From an uncultured Alphaproteobacteria bacterium (GTDB lineage: Bacteria > Pseudomonadota > Alphaproteobacteria > Micropepsales > Micropepsaceae): DNA of 54,347 bases. Numbering within the stretch: position 1 is the stretch's first letter; the number at the start of each line of letters is the position of its first letter. The position numbers were made by a program, and so were the translations under genes. Shown here piece by piece: positions 1 through 54,347 of the stretch. The notes beneath the pieces were generated by a model. That model was not told where the DNA came from, did not search any database, and was given only the letters and a program-made list of their open reading frames with translations. The stretch spans positions 1 to 54,347 of the forward strand of contig CAIOFO010000027.1 in the NCBI GenBank assembly GCA_903857685.1, written 5' to 3'.

Positions 1-2370
1 GCGGCCGCGGCCGCCGCGGCGGCGGCGCTTGCGGCCTTCGCCATTGCCCTGGTCGCCCCGCGGGGCGCCCTCACGATTGTCGCCGCGATTTTCCGGATGG
101 GGACGCACTTCGCTTTCGCTTTCGGAAGCCGCCTCGAACTGGTCGGCGATTTCCTCCTGTTCGACTTCTTCCTCTTCGTCTTCCAGCACGACATCGTCTT
201 CCGGCTCGTCCGACGGCACAATGCCCGCCTCGATGCCGACCGCGCCGTTGGAGCGCGGGCGTTCGCCCGGATCCCTCTGGCGGGTGCGTTCCAGCTCGAA
301 GGTGCCCGCCAGCAGGCCTTCCTTGGGCTCGAAGGAAATCTCCATGCCGTACTCGGCCTCGATGCGGGCCAGTTCGCGGCGCTTCTGGTTCAGGGCATAG
401 AGCGCGATGTCGCTGGCCACCTTGACGGTGACGGCGGCGGCGCGGCTTTTCTCGCCTTCCTCTTCCAGGGAGCGCAGCAAGCGCAGGGTGGTGGATTCGA
501 CGGACCGGACGATCCCGGCGCCGCCGCAATGCGGGCAGGTGACGGTCGAGCCCGCCAGCACGCCGGCGCGCAGGCGCTGGCGCGACATTTCCATCAGGCC
601 GAATTGCGAAATCTTGCCGATCTGGACGCGGGCGCGGTCATTCTTCACCGCTTCGCGCAGCCGCTTTTCCACTTCGCGGTCGTTGCGGCCTTCTTCCATG
701 TCGATGAAGTCGATCACGATCAGCCCGGCCAGGTCGCGCAGGCGCAGCTGGCGGCCGACTTCGTCGGCGGCTTCCAGGTTGGTCTTGCGCGCGGTTTCCT
801 CGATCGAATGTTCGCGGGTGGCGCGGCCGGAGTTCACGTCGATCGAAACCAGCGCCTCGGTCTGATTGATGACGATATAGCCGCCCGATTTCAGGGTGAC
901 GGTGGGCGAGAACATGGCGTCGAGCTGCGCTTCGATATGCATGCGCTGGTAGAGCGGCACGGTGTCCCGGTACTGATGCACATTGCGGGCATGGCCCGGC
1001 ATCAGCATGCGCATGAAGTCCTTGGCGTTGCGGAAGCCCTGTTCGCCTTCCACCACGATGTCCTGCACATCCTTGGTGTAGAGATCGCGGATTACGCGCT
1101 TGATCAGGTCGCCTTCCTCGTAGACATTGGCGGGGGCGTTGGACGACAGGGTCTTTTCCCGGATCGTGTCCCACAGCCGCATCAGATATTCATAGTCGCG
1201 GCGGATTTCGATGCGCGAGCGGTTCTCGCCGGCGGTGCGGATGATCAGGCCCATGCCTTCGGGCAGCTCCAGGCCCTGCGCCGCGCTTTTCAGGCGCTTG
1301 CGGTCGGCCGCGTTGGTGATCTTGCGCGAAATGCCGCCGCCGCGCGGGGTGTTGGGCATCAGCACGCAATAGCGGCCCGCCAGCGACAGATAGGTGGTGA
1401 GCGCCGCGCCCTTGTTACCGCGTTCTTCCTTGACGACCTGCACCAGGATGATCTGGCGGCGCTTGATGACTTCCTGGATCTTGTAGTGCTTGCGGCGCAC
1501 CCATTTCTGCGGCGGGCGGCTGCTCTGCAGCGCCTGGCTCTCGCCGGAAACCGGTTCGATGGCGCCTTCATTTTCCTCATTGGTCTCGGCGGCGGCGATG
1601 TCCGCTTCCGGGCTGAATTCCAGGTCCTGCGGCGCGACCGGCTCGATCTCGCCTTCATTTTCTTCCGACGCTTCGGCGGCGATCGCCTCGGCGTCATGGC
1701 CATAATCGGTTTCATGGGCCTCGGCGGCGTCCGGCTTGCTCGGCTCTTCCGGCTGGTCCTCATGCTGGTGTTCGTGGCCGTCCTCGGGATGGAAATCCTC
1801 GGGCGCGCCGCCATGATTGACGAAAATCTCGTCATGCCCGTCTTCGGCGGGCAGGTCTTCGTGATGATCTTCGGCCTCCGGAGCAGGGGCCTCGTCGTGA
1901 TGCTCTTCCGCCGCCGGCTCGGGCACGCCGATGGTGGCGGCGTCCAGCACGGTGCCTTCCTCCTCGGCTTCCAGGATGTCGGCCTCTTCCTCGGCCTCTT
2001 CCTTGTCCTCATCGCCTTCGTCGCGCTTGGCGCCGGAGCCGATCTCGAAGCTCTCGATATCGTCTTCCGAGCGGCGGCGGGCTTCGGCTTCCTGGTCGGC
2101 GATCAGCGCCTGCCGGTCGGCATAGGGAATCTGGTAATAATCGGGATGGATTTCCGAGAAAGCCAGGAAACCCTGGCGATTGCCGCCATACTCGACAAAG
2201 GCGGCCTGAAGCGACGGCTCCACGCGCGTCACCTTGGCAAGATAGATATTTCCCTTGAGGGGCCGCCGCGAGGCAGCCTCGAAATCAAATTCTTCGACTT
2301 TGGATCCGTCGAGAATCACCACGCGGGTTTCTTCCGGGTGGCTGGCGTCGATCAGCATGCGCTTTTTCAT
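1..2370 (-). CDS. rne: Ribonuclease E (Rne/Rng family), 3' end beyond window
   Basis: Endoribonuclease of mRNA decay and rRNA/tRNA processing, the scaffold of the degradosome. About 790 codons are visible, reading from 2370 to the left edge with no stop. The N-terminus (MKKRMLIDASHPEETRVVIL) and the S1-type stretch GNIYLAKVTRVEPSLQAAFVEYGG are typical. The S1 region is split at about residues 90-285 by a Glu/Asp/His-rich insertion and resumes at KWVRRKHYKIQEVIK. The catalytic DNase I-like part includes VSIDVNSGRATREHSIEETA, and the Zn-link CPHCGGAG follows. The visible tail is acidic, then Arg/Gly-rich (GRKRRRRGG), as in RNA-binding C-termini. Start ATG 2370 is preceded by GGAG. A long antisense open frame over this gene is a high-GC shadow. 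Confidence 0.95.
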   Translation of the reverse strand, partial: MKKRMLIDASHPEETRVVILDGSKVEEFDFEAASRRPLKGNIYLAKVTRVEPSLQAAFVEYGGNRQGFLAFSEIHPDYYQIPYADRQALIADQEAEARRRSEDDIESFEIGSGAKRDEGDEDKEEAEEEADILEAEEEGTVLDAATIGVPEPAAEEHHDEAPAPEAEDHHEDLPAEDGHDEIFVNHGGAPEDFHPEDGHEHQHEDQPEEPSKPDAAEAHETDYGHDAEAIAAEASEENEGEIEPVAPQDLEFSPEADIAAAETNEENEGAIEPVSGESQALQSSRPPQKWVRRKHYKIQEVIKRRQIILVQVVKEERGNKGAALTTYLSLAGRYCVLMPNTPRGGGISRKITNAADRKRLKSAAQGLELPEGMGLIIRTAGENRSRIEIRRDYEYLMRLWDTIREKTLSSNAPANVYEEGDLIKRVIRDLYTKDVQDIVVEGEQGFRNAKDFMRMLMPGHARNVHQYRDTVPLYQRMHIEAQLDAMFSPTVTLKSGGYIVINQTEALVSIDVNSGRATREHSIEETARKTNLEAADEVGRQLRLRDLAGLIVIDFIDMEEGRNDREVEKRLREAVKNDRARVQIGKISQFGLMEMSRQRLRAGVLAGSTVTCPHCGGAGIVRSVESTTLRLLRSLEEEGEKSRAAAVTVKVASDIALYALNQKRRELARIEAEYGMEISFEPKEGLLAGTFELERTRQRDPGERPRSNGAVGIEAGIVPSDEPEDDVVLEDEEEEVEQEEIADQFEAASESESEVRPHPENRGDNREGAPRGDQGNGEGRKRRRRGGRGR

Positions 2371-2782
2371 GGAATTCTCCGGTGCGCGCGGCGCTGCCCA
2401 GCTCGCATGTCTCAGCGAAGGCGGCAGGTGGCGGCATTGTTGGGGACAAGGCAGCCCGGACGCGCGCCTGCGATGGCAGGCGGGAAGAAAGGGCTGACGA
2501 TATGTCGGTCATAAAAATCACTTAATTCGGACCCCGCATCAGCGGGAAGGTATGCTGGCGGCGATGGCCTTGGCCGGAAGGATCAGCGCCTGATGGCGCG
2601 GGTTCGGCGGGGGGACCACCGCGCCTCCCGGATCAACCGGCTCGGCGCAGCATGGGAGTCTTGTAGGGGCCCCGTGCCATCACGGCAAGGGCAGGGTAAA
2701 TATCCTTGGGCTGCCGGGTCCTAACGGAACGTAAAGAGTTTTGGGACGATTTTAAGGGTCGGCACCCCTCGGGTAACGAATA
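2371..2782. other. Divergent intergenic region between rne and amidase
   Basis: About 410 bp without a convincing gene. It must hold the promoters and 5' leaders of rne (leftward) and the amidase gene (rightward). In other bacteria the rne leader is long and used for autoregulation; that is possible here but no specific stem could be proved by eye. AT-rich patches near 2508-2525 and 2720-2760 are the likeliest promoter areas. Confidence 0.5.
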
Positions 2783-4213
2783 GTGTTTCGAATCAGGCTC
2801 ATAGCTTTGTCCCTGGCAGTCTGGACTCTTTCCGGGCTGGCGGACGCGCAAGTGGCCGAACCCGACGATCCCATCGCCCGGCTGCTGCGGGGCGGGGCGG
2901 CGGCGGACAAGCTGCCCACCGCGCCGGCAGCCCCGATACCCAGGCCCCAGACCGCCGGGCCGTCCCTCGGCCCCACCCCCGGCCAGACTTTGAATGTTTC
3001 TCCTGGGAACGCCGTCCCCGGCGCTGCCCCGGGCGCAAGTCCCGCGGGGCCGCCGCCGGTGGTGATGAGCGCGCGCATAGGCGAGCATGAAGACAGCACC
3101 CGCATCGTGCTGGAATTGTCCGATCCGCTGAATTTGCGCGCCTTCACCCTGACCAATCCCGACCGGGTGGTGGTGGACATGCCCGAAGTCTCCTGGCGGC
3201 TGGGCGCGCCGCCGCTGCCCAGCAGCCATGGCTCGGTCAAGTCCTATCGCTACGGCCTGTTCCGCGAAGGCAATTCGCGCATGGTGATCGACCTCAACCG
3301 TCCGGTCCGCGTCGCCGACCCGCTGGTGCTGCCGCCTTCCGCCGGCTTCGGCTACCGCGTTGTGATCGACATGTACCCGGCCGAGCAGGAAAAATTCGAC
3401 ACCTATGCGGGCTGGCCCGCCGACCTCAAGCAGCGCGAATCTGCCGCCGAGAAGCTGGCGATGACCGGTCCCACCGCCAGCGGCGGCAAGAAGGTGGTGG
3501 TGATCGATCCGGGCCATGGCGGCATTGATTCCGGCACCAATGGCGTCAACGGGTTGATGGAAAAGGACATGGTGCTGGCCGAGGGCCTGCGCCTGGCCCA
3601 GGATTTGAAGGCGCGCGGCTATGCCGTGCACATGACGCGCGACCGCGATGTCTTCATTCCCCTGCCGGAACGCGTCGCCATCGCCCGCAAATGGAAAGCC
3701 GACCTGATGATCTCGCTGCATTGCGATTCCAATCCGGATTCCTCGGTCAACGGCTTGTCCATCTACACTCTCAATGACGGCCGCTCCGACCGCGAAGCCG
3801 CGGCGCTGGCGAAACGCGAAAACCAGTCCGACGTCATCGCCGGCGTTGACCTGTCCGGCGGCAATACCCCCGTCGCGCCCATCCTGATCGACCTGGCCCA
3901 GCGCGACACCATCAACAGATCCTCCCGCTTCGCCCAGACCGCGCTGACAAGGCTGGCGGACGCCACCGATATCCTGCAGCGCAGCCCCCACCGCTCCGCC
4001 AGCCTGGCCGTGCTGGTCGCCCCCGATGTTCCCGCTGTCCTCATCGAGCTGGGTTATCTGTCGAATGAATCCGACGCCGCCCAGATGAACCGTGACCAGT
4101 GGCGGGGCGGGGTGGCCAGGGCCATCGCCGATTCGGTGGACCGCAATTTTGCCCCGCAACCGGCCCCGGGCCAGACCGCCGCCGTCCCTGCGCCCAAGTT
4201 CCCTTCGCCCTAG
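2783..4213 (+). CDS. N-acetylmuramoyl-L-alanine amidase (AMIN + Amidase_3)
   Basis: Periplasmic zinc amidase that cuts the bond between MurNAc and the stem peptide during cell separation (AmiA/B/C family). The 476-residue product has a signal peptide (residues 1-22, ending GLADA), a Pro/Ala-rich linker, an AMIN domain at about 95-190 for septal targeting, and the Amidase_3 domain from about 238. Zinc-site motifs are visible: IDPGHGG near residue 244, MEKDMVLAEG, and MISLHCDSNPD. A catalytic Glu is in VLIELGYLSN. The start is GTG at 2783. The gene for PBP1A begins 71 bases downstream, so the two wall enzymes are probably co-transcribed. Confidence 0.93.
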   Translation: MFRIRLIALSLAVWTLSGLADAQVAEPDDPIARLLRGGAAADKLPTAPAAPIPRPQTAGPSLGPTPGQTLNVSPGNAVPGAAPGASPAGPPPVVMSARIGEHEDSTRIVLELSDPLNLRAFTLTNPDRVVVDMPEVSWRLGAPPLPSSHGSVKSYRYGLFREGNSRMVIDLNRPVRVADPLVLPPSAGFGYRVVIDMYPAEQEKFDTYAGWPADLKQRESAAEKLAMTGPTASGGKKVVVIDPGHGGIDSGTNGVNGLMEKDMVLAEGLRLAQDLKARGYAVHMTRDRDVFIPLPERVAIARKWKADLMISLHCDSNPDSSVNGLSIYTLNDGRSDREAAALAKRENQSDVIAGVDLSGGNTPVAPILIDLAQRDTINRSSRFAQTALTRLADATDILQRSPHRSASLAVLVAPDVPAVLIELGYLSNESDAAQMNRDQWRGGVARAIADSVDRNFAPQPAPGQTAAVPAPKFPSP

Positions 4214-4284
4214 AATATTGGGCCAATAAACGCCTCTTTTCCGCCCGGAAAACCGGCTATAAAGCCGGATCAAAGGATACTGGA

Positions 4285-6795
4285 ATGCTTCGCCGCCTGC
4301 TGATTTACGCCGGGTTTGCCGCCGCCGCGCTGGCCGCTGTCGGCATCGTGGCGGGCATTTTCTCGGTCTATTCGGTCACCCGCGACCTGCCCAGCGTCGA
4401 GACGCTGCAGAATTACAATCCGCCGGTCACCACCCGCGTCTATGCCGGCAACGGCACCGTGCTGGGCGAATATGCCCGGGAGCGGCGCATTTTCGTGCCC
4501 AGCACCTTCATTCCCAAGCTGGTGACGCAGGCCTTCACCAGCGCCGAGGACCGCAATTTCTACAGCCATCCCGGCATTGATCCCTCGGGCATCCTGCGCG
4601 CCGCGATCAAGGACGTCTTCAACACGCTAGAGCATCGCCGCCTGGAAGGCGCCTCGACCATCACCCAGCAGGTCGCCAAGAACTTCCTGCTCAATTCGGA
4701 CGTGAAATTCAGCCGCAAGATCCGCGAAGCGATCCTGGCCATCCGCATCGACGCCACCTATCCCAAGGACAAGATTCTTGAGCTCTATCTCAACGAAATC
4801 TATCTGGGCGAGAATTCCTATGGCGTGGCCTCGGCCTCGCTGAATTATTTCGGCAAGTCGCTCGACGAGCTCGACGTCGCCGAAGTGGCCTTCCTCGCTG
4901 CCTTGCCCAAGGCGCCTTCCAGCTACGACCCGGTGCGCAACAACAAGGGCGCCAAGGACCGCCGCGACTGGGTGATCGGCCAGATGGCCGAGAATGGCTA
5001 CATCACCGACGAACAGGCCAAGGCGGCGCAGGCCGAACCGCTGGTGACCCAGATCCGCGCTTTGGGCAGCCAGACCGCCGACGTGGACTATTATGTCGAA
5101 GAGGTGCGCCGGCTTCTCTACAAGCAGTATGGCGTCAAGGCGCTTTACGATGGCGGCCTGCAGGTGCGCGCCTCGCTCGACACAAGGCTGCAGAATTTCG
5201 CGGTCAGCGCGCTGCGCTCCGGGCTGGTGCGCTATGACCGCCGCCATGGCTGGCGCGGCGCCAAGAACCATGTCGACATTACCGGCGACTGGAAAAGTCA
5301 GCTCGCCAAGATCGAAGCCATGCCGACCGCCCAGTCTGGCATCGATACCTGGAAGATGGCGGTGGCGCTCAATTACACCGGCAGGAATGTGGCCATCGGA
5401 TTCGACGACGGCACAACCGCCACGCTGACCTATGACGGCTACAAATGGGCACGGCGCGAACTGAAGGACCAGGCCTGGGGCCCGGCGCCCGCCACGCCGC
5501 AGGACGTGATCAAGTCCGGCGACGTTCTCTATGTTGAGCCGATGGCCGCCGCCGATGGCGGCAAGCCCGGCGAATACGGCCTGCGCCAGATTCCGGAAGT
5601 CAACGGCGCCATTGTGGCGATGGACCCCCATACCGGCCGCGTCCTGGCGCTGTCGGGCGGCTTTTCCTACGCCTCGTCGCAGTTCGACCGCGCCATGCAG
5701 GCGCAGCGCCAGCCCGGCTCCAGCTTCAAGCCTTTCGTCTATGCCGCCGCGTTGGACAATGGCTATACGCCAGCCAGCAAGGTGCTGGACGCGCCATTCG
5801 AGATGGACATGGGCCCGGGACAGGGCATCTGGCGTCCCGACAATTTCGAAAAGGGCGAATTCCTGGGCGATACCACCCTGCGCCGCGGCATCGAATTGTC
5901 GCGCAACGTCATGACGGTGCGGCTGGCCAACGACCTGGGCATGGACAAGGTGGTGCCGTACCCGATCCGCTTCGGCGTCTATGACAAGCTGCCGCCGCTG
6001 CTGGCCAATTCGCTGGGCGCCTATGAAACCACGCTGCTGCGCATGGTCACCGGCTATTCCGAATTCGTGAATGGCGGCAAGAAAGTGCTGCCCTCGCTGA
6101 TCGACCGCATCCAGGACCGCAACGGCCGCACCATCTGGCGTCACGACACCCGCGATTGCGGCGGCTGCAACGACGCCGCCTGGCATGACCAGCAGGAACC
6201 GCTGCTGGCCGACACGCGGGCGCAGATCATGGACCCGCGCACCGCCTACCAGATCGTCTCCATGCTGGAAGGCGTGATCCAGCGCGGCACCGGCCAGTCG
6301 GTCAAGGTTGTCGGCAAGCCGCTGGCGGGCAAGACCGGCACCTCGTCGGATTCCCAGTCGGTGTGGTTCATCGGCTTCTCGCCCGACATCGCCGCCGGCG
6401 TCTATGTCGGTTTCGACGATCCGCGCACCCTGGGCAAGAATCCCAATGGCGAGGATGAGCAGGGCGCCACGGTGGCCGCCCCCATCTTCCGCGATTTCAT
6501 GAAAGGCGCGCTGGCCGACCAGCCGCCCACCCCGTTCCGCGTCGCCCAGGGCATCGAGGAAGTGCCGATAGACTGGAAGAGCGGCAGCCCGGTGCCGCCG
6601 GGAACGCCGGGCGCCGTGCTGGAAGCCTTCAAGGCCGGCACTGCGCCGGGGGAGGCCAATGCACCGGGCGCCGGCGTGATCGGCGTGGATGACGGCACCC
6701 AGACGGTGTCTACCGGTCCGGCAACGCCGGGCGCGGCACCGACTGTCAGAACGACGCCGGGTGATGTGGGCGAAGGTACGGGTGGTCTTTACTGA
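4285..6795 (+). CDS. mrcA: Penicillin-binding protein 1A
   Basis: Bifunctional class A PBP that polymerises lipid II and cross-links the peptides at the inner membrane. The 836-residue product has an N-terminal membrane anchor (residues 3-30), a GT51 transglycosylase domain with EDRNFYSHPGID (catalytic Glu about 88) and EGASTITQQVAKNF, and a transpeptidase domain. The active-site motifs are SSFK (Ser about 479), SRN in ELSRNVMTV, and KTGTS (Lys about 682). The C-terminus is a Pro/Thr/Gly-rich tail. ATG 4285 with AAGGA upstream is preferred over a longer frame that starts inside the amidase gene. Confidence 0.95.
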   Translation: MLRRLLIYAGFAAAALAAVGIVAGIFSVYSVTRDLPSVETLQNYNPPVTTRVYAGNGTVLGEYARERRIFVPSTFIPKLVTQAFTSAEDRNFYSHPGIDPSGILRAAIKDVFNTLEHRRLEGASTITQQVAKNFLLNSDVKFSRKIREAILAIRIDATYPKDKILELYLNEIYLGENSYGVASASLNYFGKSLDELDVAEVAFLAALPKAPSSYDPVRNNKGAKDRRDWVIGQMAENGYITDEQAKAAQAEPLVTQIRALGSQTADVDYYVEEVRRLLYKQYGVKALYDGGLQVRASLDTRLQNFAVSALRSGLVRYDRRHGWRGAKNHVDITGDWKSQLAKIEAMPTAQSGIDTWKMAVALNYTGRNVAIGFDDGTTATLTYDGYKWARRELKDQAWGPAPATPQDVIKSGDVLYVEPMAAADGGKPGEYGLRQIPEVNGAIVAMDPHTGRVLALSGGFSYASSQFDRAMQAQRQPGSSFKPFVYAAALDNGYTPASKVLDAPFEMDMGPGQGIWRPDNFEKGEFLGDTTLRRGIELSRNVMTVRLANDLGMDKVVPYPIRFGVYDKLPPLLANSLGAYETTLLRMVTGYSEFVNGGKKVLPSLIDRIQDRNGRTIWRHDTRDCGGCNDAAWHDQQEPLLADTRAQIMDPRTAYQIVSMLEGVIQRGTGQSVKVVGKPLAGKTGTSSDSQSVWFIGFSPDIAAGVYVGFDDPRTLGKNPNGEDEQGATVAAPIFRDFMKGALADQPPTPFRVAQGIEEVPIDWKSGSPVPPGTPGAVLEAFKAGTAPGEANAPGAGVIGVDDGTQTVSTGPATPGAAPTVRTTPGDVGEGTGGLY

Positions 6796-6832
6796 CCTTT
6801 ACGTTCGTCCCTGAAATCCCTATATCGCCACC

Positions 6833-7964
6833 ATGCGCCCCGAGACCGAACGCACCATTGCCGAGATTCAGCAGGCCATCGCCCTGCTGAGGAGGCATCT
6901 TTGACTGGGACAAATCCGTCCGCCGGCTCGATGAGCTGAACGCCAAGGCCGAAGACCCCGCCATCTGGAACGACCCCATAGCCGCGCAAAAGCTGATGCG
7001 CGAACGCCAGAAGCTCGACACGTCGATGGGCGCGGTGCGGGCGCTGGAGAACGAACTCCACGACGCCACCGGCCTGATCGAAATGGCGGAAGCGGAAAAC
7101 GACGCCGCCATGGTGGCGGATGCCGAAAAAGCCATCACCGCGCTTGCCGCCCGCGCCGAAAAGCAACGGCTCCAGTCCATGCTGTCGGGAGAAGCCGACG
7201 GCAACGACGCCTACCTCGAAATCCATGCCGGGGCCGGCGGCACCGAAAGCCAGGACTGGGCCTCGATGCTGTTTCGCATGTACACGCGCTGGGCCGAACA
7301 GCATGGCTACAAGCTGCAGCTGATCGAGGAAAGCGAAGGCGAGGCGGCGGGGCTGAAATCCGCCACCATCCGGGTCAATGGCGAAAATGCCTATGGCTGG
7401 CTGAAATCCGAAGCCGGCGTCCACCGCCTGGTGCGCATCTCGCCCTTCGATTCCAATGCGCGGCGGCACACATCCTTTTCAAGCGTGACGGTCTATCCGG
7501 TGATCGACCAGTCCATCAATATCGAGATTCCGGAAAAGGATGTCCGCATCGACGTCTACCGCGCCTCCGGCGCCGGCGGCCAGCATGTCAACAAGACCGA
7601 AAGCGCCGTGCGCATCACCCATCTGCCCACCAATATCGCGGTGGCCTGCCAGACCGAGCGTTCGCAGCACCAGAACCGCGCCTATTGCTGGGACATGCTC
7701 AAGGCCAAGCTCTACGAGATCGAGCTGCAGAAGAAGAAGGATGAAACCGGCGCCTTTGTCGGCGAGAAAGCCGAGATCGGCTGGGGCCACCAGATCCGCT
7801 CTTACGTTCTTCAGCCCTACCAGCTGGTGAAGGACCTGCGCACCGGCGTCGAAAGCCGTACCCCATCGGATGTGCTGGACGGCGATCTCGATCCCTTCAT
7901 GGCGGCAGCGCTCGCCCAGGCGGTCGGTGGCAAGCCGAAAGAGAAGATTGAGGATTTGGAATAG
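6833..7964 (+). CDS. prfB: Peptide chain release factor 2, with programmed +1 frameshift
   Basis: Terminates translation at UGA and UAA. It is encoded in two frames. The first frame starts at ATG 6833, runs 23 codons and ends in TGA at 6902-6904. The second resumes with GAC at 6903 and continues to 7964, giving about 376 residues. The junction AGG AGG CAT CTT TGA C has the classic prfB layout, with an internal Shine-Dalgarno-like AGGAGG, slippery CTT and a weak TGA C stop. The SPF anticodon-like tripeptide lies near residue 203 ([13 protein letters not shown]) and the catalytic GGQ near 248 ([14 protein letters not shown]). An annotation starting at the internal ATG 6996 would lose the N-terminal domain. 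Confidence 0.95.
6890..6905 (+). promoter_or_regulatory. prfB programmed +1 ribosomal frameshift signal
   Basis: Sequence AGGAGGCATCTTTGAC. AGGAGG lies three bases before CTT, followed by in-frame TGA and a C. RF2 recognises this stop, so low RF2 lets ribosomes slip from CTT to TTT and make more RF2. Spacing matches the E. coli prfB signal exactly. Confidence 0.95.
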
Positions 7965-7972
7965 CCTTCGGT

Positions 7973-8034
7973 GTCATCCCCGGCGAACAGAGCGCGCCAA
8001 CGGCGCGCGATGTGAGGGAAGGGGACCCAGGTGT
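7973..8034. repeat. Interspersed palindromic repeat, family B (single copy)
   Basis: Begins CCCCGGCGAACAG, contains a short hairpin (GCGCGCC/GGCGCGC), and ends GTGAGGGAAGGGGACCC. The same layout occurs at 16747-16797 and inverted at 16813-16863. It sits between the convergent ends of prfB and the bactofilin gene. Confidence 0.7.
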
Positions 8035-8080
8035 GCTGCGTTCGCCTGCGCGGGAGTCAAGTTCTGAACAGGCGCGCTAC

Positions 8081-8157
8081 CCTTCGCTTGCGCTCCGGGC
8101 GTTCGTCGCTCGCAACAGTCCACTGGACTGTTGCGTTCGCCTGCGGCGAACCGCTCC
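8081..8157. repeat. Palindromic repeat, family A copy 1
   Basis: Left arm CCTTCGCTTGCGCTCCGGGC, then GTTCGTCGCT, then a perfect hairpin AACAGTCCACTGGACTGTT at 8114-8132, then a right arm ending CCGCTCC. It ends four bases from the bactofilin stop codon. Close relatives are at 25251-25325 and 36756-36834. The hairpin could act as a transcription terminator or mRNA 3' protector. Confidence 0.75.
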
Positions 8158-8160
8158 GAA

Positions 8161-8685
8161 CTACTCAGCCGGTGACGGCATCATCGGCGTCAGGCCGGAC
8201 AGGCCGGTGCGCGGGCTCTCGACCGGCTGCGGGGCGCTGGACGCCGGCGCGCCCTGCAGCGGCAGGGTGCGGGACTCTTCGCCCAGCGGATTGTCGGAAT
8301 GGCGGCAATTGCCTTCGAAGAAGGCGCCCGCTTCCACCGCGAAGGCTTCGTGCAGAATATCGCCCTCGACATGGCTGGTGGCGGACAGCTGCACCTTGCG
8401 GGCGCGGATGCGGCCGATTACCCGGCCGCGCACGGTAATGTCCTCGGCCAGGATCTCGCCATGGATTTCCGCCTTCTCGCCGATCACCAGCCCGACGCTG
8501 CGGACATCGCCATCGACAACGCCATCAATCTGGATATCGCCATTGGACACCAGCGTACCGGTGACGATCAGGTCGGCGCTGATGATTGAGGGGGCGGTGG
8601 CGCGCGACGGGCGCTTGGGCGGCGGCACGGGGGCCGCGGCCAGGCTGGGCATCGGGGCAATGGGATCCTTGGCTTTAGAGAACAT
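8161..8685 (-). CDS. Bactofilin (polymer-forming cytoskeletal protein)
   Basis: Nucleotide-free cytoskeletal protein that polymerises at the inner face of the membrane and localises wall enzymes. The product has 174 residues: a Pro/Ala/Lys-rich N-tail (1-32), a right-handed beta-helix core at about 33-130 with repeated turns such as DIQIDGVVDGDVRS and GEKAEIHGEILAEDITVRG, and a Pro-rich C-tail. The ATG at 8685 overlaps the 3' end of the M23 peptidase gene by 11 bases, so the two are translationally linked. Bactofilin/M23 pairs are known to shape cell curvature or stalks in other Proteobacteria; the same role here is inference. Confidence 0.9.
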   Translation of the reverse strand: MFSKAKDPIAPMPSLAAAPVPPPKRPSRATAPSIISADLIVTGTLVSNGDIQIDGVVDGDVRSVGLVIGEKAEIHGEILAEDITVRGRVIGRIRARKVQLSATSHVEGDILHEAFAVEAGAFFEGNCRHSDNPLGEESRTLPLQGAPASSAPQPVESPRTGLSGLTPMMPSPAE

Positions 8686-10117
8686 GGCGACCTGCCTCTA
8701 TGAAACTGTTCGGATTGCGGACCTTGTCATCATACCACACTTCGTAATGGACGTGCGGCCCTGTGCTGCGGCCGGTCGAGCCAAGCCGTCCCACCACGGA
8801 ACCCTTGCCGACCGTCGCGCCCAGCGCCACGGTTATCTTCGAAAGATGACCGTAGCGTGTATGAATCCCGAAGCCGTGGTCAATTTCCACCATGTTGCCA
8901 TAGCCGCCGCGATTGCCCGCGAAAACCACCTTGCCCGGCGCCGTGGCGGTGACCGCCGCGCCCCAGGGTCCGGCAAAATCCACGCCGGGATGGAAGGCGT
9001 AATGGCCGGTGAAGGGATCAACCCGCGCCCCGAAGCCGCTGGAACGGTCGAACGCCGCGCCGGCCACCGGTGTCGTCAGCGGAATATGCGCCACTTCGGA
9101 TGACAGATTGTTCAATTCGTCCAGCACCGCGCTGGCGCGCAGATAGGCATCGCTGAATTTCGGATCGGCCCCGTCCATATGCACCTGATCGAGCGGAATT
9201 TCCGGGCCGCCCACGCCGTCACTGGTCTGGGCCTGGTGCAGGAACTGGTCGGGATTGATGCCGGTGCTCTTGACCACGGAACGCAGCAGGCCGACATCGC
9301 CGTCCAGCGCGACCTCGGTTTGCCCCATCATCTGGGTTTCCGCATTGCCAAGCGCCGCCACCCTTGCCGTCTGGGCCGCCAGTTCGCTCAGCGCCGGATG
9401 CTGGGCATAGGCCGCCGAGATCTGCATCGGCGAGGGGCCGCGCCGGTCCAGCAGGGCCGAGGCGAATTTTTCGATCCGGCTCCAGGCGCCGTCCAGCATG
9501 CTGGCCTTGCGGGGCTTCTCGACCCGCGGCTGCGGCGCCACCGGCCCGGGCATCACCGCCAGCGAGGAATCGGCGGCATCGTCGCTGTCGGCGGCCACGC
9601 CGGTGAAGCCGACGCTGTCGGCGGCCACGCCGGTGTCCGCCGGCCCGGCCTGATAGACCGAGGCGCTGGCGGGAATTTCGGGGCCATGCGCGCCGACCGA
9701 GGCTTCGACCTGGGTCTTGCGGCTAAGGAAGCCGGAAATGGCGTTCTGCTTGGCGGTGAGGGCATCGGCGGTGGCCTTGAACTTGTCTTCCGCGCCCACC
9801 AGCGCGCCGTTGAGATCGTCATAGGAAATCTGCAGGTCCGCCAGCCGGTTCTCATAGGCCGACTGCATCTGCTGGAAGCGGTGATCCTTGGCGGCGATGA
9901 TGCGGTCCTTGAACACCACATTGACGGTGGCGAACGCCACCCAGCCCAGGAAGATCAGCGCCAGCCCGGCCAGCGTCGCCTGCAGCGAGGGACCGAAGGT
10001 GAAGAACTGCACCCGGCCGTCGCTGCGGATATAGATCTGCCGTTCCGGAAAGGTGCGATGCAGCCAGCTCCAGACGCGTTCCAGAAATGTCTCGGACGTT
10101 TCCTTGGGCGCGCGCAT
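8675..10117 (-). CDS. M23 family metallopeptidase, membrane-anchored
   Basis: Probable peptidoglycan endopeptidase (LytM type). From ATG 10117 it has 480 residues: a short cytoplasmic N-tail, one membrane helix at about 45-68, a coiled-coil stretch at about 70-135, an Ala/Pro-rich middle, and a C-terminal M23 domain. The zinc and catalytic motifs are intact: HPGVDFAGPWG, then YGHLSKITV and GPHVHYEVW. ATG 10117 has GGGGGAT upstream and is preferred. A GTG at 10237, overlapping the bcp stop, would add 40 residues of poor coding character. It overlaps the bactofilin gene and probably cuts wall where bactofilin places it. Confidence 0.88.
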   Translation of the reverse strand: MRAPKETSETFLERVWSWLHRTFPERQIYIRSDGRVQFFTFGPSLQATLAGLALIFLGWVAFATVNVVFKDRIIAAKDHRFQQMQSAYENRLADLQISYDDLNGALVGAEDKFKATADALTAKQNAISGFLSRKTQVEASVGAHGPEIPASASVYQAGPADTGVAADSVGFTGVAADSDDAADSSLAVMPGPVAPQPRVEKPRKASMLDGAWSRIEKFASALLDRRGPSPMQISAAYAQHPALSELAAQTARVAALGNAETQMMGQTEVALDGDVGLLRSVVKSTGINPDQFLHQAQTSDGVGGPEIPLDQVHMDGADPKFSDAYLRASAVLDELNNLSSEVAHIPLTTPVAGAAFDRSSGFGARVDPFTGHYAFHPGVDFAGPWGAAVTATAPGKVVFAGNRGGYGNMVEIDHGFGIHTRYGHLSKITVALGATVGKGSVVGRLGSTGRSTGPHVHYEVWYDDKVRNPNSFIEAGRHVL

Positions 10118-10233
10118 GGAGGATCCCCCAACGGGCATTTCATCCGGGCGGCGCGCGCCGTTCAAGCCGCGCTGCCAGAAAAACGACCTTGAGGTTAACC
10201 GCGGACCGAAGGGCTTTAAGGAGATTTTCTTCT

Positions 10234-10695
10234 TCACAATGATTTCGCCGCTTCCAGCACGTTTTCGACATGGCCCGGAACCTTGACCTTGTGCCAGGCC
10301 TGGGTGATCACGCCCTTGTCATTGACCAGGAAAGTGGCCCGCTCCAGGCCCATATACTTGCGGCCATAAAGGGTCTTTTCGCCCCATACGTCCCAGTCCT
10401 TGGCCATTTCGGTATCGGGGTCCGAGCCCAGGGCGATCTTCAGCTTGTGCTTGGCCTTGAATTTCTGGTGGCTGGCCAGGCTGTCCCGCGACACGCCCAG
10501 GACGAAAATCCCCAGTTTCTCGAACTTATTGACCGCGGCCGAAAAGGCGATGGCTTCCTTGGTGCAGCCCGAGGTGTCGTCCTTGGGATAGAAATAGACC
10601 ACGAAGGGTTTACCCTTCAGGCCGGCCCTTGAGACCGTGCCCGAATCGCTTTCAAGCTTGAAATTCGGGGCCTTATCGCCCGCCTGCAATGTCAT
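10234..10695 (-). CDS. bcp: Thioredoxin-dependent thiol peroxidase (Bcp/PrxQ peroxiredoxin)
   Basis: Cytoplasmic peroxiredoxin reducing peroxides. The product has 153 residues with the AhpC/TSA fold. The peroxidatic cysteine is Cys44 in DDTSGCTKEAIAF. The usual resolving cysteine five residues later is replaced by Ile49, so this is a 1-Cys form. Other typical stretches are VYFYPKDDTSG and the C-terminal KVKVPGHVENVL. The start is ATG 10695. It lies upstream of the M23 peptidase gene on the same strand. Confidence 0.92.
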   Translation of the reverse strand: MTLQAGDKAPNFKLESDSGTVSRAGLKGKPFVVYFYPKDDTSGCTKEAIAFSAAVNKFEKLGIFVLGVSRDSLASHQKFKAKHKLKIALGSDPDTEMAKDWDVWGEKTLYGRKYMGLERATFLVNDKGVITQAWHKVKVPGHVENVLEAAKSL

Positions 10696-10844
10696 ATCGC
10701 CCTGTCCGCAGCCAGAGCCCGTAACTTATGCGGCCAAATGAGGGCAAGGCAATGCAAAATTCGTTTACAAGATGCTGGCTTGACTGCCCTTTTTAGGCCC
10801 AACCCGTGCGATAAGGGTTCCCGCCGCCACTGGAACAGGTCCCG

Positions 10845-13800
10845 TTGAAGCTGCCTTTTTCCAATTATGTGAAGGCCCACCACATCAGCCATGCCGCCCT
10901 CAGTGTCGGCGCGGTCGTTGCTGCCATTGTGTTTTTCGTGGTCGGGGCGGGGGTCCGGCTGCTGATGGGCCCTGTTTCCCTGGGCCCCCTGCAGCAGAAC
11001 TTGGCGGCGGCGATCCAGGCCGCCTTGCCCGGCATCTCCCTGCAATATGACAAAGCCGCAATCGAGTGGGACCGGGAGCAGAGCCGCGTCAATCTGGTCA
11101 TTCTGGGCACCCGGATCCTGGACCAGGACGGCAAGGTGGTGGCCTCGGCCCCCAAGGCCGACATCAGCCTGGCCGCCGGCCCGTTCCTCAGCGGCAGGAT
11201 CGCGGTCCAGCGCATCACCCTGGTGGGGGTCAATCTGCGCCTGGTGCACATGAAGAATGGCGGCGTCCGCCTGGGTGCCGAGGGCGACAAGGCCAATGAC
11301 GTCTATGATCGGCTGAACGACGTGATCGAGGCCAAGGGCTCGACCTCCTCCTCGCTGAAAAGCTTCGCGGTCCATGACGCCAATCTTTCCCTGTTCGATG
11401 AGGTATCGGGCCTGAACCTGACGGCGCCGCGCGCCGATCTGTCCATCGCCGCCCGGGGCAACAGCATCGCCCTCAGCTTCAATTCCGACGTCAAATTCGC
11501 CGGGGAAGGCAAGCCGGCGCATGTGAAGGCCGACATGGTGCTGCCCGCCGAAACCGGCCCGATCAGCGGCAGCGCCACCATCAGCCATCTCGATCTGGCC
11601 GCGCTGGGCGCCAATGCGCCGCTGTTCCAGCCGCTGCGCAGCGTGCCGCTTTCCACCGATCTGTCGGTCCGGTTCAAGATCGCCCAGGGCGGCCATGTCT
11701 CCCAGACCGATTTCGACCTGTCCGCCGACGGCGACATCCCCTGGCCCGCACTCAAGGACAAGGCGCTGCATGTGCGCCAGCTTCGCCTCAGCGGTCATTA
11801 TGACGGGCTCAAAAATCACCTGGCGCTGGGACAGGCGGCGCTGGATGCGCGCGAAGCGCAAATCAAACTCAATGGCGGCGCCGATTTCGTCTTTGACGCC
11901 CGCGGCGTGCTCGACAGCATCGCCGCCGATCTCTCCGCCACCCGCGCCGCGCTCGACATGCCGGGCGTATTTGCCGTGCCCGTCAATCTGCAGACGGCGC
12001 AATTCCACGGCGTCTGGCATGCGGTTCCGCGCAATTTCGATATTACGCGCCTCACATTCACCGCGCCCGGCTTCGCCCTGGATGCCAAGGGCGGCCTGCA
12101 GCTGGGCCAGCCCGGCCAGTCGCCCGGCCTGGCCATGACCGGCACGCTGGCGCCGATGCCGGAGGCGGCATTGATGCGCTACTGGCCGCTGATGATCGCG
12201 CCCAGCACCCGCGACTGGATCACCGGCAATATCTTCGCCGGCAATGTCGGCCAGATCGCGTTTGAAACCCATTTCACGCCGGGCATGATCGACCAGCCGG
12301 TCTGGCCGGACGCCTCGCTGAAACTGTCCTTTCCGGTCAGCGGCGTGGAAGGCAATTATGTCCGCGGCCTTACCCACCTGACCGGCGTGGCGGGCAGCGC
12401 CATCCTCACCGGCGACACCTTCACCGCCGATTTCACCAGCGGGCGGGTGGGTACGCTGGTGGTCAGCAAGGGCCATGCCCTGATCCCCACCTTGCATGTT
12501 GACGGCACGGTGGGCCAGTTCAGCGCCCATGTGGACGGGCCGCTGCCCGAAGTCATGACGCTGATCGACATGAAGCCGCTGGGCTATCCCACCCGCTTCG
12601 GCGTGGACCCGAAACAGACCGCCGGCACCGCCAGCCTGGACATCGCCGTCAAGGTGCCGATGCTGGCCAAGCTGAAAGTGGATGATGTCGGAATTCTTGT
12701 GAACGCTGCGGTGCAGGATTTCGGCGTCGCGCTGGGCCGGCTGCATCTGAGCAATGGCGACGTGAATTTCACCATCGACAACAACAGCCTGCACCAGGTG
12801 GGCATGGTCAATCTGGCGGACTCCAGGCTGGCGGTGGACTGGACGGAGGACTTCAAGACCAATGGCGACATCACCACCAAACTGGCCGTCAAGGGCCAGG
12901 TCACCGATGCCGGCCGCGCCGCCCTCAATATCGGGCTGGCGACCATCCTCACCGGCCCGGTGGGCGTGAACGGCACGCTGGAGGGCCATCGCGGCTCGCT
13001 GCGCACCGCCGACATGCAGCTCGATCTGACGCCTTCGGCGGTGATGGTGCCGATCGTGCATCTGGGCAAGCCGGCGGGGCAGGCGGCAACCGGTCATGTC
13101 AGCGTCAATTTCGGCGCTGGCGACAATATCGCCGATGAAACCATCCGCATTACCGGTCCCAATCTCTCCGCCAGCGGCAGCGCCAATTTCGACAGGAATG
13201 GCGTCTTGACCGTGCTCAGCTTCCCCAGCGTGAAGATGGGCACGCTCAATGACCTGTCCTTCGTCCTGACCAAGGGAGCGCCAGGGAATGGTCAAGGCGG
13301 CGATGCCTATGTCATTCGCGGCCATTCGATGGACGGTTCGCTGGTGGGCCGCAATGCCAATGCCACGCCCGGCAACAGCCCCGGCGTCAATGCCAGTGCG
13401 CCTGCGCCCGATGAGACGCCCAGCGGCGCCTTCCAGATCGACGCCAGGCTGGACCGTCTGGCGATGCGCGACGGCGTTGCCATGGCGCCTTTCTCCATGC
13501 AGCTGAGCGGCACCGGCAACCGTCCGGGCACGCTGGCGCTGGCCGGCACGCTGACACAGACAGGCAGCCGCAGCGCCCAGCCCATCACGGCGGCGATCGA
13601 AGCGGTGCCCGCCGGGCGCAAGCTCACCTTGTCGGCGGGCGATGCCGGCATGCTGGTGCGCGGCATGTTCGCCTTTGAATCCCTGCGCGGCGGCAAGATG
13701 ACTTTGCTGGCCAACCTGCCGGGCAAAGCGGGGGATGCGGAAGTTGCCGGACCGGCGCCCGACTATACCGGCAAGCTCGACATCGACAATTTCACCATGG

Positions 13801-14348
13801 TCAACCAGCCTTTCCTGACGCGGCTGTTCTCGGCCGGTTCGCTCATCGGCATTGGCGACCTGTTGGGCGGAAGCGGCATCACCGTGGATAATCTGGATGT
13901 GCCCTTCAGTTCCAAGAACAATGTCATCAGCGTCAAGGACGCCCGCGCCGCCGGGCCCGCCGTCGGCGTCAGCGCCGATGGCTACATTGACCGGCCCAAG
14001 AACCAGGTGGCGCTGAAAGGTTCGCTGCTCCCGGCCTATGGCATCAATTCCATCATCAGCAATGTGCCGCTCTTGGGCGACCTGCTGGCGTCGAAAAAAG
14101 GCGAGGGGATTTTCGGCGTCACCTATTCGGCCACCGGCAATGCCGACCAGCCCAATATCAGCGTCAACCCGCTGTCGGTGCTGACGCCGGGCATCCTGCG
14201 CCGCATCTTCGAAGGCCATATGCCGACGGCGGCCAATGCGCCGTCCAACGCGCCGGGCGCCCAGGTCGTGCCGCCTGCCGCGACGACCAGCGCCTCGCCC
14301 TCACAGCAAGCCGCAACCCCGGCGCCCGCACCCAAGCCGGCGAACTAG
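10845..14348 (+). CDS. Giant AsmA-like/DUF3971 envelope protein (YhdP-type)
   Basis: A 1167-residue protein with an N-terminal signal-anchor helix (about residues 17-42) and a very long periplasmic part of repeating beta strands, as in AsmA-like bridge proteins (YhdP, TamB). Stretches such as [19 protein letters not shown] and the C-terminal [21 protein letters not shown] are typical of the DUF3971/AsmA_2 family. Such proteins are thought to move phospholipid between the inner and outer membranes; function here is inferred. The start is probably TTG 10845 with GGAACAGG upstream; GTG 10869 is an alternative. The C-terminus is Pro/Ala-rich. Its TAG shares the palindromic CTAG with the convergent tyrS stop. 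Confidence 0.85.
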
Positions 14349-15592
14349 GCTGGTTTCACAAGTACGTGTTTCTTCTTGCCGCTGGACAGCTTCAGCACGC
14401 CATCGCTGTTGAGCGCTGTCGCATCCACCATCAATTTCGGATCGCTCACCGCGGCATCGTTCAGCTTCAGGCCATTGTTGGCGATCAGCTTGCGGGCCTC
14501 GGAATTTGACGACGCCAATCCCGCCGCCACCGCCAAGGTCAAAATGCCTTCCGGAAATTTCGCCGTGATGGTGGGCAGTCCTTCCGCCATCGTCCCGTCC
14601 TCGAAGGCACTGCGCGCCGTCTTGGCGGCCGTCTCCGCCGCCGCCCGGCCATGCAGCAGGGCGGTGGCCTCGGTGGCGAGAATCTTCTTGGCCTCGTTCA
14701 GCTCCGAACCCTGCAATGCTTCCAGCCGCGCGATCTCTGGGAGCGCCATGTCGGTGAACAGGCGCAGGAAGCGGCCGACATCGCCGTCTTCGGTGTTGCG
14801 CCAGAATTGCCAGTAATCATAGACGCTGAGCCTGTCCTGGTTCAGCCATACCGCGCCCGAAGCGGTCTTGCCCATCTTGGCGCCCGACGATGTGGTGATC
14901 AGCGGCGTGGTCAGGCCGAACAGTTGCGGCGTCCCCATGCGGCGGCCGAGCTCGATGCCGGAAACGACATTGCCCCACTGGTCCGAGCCGGACGATTGCA
15001 GGCGGCAGCCATAGCGCTTGCTGAGCTCGACAAAATCGTAAGCCTGCATGAGGGAATAGTTGAATTCCAGGAACGACATGGGCTGTTCGCGCTCCAGCCG
15101 CAGCTTGACGCTGTCCATGGTCAGCATGCGGTTGACCGAGAAGTGCCGCCCGATTTCGCGCAGGAAGGGAATATATTCCAGCCGGTCGAGCCACTCGGCA
15201 TTGTCCACCATGATGGCGTCGCCGGGGCCGTCGCCGAATTGGAGCAGGTGCCGGACGCCGCCCAGCATGCTGCGCTTGTTCTCCTCGATCTGCTCTGGCG
15301 TGAGGATCAGCCTCGTCTCGTCCTTGCCGGAGGGATCGCCCGCCTTGGTGGTGCCGCCGCCCATCAGCAGGACGGGGCGATGCCCCGCCTGTTGCAGGCG
15401 GCGCAGGGTCATCAACTGCACCAGATTGCCGATATGCATGCTGCTGGCGGTGCAGTCGAAGCCGATATAGGCGGTGACACATTCCCATTGGAACAACGCG
15501 TCCAGATCGGCGGCCGCTGAACAGTCGTAATAGGCCCCGCGAGCCACGAAGGTGCGGAGGAATTCGGACTGGAATTGCGGCGCGGCGGGCAT
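14345..15592 (-). CDS. tyrS: Tyrosyl-tRNA synthetase
   Basis: Charges tRNA-Tyr. The product from ATG 15592 has 415 residues. Class I signatures are visible: the HIGH-like motif MHIGNLVQL and the KMSKS-like motif AKMGKTASG, plus [15 protein letters not shown] for substrate binding. A C-terminal S4-like RNA-binding domain ([15 protein letters not shown]) is present. An upstream in-frame extension to 15751 overlaps the divergent anmK gene and is rejected; ATG 15625 is a weaker alternative. Only about 40 bp separates this start from anmK, so the two promoters must overlap each other or the genes. Confidence 0.94.
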
Positions 15593-15632
15593 GCTGTAGT
15601 CTCGGGCTGGCGAAGCAGGCGGCATAGCATAA

Positions 15633-16739
15633 ATGTCGGAAATCTCGAAAGTCATCGGGTTGATGAGCGGCACCTCGCTGGACGGGGTGGACGCCGCCCA
15701 GCTGGAGACGGACGGGGTGGACATCGCCCGCCCCGGTCCCGGCCTGACCATCCCCTATAATAAAGAGACCCGCGCCCTCTTGAAGGCTGCGCTGGAAGCG
15801 GCGCGCGACGTGGCGGAAGGCGGCCCGGTGCCGCATTCCATCCGCGACGCCGAACGTCATTTGACCGAGGCCCATGCCGAAGCGGTAAAAGCCCTGCTGA
15901 AAAAGGCCGGGCTGGCGGCAGACCAGGTCGCCATGATCGGCTTTCACGGCCAGACCATCCTGCATCGTCCCGCTCAGCACTGGACCTGGCAGATCGGCGA
16001 TGGCGGTTTGCTGGCGCGGCTCACCGGTATTGATGTGGTCAATGATTTCCGCAGCGCCGACGTGAAGGCCGGCGGCCAGGGCGCGCCGCTGGTGCCGCTC
16101 TATCATGCCGCGCTCGCCCGCAAATCATCGCTGGCGCCGCCGCTGGTGCTGGTCAACATCGGGGGGGTCGCCAACGTCACTTATATAAGCGGCGATCTGG
16201 TGCTGGCCTTCGACACCGGCCCCGGCAATGCGCCGATAGACGACTGGATGCATACCCACAGCGGCAGGCCGGTGGACGAGGACGGCGCCTTTGCCGCCAC
16301 GGGCACGGTGAACGGTGCCGCGCTGGAAAAAATGCTGGCCAATCCGTTTTTCGACCGTATTCCGCCCAAATCGCTCGATCGCATGGATTTCGGCAGCGAT
16401 GCGGTGAAGGATTTATCGCCCGCCGACGGCGCCGCCACCCTTACCGCCTTTACCGCCGCCTCCATCGCCAAGGCGCGGCAATATTTTCCGGAAGCCCCCA
16501 CGACCTGGATCGTCTGCGGCGGCGGGCGTCACAACAAGACGCTGATGGCGATGCTGAAAGCCCGCGTCAACGCGCCCGTGATCGCGGCGGAAGAGGCGGG
16601 CTGGAATGGCGATGCGATGGAAGCGGAGGCCTTCGCCTATCTGGCGATGCGTTCGAAAAAGGGGCTGCCGCTCTCTCTCCCCACAACCACAGGCGTTCAG
16701 CAGCCCATGACGGGCGGGAAACTTCACCGCAAAGCATAG
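15633..16739 (+). CDS. anmK: Anhydro-N-acetylmuramic acid kinase
   Basis: Phosphorylates and opens 1,6-anhydro-MurNAc, a wall-recycling product, to MurNAc-6-phosphate. The product has 368 residues. Diagnostic motifs are [12 protein letters not shown] at the N-terminus (ATP site), [26 protein letters not shown], and [14 protein letters not shown]. The start is ATG 15633, divergent from tyrS. It ends just before a long inverted repeat. Confidence 0.95.
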
Positions 16740-16746
16740 GTGTCTT

Positions 16747-16863
16747 CCCCCGGCGAACAGCGCGGATTGCCGCGTTGTGAGGGAAGGGGATCCAGGTCTT
16801 GAATACAAATCAGGTGTGGGTCCCCTTCCCCTCGCATTGCCAACGCAATGCTCGGCCGGGGAC
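16747..16863. repeat. Inverted pair of family B repeats (possible bidirectional terminator)
   Basis: Two family B repeats face each other. The left arm (16747-16797) contains GAGGGAAGGGGATCC and the right arm (16813-16863) contains GGGTCCCCTTCCCCTC, so they can pair. Each arm also has its own small hairpin (right: GCATTG/CAATGC). The structure lies between convergent anmK and the hydrolase gene, where it could stop transcription from both sides. Confidence 0.7.
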
Positions 16864-16874
16864 TGCGGGAATGC

Positions 16875-17531
16875 CTAACGGCCTTCCCTTGGCTTGCTCA
16901 TCATGTTGGAGACGTATTCCCTGACCGTCTCCACCACTTCGGTTTCATGCTTGTCGAAGAAATGGTTGGCGCCTTCCACCTTGTCATAGGTGATCTTGAT
17001 GCCCTTCTGGGCGGTGAGGCGGTCCACCAGCTTCTGGACATCGGGTTCCGGCACCACATTGTCCTTGGTGCCATGCACGATCAGGCCGGAGGCAGGGCAG
17101 GGCGCCAGGAAGGCAAAGTCATACATGCTGGCGGGCGGCGCGATGGAAACGAATCCCGTGATTTCCGGCCGGCGCATCAAGAGCTGCATGCCGATCCAGG
17201 CGCCAAAGGAAATGCCGCAGACCCAGACATTGGAAGGGTTGGGATAGAGCGTGTTCATCCAGTCCAGCACGGCGGCTGCATCGGAGAGTTCGCCCGAGCC
17301 ATTGTCGAAACTGCCCTGGCTGCGGCCCACGCCGCGGAAATTGAAGCGCACCGTGGTGCAGCCCAGGCCGTGGAACATGTGAAACAGGTCATAGACCAGC
17401 GGATTGTTCATCGTCCCGCCGAACTGGGGATGGGGATGCAGCACCAGGGCCATGGGGGCGCCGGGGGCCTTCTGGCGCTGGTAGCGGGCCTCGATGCGGC
17501 CAGCCGAGCCGGGGAGAATGATATCGGGCAT
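16875..17531 (-). CDS. Alpha/beta hydrolase (dienelactone hydrolase-like)
   Basis: A 218-residue cytoplasmic hydrolase of the KynA/YfhR-like group, substrate unknown. The likely catalytic triad is Ser108 in the nucleophile elbow CGISFGAW, Asp157 in HGTKDNVVPE, and His190 in EGANHFF. LVLHPHPQFGGTMNNP and FNFRGVGRSQG are the conserved strand and oxyanion regions. There is no signal peptide. It is transcribed divergently from the iscR operon and ends beside the family B inverted repeat. Confidence 0.87.
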   Translation of the reverse strand: MPDIILPGSAGRIEARYQRQKAPGAPMALVLHPHPQFGGTMNNPLVYDLFHMFHGLGCTTVRFNFRGVGRSQGSFDNGSGELSDAAAVLDWMNTLYPNPSNVWVCGISFGAWIGMQLLMRRPEITGFVSIAPPASMYDFAFLAPCPASGLIVHGTKDNVVPEPDVQKLVDRLTAQKGIKITYDKVEGANHFFDKHETEVVETVREYVSNMMSKPREGR

Positions 17532-17655
17532 ATCTGTCCTATGGGCTCACAAGCCGGCGGCTGCGTGGTTTGAGATAGAAGAAAACTCGGGATTTCGCCA
17601 TAATAAATCCGTTTATTTTCAATATGTTATGGATTAATTGGCGAGGTTCAGGTGA

Positions 17656-17681
17656 ATACTTGACCGCATTAGTCAGGAAAT
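17656..17681 (+). promoter_or_regulatory. Probable IscR-type operator overlapping the SUF operon promoter
   Basis: Contains CTTGACCGCATTAGTCAGG flanked by ATA and AAAT, matching the general layout of type 1 IscR sites (CTTGACT...GTCAGG). TTGACC at 17660 can serve as -35 and TATATG near 17683 as -10. It is about 115 bp before iscR, so autoregulation by iron-sulfur status is likely. Confidence 0.65.
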
Positions 17682-17795
17682 CTATATGCTGTCCGTGGGA
17701 AATACAGGCGTTTTTCCGGGCTGGCCGCGCTTCTTACACCAATGGCTTCGATCACCCCAAGAAAAATCGCCATCTTTAAACTAAGGAGATCGGCC

Positions 17796-18293
17796 ATGAG
17801 GCTCAGTACCAAAGGGCGCTATGCGGTGATGGCGATGGCCGATCTGGCCGGCCATGCCCCCGAATCACACGACCAAACCCCGGCCGGGATCAAACCCGTC
17901 GCCCTGGCCGATATCGCCGAGCGGCAGGACATTTCCCTGTCCTATCTGGAACAGCTTTTCGCCAAGCTGCGGCGCGGCGGGCTGGTGACCAGCGTGCGCG
18001 GTCCCGGCGGCGGCTATCGCCTGTCGCGTCCCAGCAATGAACTTCGCATCGCCGACATCATCGTGGCGGTGGACGAGCCCATCGCAGCCACGCGCTGCAA
18101 GACCGGCAGCGCCAAGGGCTGCACCAAGACGGGCGCGCGCTGCGTCACCCATGATCTGTGGGAAGAGCTGGGCCAGCAGATCCATGTATTCCTGTCGTCC
18201 GTGTCGCTGGCCGATGTGGTGGAGAAGCGGGTGCTGGGCCGCGCCAAGCCCTGCAACGACATGCTGGTGCAGAAATACGAAGCGGCGGAATAA
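17796..18293 (+). CDS. iscR: Rrf2 family iron-sulfur regulator IscR
   Basis: A [2Fe-2S]-binding repressor controlling iron-sulfur cluster assembly. The 165-residue product has an N-terminal winged helix (MRLSTKGRYAVMAMADLA; SYLEQLFAKLRRGGLVTSVR), then the cluster ligands in RCKTGSAKGCTKTGARC followed by a His. ATG 17796 has AAGGAG at 17783-17788 and is clearly the start; an upstream in-frame ATG at 17742 is discarded. Its TAA overlaps the ATG of the next gene (TAATG). It is the first gene of the SUF operon. Confidence 0.94.
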   Translation: MRLSTKGRYAVMAMADLAGHAPESHDQTPAGIKPVALADIAERQDISLSYLEQLFAKLRRGGLVTSVRGPGGGYRLSRPSNELRIADIIVAVDEPIAATRCKTGSAKGCTKTGARCVTHDLWEELGQQIHVFLSSVSLADVVEKRVLGRAKPCNDMLVQKYEAAE

Positions 18294-19456
18294 TGCATTA
18301 TTGCGATCACAACGCGACTTCGCCGCTGCGTCCGGCATGCCGGGACGCCATGGCCCATGCCCTCACCATCGGCGGCAATCCGTCCGCGGTGCATGCGGCG
18401 GGCCGCGCGGCGCGCGCCGTGATCGAGGATGCGCGGGACGCGGTGGCAAGGCTGGTGGGCGCGAAATCCGATCAAGTCATCTTCACCAGCGGCGCCACGG
18501 AATCCAACGCCCTGGCGCTGGCGGGCGCCATCGAAGGCGCCCTGACCGAGGGCGACAAGCCCGTCCGTATCACCCGCCTGTTTGTCTCGGCCATCGAACA
18601 CAGTTCCGTCCTGAAGTCGGCCCAGCGCCTGGCCGAACGCACTGCCGGCCTCAGGTTCGAAATTCTTCCCGTCACGGCCGATGGCGTGCTGGATACCGAG
18701 GCATTGCGGGTCGCCTTGCGCGAAGGCAAGGGCCGCACCCTGGTCGCAGTGATGGCCGCCAACAACGAGAACGGCGTGATCCAGCCGGTGGCGGAGATTT
18801 CCCGCCTTTGCCGCGAGGCCGGCGCCCTGCTGCTTGTGGATGCCGTCACCGCCGCCGGCAAGATGGAGCTGGATTTTGCGCTTTGCGATTACTTGACGCT
18901 TTCGGCGCACAAGATGGGCGGACCGCAAGGCTCCGGCGCGCTGATGCTGGGCGATGGCGTTCCCTTCGCGCCGCAACTGGTGGGCGGCAGCCAGCAGAAG
19001 GGCCTGCGCGCCGGTTCCGAGAATCTCTCCGGCATTGCCGGTTTCGGCGCGGCCGCAAAGGCGGTGCTGGCCAATGACGGGGAACGCGCACGTATCGCGG
19101 GCCTGCGTGACGATTTTGAAAAAAAGCTGAAGGCGGCGATCCCCGGCGCGGTGGTGTTCGGCGAAAATGCGCCGCGCCTTCCCAACACATCCAATGCCGC
19201 GCTGCCCGGCGTCAGCGGCGAGAATATCGTCATCGCGCTCGACCTGGACGGCGTTGCCGTGAGTTCGGGCTCGTCCTGCTCGTCGGGTAAGATCACGCCC
19301 TCGCATGTATTGTCCGCCATGGGCGTGGATGCCGCGCTGGCGGGCGCGGCCCTGCGCGTCAGTTTCGGCTGGAATTCCACAGCACAGGATGCCGACGCCG
19401 TGGTTGCATCGCTGATCCGTCTCAATCAACGCGCCCACCAGCGCGCGGCGGAGTAA
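18293..19456 (+). CDS. Cysteine desulfurase (IscS/NifS class)
   Basis: PLP enzyme taking sulfur from cysteine for cluster assembly. The product has 387 residues. YCDHNATSPLRP at the N-terminus, the PLP lysine in TLSAHKMGGPQGSGAL, and the catalytic Cys in SSGSSCSSGKITPSHVL place it in group I. The start ATG overlaps the iscR stop. It is a second, distinct desulfurase in the operon besides SufS. This arrangement is common in alphaproteobacterial SUF operons. Confidence 0.92.
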   Translation: MHYCDHNATSPLRPACRDAMAHALTIGGNPSAVHAAGRAARAVIEDARDAVARLVGAKSDQVIFTSGATESNALALAGAIEGALTEGDKPVRITRLFVSAIEHSSVLKSAQRLAERTAGLRFEILPVTADGVLDTEALRVALREGKGRTLVAVMAANNENGVIQPVAEISRLCREAGALLLVDAVTAAGKMELDFALCDYLTLSAHKMGGPQGSGALMLGDGVPFAPQLVGGSQQKGLRAGSENLSGIAGFGAAAKAVLANDGERARIAGLRDDFEKKLKAAIPGAVVFGENAPRLPNTSNAALPGVSGENIVIALDLDGVAVSSGSSCSSGKITPSHVLSAMGVDAALAGAALRVSFGWNSTAQDADAVVASLIRLNQRAHQRAAE

Positions 19457-19459
19457 GCC

Positions 19460-20929
19460 ATGTCATCCGCCGCCGCCCCCGAAATCAACAAGCAGACCAA
19501 GGAAACCGTCGCCGCGCTGGGTGAGAAGTACAAATACGGCTTCGTCACCGACATCGAGATGACCCGCGCCCCCAAGGGCCTGTCGGAAGACACGGTGCGC
19601 TACATCTCCGCCGCCAAGAACGAGCCGGACTGGATGCTGGAATGGCGGCTCGCCGCCTATCGCCGCTGGGTGCAGATGAAGGAGCCCGACTGGGCGCGGG
19701 TGCATTACCCCAGGATCGATTACCAGAACGCCTATTATTACGCCGCGCCCAAGAATACGCCGCTGAAGAAATCGCTGGATGAAGTCGATCCCAAGCTGCT
19801 TGAGACCTACAACAAGCTGGGCATTCCGCTGAACGAACAGATGGCGCTGGCCGGCGTGGCGGTGGATGCGGTGTTCGATTCGGTTTCCGTCGCCACCACC
19901 TTCACGGACAAGCTGAACGAGGCGGGCGTGATCTTCTGTCCGATCTCCGAAGCCATCCGCGACTATCCCGATATGGTGCGCAAGTATTTGGGTACCGTGG
20001 TTCCAGTGAGCGACAATTTCTTCGCCACGTTGAATTCGGCGGTTTTCTCCGACGGCACCTTCGTCTATGTGCCCAAGGGCGTGCGCTGCCCGATGGAGCT
20101 GTCCACTTACTTCCGCATCAATGCCAGCGAGACCGGCCAGTTCGAGCGCACCCTGATCGTGGCCGAGGAAGGCTCCTACGTCTCATACCTGGAAGGCTGC
20201 ACCGCCCCCAAGCGCGACGAGAACCAGCTGCATGCCGCGGTGGTCGAGCTGGTGGCGCTGGAAGCCGCCGAGATCAAATATTCCACGGTGCAGAACTGGT
20301 ATCCCGGCGACGAAAACGGCTTGGGCGGCATCTACAACTTCGTCACCAAGCGCGGCGATTGCCGCGGCGACCGTTCCAAGATTTCCTGGACCCAGGTGGA
20401 AACCGGCTCGGCCATCACCTGGAAATATCCCAGCTGCATCCTGCGTGGCGACGATTCGGTAGGCGAATTTTATTCCATCGCCATCGCCAACCATTACCAG
20501 CAGGCCGATACCGGCACCAAGATGATCCATCTGGGCAAGAACACCCGCTCCCGCATCATCTCCAAGGGCATCAGTGCCGGCAGGGCGCAGAACACTTATC
20601 GCGGGCTGGTCAGCGTCCATGCCAGAGCGGAAAACGCCCGCAACTTCACCCAGTGCGATTCCCTGCTGATGGGCGGGCAGTGCGGCGCCCATACCGTGCC
20701 CTATATCGAAAGCCGCAATTCCAGCGCGCGCATCGAGCATGAAGCCACCACCTCGAAAATCGCCGAAGACCAGCTGTTCTATTGCCAGGCGCGCGGGTTG
20801 GGCGCGGAAGAAGCGGTGGCGCTGATCGTCAACGGCTTCTGCAAGGAAGTGCTGCAGCAGCTGCCGATGGAATTCGCGGTGGAAGCGCAGAAACTGGTCG
20901 GTATTTCTCTGGAAGGTTCCGTGGGTTAG
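19460..20929 (+). CDS. sufB: Fe-S cluster assembly protein SufB
   Basis: Scaffold subunit of the SufBC2D complex on which new clusters form. The product has 489 residues. Typical stretches are [39 protein letters not shown], and the C-terminal [17 protein letters not shown]. Cysteines and Glu in the C-terminal helix region match the family. The start is ATG 19460, three bases after the desulfurase stop. Confidence 0.96.
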
Positions 20930-20931
20930 TC

Positions 20932-21681
20932 ATGCTTGAGATCAAGAATCTGCACGTGTCCATCGGCGGCAAGGAAATCCTCAAGGGGCTGAACCTGTCC
21001 ATCACCGCCGGCCAGGTGCATGCCATCATGGGTCCCAATGGTTCGGGCAAGTCCACGCTGTCTTATGTGCTGGCGGGCCGCGCCGGTTACGACATCACGC
21101 AAGGCTCCATCACCTATAACGGCGAAGACCTTGGCGCCCTGCCGCCGGAAGCCCGCGCCGCCAAGGGCGTATTCCTGGCGATGCAGTATCCGGTGGAGAT
21201 TCCCGGTGTCACCACCATGATGTTCCTGAAAAGCGCCCTCAACGCCCAGCGCCGGGCGCGCGGTGAATCCGAACTGGACGCCATCGGTGTGCTGAAAACC
21301 GTGCGCCGCAAGGCCGCTGCCCTGAATGTCTCGGAAGAAATGCTCAAGCGCGCTCTCAATGTCGGTTTTTCCGGCGGCGAGAAAAAGCGGCTGGAGATTC
21401 TGCAGATGTCGCTGTTCGAGCCCAAGCTGGCGATCCTGGATGAAACCGATTCCGGCCTCGACATCGATGCCCTCAAGCTGGTGGCTGAAGGCGTCAATGC
21501 CCTGCGCGATCCCGCCCGCGCCATGCTGGTGATCACGCATTACCAGCGCCTGCTCGATTATATCGTGCCCGACCGCATTCATGTGCTGGCCGGCGGCCGC
21601 ATTGTCGCCGAAGGCGGCAAGGAGCTGGCGCTGGAACTGGAAGCCAAGGGCTATGACCAGATCGTGAAGGACGCGGCGTGA
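20932..21681 (+). CDS. sufC: Fe-S cluster assembly ATPase SufC
   Basis: ABC-type ATPase that drives shape change of the SufBCD scaffold. The product has 249 residues from ATG 20932. Walker A is GPNGSGKST, the ABC signature FSGGEKKRLEI, Walker B LAILDETDSGLD. It begins two bases after the sufB stop, and its TGA overlaps the GTG start of sufD. Confidence 0.96.
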   Translation: MLEIKNLHVSIGGKEILKGLNLSITAGQVHAIMGPNGSGKSTLSYVLAGRAGYDITQGSITYNGEDLGALPPEARAAKGVFLAMQYPVEIPGVTTMMFLKSALNAQRRARGESELDAIGVLKTVRRKAAALNVSEEMLKRALNVGFSGGEKKRLEILQMSLFEPKLAILDETDSGLDIDALKLVAEGVNALRDPARAMLVITHYQRLLDYIVPDRIHVLAGGRIVAEGGKELALELEAKGYDQIVKDAA

Positions 21682-22772
21682 AAACGGCTCTTGCCCCTGC
21701 ACGCCGTGAACAGGCCGCCTCGCATTTTCGGGCGATTGGCATCCCCACGCGTCGGGTCGAGGAATGGAAATATTCCGACCTGGCCAAGGCGCTGGGCGAT
21801 ACCGCCTTCAGCCAGGACACCGCCCGCTGGAAGCTGGGCAAGCTGCCCGCCGGGGTCGAAATGTTCGACCTGGCGGAGGCCAACGCGCCGGACTGGGTCA
21901 GGACGCATTTGGGCAGCCTGAAGGAAACCGCCCTCAGCGCCGCTTCGTTGGCCTATGCCGATGGCGGCGTGGCGCTGCGTGTGACGGGCGCGGTGGAAAC
22001 CCCACTCGAAATCGAATTTTCCGGCAAGGGCAATCTGCGCGCTCTTGTCGTGCTGGAGAAAAATTCCGCCCTTACCCTGGTGGAAAAAGCCAACGGCGAT
22101 GATCAGCGCAATGTCGGGGTCGAAATCCTCCTGGGTGCCAACGCCCGACTGCATCATGTCCGCATCGCCCGCGCGAACGCGGCAGTACATATTGAAGAAG
22201 TGGCGATGACGCTGGCGCGCGACGCCATCTACAATGCCCATTATGCCAGCTTCGGGGCTACGCTTTCCCGCCTGGAGCTGGATATCGCGCTGGAAGGGCA
22301 GGGTGCCCAGGCGCATCTGTCCGGCGTGTCGGTGCTTTCGGGCGAGGCCCATGCCGACATCACCACCCGCATCAGCCATGCGGTTGGCAACACCCAGTCC
22401 ACCCAGCTGTTCAAGAAAGTGGCGGGCGGCAAAAGCCGCGCCGTCTATCAGGGCAAGGTGACGGTGGCGCAGGGCGCCGACGGTTCCGACAGCCGCCAGA
22501 CCGCCAAAGCGCTGCTGCTGGGCGACCGGGCCGAAGCCGATCTCAAGCCCGAGCTTGAGATTTTCGCCGACGACGTCAAATGCGCCCATGGCGCGGCGGT
22601 GGGCGATCTGGACGCGGATTCGCTGTTCTATCTGCGCGCCCGCGGCATCCCCGAAAGCGACGCCCGCGATCTTCTGATCCACGCCTTCCTGGAAGACGCC
22701 ATGGCCGGCATCGTTCGTTCCGACCTGCGCGACCAGGTCCGCGCCGCGGTCAATGAGGCGCTGGCGTCATGA
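21678..22772 (+). CDS. sufD: Fe-S cluster assembly protein SufD
   Basis: SufB paralogue and partner in the SufBC2D scaffold. The product has 364 residues. RRVEEWKYSDLAKAL at the N-terminus and the C-terminal DVKCAHGAAVGDLDADSLFY and RGIPESDARDLLIHAF stretches are diagnostic; the Cys/His pair lies in KCAHG. The start is GTG 21678, overlapping the sufC stop by four bases (GTGA). The stop overlaps the sufS ATG. Confidence 0.95.
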   Translation: MKTALAPARREQAASHFRAIGIPTRRVEEWKYSDLAKALGDTAFSQDTARWKLGKLPAGVEMFDLAEANAPDWVRTHLGSLKETALSAASLAYADGGVALRVTGAVETPLEIEFSGKGNLRALVVLEKNSALTLVEKANGDDQRNVGVEILLGANARLHHVRIARANAAVHIEEVAMTLARDAIYNAHYASFGATLSRLELDIALEGQGAQAHLSGVSVLSGEAHADITTRISHAVGNTQSTQLFKKVAGGKSRAVYQGKVTVAQGADGSDSRQTAKALLLGDRAEADLKPELEIFADDVKCAHGAAVGDLDADSLFYLRARGIPESDARDLLIHAFLEDAMAGIVRSDLRDQVRAAVNEALAS

Positions 22773-24016
22773 CGGCACAGGTAAAAATCGTTCCGGGTTT
22801 CGATGCCGCCAAGGCGCGGGCCGATTTCCCCATCCTGTCGCGCCAGGTGCATGGCAAGCCACTGGTCTATCTCGACAGCGGCGCCTCGGCCCAGAAGCCG
22901 CGTGTGGTGCTGGATGCGATGAACGAATTCGCCCGTACCAACTACGCCAATGTCCATCGCGGCGTGCATTATCTGTCGGGCGCCGCCACCGATGCCTATG
23001 AAGCCGCCCGCCGCACCGTGCAGAAATTCGTGAACGCCGCCCGCGAAGACGAAATCGTCTTCACCAAGGGCGGCACCGAGGCCATCAACCTGGTGTCCTA
23101 TTCCTTCCTCGCCCCCGCCATCCATCCGGGCGACGAGATTGTGCTTTCGGTGATGGAGCATCATTCCAACATCGTGCCCTGGCATTTCCTGCGCGAACGC
23201 CAGGGCGCGGTGCTGCGCTGGGTGGATGTGCGCGACGATGGCAGCCTCGATATCGAGGCGCTGGACGCCGCCATCACGCCCAAAACCAAACTGATCGCCA
23301 TCACCCATATGTCCAATGTCCTGGGCACGGTGACGCCGCTGGCTGAGATCGTCGCCCGCGCCCATGCCAAGGGGGTGCCGGTGCTGGCCGATGGAGCGCA
23401 AGGCGCCGTGCACGAAATCGTCGATGTGCAGGCGCTGGATATCGATTTCTATGCCCTGACCGGCCACAAGCTTTATGGCCCCACCGGCATCGGCGCGCTT
23501 TACGCCAAGAGGAAGCATCTGAGGGCGATGCGCCCGTTCAACGGCGGCGGCGAAATGATCCGCGAAGTCACCCGTGATATCGTCACCTATGCCGATCCGC
23601 CGGCGCGGTTCGAGGCGGGCACCCCGCCGATCATCGAGGCGGTGGGCCTGGCGGCGGCGATGGATTACCTCAGCGGCTTCGACCGCGCCGCCGTCCGGGC
23701 GCATGAGCATGACCTTTATGCCTATGCCCGCCAGGCGGTTGGCGAATTGAATTGGGTTCGGGTGATCGGCGACGCGCCGGGCAAGGGCGCGATACTTTCT
23801 TTTGAGGCGGAGGGGATGCATGCCCACGATGTCGCCACCATATTGGACAGGGAAGGCGTGGCGGTGCGGGCCGGGCATCACTGCGCCCAGGTCCTGATGG
23901 AGCGGTTCGGCGTGGCTTCCACCACCCGCGCCAGTTTCGGCTTGTACAACAACCGCTCCGATGTGGACACGCTGCTGGCGGGTCTCACCAAGGCGCGGGA
24001 GATTTTGGGATCGTGA
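22769..24016 (+). CDS. sufS: Cysteine desulfurase SufS
   Basis: Group II PLP desulfurase that hands persulfide to SufU. The product has 415 residues. The PLP lysine is in YALTGHKLYGPTGIGALY and the catalytic Cys in RAGHHCAQVLMERF. The N-terminal VYLDSGASAQKPRVVLDAM and NVHRGVHYLS are typical. The start ATG overlaps the sufD stop (ATGA). Confidence 0.96.
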   Translation: MTAQVKIVPGFDAAKARADFPILSRQVHGKPLVYLDSGASAQKPRVVLDAMNEFARTNYANVHRGVHYLSGAATDAYEAARRTVQKFVNAAREDEIVFTKGGTEAINLVSYSFLAPAIHPGDEIVLSVMEHHSNIVPWHFLRERQGAVLRWVDVRDDGSLDIEALDAAITPKTKLIAITHMSNVLGTVTPLAEIVARAHAKGVPVLADGAQGAVHEIVDVQALDIDFYALTGHKLYGPTGIGALYAKRKHLRAMRPFNGGGEMIREVTRDIVTYADPPARFEAGTPPIIEAVGLAAAMDYLSGFDRAAVRAHEHDLYAYARQAVGELNWVRVIGDAPGKGAILSFEAEGMHAHDVATILDREGVAVRAGHHCAQVLMERFGVASTTRASFGLYNNRSDVDTLLAGLTKAREILGS

Positions 24017-24483
24017 TGGATCATTCGCTTCGGGAACTTTACCAGGAAGTCATCCTGGATCATTCGCGCCATCCCCGGCATTTCGGGGTGCTGGAGAACG
24101 CCACCCACAAGGCGGAGGGCTACAATCCGCTGTGCGGCGACAAGGTCCATGTCATGCTGGTGCTGGACAAGGACGGCCGCGTCGCCGACATCAGGTTCAC
24201 CGGCAAGGGCTGCGCCATCAGCCAGGCCTCTGCCTCGATGATGACCGAGATGCTGGCGGGCCGCACTTTGGCCGAAGCGCAGAAGCTTATGGACGGCTTC
24301 ATCCATCTGGTGAAGGGCGAGGAAGCTCCGGGCCTGTCCGCCGACGACCGCGAACATCTGGATGTCATGGCGGGCCTGTCGGAATTTCCCATGCGGGTGA
24401 AATGCGCCACCCTGGCCTGGCACACATTTTCCAATGCCATTGAAGAGGGCGCCATTGCCGCCGCCGAGGGGGCCGCATCATGA
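24016..24483 (+). CDS. sufU: NifU-like sulfur transfer protein SufU
   Basis: Zinc protein that accepts sulfur from SufS. The product has 155 residues from ATG 24016 (GTG 24013 would add one residue). The Zn ligands are visible in NPLCGDKVHV (Cys, Asp), GKGCAISQASASMM (Cys), and MRVKCATLAWHTF (Cys). LYQEVILDHSRHPRHFG is the family N-terminus. It overlaps sufS and sufT at its ends. Confidence 0.93.
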   Translation: MDHSLRELYQEVILDHSRHPRHFGVLENATHKAEGYNPLCGDKVHVMLVLDKDGRVADIRFTGKGCAISQASASMMTEMLAGRTLAEAQKLMDGFIHLVKGEEAPGLSADDREHLDVMAGLSEFPMRVKCATLAWHTFSNAIEEGAIAAAEGAAS

Positions 24484-24842
24484 ATGAACAGGCCCTCAAG
24501 ACCGAGATTGCCTCTTCGGCGCTGTCGCCGGCCGAGCTGGACGATTTCACCACCAAGCTGGTCATCGCCCTCAAGACCGTGTTCGACCCGGAAATCCCGG
24601 TGGACATTTACGAACTCGGGCTTATCTACAAGGTGGATGTCGCGGACAACAAGGATGTCACGGTGGACATGACCCTGACCGCCCCCAACTGCCCGGTGGC
24701 CGGCGAAATGCCCGGCATGGTCAAGAGCGCCGTGGAAACGGTGGAGGGCGTCGGCGCCGTGACGGTGAACATGACCTTCGATCCGCCCTGGACGCCCGAC
24801 CGCATGAGCGAAGAAGCCAAACTTGAATTGAACATGTTCTGA
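24480..24842 (+). CDS. sufT: SUF maturation protein SufT (DUF59/MIP18 family)
   Basis: A 120-residue DUF59 protein thought to help deliver Fe-S clusters to target proteins. VFDPEIPVDIYELGLIYKV and TLTAPNCPVAGEMPGMV (with the conserved Cys) are diagnostic, and it ends WTPDRMSEEAKLELNMF. The start ATG overlaps the sufU stop (ATGA). The TGA overlaps the sufA ATG (TGATG). Confidence 0.94.
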   Translation: MNEQALKTEIASSALSPAELDDFTTKLVIALKTVFDPEIPVDIYELGLIYKVDVADNKDVTVDMTLTAPNCPVAGEMPGMVKSAVETVEGVGAVTVNMTFDPPWTPDRMSEEAKLELNMF

Positions 24843-25225
24843 TGGACAAGCAGATTCCAACCCCGCGCCGCAGGGAGCGCCCCAAGCCGTTCCGCCTGAC
24901 CGATGCGGCGGCGCTCCGCCTGAACGAGATCATGCGCGAAGCGGAAGGCAGATATCTGGGCGTGCGGGTCGGCGTCACCAATGGCGGCTGCGCCGGCATG
25001 GCCTATACGATGAATTACGCCGAAACCACCGATCCCCTGGACGAAGTGATGGAAGACCGGGGGGTGAAGATCTTCATCGCGCCCAAGGCCATCCTGTTCC
25101 TGATCGGCACCGAACTGGATTTCGAAACCACCAAGCTGGGGTCGCGCTTTACGTTCAAGAATCCGAACCAGACGGCAGCGTGTGGATGTGGGGAGTCGGT
25201 TTCAATAACACCGGCCTCCGCCTGA
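24842..25225 (+). CDS. sufA: A-type Fe-S carrier SufA (HesB/IscA family) with replaced 3' end
   Basis: Carries assembled clusters to apoproteins. The product has 127 residues with the three cluster cysteines Cys50 (TNGGCAGMAY), Cys114 and Cys116 (AACGCGES), so it looks functional. The last ~20 codons use bases unlike the rest of the operon (TGT GGA TGT GGG, TCA ATA ACA). A second copy of the same C-terminal peptide, with native codon use, lies at 25327-25395 and overlaps the start of the next gene. The present 3' end is therefore probably foreign and the native one displaced. Confidence 0.93.
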   Translation: MDKQIPTPRRRERPKPFRLTDAAALRLNEIMREAEGRYLGVRVGVTNGGCAGMAYTMNYAETTDPLDEVMEDRGVKIFIAPKAILFLIGTELDFETTKLGSRFTFKNPNQTAACGCGESVSITPASA

Positions 25226-25326
25226 TGTCCCGTCTGATCGGATTCCCGGCCCTTCGCCCTCGCTTCGGGCGTTCGTCGCTTTCGCAGGTCCACTGGACCT
25301 GCTCACGCGCTATGCGCGCCGCTCCT
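25226..25326. mobile_element. Remnant or mini-element inserted at the 3' end of sufA
   Basis: 101 bp with no gene between two coding copies of the sufA C-terminus. Most of it is a family A palindromic repeat (25251-25325). The 8-base word AACCAGAC occurs in both flanking copies (25166-25173 and 25333-25340), 167 bp apart, and may mark the exchange site. It could be the leftover of a larger integrated element or a small non-autonomous element. Evidence is structural only. Confidence 0.55.
25251..25325. repeat. Palindromic repeat, family A copy 2
   Basis: Same layout as copies at 8081 and 36756: CCTTCGCCCTCGCTTCGGGC, GTTCGTCGCTT, a perfect hairpin GCAGGTCCACTGGACCTGC at 25284-25302, and a right arm ending CGCTCCTC. 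The hairpin stem differs from copy 1 by paired changes. It separates sufA from the tfoX-like gene and may terminate or stabilise the operon mRNA. Confidence 0.75.
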
Positions 25327-25395
25327 CACCCCAACCAGACCGCGGCCTGCGGCTGCGGTGAAAGCGTTTCCATCACGCCCGCCGCCGGTAACTAA
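25327..25395 (+). pseudogene. Displaced native 3' end of sufA
   Basis: Twenty-three codons reading PNQTAACGCGESVSITPA then AGN and TAA. The first 18 residues are identical to the C-terminus of intact sufA, yet nearly every third codon position differs. Codon use here (GCG GCC TGC GGC TGC GGT) fits the operon. Its TAA overlaps the ATG of the next gene (TAATG), continuing the overlap pattern of the operon. It has no start of its own. Confidence 0.8.
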
Positions 25396-25805
25396 TGGCC
25401 CCCAAGGCCGATCCCCACCGTTTCGATGACCTTTTCGCCGAATTCGGCCGGATTGAATTGCGCCGCATGTTCGGCGGCGAGGGGATTTATGCGAACGACA
25501 CCATGTTCGGGCTGGTGGTGGACGACCGCATCTATTTCAAGACCGACGACGCGACGCGCGTCGCCTATGTCGCCGAGCACTGCGATCCCTTCACCTATAT
25601 GAAGAAGGGCAAGCGCACCTCTTTGTCCTATTTCGCCATTCCCGAGCGGCTATATGACGAGCCGGAGGAGTTGGCGGCGTGGGCCGGTAAGGCGTTTGGT
25701 GTTGCAAAAACCAAGCAGGCGGGCGCAAGGAAAAGCAAGACGCGGGCGCATGCGGCTGCGCTGGGAACGCCGAAGAAACCGCCCCGGCCGTCAAGAAAGA
25801 ATTGA
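25395..25805 (+). CDS. TfoX N-terminal domain protein
   Basis: A 136-residue protein with a TfoX_N domain at about residues 5-100 (FAEFGRIELRRMFGGEGIYA; LVVDDRIYFKTDD; YMKKGKRTSLSYFAIPERL). TfoX in other bacteria is linked to competence control, but small stand-alone TfoX_N proteins are of unknown role. The C-terminus is Lys/Arg-rich. ATG 25395 overlaps the displaced sufA stop, so the gene was originally coupled to the SUF operon and is now separated from functional sufA by about 170 bp. Confidence 0.85.
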   Translation: MAPKADPHRFDDLFAEFGRIELRRMFGGEGIYANDTMFGLVVDDRIYFKTDDATRVAYVAEHCDPFTYMKKGKRTSLSYFAIPERLYDEPEELAAWAGKAFGVAKTKQAGARKSKTRAHAAALGTPKKPPRPSRKN

Positions 25806-25812
25806 TGCGGCG

Positions 25813-26511
25813 TCAGCAGGCCGCCGCCAACGGCGCGGCGCAGGCGATGCGCGTCATCTGGGCCAGGCTGCGGACCTTGAGCTTGCGGCGGATATTTCTG
25901 CGATGAATCTCGATGGTGCGGGGTGAAATGCCCAGGGTAAAGGCCGCGTCCTTGCTGGTGCGGCCGGCAACCAGTTCGTCGAAAACCCGGTGTTCACGCG
26001 GACTGAGCAAAGCCAGCTGCTGCTGCGCCCATGTTTCGCCCGCCCTTGTATTGTCGGCATCCAGGCTGATCGCCACCGCCCGCCTCACCGCGCCCAGGAT
26101 CTCCGCGACATCGAATGGCTTTTCCAGCACATCCAGCGCTCCGCCTCGGAAGCCGCGCAGCACCATCGCCAGATTGCCATGGCCGGTAATGATGATCACC
26201 GGCAGGTCGATTTTGCGCGTGGCCAGCTCGGCCTGCAATGCCAGCCCGTCCATCCCCGGCATGCGCATGTCGGTAATCAGGCATTTGGCGTCCGGGCTCA
26301 GGCCGGCGAGGCAATCCTCGGCCGACATATAGGCCTTGACCCGGTATCCCGAAACTTCCAGCAGGTCCTGCAGGCAATTGCGAACCCCGTTATTGTCATC
26401 AACCACCAAAACCAGCGCGGGATCGGTCATGAGGGGCTGTGCGTGGCTATCGGCGCCGCGCGGCAGGGCCTTGGCGGGAATCCTGGCAGGTAATGCAACA
26501 GGCATGGGCAT
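25813..26511 (-). CDS. FixJ-like response regulator (receiver + LuxR HTH)
   Basis: Two-component transcription factor. The product has 232 residues: an N-terminal extension (1-27), a receiver domain with LVVDDN, phospho-acceptor Asp81 in LITDMRMPGMDGL and the Lys in LEKPFDV, and a C-terminal LuxR-type HTH (LSPREHRVFDELVAG; SPRTIEIHRRNIRRKL). ATG 26511 has AAGAGG upstream. The internal ATG 26430 matches the usual receiver start but lacks a ribosome site. No sensor kinase lies beside it, so the partner is unknown. It ends eight bases past the convergent tfoX-like gene. Confidence 0.9.
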   Translation of the reverse strand: MPMPVALPARIPAKALPRGADSHAQPLMTDPALVLVVDDNNGVRNCLQDLLEVSGYRVKAYMSAEDCLAGLSPDAKCLITDMRMPGMDGLALQAELATRKIDLPVIIITGHGNLAMVLRGFRGGALDVLEKPFDVAEILGAVRRAVAISLDADNTRAGETWAQQQLALLSPREHRVFDELVAGRTSKDAAFTLGISPRTIEIHRRNIRRKLKVRSLAQMTRIACAAPLAAAC

Positions 26512-26564
26512 GGCGCACCTCTTGGGCGGGGGAATCGCAGACTGAAAAATCTCACTTTAAAAAT

Positions 26565-26660
26565 AACAAGGCGCGATCAAAAAAACACGATCGCGGGAAC
26601 TCTCAACAAGGCAGGGGCGGGAAGGCCAGATTGGCCCCCTATGATAGTCAATGCCTTGTT
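26565..26660. promoter_or_regulatory. Repeated operator-like words in the FixJ-like/MFS divergent region
   Basis: AACAAGGC occurs at 26565-26572 and 26605-26612 and as its complement GCCTTGTT at 26653-26660. A separate dyad CGCGATC/GATCGCG lies at 26572-26595. Between a regulator and an efflux pump gene such words may be operators. Function is inferred. Confidence 0.4.
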
Positions 26661-26743
26661 AAGCATTTCGATCCACAGCGGCGGGAAAGAGCGCCCACTG
26701 CCGCCTGTCCGCGTGTTTGTGAGAAGCGGGTCCGGCGTTACAA

Positions 26744-28216
26744 ATGTCGGTCGAGTCGCTCAAAGTTCCCTGGAAAGACGGACTTTTGCCCGCCACATCA
26801 CCCGCCCGTCCCAAGCTGCCGCTGATAATCCCCCTGATCGTGGCCATGGCGTTCCTGATGGAGCAGCTGGATGCCACCATCATCACCACCGCGGTTCCCG
26901 ATATCGGGCGCAGCCTTTCCGTCACGCCGGTGCAGATGAGCCTGGCGGTGGCCGCCTATGTGCTGGCGGTTGCGGTCTTCATTCCGGTCAGCGGCTGGTT
27001 TGCCGATCGTTTCGGGGCGCGGCGGGTCTTCGTGGCGGCACTGGCGGTATTCACCATCGGCTCGGCCCTGTGCGGCTTGGCGCAGAATTTTCCCATGCTG
27101 GTGGCGATGCGCGTGGTGCAGGGGCTGGGCGGGGCGATGATGACGCCCGTGGGGCGGCTGATCCTGCTGCGCAGTTTTCCCCGTTCCGAGCTGATGACGG
27201 CGATGACCTACATGACCTTGCCCGCCATCATGGGGCCGGTGTTCGGCCCGCTGCTGGGCGGGGTGATCACCACCTATCTTTCCTGGCGCTGGATCTTCTA
27301 CGTCAATTTGCCGGTGGGGCTGGTCGGCATCCTCCTGGCGCTGCGCTATGTGAAGAATGTCCGCGATCCGGATATACGCAAATTCGACTTTGCCGGTTTC
27401 CTGATGCTGGGCTGCGGGCTGGGGCTGTTCCAGTTCGGGCTTGAAAATGTCAGCCGCCCCGTCATTTCGCTCTCCACCATCGCGGCGACCATCATGGCCG
27501 CCCTGGCGCTGCTGGCCGGTTTCGGCTTTTACGCCAGGACAAGGGCGGCGCCGGCGGTGGATTTGACCCTGTTCCGGATGCGCACCTTCAGGGTGGGGAC
27601 GCTGGCGGGCGGGCTTTGCCGGGTGGGGATGAACGGCGTGCCCTTCCTGTTGCCGCTGATGCTGCAGGTGGGCTTCGGTCTCACGCCCATCGCCTCGGGC
27701 TCGATCACCTTCATCGGTTCGGTGGGCGCGGTATTGGTCCGTACACTGATCGGTCCGCTGTTGCGCCGCCATGGCTATCGCCCGGTGCTGGTCGCCAGCG
27801 CCCTTGCCGGGTCGCTCACCCTAGCCACCTTCGCGCTGCTGACGCCCCAGACGCCGCATTGGGTGATCCTGCTGCAGGTGTTCCTGTTCGGATTGACCCG
27901 CTCGTCCCAGTTCATGACCTCCAACACGCTGTCCTATTCGGAGATGCCCGACAGCCATCTCAGCCGCGCCACCAGCCTGGGTGGCGTGCTGCAGCAGCTC
28001 TCCGTCAGCTTCGGCGTCTCGCTGGGCGCCGTGCTGCTCAGCCTGGTCAGCCTGCATTCCCATGCCCTGACGCCGGCGCGGTTTCACGAGGTCTTCCTGC
28101 TGACCGCGATCATCCCGCTTTTGTCGGTGCCGGGCTTCCTGGCGCTCAGGCGCGAAGACGGCATCGGCACCGTCAGCCCGCAAAATGCCGTGGCCCAGGC
28201 GGAAACCCAGGACTAG
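26744..28216 (+). CDS. MFS drug efflux transporter, DHA2 family (EmrB/QacA type)
   Basis: Inner-membrane proton-driven exporter, probably of toxic hydrophobic compounds. The product has 490 residues with about 14 membrane helices. DHA2 motifs are present: LMEQLDATIITTAVPDIGRS in helix 1, WFADRFGARRVF (motif A), and GPVFGPLLGGVI (motif C). The start is ATG 26744. No membrane-fusion partner gene is adjacent, although the EmrA-type partner is often next to emrB, so substrate and complex are uncertain. Confidence 0.9.
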   Translation: MSVESLKVPWKDGLLPATSPARPKLPLIIPLIVAMAFLMEQLDATIITTAVPDIGRSLSVTPVQMSLAVAAYVLAVAVFIPVSGWFADRFGARRVFVAALAVFTIGSALCGLAQNFPMLVAMRVVQGLGGAMMTPVGRLILLRSFPRSELMTAMTYMTLPAIMGPVFGPLLGGVITTYLSWRWIFYVNLPVGLVGILLALRYVKNVRDPDIRKFDFAGFLMLGCGLGLFQFGLENVSRPVISLSTIAATIMAALALLAGFGFYARTRAAPAVDLTLFRMRTFRVGTLAGGLCRVGMNGVPFLLPLMLQVGFGLTPIASGSITFIGSVGAVLVRTLIGPLLRRHGYRPVLVASALAGSLTLATFALLTPQTPHWVILLQVFLFGLTRSSQFMTSNTLSYSEMPDSHLSRATSLGGVLQQLSVSFGVSLGAVLLSLVSLHSHALTPARFHEVFLLTAIIPLLSVPGFLALRREDGIGTVSPQNAVAQAETQD

Positions 28217-28274
28217 GAAATGGACCGCTTTATCGGCAGGTTATCGAACAGCTTCGATTTGGTGGAGCGCCGGC

Positions 28275-29183
28275 CTAGCGGATGCACCAGGCGCGGATGC
28301 CTTCCCGCTTCAGGAAAGCTTCCGCGCGGCGGCCCTTGAGCATGGCCAGCGTGGCGGTAATGCCGGCCTCGACGCAGCTATAGGCCGCGATGGTCACCGA
28401 CCGCGGCGCGTCCTTGACCGGCCAGCCGGTGCGCGGATTGAGAATGTGGCTGTAGCGCACACCGTCCCGCAGCAGGAAGCGGCGGGCATCGCCGCTGGTC
28501 GCAAGCGCGCCTTCCCTGAGCTCCAGCATGCCTGCCATCCCGCCGCTTTTCTCGACCGATTCAATCGCCACGTTCCAGGGGATGCCGCCGCTGCGCGGCC
28601 CGCTGACCCGCAGGTCACCGCCGAAATTCACCAGCATGGGCAGCGGCGCGATCGCCAGGGCTTCGGCCAGCGCCCGGTCCACGGCATACTCCTTGGCCAG
28701 GCCGCCCAGATCGATTTCCATGCCCGGCGGCAGCTTCAGTTCCGGCGGCTTCCACGACACTTTCGGCCAGCCGACCAGCGGCAGCAGGTCGAGGATTCGC
28801 TGGGCGCCGGGGAGCCTGTCCGAGCCGTCGAAATGCCAGGCCCGGCGCAGCACGCCCGAAGTGATGTCGAACATCCCGTCGCTGGCGTCAAAGCATTGCC
28901 GGGCGCACTCCAGCAGGCTGGATGTTTCTTCGTCCACCACCAGGCCCAGATGCCCTGCGGCATTGATCCGGCCCACCACGCTGTCGACGCGGTAGCGGCT
29001 GAATTTCAGTTCAATGCGGCGGGCCTCGGCTTCCACCGCAATGCCGATCCGTTCCGCCAGGGCCGCATCGCTGGTTTCCACGCGCACTTCGCAGGGCGTC
29101 GCCATGGCATGAAAGCTGACGTGATAGTCCGGACCCAGCCGTGTGATGCGGCGGGACGCCTCGGTTTCCGGCGCGGCCTGCAC
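28275..29183 (-). CDS. apbE: FAD:protein FMN transferase (ApbE family)
   Basis: Attaches FMN covalently to Thr or Ser of exported redox proteins. The product has 302 residues. Family motifs are FDITSGVLRRAW, EIDLGGLAKEYAVDRA, LVNFGGDLRVSG and HILNPRTGWPV, with the metal-site region GITATLAML near the end. No obvious signal peptide is seen, so export is unclear. The GTG start at 29183 directly follows the stop of the DUF3570 gene; ATG 29105 is an alternative. Its position next to a possible target suggests it flavinylates the DUF3570 protein. Confidence 0.92.
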   Translation of the reverse strand: MQAAPETEASRRITRLGPDYHVSFHAMATPCEVRVETSDAALAERIGIAVEAEARRIELKFSRYRVDSVVGRINAAGHLGLVVDEETSSLLECARQCFDASDGMFDITSGVLRRAWHFDGSDRLPGAQRILDLLPLVGWPKVSWKPPELKLPPGMEIDLGGLAKEYAVDRALAEALAIAPLPMLVNFGGDLRVSGPRSGGIPWNVAIESVEKSGGMAGMLELREGALATSGDARRFLLRDGVRYSHILNPRTGWPVKDAPRSVTIAAYSCVEAGITATLAMLKGRRAEAFLKREGIRAWCIR

Positions 29184-30611
29184 CTAGTGGAAGTCCCAGC
29201 TGTAGCCGATGAAGGCGATGGCGGCGCTGGTCTTCGGAAAAAGGTCCTGCTGCTTCAGCTGGCCGATGGCGCCGGCGGGATGGCTGTTGCCGCTTTGCGC
29301 GTAATATTCGCCCTTGACGTAGAATTCGGAGCGCTTGCTGACGATCCAGCCCAGCTTGGCGCCGAATGTCGTGCCCGTGAAGGACCCCAGCCTGCTGTCG
29401 GACGTGGCATAGGCGGGCAGGGCCTGGCCGCCCACCAGGTAGCTGTGAAAGAAGTTCGCCGCCGACTGGTGGTAATAGCGCGCGCTGGGCTCGACATAGA
29501 ATGCGCTTCCCAGGTTCAGCCGTTCGGCCAGATCCGCCGTCACCGACTTGATTCCCCAACTGTCGGTGAAATAGCGCAACGACAGGTCGGTGACGGTCGG
29601 CCCGAGATCCAGCTTGTTGTCCCAGTAGAAACTGTTGCTCTGGCGGCTCTGCGGGCGGTTCTCGTAAAGGCTTTGCGTCGGCACCCCGCTGGCCGGATCG
29701 ACCACCGAGACGATGCGATAGGGATCGTTCTGGTATCCCGATTGCTGGTCGAAGGCATAGTTGAACTGGGTCAGCCAGGACCGCGTCATCACCTGGGTCA
29801 GGCCGAGCACAAAGCCGAGCTGGGTCTTGTCGCGGGTGGACTGTGTTTTCCACTGCGCATTCATCACCGACAGGGGCGTCGGTATGCCGCCAAAGGGAAA
29901 GGAGGAATCGAATTCGGAATTGAGCGATAAGCTCATCGTGGTGTTGTTGGCGTTGAAATTCTGGGACAAATGGGTGTTGGCGGTGATGGATTGGTAGTCC
30001 GACTCCCGCGAATAGCCCGCGCCGACCCCGATCTCGGTGATGCCGCCCAGGGGCTGGGCCCAGGCGCCGTTCAGGGCGGCGCGATGGTCGTGAAACCCCT
30101 TGTCCATCGGCAGCGTGTTGGCCGGCACGGTATATTGCCGGCCCAGCGCGGCGGTGGCGAGCTGTCCCGGCGTCGGCGGCAACTTGATGATGGTGCTGCC
30201 GCCCGATGCGCTGGTGACGCTGGCGCTGGAGCCCTGCGCCTTGATCGGCGTGACGAAATTCTGCGGCAGGTTGGACGGCACCGCTCCATTGGGGGTGGCG
30301 CCCGATACCGAGTCGGCGACCCCGCCAATGCTGAGCTGCCGACCATCGGCCGCATGCATGCTCAGGTTCGCCGTGGGCTCGATGGCGCCGACTCGGCCGC
30401 CGGCTTCCTGATAGACAAGGAGCGCGGCATCAAGCTGCGAATAGGTGAAGCCCGGCCCGAAATTGTTGTTCCGCGTGCCGGAGGCGTCGTCATAATAGGA
30501 CTGGGCCGCCGCCTGTCCCGCCAGCGGCGGCAGCGCCGCCGCCAGCAGGCCCGCCGATATGCGCGCCAGGCTTTTGCGGACATTGCCGCGGCGGCGCTTT
30601 TTCAATTGCAC
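29184..30611 (-). CDS. DUF3570 outer-membrane barrel-like protein with flavinylation-type motif
   Basis: A 475-residue exported protein. There is a signal peptide (about residues 1-37, ending GQAAAQ), then an N-terminal region with DSVSGATPN (Asp100 to Asn108), then alternating beta strands to the end (GYSWDFH), as in outer-membrane barrels. The DxxSGAT motif is the type that ApbE modifies at Thr (here Thr106) in NqrB, NqrC and RnfG. GTG 30611 has GGAGG six bases upstream and overlaps the DUF4266 gene. The neighbours (thioredoxin, DUF4266 lipoprotein, ApbE) support an envelope redox role, which remains unproved. Confidence 0.88.
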   Translation of the reverse strand: MQLKKRRRGNVRKSLARISAGLLAAALPPLAGQAAAQSYYDDASGTRNNNFGPGFTYSQLDAALLVYQEAGGRVGAIEPTANLSMHAADGRQLSIGGVADSVSGATPNGAVPSNLPQNFVTPIKAQGSSASVTSASGGSTIIKLPPTPGQLATAALGRQYTVPANTLPMDKGFHDHRAALNGAWAQPLGGITEIGVGAGYSRESDYQSITANTHLSQNFNANNTTMSLSLNSEFDSSFPFGGIPTPLSVMNAQWKTQSTRDKTQLGFVLGLTQVMTRSWLTQFNYAFDQQSGYQNDPYRIVSVVDPASGVPTQSLYENRPQSRQSNSFYWDNKLDLGPTVTDLSLRYFTDSWGIKSVTADLAERLNLGSAFYVEPSARYYHQSAANFFHSYLVGGQALPAYATSDSRLGSFTGTTFGAKLGWIVSKRSEFYVKGEYYAQSGNSHPAGAIGQLKQQDLFPKTSAAIAFIGYSWDFH

Positions 30612-30826
30612 CCGCAGCCTCCGCCGGCAAAGCCGCGGCCGCCGCTGGAAGCCTCCTTGCTGAAATAGACATGGTCTTCGGCCGCGGTCTGCAGCGGATA
30701 GGGATCCACCAGCATTTCATGCCGCGCCATCAGGTCCTTTTCCCAGGGCTTGGGACCGAGCGAGGCGCATCCCGCCAGCGCCAGCGCCATGCCGGCCAGG
30801 AAAACCGTTCTTGCCGCCGTCCGCAT
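30602..30826 (-). CDS. DUF4266 lipoprotein
   Basis: A 74-residue small lipoprotein with lipobox LALAGC at about residue 20, then GPKPWEKDLMARHEML, a conserved family stretch, and a Gly/Cys-rich tail (GGGCGCN). The CxC at the end could bind metal or form a disulfide. Start ATG 30826 lies next to the thioredoxin stop. It overlaps the DUF3570 gene by ten bases. DUF4266 and DUF3570 genes commonly occur together. Confidence 0.87.
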   Translation of the reverse strand: MRTAARTVFLAGMALALAGCASLGPKPWEKDLMARHEMLVDPYPLQTAAEDHVYFSKEASSGGRGFAGGGCGCN

Positions 30827-30828
30827 GG

Positions 30829-31275
30829 TCAACCGCCTCCGCCGATCAGGCTTTCCAGATGCGTGACATATTCGCTCTCCTTGGCCGGAAAAAAGCCGCT
30901 ATGGACGAAGTGCTGCTTGCCGTCCCGCCCGATCAGCACGCTGGTCGGCATGTCCTTGAAATCATACTGGCGGGCGATCTTGCCGCTGGGGTCATAAACG
31001 ATGCGAAACGCGTGCGGCACCTGGCCGAGAAATTCATCGGCCTGGGCGCGGTCGCGGTCCACGTCCACGGCGACGACCACCACGCCCTTGGAGGCATATA
31101 TCTGCTGCATCTGGTTCATCCAGGGAAAGGACAGGCGGCAGGGCACGCACCAGGAAGCCCAGAAATCGAGATAGACGACCTTGCCCTTGAAGGCGCTGAG
31201 ATCCAGATCTTGGGCGTGGGCGGGCAGGGCGAGAGCGAGGCTGAACAGAATGGCGGTTAACGGACGTATGGACAT
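30829..31275 (-). CDS. TlpA-like periplasmic thioredoxin
   Basis: A 148-residue exported thiol-disulfide protein. Signal peptide residues 1-22 (LALPAHAQ), then a thioredoxin fold with active site WCVPC (Cys43, Cys46), and a cis-proline in DMPTSVLIG. It probably reduces disulfides in the periplasm, perhaps in the neighbouring DUF4266 or DUF3570 protein. It is first in the four-gene set thioredoxin, DUF4266, DUF3570, apbE, which overlap or abut one another. Confidence 0.92.
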   Translation of the reverse strand: MSIRPLTAILFSLALALPAHAQDLDLSAFKGKVVYLDFWASWCVPCRLSFPWMNQMQQIYASKGVVVVAVDVDRDRAQADEFLGQVPHAFRIVYDPSGKIARQYDFKDMPTSVLIGRDGKQHFVHSGFFPAKESEYVTHLESLIGGGG

Positions 31276-31360
31276 GCGTCGCTTTTCCTGCGGTGATTTT
31301 GCGGTGAAGAAGGCCTAGCACCCCGGCGCCGCCGCAACATTACGGCATTTCGCCTTTTTG

Positions 31361-31374
31361 GTGATGTAGATCAT
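31361..31374. promoter_or_regulatory. Weak FNR/FixK-like site upstream of the thioredoxin/apbE genes
   Basis: GTGATGTAGATCAT has the core TGAT-N4-ATCA of FNR boxes but the outer bases differ from TTGAT-N4-ATCAA. It lies about 86 bp before the thioredoxin start. Confidence 0.3.
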
Positions 31375-31390
31375 TGGTCGCAGCCATGGG

Positions 31391-32755
31391 TCAGGCGGCC
31401 GGAAACAGGATCGCGACCTTGAGGCCGGGATGGTTGTCTGCGGCATCAATTTCCGCCGCATGCAGGTCGGCGACGGCGGCCACGATGCTCAGGCCCAGGC
31501 CGTTGCCGGCCGTCGTCCGGCTGGTTTCCAGGCGATAGAATCGCTGGAATATGCGCTTGCGCTCGCCTTCCGGCACGCCCGGTCCGTCATCCGACACATC
31601 CAGCTCGACGCCGCCGCGCGCCTTGCGCAGGCAGACGGTGATGCTGGAATTGGCGGGCGTGTGGGTTGAGGCGTTTTCCAGCAGATTGGCGAGGGACAGC
31701 GTTATCAGTTCCTGGTCGCCGTTGATCCACAGATCGGGCTCGATCTGATGGCTCAGGATGTGCCCATCGTCCTCGAAGGCCGGGCCGAATGTCTCGCAGA
31801 TGTCGGCGACCAGGTTGCTGAGGCAAACATGCTGAAAGCCGCTGCGCCGGCTGCCGCTTTCGATCTGCGCCACGCGCAGGATGGCGCTGAACATGCCCAG
31901 AATATCGTCCAGTTCGCCCACGCTTTTCTCGATCACCTCCTGGCATTCTGCCGGCGTAAGCGCCCGGAGCCGGGCGGTGTCGAGCTGGCGGCGCAGGCGG
32001 CCCAGCGGCGTGCGCAGATCGTGCGCGATGTCGTTGGACAGATGCTTCAGGCTTTCGGTGAGGCTGTTGGTGCGGTCGAGCATGCGGTTCAGCGTCGCCG
32101 CCAGCCGGTCGAGATCGTCGGGGGCACTGCGCCGGGGCACGCGCCGCCTGATGTCGCCTTCGATGATCGCTTCCAGGGTCCTGGTGATGGCTTCGATGCG
32201 CTTGAGGAACTCGGAGCTGAGCAGCACGCCGCCCGCCACCGCCAGGGTGAGGGAAAGCAGGAACACCCAGGCAAAGGTTTTCAGGATCACGGTGCCGTAA
32301 TTGGCCACTTCGCCCCAGTCATCGCCAACCAGCAGGCACAATCCCTTGGGCAGCGGCGTGATATAGACGCCAAGCTGCTCCTGCTGGCCGGGGGCCTCGT
32401 CGCCGTCCGGCGGCCCTTTCAGCGTGGTCCAGCCCCGGGTGCAGGTCACTATCGGAAGATCGCCGAACAGATGATGGCCGGCATTGTCGTAGAGCGTGAA
32501 ATCCAGGCCATCGGCCAGCCTTCCGCGCTGGCGGTCGGAAATGGCGCGGATCACCTGGCGCACGCCGCCCGAATTGTAATCGGCTTCCAGGGCGGCGGAT
32601 TCGGAAAAAATACGGGCGTGGAATTCGCGGCTGAGTTCCCGTGTGACCGAAAAATAGGTCACCACCGCCAGCAGCCCCACGGAAAGCGCGAAGAGCCCGG
32701 CATAGGCGGCCGTCAGCCTGAAGCTGGCCGAATTAAGCGTCTGCGTTAGGCGCAC
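31391..32755 (-). CDS. Membrane sensor histidine kinase with HAMP domain
   Basis: Sensor of a two-component system, 454 residues. TM1 is about residues 13-35, the periplasmic sensor domain 36-155, TM2 158-180, then HAMP, HisKA with phospho-acceptor His245 in AHDLRTPLGRLR, and HATPase with DDGPGVPE and GNGLGLSIV. GTG 32755 overlaps the regulator gene by 23 bases, so the pair is co-translated. It lies 115 bp upstream of the thioredoxin/apbE set on the same strand; control of that set is possible. The stimulus is unknown. Confidence 0.92.
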   Translation of the reverse strand: MRLTQTLNSASFRLTAAYAGLFALSVGLLAVVTYFSVTRELSREFHARIFSESAALEADYNSGGVRQVIRAISDRQRGRLADGLDFTLYDNAGHHLFGDLPIVTCTRGWTTLKGPPDGDEAPGQQEQLGVYITPLPKGLCLLVGDDWGEVANYGTVILKTFAWVFLLSLTLAVAGGVLLSSEFLKRIEAITRTLEAIIEGDIRRRVPRRSAPDDLDRLAATLNRMLDRTNSLTESLKHLSNDIAHDLRTPLGRLRRQLDTARLRALTPAECQEVIEKSVGELDDILGMFSAILRVAQIESGSRRSGFQHVCLSNLVADICETFGPAFEDDGHILSHQIEPDLWINGDQELITLSLANLLENASTHTPANSSITVCLRKARGGVELDVSDDGPGVPEGERKRIFQRFYRLETSRTTAGNGLGLSIVAAVADLHAAEIDAADNHPGLKVAILFPAA

Positions 32756-33407
32756 GAACTGTGTATCCCGATCCGCGCACCGTGTGGATCAGGTCGCTTC
32801 CGACCTTGGACCTGAGGCGGCTCATATGGGTTTCGACGATATGGGTCTTGGGATTGAAATGGAAATTCCACACCCCGGCCAGAAGCATGGTGCGGGTGAT
32901 GACCTGGTCCTGGTGCAGCAGGAGATATTCCAGCAGGGCGAATTCACGCGGCTGCAGCGTAATCGCCGCGCCGGCGCGCGTCACCTTGCGCCGGATGCGG
33001 TCCAGCTCCAGGTCGCCCAGCTTGAGGAGCTGCGGTTCCTGCGACAAGGGCGGACGGCGCAGCAGTGCATTGACCCGCGCCAGCAATTCGGCAAAGGCAA
33101 AAGGCTTGGGCAGGTAGTCGTCGGCGCCGGCATTCAGGCCCTCGACGCGATCATCCAGGCCGCCCAAGTTGCTGAGAATGAGAACCGGGCAATGCTTGCC
33201 CTGGTCACGCAGGGTCTTGACCAGCGTCAGGCCGTCAAGTCCTGGCAGCATTCGGTCCACGATCATCAGATCGTAATTGCCCCCACTGGCCATCTCCAGC
33301 CCGCTGTCGCCGCGGCCGGCATATTCGACATGATGACCGTTTTCGCGCAGGCCCTTCTCGACATAGGCGGCGAGCGCGTCTTCGTCTTCGACCAGCAGAA
33401 TATTCAT
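32733..33407 (-). CDS. OmpR-family response regulator
   Basis: A 224-residue DNA-binding regulator paired with the overlapping kinase. The receiver has LLVEDED, phospho-acceptor Asp51 in IVDRMLPGLDGL, and Lys in LPKPFAF. The C-terminal winged helix contains REFALLEYLLLHQDQVITR and VETHMSRLRSKV, and ends TVRGSGYTVRAPN. It is likely the first gene of the minus-strand unit. Its target genes are not shown by the sequence. Confidence 0.94.
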   Translation of the reverse strand: MNILLVEDEDALAAYVEKGLRENGHHVEYAGRGDSGLEMASGGNYDLMIVDRMLPGLDGLTLVKTLRDQGKHCPVLILSNLGGLDDRVEGLNAGADDYLPKPFAFAELLARVNALLRRPPLSQEPQLLKLGDLELDRIRRKVTRAGAAITLQPREFALLEYLLLHQDQVITRTMLLAGVWNFHFNPKTHIVETHMSRLRSKVGSDLIHTVRGSGYTVRAPNADA

Positions 33408-33480
33408 CGTGAAGGGGATGCCTTTTCTGCGGGACGCCTAGCGGGCGCGCCCTTTGAATGACGCGCCCGCCGGACGAACG

Positions 33481-33663
33481 TCAGGCCCGGGTGTTGACAG
33501 CCGCACCCATGCCCTGGGGCACCGCAGCGGTTGTTCCGGCGCGGGTGGATGCGCCGACTTCATCGCCATCTCCATCATGATCCGGACCGGGGCCTTCTTT
33601 TGCTTCCGGCGTCCGCGCGATCGGCAGCGCGGGCGGCGGGGATGATATTGCAGAAATACTCAT
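33481..33663 (-). CDS. Small acidic hypothetical protein
   Basis: Sixty residues from ATG 33663, which has GAGG upstream. N-terminus MSISAISSPPPALP, acidic middle GPGPDHDGDGDEVG, and a Val/Thr/Ala-rich C-terminus. The GPGP-D-DGD pattern recalls small Alphaproteobacterial proteins of unknown function, and the acidic repeats could bind Ca2+. A longer frame to 33732 is not supported. No function is assigned. Confidence 0.55.
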   Translation of the reverse strand: MSISAISSPPPALPIARTPEAKEGPGPDHDGDGDEVGASTRAGTTAAVPQGMGAAVNTRA

Positions 33664-33797
33664 CGAGATGGTTCCTCTTTTATACCACCATTTCGACGCT
33701 ACAGCCCAACCCTTCAGGCGGTGTAAAGCCAATATTGTGATTTTGTATACAAGCGGATGCGGCGGCCGCTATTGCGGATCACTCACAACGCGGCGCG

Positions 33798-34655
33798 CTA
33801 TTTCGCCAGTTTCCTGCGGACGGCCCGAAGTTCCTTGCGCCGCGCCGGGCTGGCTTCGGGGTAAGCCATTTTCAGGTCCTTGAGCGCGTCCAGGACGATC
33901 TGCGCCACAATCAGATGGGTGTTTTTCTTGTCGTCGGCGGGCACGACATACCATGGCGATTTTTTGCTGCTGGTGGCGCCGAGGCAGGCCTCATAGGCTT
34001 TCATATACTGTTTCCAGAATTTGCGTTCCTTGACGTCGTCCTCGCCGAATTTCCAGTTCTTCTCCGGCGCATCAATCCGCGCCAGGAAACGCTTGCGCTG
34101 TTCTTCCGGCGACATGTGCAGGAAGAATTTGATGATGCGGGTGCCGTTGGCGTGCAGATGCTGCTCCAGGCCCCGGATGGACCGGTAGCGATGCTCCCAG
34201 ATGTCTTCGCCATCCGGCACGCATTCGCCCGCCAGGATTTCCGGATGAACCCGCACGATCAGCACTTCCTCGTAATAGGAACGGTTGAAGATGCCGATGT
34301 GGCCGCGTTCCGGCAGGTCGCGGGTGGTGCGCCAGAGGAAATCATGCTGCAGCTCGGCGGCGCTGGGATGCTTGAAGCTGAAGACCTGGCAGCCCTGGGG
34401 ATTGATGCCGGACATGACATGCTTAATGACGCTGTCCTTGCCCGCCGCATCCATCGCCTGGAAAATCAGCAGCACGGCGTTGCGGTCCATCGCATAGAGA
34501 AGCTGCTGCTGCGCGCTCAATTTCGCCACCCGCTCTTCCAGCAGGGCCTTGTAATGCTCGGGCGACTTGTAGACCGGGGCAATGGCGGTGGGCCATTTGG
34601 CGAGATCGACTTTCTCGCCTTCCTTCACCGCGAAGTTTTTCGTTTTTGTCTTCAT
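33798..34655 (-). CDS. ppk2: Polyphosphate kinase 2 family protein
   Basis: Uses polyphosphate to phosphorylate nucleoside mono- or diphosphates. The product has 285 residues. Walker A is [16 protein letters not shown] and the Walker B/lid region includes [19 protein letters not shown] and [32 protein letters not shown] is a family motif. The AMP versus ADP preference cannot be read from the sequence. It starts two bases after the stop of the PaaG-like gene, so the two form an operon. Confidence 0.93.
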
Positions 34656-34657
34656 TG

Positions 34658-35440
34658 CTATTTTCCCGTGAAGCGGGGTGGGCGTTTTTCACGAAACGCC
34701 TTCAGTCCCTCGCGAAAATCCGCGCTGGCGCCCGCCTTGCGCTGCGCCGCCTGCTCCAGGGCAAGCTGCCCTTCATAGGAATTGTGCTGGCTTTCCCAGA
34801 ACAGCTTGCGGGTCAGGGCCAGGGCGGCCGGGCCGTGCGCCAGTTTTTCCGCCAGGCGAAGCGCCTCCTCCATCAATGTTTCGTCGTCGGCGACAAAGTT
34901 GATCAGGCCCCAATCGAGCGCCTTTTGCGCCGGCAGCATCTCGGCCAGCAGCGCCAGTTCGCGCGCCCGCGCCAGCCCCACCAGGCGCGGCAGCAGCCAG
35001 GTCGAGCCGCCATCCGGCACCAGGCCGATCCTGGTGAAACCCTGCTGAAAAAAAGCCGAGCGGGCGGCGATGACGAGATCGCCGCTGAGCGCCAGGCTCA
35101 TGCCGATGCCGACCGCAGCCCCGTTCACCGCCATCACCAGCGGCATGCGCAGATCGCGCAGCCGCCGCAGGAAAGGATGATAGACCTGTTCCAGCAGGGC
35201 GCCGGTATCCGGCACATCGCCGGACGGCAGGCTGAGATCGGCGCCGGCGCAGAACGCCTTGCCGGTGCCGGTCAGGATCAGGGCGCGAAAACGCGCATCG
35301 CCTTCGATCAGGTCCAGCGCCCCCGTCAGGCTCTTTATCATGGCGGGCGAGACGGCGTTCATCACCAGCGGATGGTTCAGGGCCAGGATGGCGACGCTGT
35401 CATGCGCCGTCAGCTCGGCATGTTCGAATTGCGTCTTCAT
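34658..35440 (-). CDS. Enoyl-CoA hydratase/isomerase family protein (PaaG-like)
   Basis: A 260-residue crotonase-fold enzyme acting on acyl-CoA. The oxyanion-hole segments are FCAGADLS and [20 protein letters not shown]. The region [20 protein letters not shown] resembles PaaG-type isomerases: an Asp stands where classical hydratases have a Glu. This favours isomerase over hydratase activity. No phenylacetate genes are nearby, so the pathway is unclear. The start is ATG 35440. Confidence 0.87.
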
Positions 35441-35469
35441 GCCGGAACCATAGCGGTGAGGCCGGGCAA

Positions 35470-35494
35470 GCGAAAGCTCCAGTGGAGCTTTCGC
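35470..35494. repeat. Perfect palindrome, degenerate family A copy
   Basis: Twelve-base arms (GCGAAAGCTCCA) around one G. Core AAAGCTCCAGTGGAGCTTT at 35473-35491, with flanks that resemble the family A repeats in reverse. It lies between the diguanylate cyclase stop and the PaaG-like gene start. Confidence 0.65.
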
Positions 35495-35549
35495 CGGCCG
35501 AACGCCCGCATTTGCGGGCGCGTCCCGGCGTCAGGCGGGCTGGAGGTGA

Positions 35550-36599
35550 TTACGCGGCGCTTGAGATTTGGCTCGCCATGCGGGGATCGTTCTGGCCCAG
35601 CACCATGTTGCGGCCATTCTGCTTGGCGCCATACAGGCAGGCATCGGCCCGGCGGATGATGGATTCGATGGTGTCGCCGGCGGTGAATTCGGAGACCCCG
35701 ATCGAAATGGTGATGGTGCCCAGCACGTCGCCGGTGGATTTCTTCACCAGCTTGCGGCCCTGCACCGCCAGGCGGATCTGGTCGGCGACATGGATGGCGT
35801 CGGTGAGGCTGGTGCCGCGCAGGATGACGCCGAATTCCTCGCCGCCATAGCGCGCGGCGGTGTCGCGGCCCTTGAGATTGTCGGACAGGCAGCTCGCCAC
35901 CAGGCGCAGCACCTGGTCGCCGGTCTGGTGGCCCCAGCTGTCGTTGAATTTCTTGAAATGGTCGATGTCGCACATCATCAGGGCGACGCTTTCGCCTTCG
36001 CCCAGCGCCAGCATGGCGGTTTCCATCGCGGCGTCGAACGCCTTGCGGTTGGCGATATTGGTCAGGGGATCGGTGAGGCTTTCCTTGCGGACATCGTCGA
36101 GCTTGCCGCGCAGCTCGGTGACCTGCTCGGAGGATTTCTGCAATTCGCCTTCCAGCGAGCGGGTGCGCGATTCCATTGCCTTGGTGGCGGCGATCAGTTC
36201 TTCCACCAGCTTGCGCATGTCGTCGGGCGACTGGCTGGCGTCCAGCTCGCCGGTGGCGGCGGACAGGGTGCTGGTATAGGCGCTGGTCTGGCGGGCGGCT
36301 GCCTCCAGCTTGACCATCACCGTGTCGATCACCTGGCTCATGCCGGTGCCGACATTGTCCATCGAGCGGGCGGCGCGCGCGCCGGACAGGCAGCGCAGGC
36401 GAAGGTCGGCGAGGATTTTGGGCGTGAAGGGATTCTTGTTGGCGATCATCGCCGCCATCACCTGAGTGACGCCGGGATGCTCGCCCGAGGCAAAGGCGTA
36501 GAACAGTTCGAAATTTTCGGGCGTCGGAACGACATTGCATTCGCCCATCTGGGCGACCGCAGTCTTGGCGAGCGATTGTTCCCGGTCTGATTTGTACAC
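35550..36599 (-). CDS. Diguanylate cyclase (GGDEF domain)
   Basis: Makes cyclic di-GMP from two GTP. The product has 349 residues from GTG 36599, which has GGGGA upstream; a TTG at 36644 would extend it by 15 residues. The N-terminal half has no known sensor fold and ends in a likely coiled coil (about 130-170). The C-terminal GGDEF domain has the active motif ARYGGEEFGVIL, NRKAFDAAME and DIDHFKKFND. The inhibitory RxxD site reads KGRD, so product inhibition may be weak. No membrane segments are seen. Confidence 0.88.
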   Translation of the reverse strand: MYKSDREQSLAKTAVAQMGECNVVPTPENFELFYAFASGEHPGVTQVMAAMIANKNPFTPKILADLRLRCLSGARAARSMDNVGTGMSQVIDTVMVKLEAAARQTSAYTSTLSAATGELDASQSPDDMRKLVEELIAATKAMESRTRSLEGELQKSSEQVTELRGKLDDVRKESLTDPLTNIANRKAFDAAMETAMLALGEGESVALMMCDIDHFKKFNDSWGHQTGDQVLRLVASCLSDNLKGRDTAARYGGEEFGVILRGTSLTDAIHVADQIRLAVQGRKLVKKSTGDVLGTITISIGVSEFTAGDTIESIIRRADACLYGAKQNGRNMVLGQNDPRMASQISSAA

Positions 36600-36755
36600 G
36601 TTATCGTCCCCACTGGCCGCCAAAACCACGCGCGGCAGGGGCAAGTGTCACGCCGTACGCGGTAAAAAAGCGTTAAGTTCCGTCGCAATGAGTACGGTTA
36701 TCGCGGGGTTTTTTGTACCAAAGGGCCCGGAAAAGGCGGCCCAGCGGTGCCCGGC

Positions 36756-36834
36756 CCTTCGCTTGCGCTCCGGGCGTTCGTCGCTTGAAATGGTTCACCG
36801 AACCATTTCATTGGCCTACGGCCAAACGCTCCTC
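36756..36834. repeat. Palindromic repeat, family A copy 3
   Basis: CCTTCGCTTGCGCTCCGGGC as in copy 1, then GTTCGTCGCTTG, hairpin AATGGTTCACCGAACCATT at 36789-36807, and a second small hairpin TGGCC/GGCCA. It ends at the helicase stop codon (36833-36835). It may terminate helicase mRNA. Confidence 0.75.
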
Positions 36835-38662
36835 ACTCCTTGGACTCCAGCTTCTTCACCGGCACCGGCCGGAAGAGGAAGGCGGGAAGCTGGCTCTTGT
36901 CCACCGCTTCGGGCTGGGCGGCGCGTTCATTATGCTGGCGCTGGCTGCCGCCGCGCCCATGTTTATCGTGGTGGGGCTTTTCGTGATGCGACTGTTCCGC
37001 ACGAGGCTTGTCCTGACGCGGAGTGTCCTGACGCGGATTGTCCTGGCGCGGTTGATCGTTGCGGGGCCTTTGTTCGTGGCGCGGCCGCTGTTCCTGGCGC
37101 GGCTGTTCCTGTCTGGGTGCTTCGGGGCGGGGCGCATCGGCGATCACCGGTGAGGGCGCGCTGGTCGCAACTGCCGCTTCGCTGACCTGGCTGGGCTCGA
37201 TGCCGGCGACCTGGTCGTGGAATTTGCCGCCGGGCGGGCGGCGGTCGCGGTGCCGCTTGTCCTTGTCGAGGGAGCCGCCGCGTCCACCACTGCCGCCGCG
37301 GCCATGTTCGCCGCGCGGCGCCTTGCGCTCTTCGCGCACCTCGATATCCATCATTTCGCGGCGGGCCAGCTTGTTGCCGGTGATCTTCTCGATCGCCTCG
37401 ATATATTTGCCGTCGCGCGACGAGGCCAGCATGAAGGCCGCCCCGCTTCTGCCGGCGCGGCCGGTGCGGCCGATGCGGTGGACATAATCATCGGCATGGA
37501 TCGGCACGTCGAAATTGAAGACATGGCTGACGGCGGGAACGTCGAGCCCGCGCGCCGCGACATCGCTGGCGATCAGGATCTTGAGGTCGTTGGCGCGGAA
37601 GCGGTCCAGCGTCTTGGTGCGCAGCGACTGGTCCAGGTCACCGTGAATCGGGGCGGCGTCGAAGCCATGCTTGACCAGCGACTTGGCCACGACATCGACA
37701 TCGCGCTTTCTGTTGCAGAAGACGATGGCGTTTTGCAGGGTCGGCTCGGCTTCGCGGATCAGGCGGCGCAGGGCTTCGCGCTTGGCCCAGTCATTGGCCG
37801 GGATCATCACCACTTCCTGGGTGATATTGCTGGCGGTGGTGGCGGGACGCGAGACTTCCACGCGCACGGCATTGTGCAGGAACTGGTCGGTGAGGCGCTG
37901 GATTTCCGGCGGCATGGTCGCGGAATAGAAAAGCGTCTGGCGGGTAAAGGGCAACAGCTTGCAGATTTTTTCCACGTCGGGAATGAAGCCCATGTCCAGC
38001 ATGCGGTCGGCTTCGTCAATCACCAGGATATTGACCTGGGACAGCAGGATGCGGCCGCGGTCGAAATGGTCCATCAGGCGGCCGGGGGTGGCGATCAGAA
38101 CGTCCACACCGCGGTCGAGCTTCTTGGTCTGCTCGTCCATCGAGGTGCCGCCGATCAGCAGCGCTTGGGAGAGCTTGGAATATTTGCTGTATTTGTCGAA
38201 GCTTTCCGACACCTGGTCGGCCAGTTCGCGGGTCGGTTCCAGCACCAGGGCGCGGGGCATGCGGGCCTTGGAGCGGCCGCGGCTGAGCATCTCGATCATC
38301 GGCAAGGTGAAGCTGGCGGTCTTGCCGGTGCCGGTCTGGGCGATGCCGATCAGGTCGCGCCGCTGCAGCACCACGGGAATGCCCTGGGCCTGGATGGGGG
38401 TGGGGGTGGTGTAGCCGCTATCCACCACGGCCTTGAGGATTTCCGGGGAAAGGCCCAGGCCGTCGAAACCGCCTGCTGCCACAGTCGAAGGGCCCTCCGC
38501 CAATGCCGTCAAAGGGGCCGCGTTATCAATAACTTCGCTGGTTCCGGCTTGCGCGCCGGAGATCGTCACTTGGGTCGTAGCACGCTCCTGAAAAGGGGCG
38601 CTGATGCCGCGCCCAAGTCTGGCAAAGCCCGTATTGGCCGCCGACTCTTGCTGCCTGAGCAT
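36833..38662 (-). CDS. DEAD-box RNA helicase with disordered C-tail
   Basis: Unwinds RNA duplexes in ribosome assembly or mRNA turnover. About 609 residues from ATG 38662; GTG 38569 (578 residues) is an alternative, and neither has a strong ribosome site. Helicase motifs are the Q-motif TPTPIQAQGIPVVL, Walker A AQTGTGKT, DEAD in VIDEADRMLDMG, SAT in YSATMPP, and HRIGRTGRAGRSG. The last ~150 residues are a charged, disordered tail with a repeated PRQ(D/E)(N/T/K/Q) unit, then GRGGSQRQH, as in RNA-binding tails. Confidence 0.92.
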   Translation of the reverse strand: MLRQQESAANTGFARLGRGISAPFQERATTQVTISGAQAGTSEVIDNAAPLTALAEGPSTVAAGGFDGLGLSPEILKAVVDSGYTTPTPIQAQGIPVVLQRRDLIGIAQTGTGKTASFTLPMIEMLSRGRSKARMPRALVLEPTRELADQVSESFDKYSKYSKLSQALLIGGTSMDEQTKKLDRGVDVLIATPGRLMDHFDRGRILLSQVNILVIDEADRMLDMGFIPDVEKICKLLPFTRQTLFYSATMPPEIQRLTDQFLHNAVRVEVSRPATTASNITQEVVMIPANDWAKREALRRLIREAEPTLQNAIVFCNRKRDVDVVAKSLVKHGFDAAPIHGDLDQSLRTKTLDRFRANDLKILIASDVAARGLDVPAVSHVFNFDVPIHADDYVHRIGRTGRAGRSGAAFMLASSRDGKYIEAIEKITGNKLARREMMDIEVREERKAPRGEHGRGGSGGRGGSLDKDKRHRDRRPPGGKFHDQVAGIEPSQVSEAAVATSAPSPVIADAPRPEAPRQEQPRQEQRPRHEQRPRNDQPRQDNPRQDTPRQDKPRAEQSHHEKPHHDKHGRGGSQRQHNERAAQPEAVDKSQLPAFLFRPVPVKKLESKE

Positions 38663-38839
38663 AGGAAGAAACGCCGGAAAGTCAATGTTTTCCCATAAAT
38701 GGCGAAGAGGGCGACCATTCGAGCAAACGCCCGGTGGAGGGGGATTACACCGGGCGCAGCCGAAGGCGAATGATTGAGTTCCCTTGCGGGGACCGCCTTC
38801 CTGGACTGGTAACGCCGGGCCGATGTCGCCGTTCCGCGA

Positions 38840-41074
38840 TTGACGGAATTTGCCCTGCGCGCCAGCCTTGCTGCCATGGGCGGGGTGCTGCGAGTCTGGT
38901 TGCTGGGACTGCTGTGTGTGGCGGTGTGGGCGCTGGCGGGCCTCAGCCCTTTCCGTGTCGCGGGCCATGATGCTCCGTCCACGGAGTTTTCCGCCGTGCG
39001 GGCGCAGGCCGTGCTGGCGCGGCTGCTGGGACCGCAGTTCCCCCATCCTGCGGGCAGCGCCGAGAATGCGGCGGTGCATGCCCGGCTGCTGGCCGAGCTG
39101 GCGCGGCTGGGCGTCCCCACGCACAGCATCAGCGGCATGAGCTGCATGGCGGGGCGCGGCGGAATTTCCTGCGCCACGGTCGGCGACATTATTGCCGATA
39201 TCGTCCCCGGTGACGGCAAGGCGATCCTGCTGATGGCGCATCTGGATTCGGTGGCGGCCGGACCGGGCGCTTCCGACGATGCCTCGGGCGTCGCCGCCCT
39301 GCTGGAAACGATCCGCGCCCTGAAAGCGCAGGAGGGATCAACCGGACATCCGGTCATCGCCCTGTTCAGCGACGGCGAGGAGATGGGCCTGCTCGGCGCC
39401 AGGCTGTTCCTGACGGATGATGCCTGGCGCAGCCGCGTCGGCATGGTGGTCAATGCCGAGGCGCGCGGCAGTCAGGGACCAAGCTATCTGTTCCAGACCG
39501 GCGCGGGCAATTATCGGCTGGTGGACCTCTACGCCAGAAGCGTGGCGCATCCGGCGACCTCGTCGCTCTATGGTGAAATCTACAAATACCTGCCCAACGA
39601 CACCGACATGACGCCGTTCCTGCAGGCGGGTTTTCCCGGCGCCAATTTCGCCTTCATCGGCAATGTCGCCGATTATCATACCCCGCTCGACCGGCGGGAA
39701 AACCTTTCTCCCGCCACACTGCAAAGCCAGGGCGACAATGTGCTGGGCCTGACGCGGGCGCTTGTCGGCGCCGACTGGGCCCGGCTCAAGAGTGGCGATG
39801 CGATCGACCTGGATATCGGGCGAAGCTGGCTGCCGCGGTTGCCCGCGATGTTCGCGCTGCCGCTGGCGGTGACGGCTTTCATCCTGATCGCGCTGGCGGG
39901 CTGGTTCAGCCCGCGCAGCCGGCCTTCCCATCTTCAGGGGCCGCGCCATCGGCTGGCGCAAATTTTGACGCCGCCCTTGTTGCTGGCGGGCTGCATCGCG
40001 GCGGGATTTGCGCTGTCGGCGCTGGCATCTCTGATTTCCGGCAGCGGCGATCCGTCCTTCGCCCATCCGCTGGCGCTTCGCGTCGCGCTCGCCTTTTCGG
40101 CATGGGCGCTGGCCCTGCTCAGCATGCGCGGCGCCGGCGTGATGGCGTGCTGGCTATGGCTGGCGACGCTGGGCATTGCGGCGGCGATTTTCGCGCCGGG
40201 CCTCAGCCCCTATTTCATTTTTCCCGGCATGGCCGCCGCCCTGCTGCTGCTGCTGACGCCGGGGGCCGGGCGCGACGCGGCGCTGCTGCTGTCGGCGCTG
40301 GCGGCGATGATCGTCTGGCTGGGGCTGGCGGCCAGCGGCGAGGCAATCATGGGACTGGCGAGCCATCCGCTGGTGATGTTTTGCGCGGCCATGGCGCTGA
40401 GCGCGCTGCTGCCGGTGCTGGCGGCGCAAAAAATGGACGAGGGCGCCTGGCGCGCTTCCATCATCCTGTCGCTGGTGATCGCCCTGGGCGCGGCGGTGGT
40501 GCAGGGATTCGAGCCGACCTATAGCGCCGCGGCGCCGCAGCGCCTCAACCTGCGCTATGTCGAGAAGGACGGAAAATCCTTCCTGCTGGCCGATCCGGTG
40601 CCGCGCCTGCCGGAGAGCTTGCGCGCCGCGGCGCATTTTTCGGATGCCCCCGGGCCGCTGGTGGCCTGGCGCGGCTATGTCGCGCCGCTGGGCAATGGGC
40701 AATTTCCCGCGCCCTCGGCGACGGTGACACGCCAGGGCGGCAGCATCGCGCTGGACCTGCATGGCTCGGCAGCGGCGAGCGGCATGGCGCTGCTGGTTTC
40801 CGGCGGCCTGCGCGCCGTCACCATCGGCGATGTGCATGTGGCGGCCGGCAAGGACGGCGTCCAGATCAATTGCGGCACGCCCGATTGCGCCTCCGTCCAC
40901 ATGATCCTGGATTTTTCCGGGCCGGTGCCCGCCAGCCTTTTGCTGGTGGAACAGCGTTACGGCCTGCCGCCGAACGCGGCTGCCCTGGCGCGGGCGCGGC
41001 CGGACTGGGCGGTGCCCTCGGGGCAGGGCGACATGAGTTTTATCGCCACGGATGTGGCCGTGCTGGCAAACTAG
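38840..41074 (+). CDS. M28 family zinc peptidase with membrane helices
   Basis: A 744-residue protein. A signal-anchor helix is at about residues 14-34. The M28 domain (35-310) has the two-zinc motifs LMAHLDSVAAGPGASDDASG, FSDGEEMGLLGA and YHTPLD. Several transmembrane helices follow (about 330-570), then a soluble C-terminal domain to 744. This resembles Fxna/ERMP1-like M28 peptidases. TTG 38840 and ATG 38876 are both possible starts. Its TAG overlaps the parE stop in a CTAG. Confidence 0.87.
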   Translation: MTEFALRASLAAMGGVLRVWLLGLLCVAVWALAGLSPFRVAGHDAPSTEFSAVRAQAVLARLLGPQFPHPAGSAENAAVHARLLAELARLGVPTHSISGMSCMAGRGGISCATVGDIIADIVPGDGKAILLMAHLDSVAAGPGASDDASGVAALLETIRALKAQEGSTGHPVIALFSDGEEMGLLGARLFLTDDAWRSRVGMVVNAEARGSQGPSYLFQTGAGNYRLVDLYARSVAHPATSSLYGEIYKYLPNDTDMTPFLQAGFPGANFAFIGNVADYHTPLDRRENLSPATLQSQGDNVLGLTRALVGADWARLKSGDAIDLDIGRSWLPRLPAMFALPLAVTAFILIALAGWFSPRSRPSHLQGPRHRLAQILTPPLLLAGCIAAGFALSALASLISGSGDPSFAHPLALRVALAFSAWALALLSMRGAGVMACWLWLATLGIAAAIFAPGLSPYFIFPGMAAALLLLLTPGAGRDAALLLSALAAMIVWLGLAASGEAIMGLASHPLVMFCAAMALSALLPVLAAQKMDEGAWRASIILSLVIALGAAVVQGFEPTYSAAAPQRLNLRYVEKDGKSFLLADPVPRLPESLRAAAHFSDAPGPLVAWRGYVAPLGNGQFPAPSATVTRQGGSIALDLHGSAAASGMALLVSGGLRAVTIGDVHVAAGKDGVQINCGTPDCASVHMILDFSGPVPASLLLVEQRYGLPPNAAALARARPDWAVPSGQGDMSFIATDVAVLAN

Positions 41075-43041
41075 ATATCCACGTCCTTGGCGAAGGCGGC
41101 GTTTTCCTGGATGAACTGGAAGCGCAGCTCGGCCTTCTTGCCCATCAGCTGCTCGACCAGGTCATCGGTGTCGTCGCCCTTGGCGGTCTCCACGCGGATC
41201 AGGGTGCGGTGGCCGGGCCGCATGGTGGTTTCCTTGAGCTGCGCCGGCATCATTTCGCCCAGGCCCTTGAAGCGGGAAATGTCCACCTTGCCGCCGCGGA
41301 ATTCGCTTTTCATCAGCCGGTCGCGGTCGGCATCGTCGCGGGCATAGATGGTCTTGGCGCCCTGGCTCATGCGGTAAAGCGGCGGCATGGCCAGATACAG
41401 ATGCCCGCCGGTAATCAGTTCCGGCATTTCGCGATAGAAAAATGTCAGCAGCAGCGAGGCGATATGGGCGCCGTCGACATCGGCGTCGGTCATCACGATC
41501 ACCCGCTCATAGCGCAGATCACTGGCGTTGTACTTCGCGCCCAGCCCGCAGCCCAGCGCCTGCACCAGGTCCGACAGTTCCTGGTTGGCCTGCATCTTGC
41601 CGGCCCCGGCGCTGGCCACGTTCAATATTTTTCCCCGCAGCGGCAGGATCGCCTGGGTGTTGCGGTCGCGCGCCTGCTTGGCGCTGCCGCCTGCCGAGTC
41701 GCCTTCGACCAGGAATATCTCGGTGCCTTCCGCGGCGTCGCGGGTGCAGTCGGCCAGCTTGCCGGGCAGGCGCAGCTTGCGCGTCGCCGCCTTGCGGGAG
41801 ACTTCCTTTTCCTGCCGCCGCTTGAGGCGGGTTTCGGCTTCCTCGATGACGAATTCCAGCAGCCTGTCGGCCTCGGCCGGGCTTTCCGCCAGCCAGTGAT
41901 CGAAATGATCGCGGATCACGGTCTCGACCAGTTTCTGGGCCTCGGGCGATGACAGCTTGTCCTTGGTCTGGCCCTGGAATTCCGGTTCGCGGATGAAGAC
42001 CGAGATCACGGCGCAGGCCCCCGCCATCACGTCGTCGGCGGTGATCAGCGCGGTCTTGCGGTTGCTGGCGCGCTCGCCATGGTCGCGCAGCGCCTTGGTC
42101 AGGGCGTTGCGCAGGCCCTGCTCATGGGTGCCGCCCTGCGGCGTGGGAATGGTGTTACAGTAGGAGCGGACGAAAGGATCGATCGCCGGGGTCCAGGCCA
42201 CCGCCCATTCCACCGAGCCGCCACGCGCCTTGTCCTTCTTGTTCTCGGTGCGGCCGGCGAAGTCGCGGCTGTTGACGGTGTGCGACTTGCCGATCTCGCT
42301 TTTGAGAAAGTCGAGAAGGCCGCCGGGAAATTTCAGTGTCTCCTCGGCGGGCGTCTCGTCCTTGATCAGCGCGGGATCGCAGGACCAGCGGATTTCCACG
42401 CCGCGGAACAGATAGGCCTTGCTCTTGGCCATGCGGTAGAGCCGGGTCGGGGAAAACTGGATATCGCCGAAAATCTTGGCGTCGGGCTTGAAGCTGACAA
42501 TGGTGCCGCGCCAGTTGACCGCGCCCAGGTCTTTCAGCTTGCCGATGGCATGGCCGCGCTCGAAGCGCATCCGGTGCGCCCGCTTGTCGCGCGCCACATC
42601 CACTTCCATCCATTCCGACAGGGCATTGACCACGCTGGCGCCGACGCCGTGCAACCCGCCCGAGGTTTCATAGACCTTGCCGTCGAATTTGCCGCCGGCA
42701 TGCAGCGTGGTCATGATCACTTCCAGCGCCGACTTGTTCTTGAATTTGGGATGCGGGTCCACCGGAATGCTGCGGCCATTGTCGCGCACCGCCAGCACGC
42801 CGCCGTGTCGCAATTCCAGCTCGATGCGGCTGGCATGGCCGGCCACCGCTTCGTCCATGGCATTGTCGAGAATTTCCGAGGCCAGGTGATGCAGGGCGGC
42901 AAGGTCGGTGCCGCCGATATACATGCCGGGGCGGCGGCGCACCGGCTCCAGCCCCTCCAGCACCTCGATGTCCTTGGCGGTATAGGCCTTGGACGCGGCG
43001 GAAGGCGCGCTGTCGAACAGATCGGGGGGTTGTTTCGCCAT
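41071..43041 (-). CDS. parE: DNA topoisomerase IV subunit B
   Basis: ATPase subunit that decatenates daughter chromosomes with ParC. The product has 656 residues from ATG 43041 (AGGA upstream); a longer frame to 43110 is rejected. GHKL motifs are EILDNAMDEAVAG, RDNGRSIPVD and TSGGLHGVGASVVNALS. The Toprim motif is LVEGDSAGGSA followed by TDADVDGAHI. RFKGLGEMMPAQLKETTM is typical of ParE. It lacks the long GyrB-specific insertion. Confidence 0.95.
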   Translation of the reverse strand: MAKQPPDLFDSAPSAASKAYTAKDIEVLEGLEPVRRRPGMYIGGTDLAALHHLASEILDNAMDEAVAGHASRIELELRHGGVLAVRDNGRSIPVDPHPKFKNKSALEVIMTTLHAGGKFDGKVYETSGGLHGVGASVVNALSEWMEVDVARDKRAHRMRFERGHAIGKLKDLGAVNWRGTIVSFKPDAKIFGDIQFSPTRLYRMAKSKAYLFRGVEIRWSCDPALIKDETPAEETLKFPGGLLDFLKSEIGKSHTVNSRDFAGRTENKKDKARGGSVEWAVAWTPAIDPFVRSYCNTIPTPQGGTHEQGLRNALTKALRDHGERASNRKTALITADDVMAGACAVISVFIREPEFQGQTKDKLSSPEAQKLVETVIRDHFDHWLAESPAEADRLLEFVIEEAETRLKRRQEKEVSRKAATRKLRLPGKLADCTRDAAEGTEIFLVEGDSAGGSAKQARDRNTQAILPLRGKILNVASAGAGKMQANQELSDLVQALGCGLGAKYNASDLRYERVIVMTDADVDGAHIASLLLTFFYREMPELITGGHLYLAMPPLYRMSQGAKTIYARDDADRDRLMKSEFRGGKVDISRFKGLGEMMPAQLKETTMRPGHRTLIRVETAKGDDTDDLVEQLMGKKAELRFQFIQENAAFAKDVDI

Positions 43042-43117
43042 GGTCCTGCTTGTGCCCCGCGAATCGCCGCCGGACCCAACGAACTTAGCCAAGCGTTTGT
43101 CCGAGCGCACGATTTTC

Positions 43118-43123
43118 TATAAT
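43118..43123 (+). promoter_or_regulatory. Perfect -10 hexamer upstream of sensor kinase
   Basis: TATAAT in the 270 bp divergent region between parE and the kinase gene. A weak TTTGTC at 43096-43101 gives a 16-base spacer. It may start transcription of the rightward kinase. Confidence 0.4.
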
Positions 43124-43311
43124 GCGCAATTATCCATTTGATGCCGCTGTTTACTTCTCCGCAACCTCTGGGCCCGGAAAGCAGGCATTTTCCCGGTTTT
43201 GCTGAAATGTCTCGCAGCACTTATTTAACGGGCAAAGCCATAGAATTTGCACGGGGACCCTTATGGGTCAGTTGTCCTGAACGGTGTGTCTTGGCTGAGT
43301 TTTTCCAGGTG

Positions 43312-44727
<1,416 letters not shown>

Positions 44728-45179
44728 CTTCGGCTGCCCGGGTGAGCCGGGAACAGTCGAAAGTCCAGTGGACCTTCGGTCCCGGCGAACGCCGCAGCGT
44801 CGCGCGTTCGGCGCGGCGCGAGGCCGGGAATGCGAAACAAAAAGGGCGGGTCTTTCGACCGTGAGCGGCGGCGCACGAAGTGCGTGAGCGGGTCCGGTGG
44901 GTCCGTAGCGACAGCGTATGGACGCGAAAGCTGTAAACGCCGCGAGCAAGCGAGTGGCGCCTGGCAAGCAGATTGAAACAATAAGGCCAGGCTGACGCCC
45001 GGGGATATAGCGATGGCCGGAAAGGTGGACACTTTTTGCCGCCATCAAAATTGAATGGCACCTCGGACCAGAAACAGGTTCGGGGGTGTATTCATTTTGG
45101 TAATTGGGGCTGTTAAGTCGATGTCCGCTTCTGACCCAAAGCTGGCATTGGAGCGAACCGTTCTTGCGCGGCGCGTGAT
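44728..45179. other. Non-coding interval with repeat remnants
   Basis: About 450 bp without a convincing gene. Near 44740-44800 is a degenerate family A palindrome with core AAGTCCAGTGGACCTT (44761-44776). At 45123-45149 lies a copy of a third repeat, GTCCGCTTCTGACCCAAAGC. The stretch 44830-45010 has no coding pattern. This marks the border between core and accessory regions. Confidence 0.6.
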
Positions 45180-47672
45180 CTAGCGGAGGTTGAAGCCGGA
45201 AACTATTTGTTCCATCGCCCGGTCAATCGCGTCCCGGCGCGCCGCGGCGCCTGCGATCTTGAACATGTAATAGTCATGGCTGGCCCCCCCACCTTCGCGC
45301 GGCACCAGAAGAACATCCGTCATGCCGTCCTCCTTCCTGGCCCGCAGAAGCAGCAGATAGGCGGTGCGGTTGATGGCAGGAATATATCGCGTGCGCGAAC
45401 TGACGATCTGGAATTCCGCATTGTCGTGATTGTTTTTCTCCACCAGGGCATACAAATCCTTGTCCGGGATTCGCTCAGCATTGTGCTGAAGCGTCATCTC
45501 CATGCCGATCACCTGCGAGCGGTTCAGCAACATCAGCAGGTCATCGGTGGCATTGGTGTTGCGCTCCCAGTCCGCCGGCATTTCGAGCGAATAGCCGGCG
45601 CCTGCGTCGGAATAGGTCTGGCTTTTCGGCGCGGCCTGGCCGGGACCGGTTGCACCGGAAGGCGCCGCGCCGGGCGCGATGCGGAACGCCGTGCTGCCGG
45701 TCGGCTGGCCGTTGAGCAGCAGATCGACCCGGTAGCGCCCTTGCGGCCATGATTTTCCGTCGCCAAGGCTGTAGGAGAATTGCCCCCAGTCGGAAGGCGG
45801 CTGCACCACCACATCGCCGCGCCCGATTTCCAGCGGCTGGGCGGTTTCCAGGAAATACCACACCGCCGTGATGCGGCTGCCCGGGGCGACGCCCTCATGG
45901 TGGAACCAGACAAATACCGGCTCGGTGCCGGCCTCGAATACATCACCGGAACTCACCGGGTGGCCAAAGGCGACATCCCGCGCGGTTTGAATTTGGCTAA
46001 GCATGCCGGCGGACGCCGTGTTCGGCGGTATTGGACTTGGCGCGGCTTGCGCGCCGGCGGGGCCGTGCTGGGCCTCGGCGAGATTTTGGCTGGCTGCGGC
46101 TGTCATGGCCATGGCTTTGCTGACCCCGATGCCCGGCACGCTCAAGGCCAGTTGGTTCGGCCCGATGGAGCGCCGTGCCCCGGTTGAGCGCTCGGTAATC
46201 TGCGCCGAACCTGACGATACCGCGACCGCCGCGATTCCGTTGGGAGCCAGGTCGATCGCTATCACCGTTTCATAGGGCATGGTCACCGTCGTTCCGGGAA
46301 GCTCGACAGTCAATGTCTGCAGGGCCGGCGACGCGTCAATCGGGATGAGCCGAGGCTCGCCGGCCGGTCGCGCGGTGTAATCGATGAAATCGCCGCCGCC
46401 ATTGATGCTGCCGCGAATGGAACTGTGCTCGGAGGAGAAAAGGCTGGCCGGGGGACAAAGGTCGGACAGTGTGGATATGCGCTGCAACAATGCCGGCTCC
46501 GTCCGCCAGGCAATCTTTTGGAAACCGCCGTCCAGTTTGGACGCATAATTGAGATTGAGCTGCAAGCCGGACAGAAAATCGCTGATCTTGCTGGGCTCCC
46601 ACAAAATATAGGAACGTTCGCGCACCGCGGCGGGAATGTCGGATTCCGGCATGCCGATGGCCGCGAGCAGGGCCGCAGCCTCGCTGTCGGAAAGATTGAG
46701 CGTCTGCAGCGCCTGCAAGATCAGGGATTTGTCGTCCAGCAGGCGGGACGGAATTTTCTTTTGGCCGGAGCTGTCGAACAGCCGCTTTACGCCCTCGTTG
46801 TTCGAACAATCCAGGCGGTTGTCGGAATTGCGTTCGATGACAAAGGCGCTTTTGCCGATGATGCTTTTAACGACGTTTTGGACCGGGGGGACCGCAGCCC
46901 AGGCAATCGCGGCGGTGTCGGCGACGCGCTGGACCACCGGCGGCGGCGCCGCAATGGGTGGGACGTTGACTGCAGTATTCTGTTTTTGCACGGCGCGGGA
47001 GGGAGGCGGGCTTGGCGCTGTTGCAACCCCGTCTGCCCCTTGCGCCTGGTTCAAGACCCGTGTCGGTCCCAGTCCGGCAAGCTGGGACGCGATGGATTTA
47101 ATGATCGTTTCGTCCGTAGACCAGTTGCTGTAAATACCGCCCCAGACCTCGACAACGGCATTGTCGGTACCACGAAGCTCGACGACATAATCGTCGGTCT
47201 GTTTCACCGGATACTGCGGATACCCCTCCGGCCCGGCAATATCCATGATGCCGACAACATTCGCTGCAAGACTGATGGACTTGCAATGATGGTTCGAGAG
47301 ACTGTTTGCAGTGGGGCAGGTTACCTGAACCACCCGCCTCTTGAAGGCAGTATCGGTGTTTTCCGGATCGTTGTACCAGTAGACATTGACGTGTACCTGA
47401 TCTCTGTATTCCTGGCCCCGGTATCCATTTAAGACTTTGGAGGTCAGAATATAGGTGAGATTGGCGACGCCACCGTCGCTCCAAGATTTGATATTGGAGA
47501 TCTCCAACCCTTCCGTCACAACAAAACGCTGCATGTCTGCCGGAATGCGGCCGGGATCATTGCCCTGGTACACTGGCGATGATTGCGGCAGGGCCCAAGC
47601 TGGTCCAACCACACTCCCTATCACCAACGCAGTGAAGGTGGCGAGCGAGCCGATTTTCTCAAATCGCCCCAT
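45180..47672 (-). CDS. Large secreted FecR-like protein of unknown function
   Basis: An 830-residue exported protein. ATG 47672 has GGGAG upstream. There is a signal peptide ending GPAWA. About residues 30-200 form an N-terminal beta-rich domain, then a Pro/Ala linker (near 220-260). A segment near 460-540 resembles a FecR-type domain (VTMPYETVIAIDLAPNG; SSGSAQITERSTGARR). A beta-sandwich lies near 590-680 (VFVWFHHEGVAPGSRITAVW), and a C-terminal domain follows (SLEMPADWERNTN). No enzyme motif was found. Two FNR-type boxes lie 179-263 bp upstream. The function is unknown. Confidence 0.75.
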   Translation of the reverse strand: MGRFEKIGSLATFTALVIGSVVGPAWALPQSSPVYQGNDPGRIPADMQRFVVTEGLEISNIKSWSDGGVANLTYILTSKVLNGYRGQEYRDQVHVNVYWYNDPENTDTAFKRRVVQVTCPTANSLSNHHCKSISLAANVVGIMDIAGPEGYPQYPVKQTDDYVVELRGTDNAVVEVWGGIYSNWSTDETIIKSIASQLAGLGPTRVLNQAQGADGVATAPSPPPSRAVQKQNTAVNVPPIAAPPPVVQRVADTAAIAWAAVPPVQNVVKSIIGKSAFVIERNSDNRLDCSNNEGVKRLFDSSGQKKIPSRLLDDKSLILQALQTLNLSDSEAAALLAAIGMPESDIPAAVRERSYILWEPSKISDFLSGLQLNLNYASKLDGGFQKIAWRTEPALLQRISTLSDLCPPASLFSSEHSSIRGSINGGGDFIDYTARPAGEPRLIPIDASPALQTLTVELPGTTVTMPYETVIAIDLAPNGIAAVAVSSGSAQITERSTGARRSIGPNQLALSVPGIGVSKAMAMTAAASQNLAEAQHGPAGAQAAPSPIPPNTASAGMLSQIQTARDVAFGHPVSSGDVFEAGTEPVFVWFHHEGVAPGSRITAVWYFLETAQPLEIGRGDVVVQPPSDWGQFSYSLGDGKSWPQGRYRVDLLLNGQPTGSTAFRIAPGAAPSGATGPGQAAPKSQTYSDAGAGYSLEMPADWERNTNATDDLLMLLNRSQVIGMEMTLQHNAERIPDKDLYALVEKNNHDNAEFQIVSSRTRYIPAINRTAYLLLLRARKEDGMTDVLLVPREGGGASHDYYMFKIAGAAARRDAIDRAMEQIVSGFNLR

Positions 47673-47850
47673 GACGCACTCCCAATTTTCAAACAGCAAT
47701 TCTGACCTCGCCAGGGAATGCCGCCTTGACCTCGATCAATGGCCGCATGCCGGCTGACATCCGGAAATTGGTCGAAGCTGACATTGGTGCGCTGCGCAAG
47801 CGGGCGCCTTCAATTGCGCTCAGGTCAAATACCGTATCGTCAGCTGATCC

Positions 47851-47864
47851 TTGACACAGATCAA
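47851..47864. promoter_or_regulatory. FNR/FixK-like box
   Basis: TTGACACAGATCAA, one base from the TTGAT-N4-ATCAA consensus. It lies 179 bp upstream of the large secreted protein gene. Confidence 0.45.
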
Positions 47865-47921
47865 CGTCTGCTTCCGGTCGTCATGCCATGTTCCACTGAG
47901 CGGCGCATGGGAACAGGCGAT

Positions 47922-47935
47922 TTGATCCATATCAA
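47922..47935. promoter_or_regulatory. FNR/FixK box
   Basis: TTGATCCATATCAA, an exact TTGAT-N4-ATCAA match. It lies 250 bp upstream of the large secreted protein gene. Confidence 0.6.
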
Positions 47936-48378
47936 AGAGCGTCAATGCATCGGATGACGAGTGGGGCATAAGGGTCCACACTAAAGCAACCGCCCTTGGA
48001 AGCCGAAGTGGATTGAGAGGCAAGCAGATGGGACTTTTCGCGAATATCTTGGGTCTGTGGTTCGCTTCCATGGTGACGAATATCGACAGTATCGGAGTTC
48101 GTCACGTTGAGCCCACTGCACTGGTGCAGACTCAGGAAACCCAGCTTTCGCAGCAACCTGATAGCGGCCAGCAATTGTTGGGAACCCGGCCCGTGGATGG
48201 CCGGGTGGTTGCACAAGAGGGAAGGTGACGTGGCCTGCTGATGCCCGCGAATGGCCACGTATGGCGTAAGGCGAACAATGGCTGAATGACCGCTTTTGAG
48301 CCAAAGCGGACACCTCCAGCCGCTGCAATATTCCGTTTGGCGGAAATTGTCGCCGTCATGAAGATCGCAGCGTAGCGC

Positions 48379-49394
48379 TCAGGGTAATAATTTCCAGGTA
48401 CCGGTACCCTTCTGGGGCGGGTAGACCATTGCCTGGACTTGGCATCCCGGACCGGATTTTCCGGTGACCGTTGCCGTCTTTGCGCCTTGCTGAAATGCAA
48501 GACTGCCGCCCGCTGAAAAATCGAAAGCCTCGGTCCACTCCTCTGCGCCGGTACACTCCTCTGCGCCGGTATAAGTACATCCCGGAACGCTGGAGGTCAG
48601 GGTCGCTTGCTCCTTGCCTTCCATCCTGTTGACCGTCAACCGGCCGGTGAAAACGAATCTGAAAGTGAAATGGACATCACCGGAGCCGGATGTCCTGCCT
48701 GTGACACAGATCACATTGCCATCGTGAATATTGCATTTCTCCTGGTTCGACTGAAGATCGATCTCGATCTTGCTGGCATTGGCCAATAGGCCTGTTGCCT
48801 GCGCCGGCTTCTGCGAAGGGGGCGGCGCGGCCATGCTGCGGGGTTTGACGATATCCGCCGGCTTCTGCTGGATGATATTGGGCGGCTCCAGCGCGACGCG
48901 GAGTTCGACGTCGCCTTCCTGGCCGAAACTTTCGCTGATGGCGTGAGCATCGTTCCAGGATCTCTGCAGTTCCGGTTCGGCCTGCGCGCGAAGAAATTCC
49001 TCCCGGGCGTCCATCGCTTTCTGCAGATTGGCCTGCTTCTCGGCCAGAAACTCGGCCCGGGAATTGATGGCCTGCTGGAGCGGCGGCACATCCATGATCG
49101 AGGCGATCCCGCCTTCGACAAACTTGGCAATATAGGCCTTGCCGAACCGGTCAAAGGCGATGGAGGAAATGAATCCCCCGCCACGGTGCCGATGGCGCCC
49201 CCGACGGTGGCGCCAAACGAAGCGCCGGCCGCGGTTCCGGCGATGGGTATGACCGAGCCGATGGCGGCGGAAATGGTGAAAGAGAATTCCTGGGGCCAGG
49301 TGCCGCCGACCCTTACGGTTGAGACAACCGGCACCAAAGGCTGGCAACGTTCAGGCACGCACAGCGAAAAAGCCCCGGGCGCCAGTGGCGGCAC
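48379..49394 (-). pseudogene. Frameshifted glycine-zipper secreted protein gene
   Basis: Two reading frames encode one protein. In the first (from about 49394) a glycine-zipper-like stretch reads FTISAAIGSVIPIAG and TVGGAIGTVAG. It is cut at the C5 run (G5 on the coding strand) at 49175-49179, after which the other frame continues GGFISSIAFDRFGKAYIAKF to the stop at 48379. One base appears lost. The 3' part has a coiled coil (about AEFLAEKQANLQKAMDAREE) and a Cys-bearing C-terminal domain. No good start codon was found; the 5' end may be lost as well. A sequencing error in the G run is possible. Confidence 0.55.
48536..48571. repeat. 18-bp tandem duplication
   Basis: CACTCCTCTGCGCCGGTA occurs twice in a row (48536-48553, 48554-48571). 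In the minus-strand frame it duplicates six residues (TGAEE with Cys or Trp). It keeps frame and looks recent because the copies are identical. Confidence 0.85.
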
Positions 49395-49743
49395 GCTCGA
49401 TTATGGTGCTTTTCGCGAGGCCTTGCAGCAGACCGTCAGCAATGCCGGCTGGCGCTTTGAAATGGAAGGCGGCCGCGCGCCCTGACCATGCAGGCGGCAT
49501 GATCCGCCGAAAAGGCTGCGGTAACGGACGCCGGAACGGCGGGATGCCAACCGCGCCCGGACTTCTGTTTGTACGCGGCGGTCCGAAGCTGGATCCGAAC
49601 CGAAGCACGGACAGCAGACTGTCTGATTTCGTACTAAGATTTATTCGCGATTACGCTCTTCCGGTGAATTTGTTTGATCGTGATCAAATTCCCTGGCCTT
49701 GCGACGAATTAACTTCTTGTTAGTTTTTTTGGGAGGGCCGCGC
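49395..49743. other. Intergenic region upstream of autotransporter
   Basis: About 350 bp. The left part overlaps a rightward frame ending at 49485 (see findings). The right part, AT-rich from 49625 to 49735, holds an FNR-type box at 49674-49687 and is the likely autotransporter promoter. Confidence 0.5.
49674..49687. promoter_or_regulatory. FNR/FixK box upstream of autotransporter
   Basis: TTGATCGTGATCAA, an exact TTGAT-N4-ATCAA match, 57 bases before the ATG at 49744. This spacing is usual for activation. Confidence 0.65.
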
Positions 49744-52700
49744 ATGAACAATCGCTCGGGTTTCAGGCGTTTCTTGCTGGCGGGGGCGGCCGTCCTGGCC
49801 CTGTCGAGTGCACTTGGCGATGTCGCGCGCGCGGATGTCACGTTCAACTCCACCCTGTCCGCATGGGGCACCTAGGCAGATGGAACCGGCGGAAACGCCT
49901 TCGCCAGTGTCGGCGGGGGCATTTTCGCAACCAGCGCCATCCCCACCGCCTCGACGCGCTATTTGGGCGCCATCACGTCCCGACCACGGGCGTTTACAAT
50001 TTCGCCTTTGCAAATTCGGGCATTCAGACCGCTGGCAATGTCCCGTCAAGCTTCAATTTGGCGGATACCGGCTCGGGAACGGACATCAAGGCGGGCGACA
50101 CCACCAAGCTGGTCTTCGATGTGACCAATGGCCAGGGCCTGCAATATGTTGCCGCGATGGGCAGCGTGAATAACATGACCATCACCGACCTGGGCGGCGG
50201 AAATAGTCGAATCACGGTGATCGGAAAAGTCATTGATCCCGTCGCGTCGGCCTCGGATCCAACCGGAAACACAATCAAGGCGGGTTACGCGCTGGTATTG
50301 CTGATGGACAAGAACGGCGCCGGCACGGCCCCGTCGGGCAATGCCGACCAGAAACAGTCGATCTTTTCGACCAACATGTATTTCGGCGATGTCAGCAATC
50401 CCAATCTTGCCGGCGTTACCGGCATCGGGCTGAATGCCAACGGCGTCAGCGGCGTCGCGGGCTCATTCACGGCGCTGATGCCGCAGAGCTTTATCACGGC
50501 TTCCGGACTGACGCCGTTGAGCATCGCCGGCGCCAGCGACAGGGCCGTCCCGAGCGGCTTTTCCATTACCCAGGATGGCGCCGTAACGATCAACGGCCAG
50601 ACCTATTTCAGCTACACCGCGACGAACAGCGTGTGGAGCGCGCACGATCTTGAGTTCGGCCAAACCACAGGCACGTCGCAGATCGACACGGTCATCACCG
50701 ACCAGGGCACCAACAATTCGCTCGTCAAGAGCGGCGCCGGCACGCTGATCCTGACAGGCGCCAATACCTATACCGGCGGCACACTGGTCTCCGGCGGCAC
50801 GCTCAGGCTCGGCAACAATTCCGCGGCGGGCACGGGCACGATCACGACGACGGGTTCGGTGATCGATTATGCCAGCGGGGTTACAATCGCCAACGCCATC
50901 AATGTCAGTTCCAACACGACGCAATTGCAGGTGTCGGCCGGCACGGCGACCGAGTCGGGGGTGATATCCGAGACCAGCGGCCCGCGTCCCATCGAGAAGA
51001 TCGGCAGCGGAGTATTGGTGTTCACGGGTAACAATACCTATACAGGCGTTACGACGATCACCGCGGGCACGCTTCAGATCGGCAGTGGCGGAACGACGGG
51101 TTCAGTTGCGGGTAACATTGCAGACAATGGCGCGCTGATCTTCAACCGTTCCAACAGCTTGACTTATGCCGGTGTGATCTCGGGCACGGGTACCCTGACC
51201 CAGGCGGGCACGGGCACGACGATTCTCAGTGGCGCCAACACTTACACGGGCCTCACCACCGTCAGCGCCGGCACATTGGGGGGGGCCGGCTCGCTGAAAT
51301 CCGCCGTCACGGTCGCCTCGGGCGCCACGCTGGCGCCGGGACTGCCGACCGCACCCGGCACCTTGACCGTCGGCGGGCTGACGCTCGCTTCGGGCTCCAA
51401 TTATTCCGCGCTGCTGACGCCGTCTGCCATCAGCTCAACAACTGTAACCGGCGCCGCCAACGTGAACGGCCAGATGTCGGTGACCGCAGCGCCGGGCACT
51501 TACACCTTCAACACCAGCTATACCGTGATCAACGCCAGCAGTGGGGTCAGCGGCACATTCGGTTCTCTGGTGGTGACGGGTCTTCCCACCACTTTTCGTC
51601 CCAAGCTGAGCTATGACGCCAACAATGTTTATCTCGTGCTGGCGCCCAATGCGCTGTTGCCGCTCCTGAGTGGCGGCGGCACCGCGAACCAGCGGGTGGT
51701 GGCGGCGGCGATGGACAATGCCGTGCTTAACAAGAACGCCAATCCCACGGGCGGATTCCTGGCGCTTTTCAATCTCGGCGGCGCCCAGCTGGGCGCGGCA
51801 CTGGACCAGATCTCGGGCCAGATCGGGCCGAATGTCTCCAATTCCGTGGCGGGCACCTTTTCTCCCTTTCTGGACTTGATGCTGAGCCAGAGCACCGGAA
51901 GTGATGCCAGCAGCATGACGCTTGCCGATGCGGACGGCACTGGCGACGCTTTTGGCGCGCCCAAGCCGGCCCAGCTGGAAACCGGCACGATGCGGTTGTG
52001 GGGCGGGACCTATGGCGGGCACACCGGCTATGCCGCCGATTTGGGCACCGGCAGCGCCGCTCTCAGCGCCACCAATTTCGGATTTGCCGCCGGTGCGGAA
52101 TCCGCATTGCCGGAAGATATTACCATCGGCGCCAGCCTGGCGCTGGGACGGCAATTCTTCCGTTCCGGCAACGGCACCGGCAGCAGCAATGACTGGTTGG
52201 TGGGTGTCTATGCTCACGCCCCGGCCCTGGATGCCGGTTATGTCTCGGCTTCGCTGGCGGCGGGCAATCACAATATCAAGACCAGCCGGACGATCACCGT
52301 GTCGGGCACCGATGTCTTGGCCGCCAAGTTCCTGGTGCATCAGTTCGGCGGCCGGCTGGAAACCGGTTATCACGTCAAGCTGGATTCCGAGCATGAACTG
52401 ACGCCCTTCGCCGCCCTGGCAGGCGAGGATTTCCAGGCGCCAGCCTATGCCGAACGCGCCGCCTCCGGCGCCTCGACCTTCGCGCTGATCTATGGCTCGC
52501 ACAATACCGGCATCGGCCATGGCGAACTGGGCGCCCGTTTCGGCAATGCCTTTGTCGCGGGCGACGAGACTTTCTCGGAAGTGGCCACGGTGGCCCTGGC
52601 GCATGCCTTCGACAACACGCCTTTCGCCCGGGCGTCGTTCGTGGGGCTGCCGGGTTCGAGCTTCGTGCTCAAGGGTGTGCATGCGGCGGCCGACACGGCG

Positions 52701-52826
52701 CTGCTGGGTCTTGACCTGGGCATGAAGGAGGACGGTCCCTTGTCCTACGGCCTGAAGATCAATGCCCAGATCGGTTCCGGCACCACCATCGTCGAGGAAA
52801 TGGCCACGCTGGGCTGGCAGCTTTAG
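49744..52826 (+). pseudogene. Autotransporter (PATR passenger + beta-domain), N-terminus broken
   Basis: A type V secretion protein. ATG 49744, with GGGAGG upstream, gives a good signal peptide (RRFLLAGAAVLALSSALG then DVARA) but meets TAG at 49873 after 43 codons. The same frame reads on as ADGTGGNAFASVGGGIFATS, then shifts frame near 49965-49985 into the long frame (VPTTGVYNFAFANSG). The passenger has PATR-type repeats (GAGTLILTGANTYTGGT; GVLVFTGNNTYTGVTT; TILSGANTYTGLTT). The C-terminal barrel ends GWQL. A start at the internal ATG 49863 would give a senseless N-terminus without a signal peptide, so export should fail. Confidence 0.82.
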
Positions 52827-53058
52827 GGCTATCCCAGCGGACCGGCGAGGCTGCCCGCCATAGGCTGAGACGCGTGGCTTGTCCGCATGTCCATTTTGGC
52901 GCGAAGCGGACATTCGCCGAGGTCAGCCCAATGGCAGCTTCTGACCCAAAGCGGACGTTAGCAGTAGCACAAAATTCTCAGACTTTGCCCTGCATCTGCT
53001 TTGCAAGTTCCGGCTTTATCCGCTCCTGACATGTCCAGCCCGGCGGCCATCAACACTT

Positions 53059-53072
53059 TTGATCTGAATCAA
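53059..53072. promoter_or_regulatory. FNR/FixK box upstream of TonB-dependent receptor
   Basis: TTGATCTGAATCAA, exact TTGAT-N4-ATCAA, inside a longer imperfect palindrome (ACACTTTTGAT ... ATCAAAGTGT). It lies 218 bases before the receptor start. Confidence 0.6.
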
Positions 53073-53232
53073 AGTGTGACAATCGATCATGCTCGGCAAT
53101 CCAGGTGCAAATGCTGCACGTGCAATGCGAGAGACGGCGAAGTCCAATCGTCAATCTGCCGCAGTAGCGTCACAAAATGCTCCGGCCAAGCCCTTTTTTG
53201 GGCATGACAAGAAACCTTTCCAAGCCACTTTG

Positions 53233-53249
53233 TATCAAATAGCTTGATA
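53233..53249. promoter_or_regulatory. Dyad TATCAA-N5-TTGATA near receptor start
   Basis: Perfect six-base arms around ATAGC, about 40 bases before the receptor ATG. A possible operator; the regulator is unknown. Confidence 0.4.
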
Positions 53250-53289
53250 AAAAAGAGCCAATCAGATCACCCCGATAGAGAAGTGAAAA

Positions 53290-54347
53290 ATGCGCCGGTT
53301 TGCGCCGTGTCTTATTTTCTTGTTGGCAATTTCTATGCCCGGCGTTGCTTGGGCGCAGGCGGAAATCCGCGCCTCAGTGGAAGGTTATGCGCCCGTGTTT
53401 TTCGCAGGCTCCCAACCCTCCTCCGCGCTGGACATGGTGGGGCTGGTGCCGGGTTTTCGACTGCTGGAAGGCAATGCGACGGTGCGCGGTTATTCTGGCG
53501 GCGTCGGCAATGTGCTGATAGACGGCCAGCCGCCCGCCAGCAAGCAGGACACGCTGGGAGATATCCTCAAACGCATTCCGGCAGATTCAGTGGACCGCAT
53601 CGAACTGGTGCATCCGGGGGCGGCGGGCATCGACATGCAGGGCTACCCCCTGTTGGTCAATGTTGTGCGAAAGGTCAGCAACGCCCCGCGCGGACGGGCG
53701 GAATTTGAATTTGCTGCCTTCCGCCATGGGGTTATCGCGCCGCGCGCAGCAGGCGAGTTTTCGCTGGGCACTACCGATGTGCTGGACATTTCGGCGGCAG
53801 TCTATCGCGCGCCGGAAGTGGATTCCTTCGGCTATGGCATGCGCAACGATTATGCCGGCAACGGCACCGTAAAGAGCCTGTCCAGATACAATCAGCCCAA
53901 GGTAGACGATATCTGGACCATCATCGGCAGCTATCGCCAGCCACTATTGGGCGGTGCGGTTCATGCCTCAGGCCTTTACAGCGACCAGCGCACCCATTCC
54001 AACACCGTCGCGCATTTCAGCTTCCCCTCTGTAACCGTGTTAGGCGGGCCGGAGAGAGAATTTCATACCGCCAGCGAGGCGCAATTCGAGTATGACCATG
54101 ATCTGTGGAGCGGCGCGGAAGCCCAGGTGATCACCATTCGGCGCGGCAAGAGCGAACGCACAAGCCAGGAATCCAATGTCAGCGGACCAGACAATTTGAC
54201 CTTCCGGCATACCGATGCCAGCGAGACCATCTTGCGCGGTCTAGCGCGTCAGCGGGCTACGGCGCTGACACTGGAAGGCGGGGTCGAAGGCGCCATTAAT
54301 ACCCTGGCCAACCATAATTCATTCAAAGTCAATGGCATAAATCAGCC
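53290..54347 (+). CDS. TonB-dependent receptor, C-terminus beyond window
   Basis: Outer-membrane barrel for uptake of a large substrate. About 352 residues are visible, open at the right edge. ATG 53290 gives a signal peptide (LIFLLAISMPGVAWAQ). The plug domain is recognised by SALDMVGLVPGF, NATVRGYSGGVGNVLIDGQ and LKRIPADSVDRIELVHPGAA, and the first barrel strands follow. No clear TonB box is seen at the N-terminus. The substrate cannot be told from this part. Confidence 0.9.
   Translation, partial: MRRFAPCLIFLLAISMPGVAWAQAEIRASVEGYAPVFFAGSQPSSALDMVGLVPGFRLLEGNATVRGYSGGVGNVLIDGQPPASKQDTLGDILKRIPADSVDRIELVHPGAAGIDMQGYPLLVNVVRKVSNAPRGRAEFEFAAFRHGVIAPRAAGEFSLGTTDVLDISAAVYRAPEVDSFGYGMRNDYAGNGTVKSLSRYNQPKVDDIWTIIGSYRQPLLGGAVHASGLYSDQRTHSNTVAHFSFPSVTVLGGPEREFHTASEAQFEYDHDLWSGAEAQVITIRRGKSERTSQESNVSGPDNLTFRHTDASETILRGLARQRATALTLEGGVEGAINTLANHNSFKVNGINQ

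Follow-up and report, generated by a model that had tools for sequence, protein, structure and literature searches.

The window, a stretch of 54,347 nucleotides from the genome of an uncultured alphaproteobacterium, carries an A-type Fe–S carrier gene, sufA (24842–25225, + strand), and a tfoX-like gene (25395–25805, +), open reading frames that match the Pfam families Fe-S_biosyn and TfoX_N, respectively. The sufA frame is intact and uses a recoded end (T1, 25163–25220, +), recognized from a direct repeat, codon scores and a change-point, with odd codons starting at about 25172–25175. Its stop codon is followed by a spacer (25226–25244, +) and by one copy of a genus-wide dispersed repeat with three hairpins and CTCAC at its right end (25245–25329, +). 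At this right end begins a displaced, native-like sufA end with its own stop (T2, 25330–25395, +), assigned by repeat, codon and relatives comparison. The sufA–tfoX junction is thus occupied by a REP/MITE-like repeat and a second, diverged sufA end.

The working sufA protein ends in NPNQTAACGCGESVSITPASA and the downstream copy encodes HPNQTAACGCGESVSITPAAGN, each followed by a stop codon; the 18 residues PNQTAACGCGESVSITPA are common to both, and in the downstream copy they are encoded at 25330–25383. At the DNA level the copies form a direct repeat of 58 nt (25163–25220 and 25330–25387) with 71% identity and a spacing of 167 nt. Over the 18 shared codons there are 16 nucleotide differences, 14 of them in third positions; 14 codons differ and no residue is changed, compared to 8.3 differing codons expected for two native draws (p 0.0035). 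The doubling of the end with an identical peptide and mainly third-position changes had been claimed in the original prediction and is confirmed, as is the overlap of the downstream TAA (25393–25395) with the tfoX ATG, which share base 25395. The non-coding stretch that separates the upstream stop from the second copy, given there as 101 bp, measures 104 bp (25226–25329).

An open frame of 56 codons (25225–25395, +) also spans the junction, with an ATG overlapping the sufA stop and a stop overlapping the tfoX start. It matched no Pfam family and may be due to chance or may keep translational coupling. In addition, an imperfect inverted repeat pairs 25160–25175 (+) with 25230–25244 (−); it was spotted post hoc, and 3 of 2000 shuffles reached it.

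Codon use and relatives of the two sufA ends

The codon score of the upstream sufA end (z −6.75) lies under all 20,000 synonymous resamplings, whereas that of the downstream end is typical (z −0.12; p 0.41, synonymous resampling). The best change-point places the switch at the last 16 codons, exceeding all 5,000 resamplings, and the body of the gene is normal. The contrast between foreign-like upstream and native downstream codons, on which the original prediction was built, is therefore borne out. After removal of poorly scoring open frames, a step that also preceded the counts of gene ends beside the repeat, four other frames among 108 real open frames match the terminal gain of sufA, two of the four across most of their length, and z ≤ −3 was obtained for 20 of 141 background gene ends. 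Because of these cases odd terminal codons are not diagnostic by themselves. The window contains a further instance at 32733–32800 (−), where the last 13 codons of a gene are rare, with no repeat copy or direct duplicate nearby. This gene, which we take to be response-regulator-like, may run into the beginning of its downstream neighbour, presumably kinase-like.

Two explanations of the sequence around T1 were rejected. The odd codons could serve a hairpin, yet equal folding was reached by 481 of 1000 native synonymous encodings and by 82 of 1000 uniform ones. Counter to this rejection, the strand 25160–25335 folds better than shuffles (z −3.25), and only those 3 of 2000 shuffles reach the arms of the inverted repeat. 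The spacer could be a decayed tfoX start, but an alignment test gave no significant similarity (1995/5000; 585/5000 without the ATG).

For comparison, sufA loci were taken from 29 of the 56 other genomes in which sufA was matched. The related loci compared number 33 and represent 32 distinct ends, since L010 and L062 share one contig. A single sufA end was found at all 33 loci. Of the distinct ends, 29 are closer to the downstream copy and three (L010, L035 and L064) to the upstream one, and the codon score of the upstream end is lower than those of all 33 related ends, the next being −3.52. Judged from its proximity to 29 of 32 relatives, the single end per related locus, and its normal codons, it is the downstream copy that most likely represents the native sufA end. 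It had been predicted that relatives would show one end, like the downstream copy, joined to tfoX. The number of ends and mostly their type are as expected, but a tfoX-like motif occurs within 500 bp past the sufA end in only 15 of the 33 loci. The general proposal that DNA entered the sufA end, so that a differently coded copy now terminates the working gene and a native-like end lies downstream, agrees with these data.

When 289 genomes from the class were searched, no other end-only second sufA copy was seen among the matches listed. A degenerate, frameshifted sufA end is present on a separate contig of genome G004 (G004:C105, L060, 231–320), with no match to the repeat in the 4 kb around it, and the sufA contig of the same genome terminates within the sufA end. 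Of 50,697 phage records, 9 had matches, all weak (best E 3e-3) and to ErpA genes (ErpA/IscA-like), and viral contigs gave no match to the sufA end. Matches of any kind were found in 69 plasmid records. No larger element carrying the same sufA end was detected in the phage records, the viral contigs or the class matches listed.

The dispersed repeat and duplicated flanks at other loci

Most of the insert at sufA is a single copy of a non-coding repeat of about 87 bp (25245–25329; nhmmer envelope 25246–25332). A search with the region located copies of its middle elsewhere in the same genome. The repeat was matched in 14 of 61 genomes (E ≤ 1e-6), all belonging to one genus; a second variant had matches in 13 of 41 genomes (E ≤ 1e-8). 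The consensus fold of 35 full copies has three hairpins supported by compensatory changes, for example at pair 39–57, which changes from A–T (20) to G–C (13), and at pair 61–75, which changes from T–A (20) to C–G (12). By reading of the consensus, CTCAC (GTGAG on the opposite strand) is the conserved right end and CGTC is internal. No Rfam family was found up to E 1 across 24000–26500. Further copies in the window lie at 8076–8169 (+), 36751–36839 (+) and 44858–44961 (−), with a weak match at 44736–44815. The proposed search of genomes for the DNA at 25226–25326 did retrieve related DNA, in the form of a dispersed non-coding repeat; that the gap holds an insert between the two ends was correctly seen, and that this insert is mostly a dispersed repeat could not be known from the letters of the window alone.

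No parent element of the repeat was found in a non-exhaustive search, and no transposase is linked to it. Y1 transposases of the RAYT type were considered as the mover and rejected, because their presence does not track the repeat: among genomes G000–G036 they occur in 4 of 16 repeat-bearing genomes (G005, G008, G013, G015) and in 8 of the 21 where the repeat was not matched. The window's own genome has none. In G008 (C226; L194/L327) about 1.1 kb separates a Y1 gene from a repeat copy whose flanks are weakly duplicated. The window's genome has 10 tyrosine-recombinase matches, and the repeat was not found in these 10 loci over the up to about 1.5 kb examined per side.

Sequence around repeat copies was obtained from 80 + 40 stretches, part of the listed places. 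Removal of duplicates and of copies with flanks below 80 nt reduced 210 repeat matches to 173 usable copies. Six of an initial set of 78 flanked copies had flank duplications clearly over the null; in the full set 10 of the 173 copies were flagged and 163 were not. Eight of the 10 score higher, at the protein or the DNA level, than every one of the 865 mismatched-pair controls. The remaining two are L156 at carB, which is under the control maximum but backed by homology, and L194, which is weak. In the initial set a seventh locus, L044, scored 49 where the null reached at most 48; it is a neighbouring repeat copy and was left out of the count. A mirrored duplication test, in which windows overlap so that orientation is unproven, placed the same six loci on top, with 9 of 144 above threshold.

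In all, nine loci share the layout, spread over five genomes of the genus, a group of freshwater bacteria. These are the sufA end and a gene start (L006) in the window's genome, G000; the pgi end (L106) in G013; in G024, a terminator (L138) and a gene start (L101); the ends of carB (L156), the Hsp33 gene (L300) and another gene (L137) in G015; and, at the same place as L137, the end of a homologous gene (L288) in G014. The nine loci thus represent eight different targets, including gene starts and a terminator. Pfam matches are HSP33, PGI and, for carB, an MGS-like domain; the names carB, rne, greA, mutL, DUF486 and epimerase used for genes at the loci are presumptive assignments of ours. The working gene copy lies left of the repeat, and the stranded copy starts where the repeat ends on the right, or close to it. 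Of the 10 flagged cases, 7 have a T2 alignment that begins 2–3 nt inside the modelled right end. L106 and L288 match the model only in part, and their sequence has T2 directly after CTCAC; for L194 the alignment begins 5 nt beyond the modelled right end. T1 alignments stop 6–53 nt before the left end of the repeat.

Gene ends left of the repeat are enriched in odd codons (7 of 19 with z ≤ −3 versus the 20 of 141 in the background, Fisher p 0.02). Right of the repeat it is 3 of 9, and left and right differ with p 0.35 (0.13 in another run). A general skewing of neighbouring gene ends by the repeat was rejected, as the effect vanishes without the six duplicated loci (15 left ends, p 0.25). At L201 (G000:C59) only 9 nt separate the end of a gene, presumably acyl-CoA-ligase-like, from a repeat copy on its right, and the last 33 codons of this gene are odd; no stranded copy was detected there.

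Possible origins of the doubled ends

The pattern of the layout is solid. Across six coding cases, 44 of the codon differences between T1 and T2 are synonymous and 5 are non-synonymous, distributed as 14:0 in sufA, 6:1 in carB, 6:1 in pgi, 8:2 in the Hsp33 gene, 5:0 in the L288 gene end and 5:1 in the L101 gene start, where an identical core of 20 nt precedes the mostly synonymous divergence. Decay of a local duplicate would alter many residues, so with this ratio local duplication followed by decay is probably not the origin of these six pairs. The two copies probably diverged at a time when each was a gene end under protein selection, and the simplest setting for this is two different genomes. 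There are two exceptions, L006 with 1 synonymous versus 4 non-synonymous differences, and L137 with copies identical over 31 of 31 nt, which are what local duplication would give.

In view of the above, the explanation we tentatively prefer is that a unit consisting of a diverged gene end, a spacer and the repeat was acquired by recombination with incoming, diverged homologous DNA. The donor DNA would already carry the repeat beside a diverged version of the end of that gene. A first join, through homology within the gene, would bring the diverged end in frame and leave the protein intact, and a second, end-on join at the right end of the repeat would strand the native end downstream. This would be analogous to homology-facilitated illegitimate recombination, which takes place during transformation. 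In the Hsp33 gene, where the codon use of the working end is as odd as that of sufA (z −7.0), the recoded stretch covers the last 20 codons by the best change-point compared to 13 codons in the stranded copy, which fits two independent joins. The varying spacers fit donor intergenic DNA. T2 is nearer to the relatives in sufA (29/32), in carB (10 of 11, with one tie) and mildly in pgi (8 of 15, with four nearer to T1 and three ties). The DNA of the carB end was compared separately in 11 parsed loci of 21, the one with the doubled end included.

Several observations argue against recombination. None of the 33 scored related sufA ends resembles the donor, and a locus in the donor state, with gene end, spacer and repeat and no T2, was identified for none of these genes among the loci examined. 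The mechanism gives no reason why the second join should be at the end of the repeat, and the identity at L137, the 1:4 ratio at L006 and a sign of drift in carB do not fit. The DNA CTTGAAGTCGC is common to 8 of 10 relatives' carB ends, is kept in T2 and has gone from T1, which suggests that T1 drifted after insertion; such drift may contribute at carB. In most relatives (L220–L234) the carB end is almost invariant as DNA, with CTTGAAGTCGC in those 8 of 10, and this conservation suggests a hidden signal, such as the promoter of the next gene.

A second and somewhat unlikely explanation is that the repeat is a transposable element producing target duplications of tens of bp, the copies of which later drift apart. 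The surviving insertions would be those that leave both the gene end on the left and the upstream region of the next gene on the right intact. Long target duplication accounts better than recombination for L137, with its identical 31-nt duplicates, and for L006, with few and mostly non-synonymous differences. It would also be consistent with duplicates that fall at gene starts and a terminator as well as at gene ends, and with a right carB copy that retains the DNA conserved in relatives. Long, variable duplications of 8–514 bp are on record for IS1549/IS1634 (PMC2266710). However, the 44:5 ratio is unlike neutral decay, as are the 16 nucleotide changes without a residue change in sufA, and 163 of the 173 repeat copies are unflagged. 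Furthermore, T1 stops 6–53 nt short of the repeat, the sufA spacer is unlike the tfoX start, and there is no transposase linked to the repeat.

A mobile miniature element that restores gene ends, with the repeat inserting close to a gene end along with a spare, separately evolving version of that end, is unlikely. Such insertions would be harmless in sufA, carB, pgi and the Hsp33 gene.

Still less probable is a tiny integrative element of the phage 21 kind, containing a recoded end and an attachment core and moved by a recombinase in trans, or the remnant of a larger element. The recoded end with its unchanged peptide, the near-clean insertion in sufA and the short identical junction cores (8 nt in sufA, 20 nt in L101) would be in agreement with this, as would the same-place insertions in homologous genes (G014 L288, G015 L137) and the tyrosine-recombinase matches in the window's genome. 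On the other hand, there are eight targets in nine loci, gene starts and a terminator among them, 163 of 173 copies are unflagged, the repeat was not found in the 10 recombinase loci examined, viral contigs showed no such end, and phages gave just the weak matches of the ErpA/IscA type. The original prediction of a scar left by a phage or island that had attached at sufA finds no support, given these weak matches, the lack of matches in viral contigs and the same layout elsewhere. Its aside that the unit may itself be a tiny element comes closer.

Although most genomes compared are drafts, that of the window consists of 160 contigs, repeats break assemblies and a G004 contig breaks inside the sufA end, an assembly artefact in which a strain mixture is joined at the repeat is highly improbable, because the layout recurs in other genomes, including on G015 contigs of 1.27 Mb (L137), 0.78 Mb (L156) and 0.77 Mb (L300), and in 7 of the 10 flagged cases the model position at which the stranded copy begins agrees to within one base.

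Relation to known systems

The layout indicates that non-coding repeats can settle in tight operons and between overlapping genes without killing them. The stranded native end is a fossil that orients each insertion, and because the working and stranded copies differ in codons, the sequence of events can be read in part. If driven by an enzyme, this would be a new, gene-sparing mode of DNA insertion. No described parallel was recognized in the part of the literature covered by our search, which is no proof of absence in print.

Integrative elements such as phage 21, which enters icd, bring a replacement gene end that encodes the same peptide with other codons, and displace the native end downstream. 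The recoded replacement end and displaced native end of sufA are similar. Different from the phage 21 case, the 167-bp sufA insert has no cargo and no integrase gene, for which there is no room. Also different are the eight unlike target sites, including gene starts, and the dispersed repeat at the junction.

MITEs and REPs are described as short, non-coding, hairpin-forming, dispersed sequences that are often near gene ends (compare PMC3733652). The repeat found here is likewise short, non-coding, dispersed, palindromic or hairpin-forming, and close to gene ends. It differs in its size of about 87 bp with three hairpins, in the CTCAC right end and in having some copies between duplicated gene termini. 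Unlike REPs with a RAYT, it is not tracked by Y1 transposases (4/16 versus 8/21 genomes). REPs bear a GTAG or CGTC tag at one end; of these, CGTC is present inside the consensus of the repeat. MITEs have a fixed target duplication and a parent transposase; the duplications seen here are of various lengths and occur in the 10 flagged copies of 173. For IS1634 and IS1549, long and variable direct repeats flank the insertions (PMC2266710). The identical long duplicates at L137 resemble these, whereas the other cases are diverged: the copies differ mostly synonymously, most copies of the repeat lack a detected duplication and no transposase is known.

Homology-facilitated illegitimate recombination combines one homologous and one end-on junction and yields a partial duplication with foreign DNA in between, which resembles the arrangement here. 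The difference is that here the proposed end-on junction recurs at the end of one repeat family.
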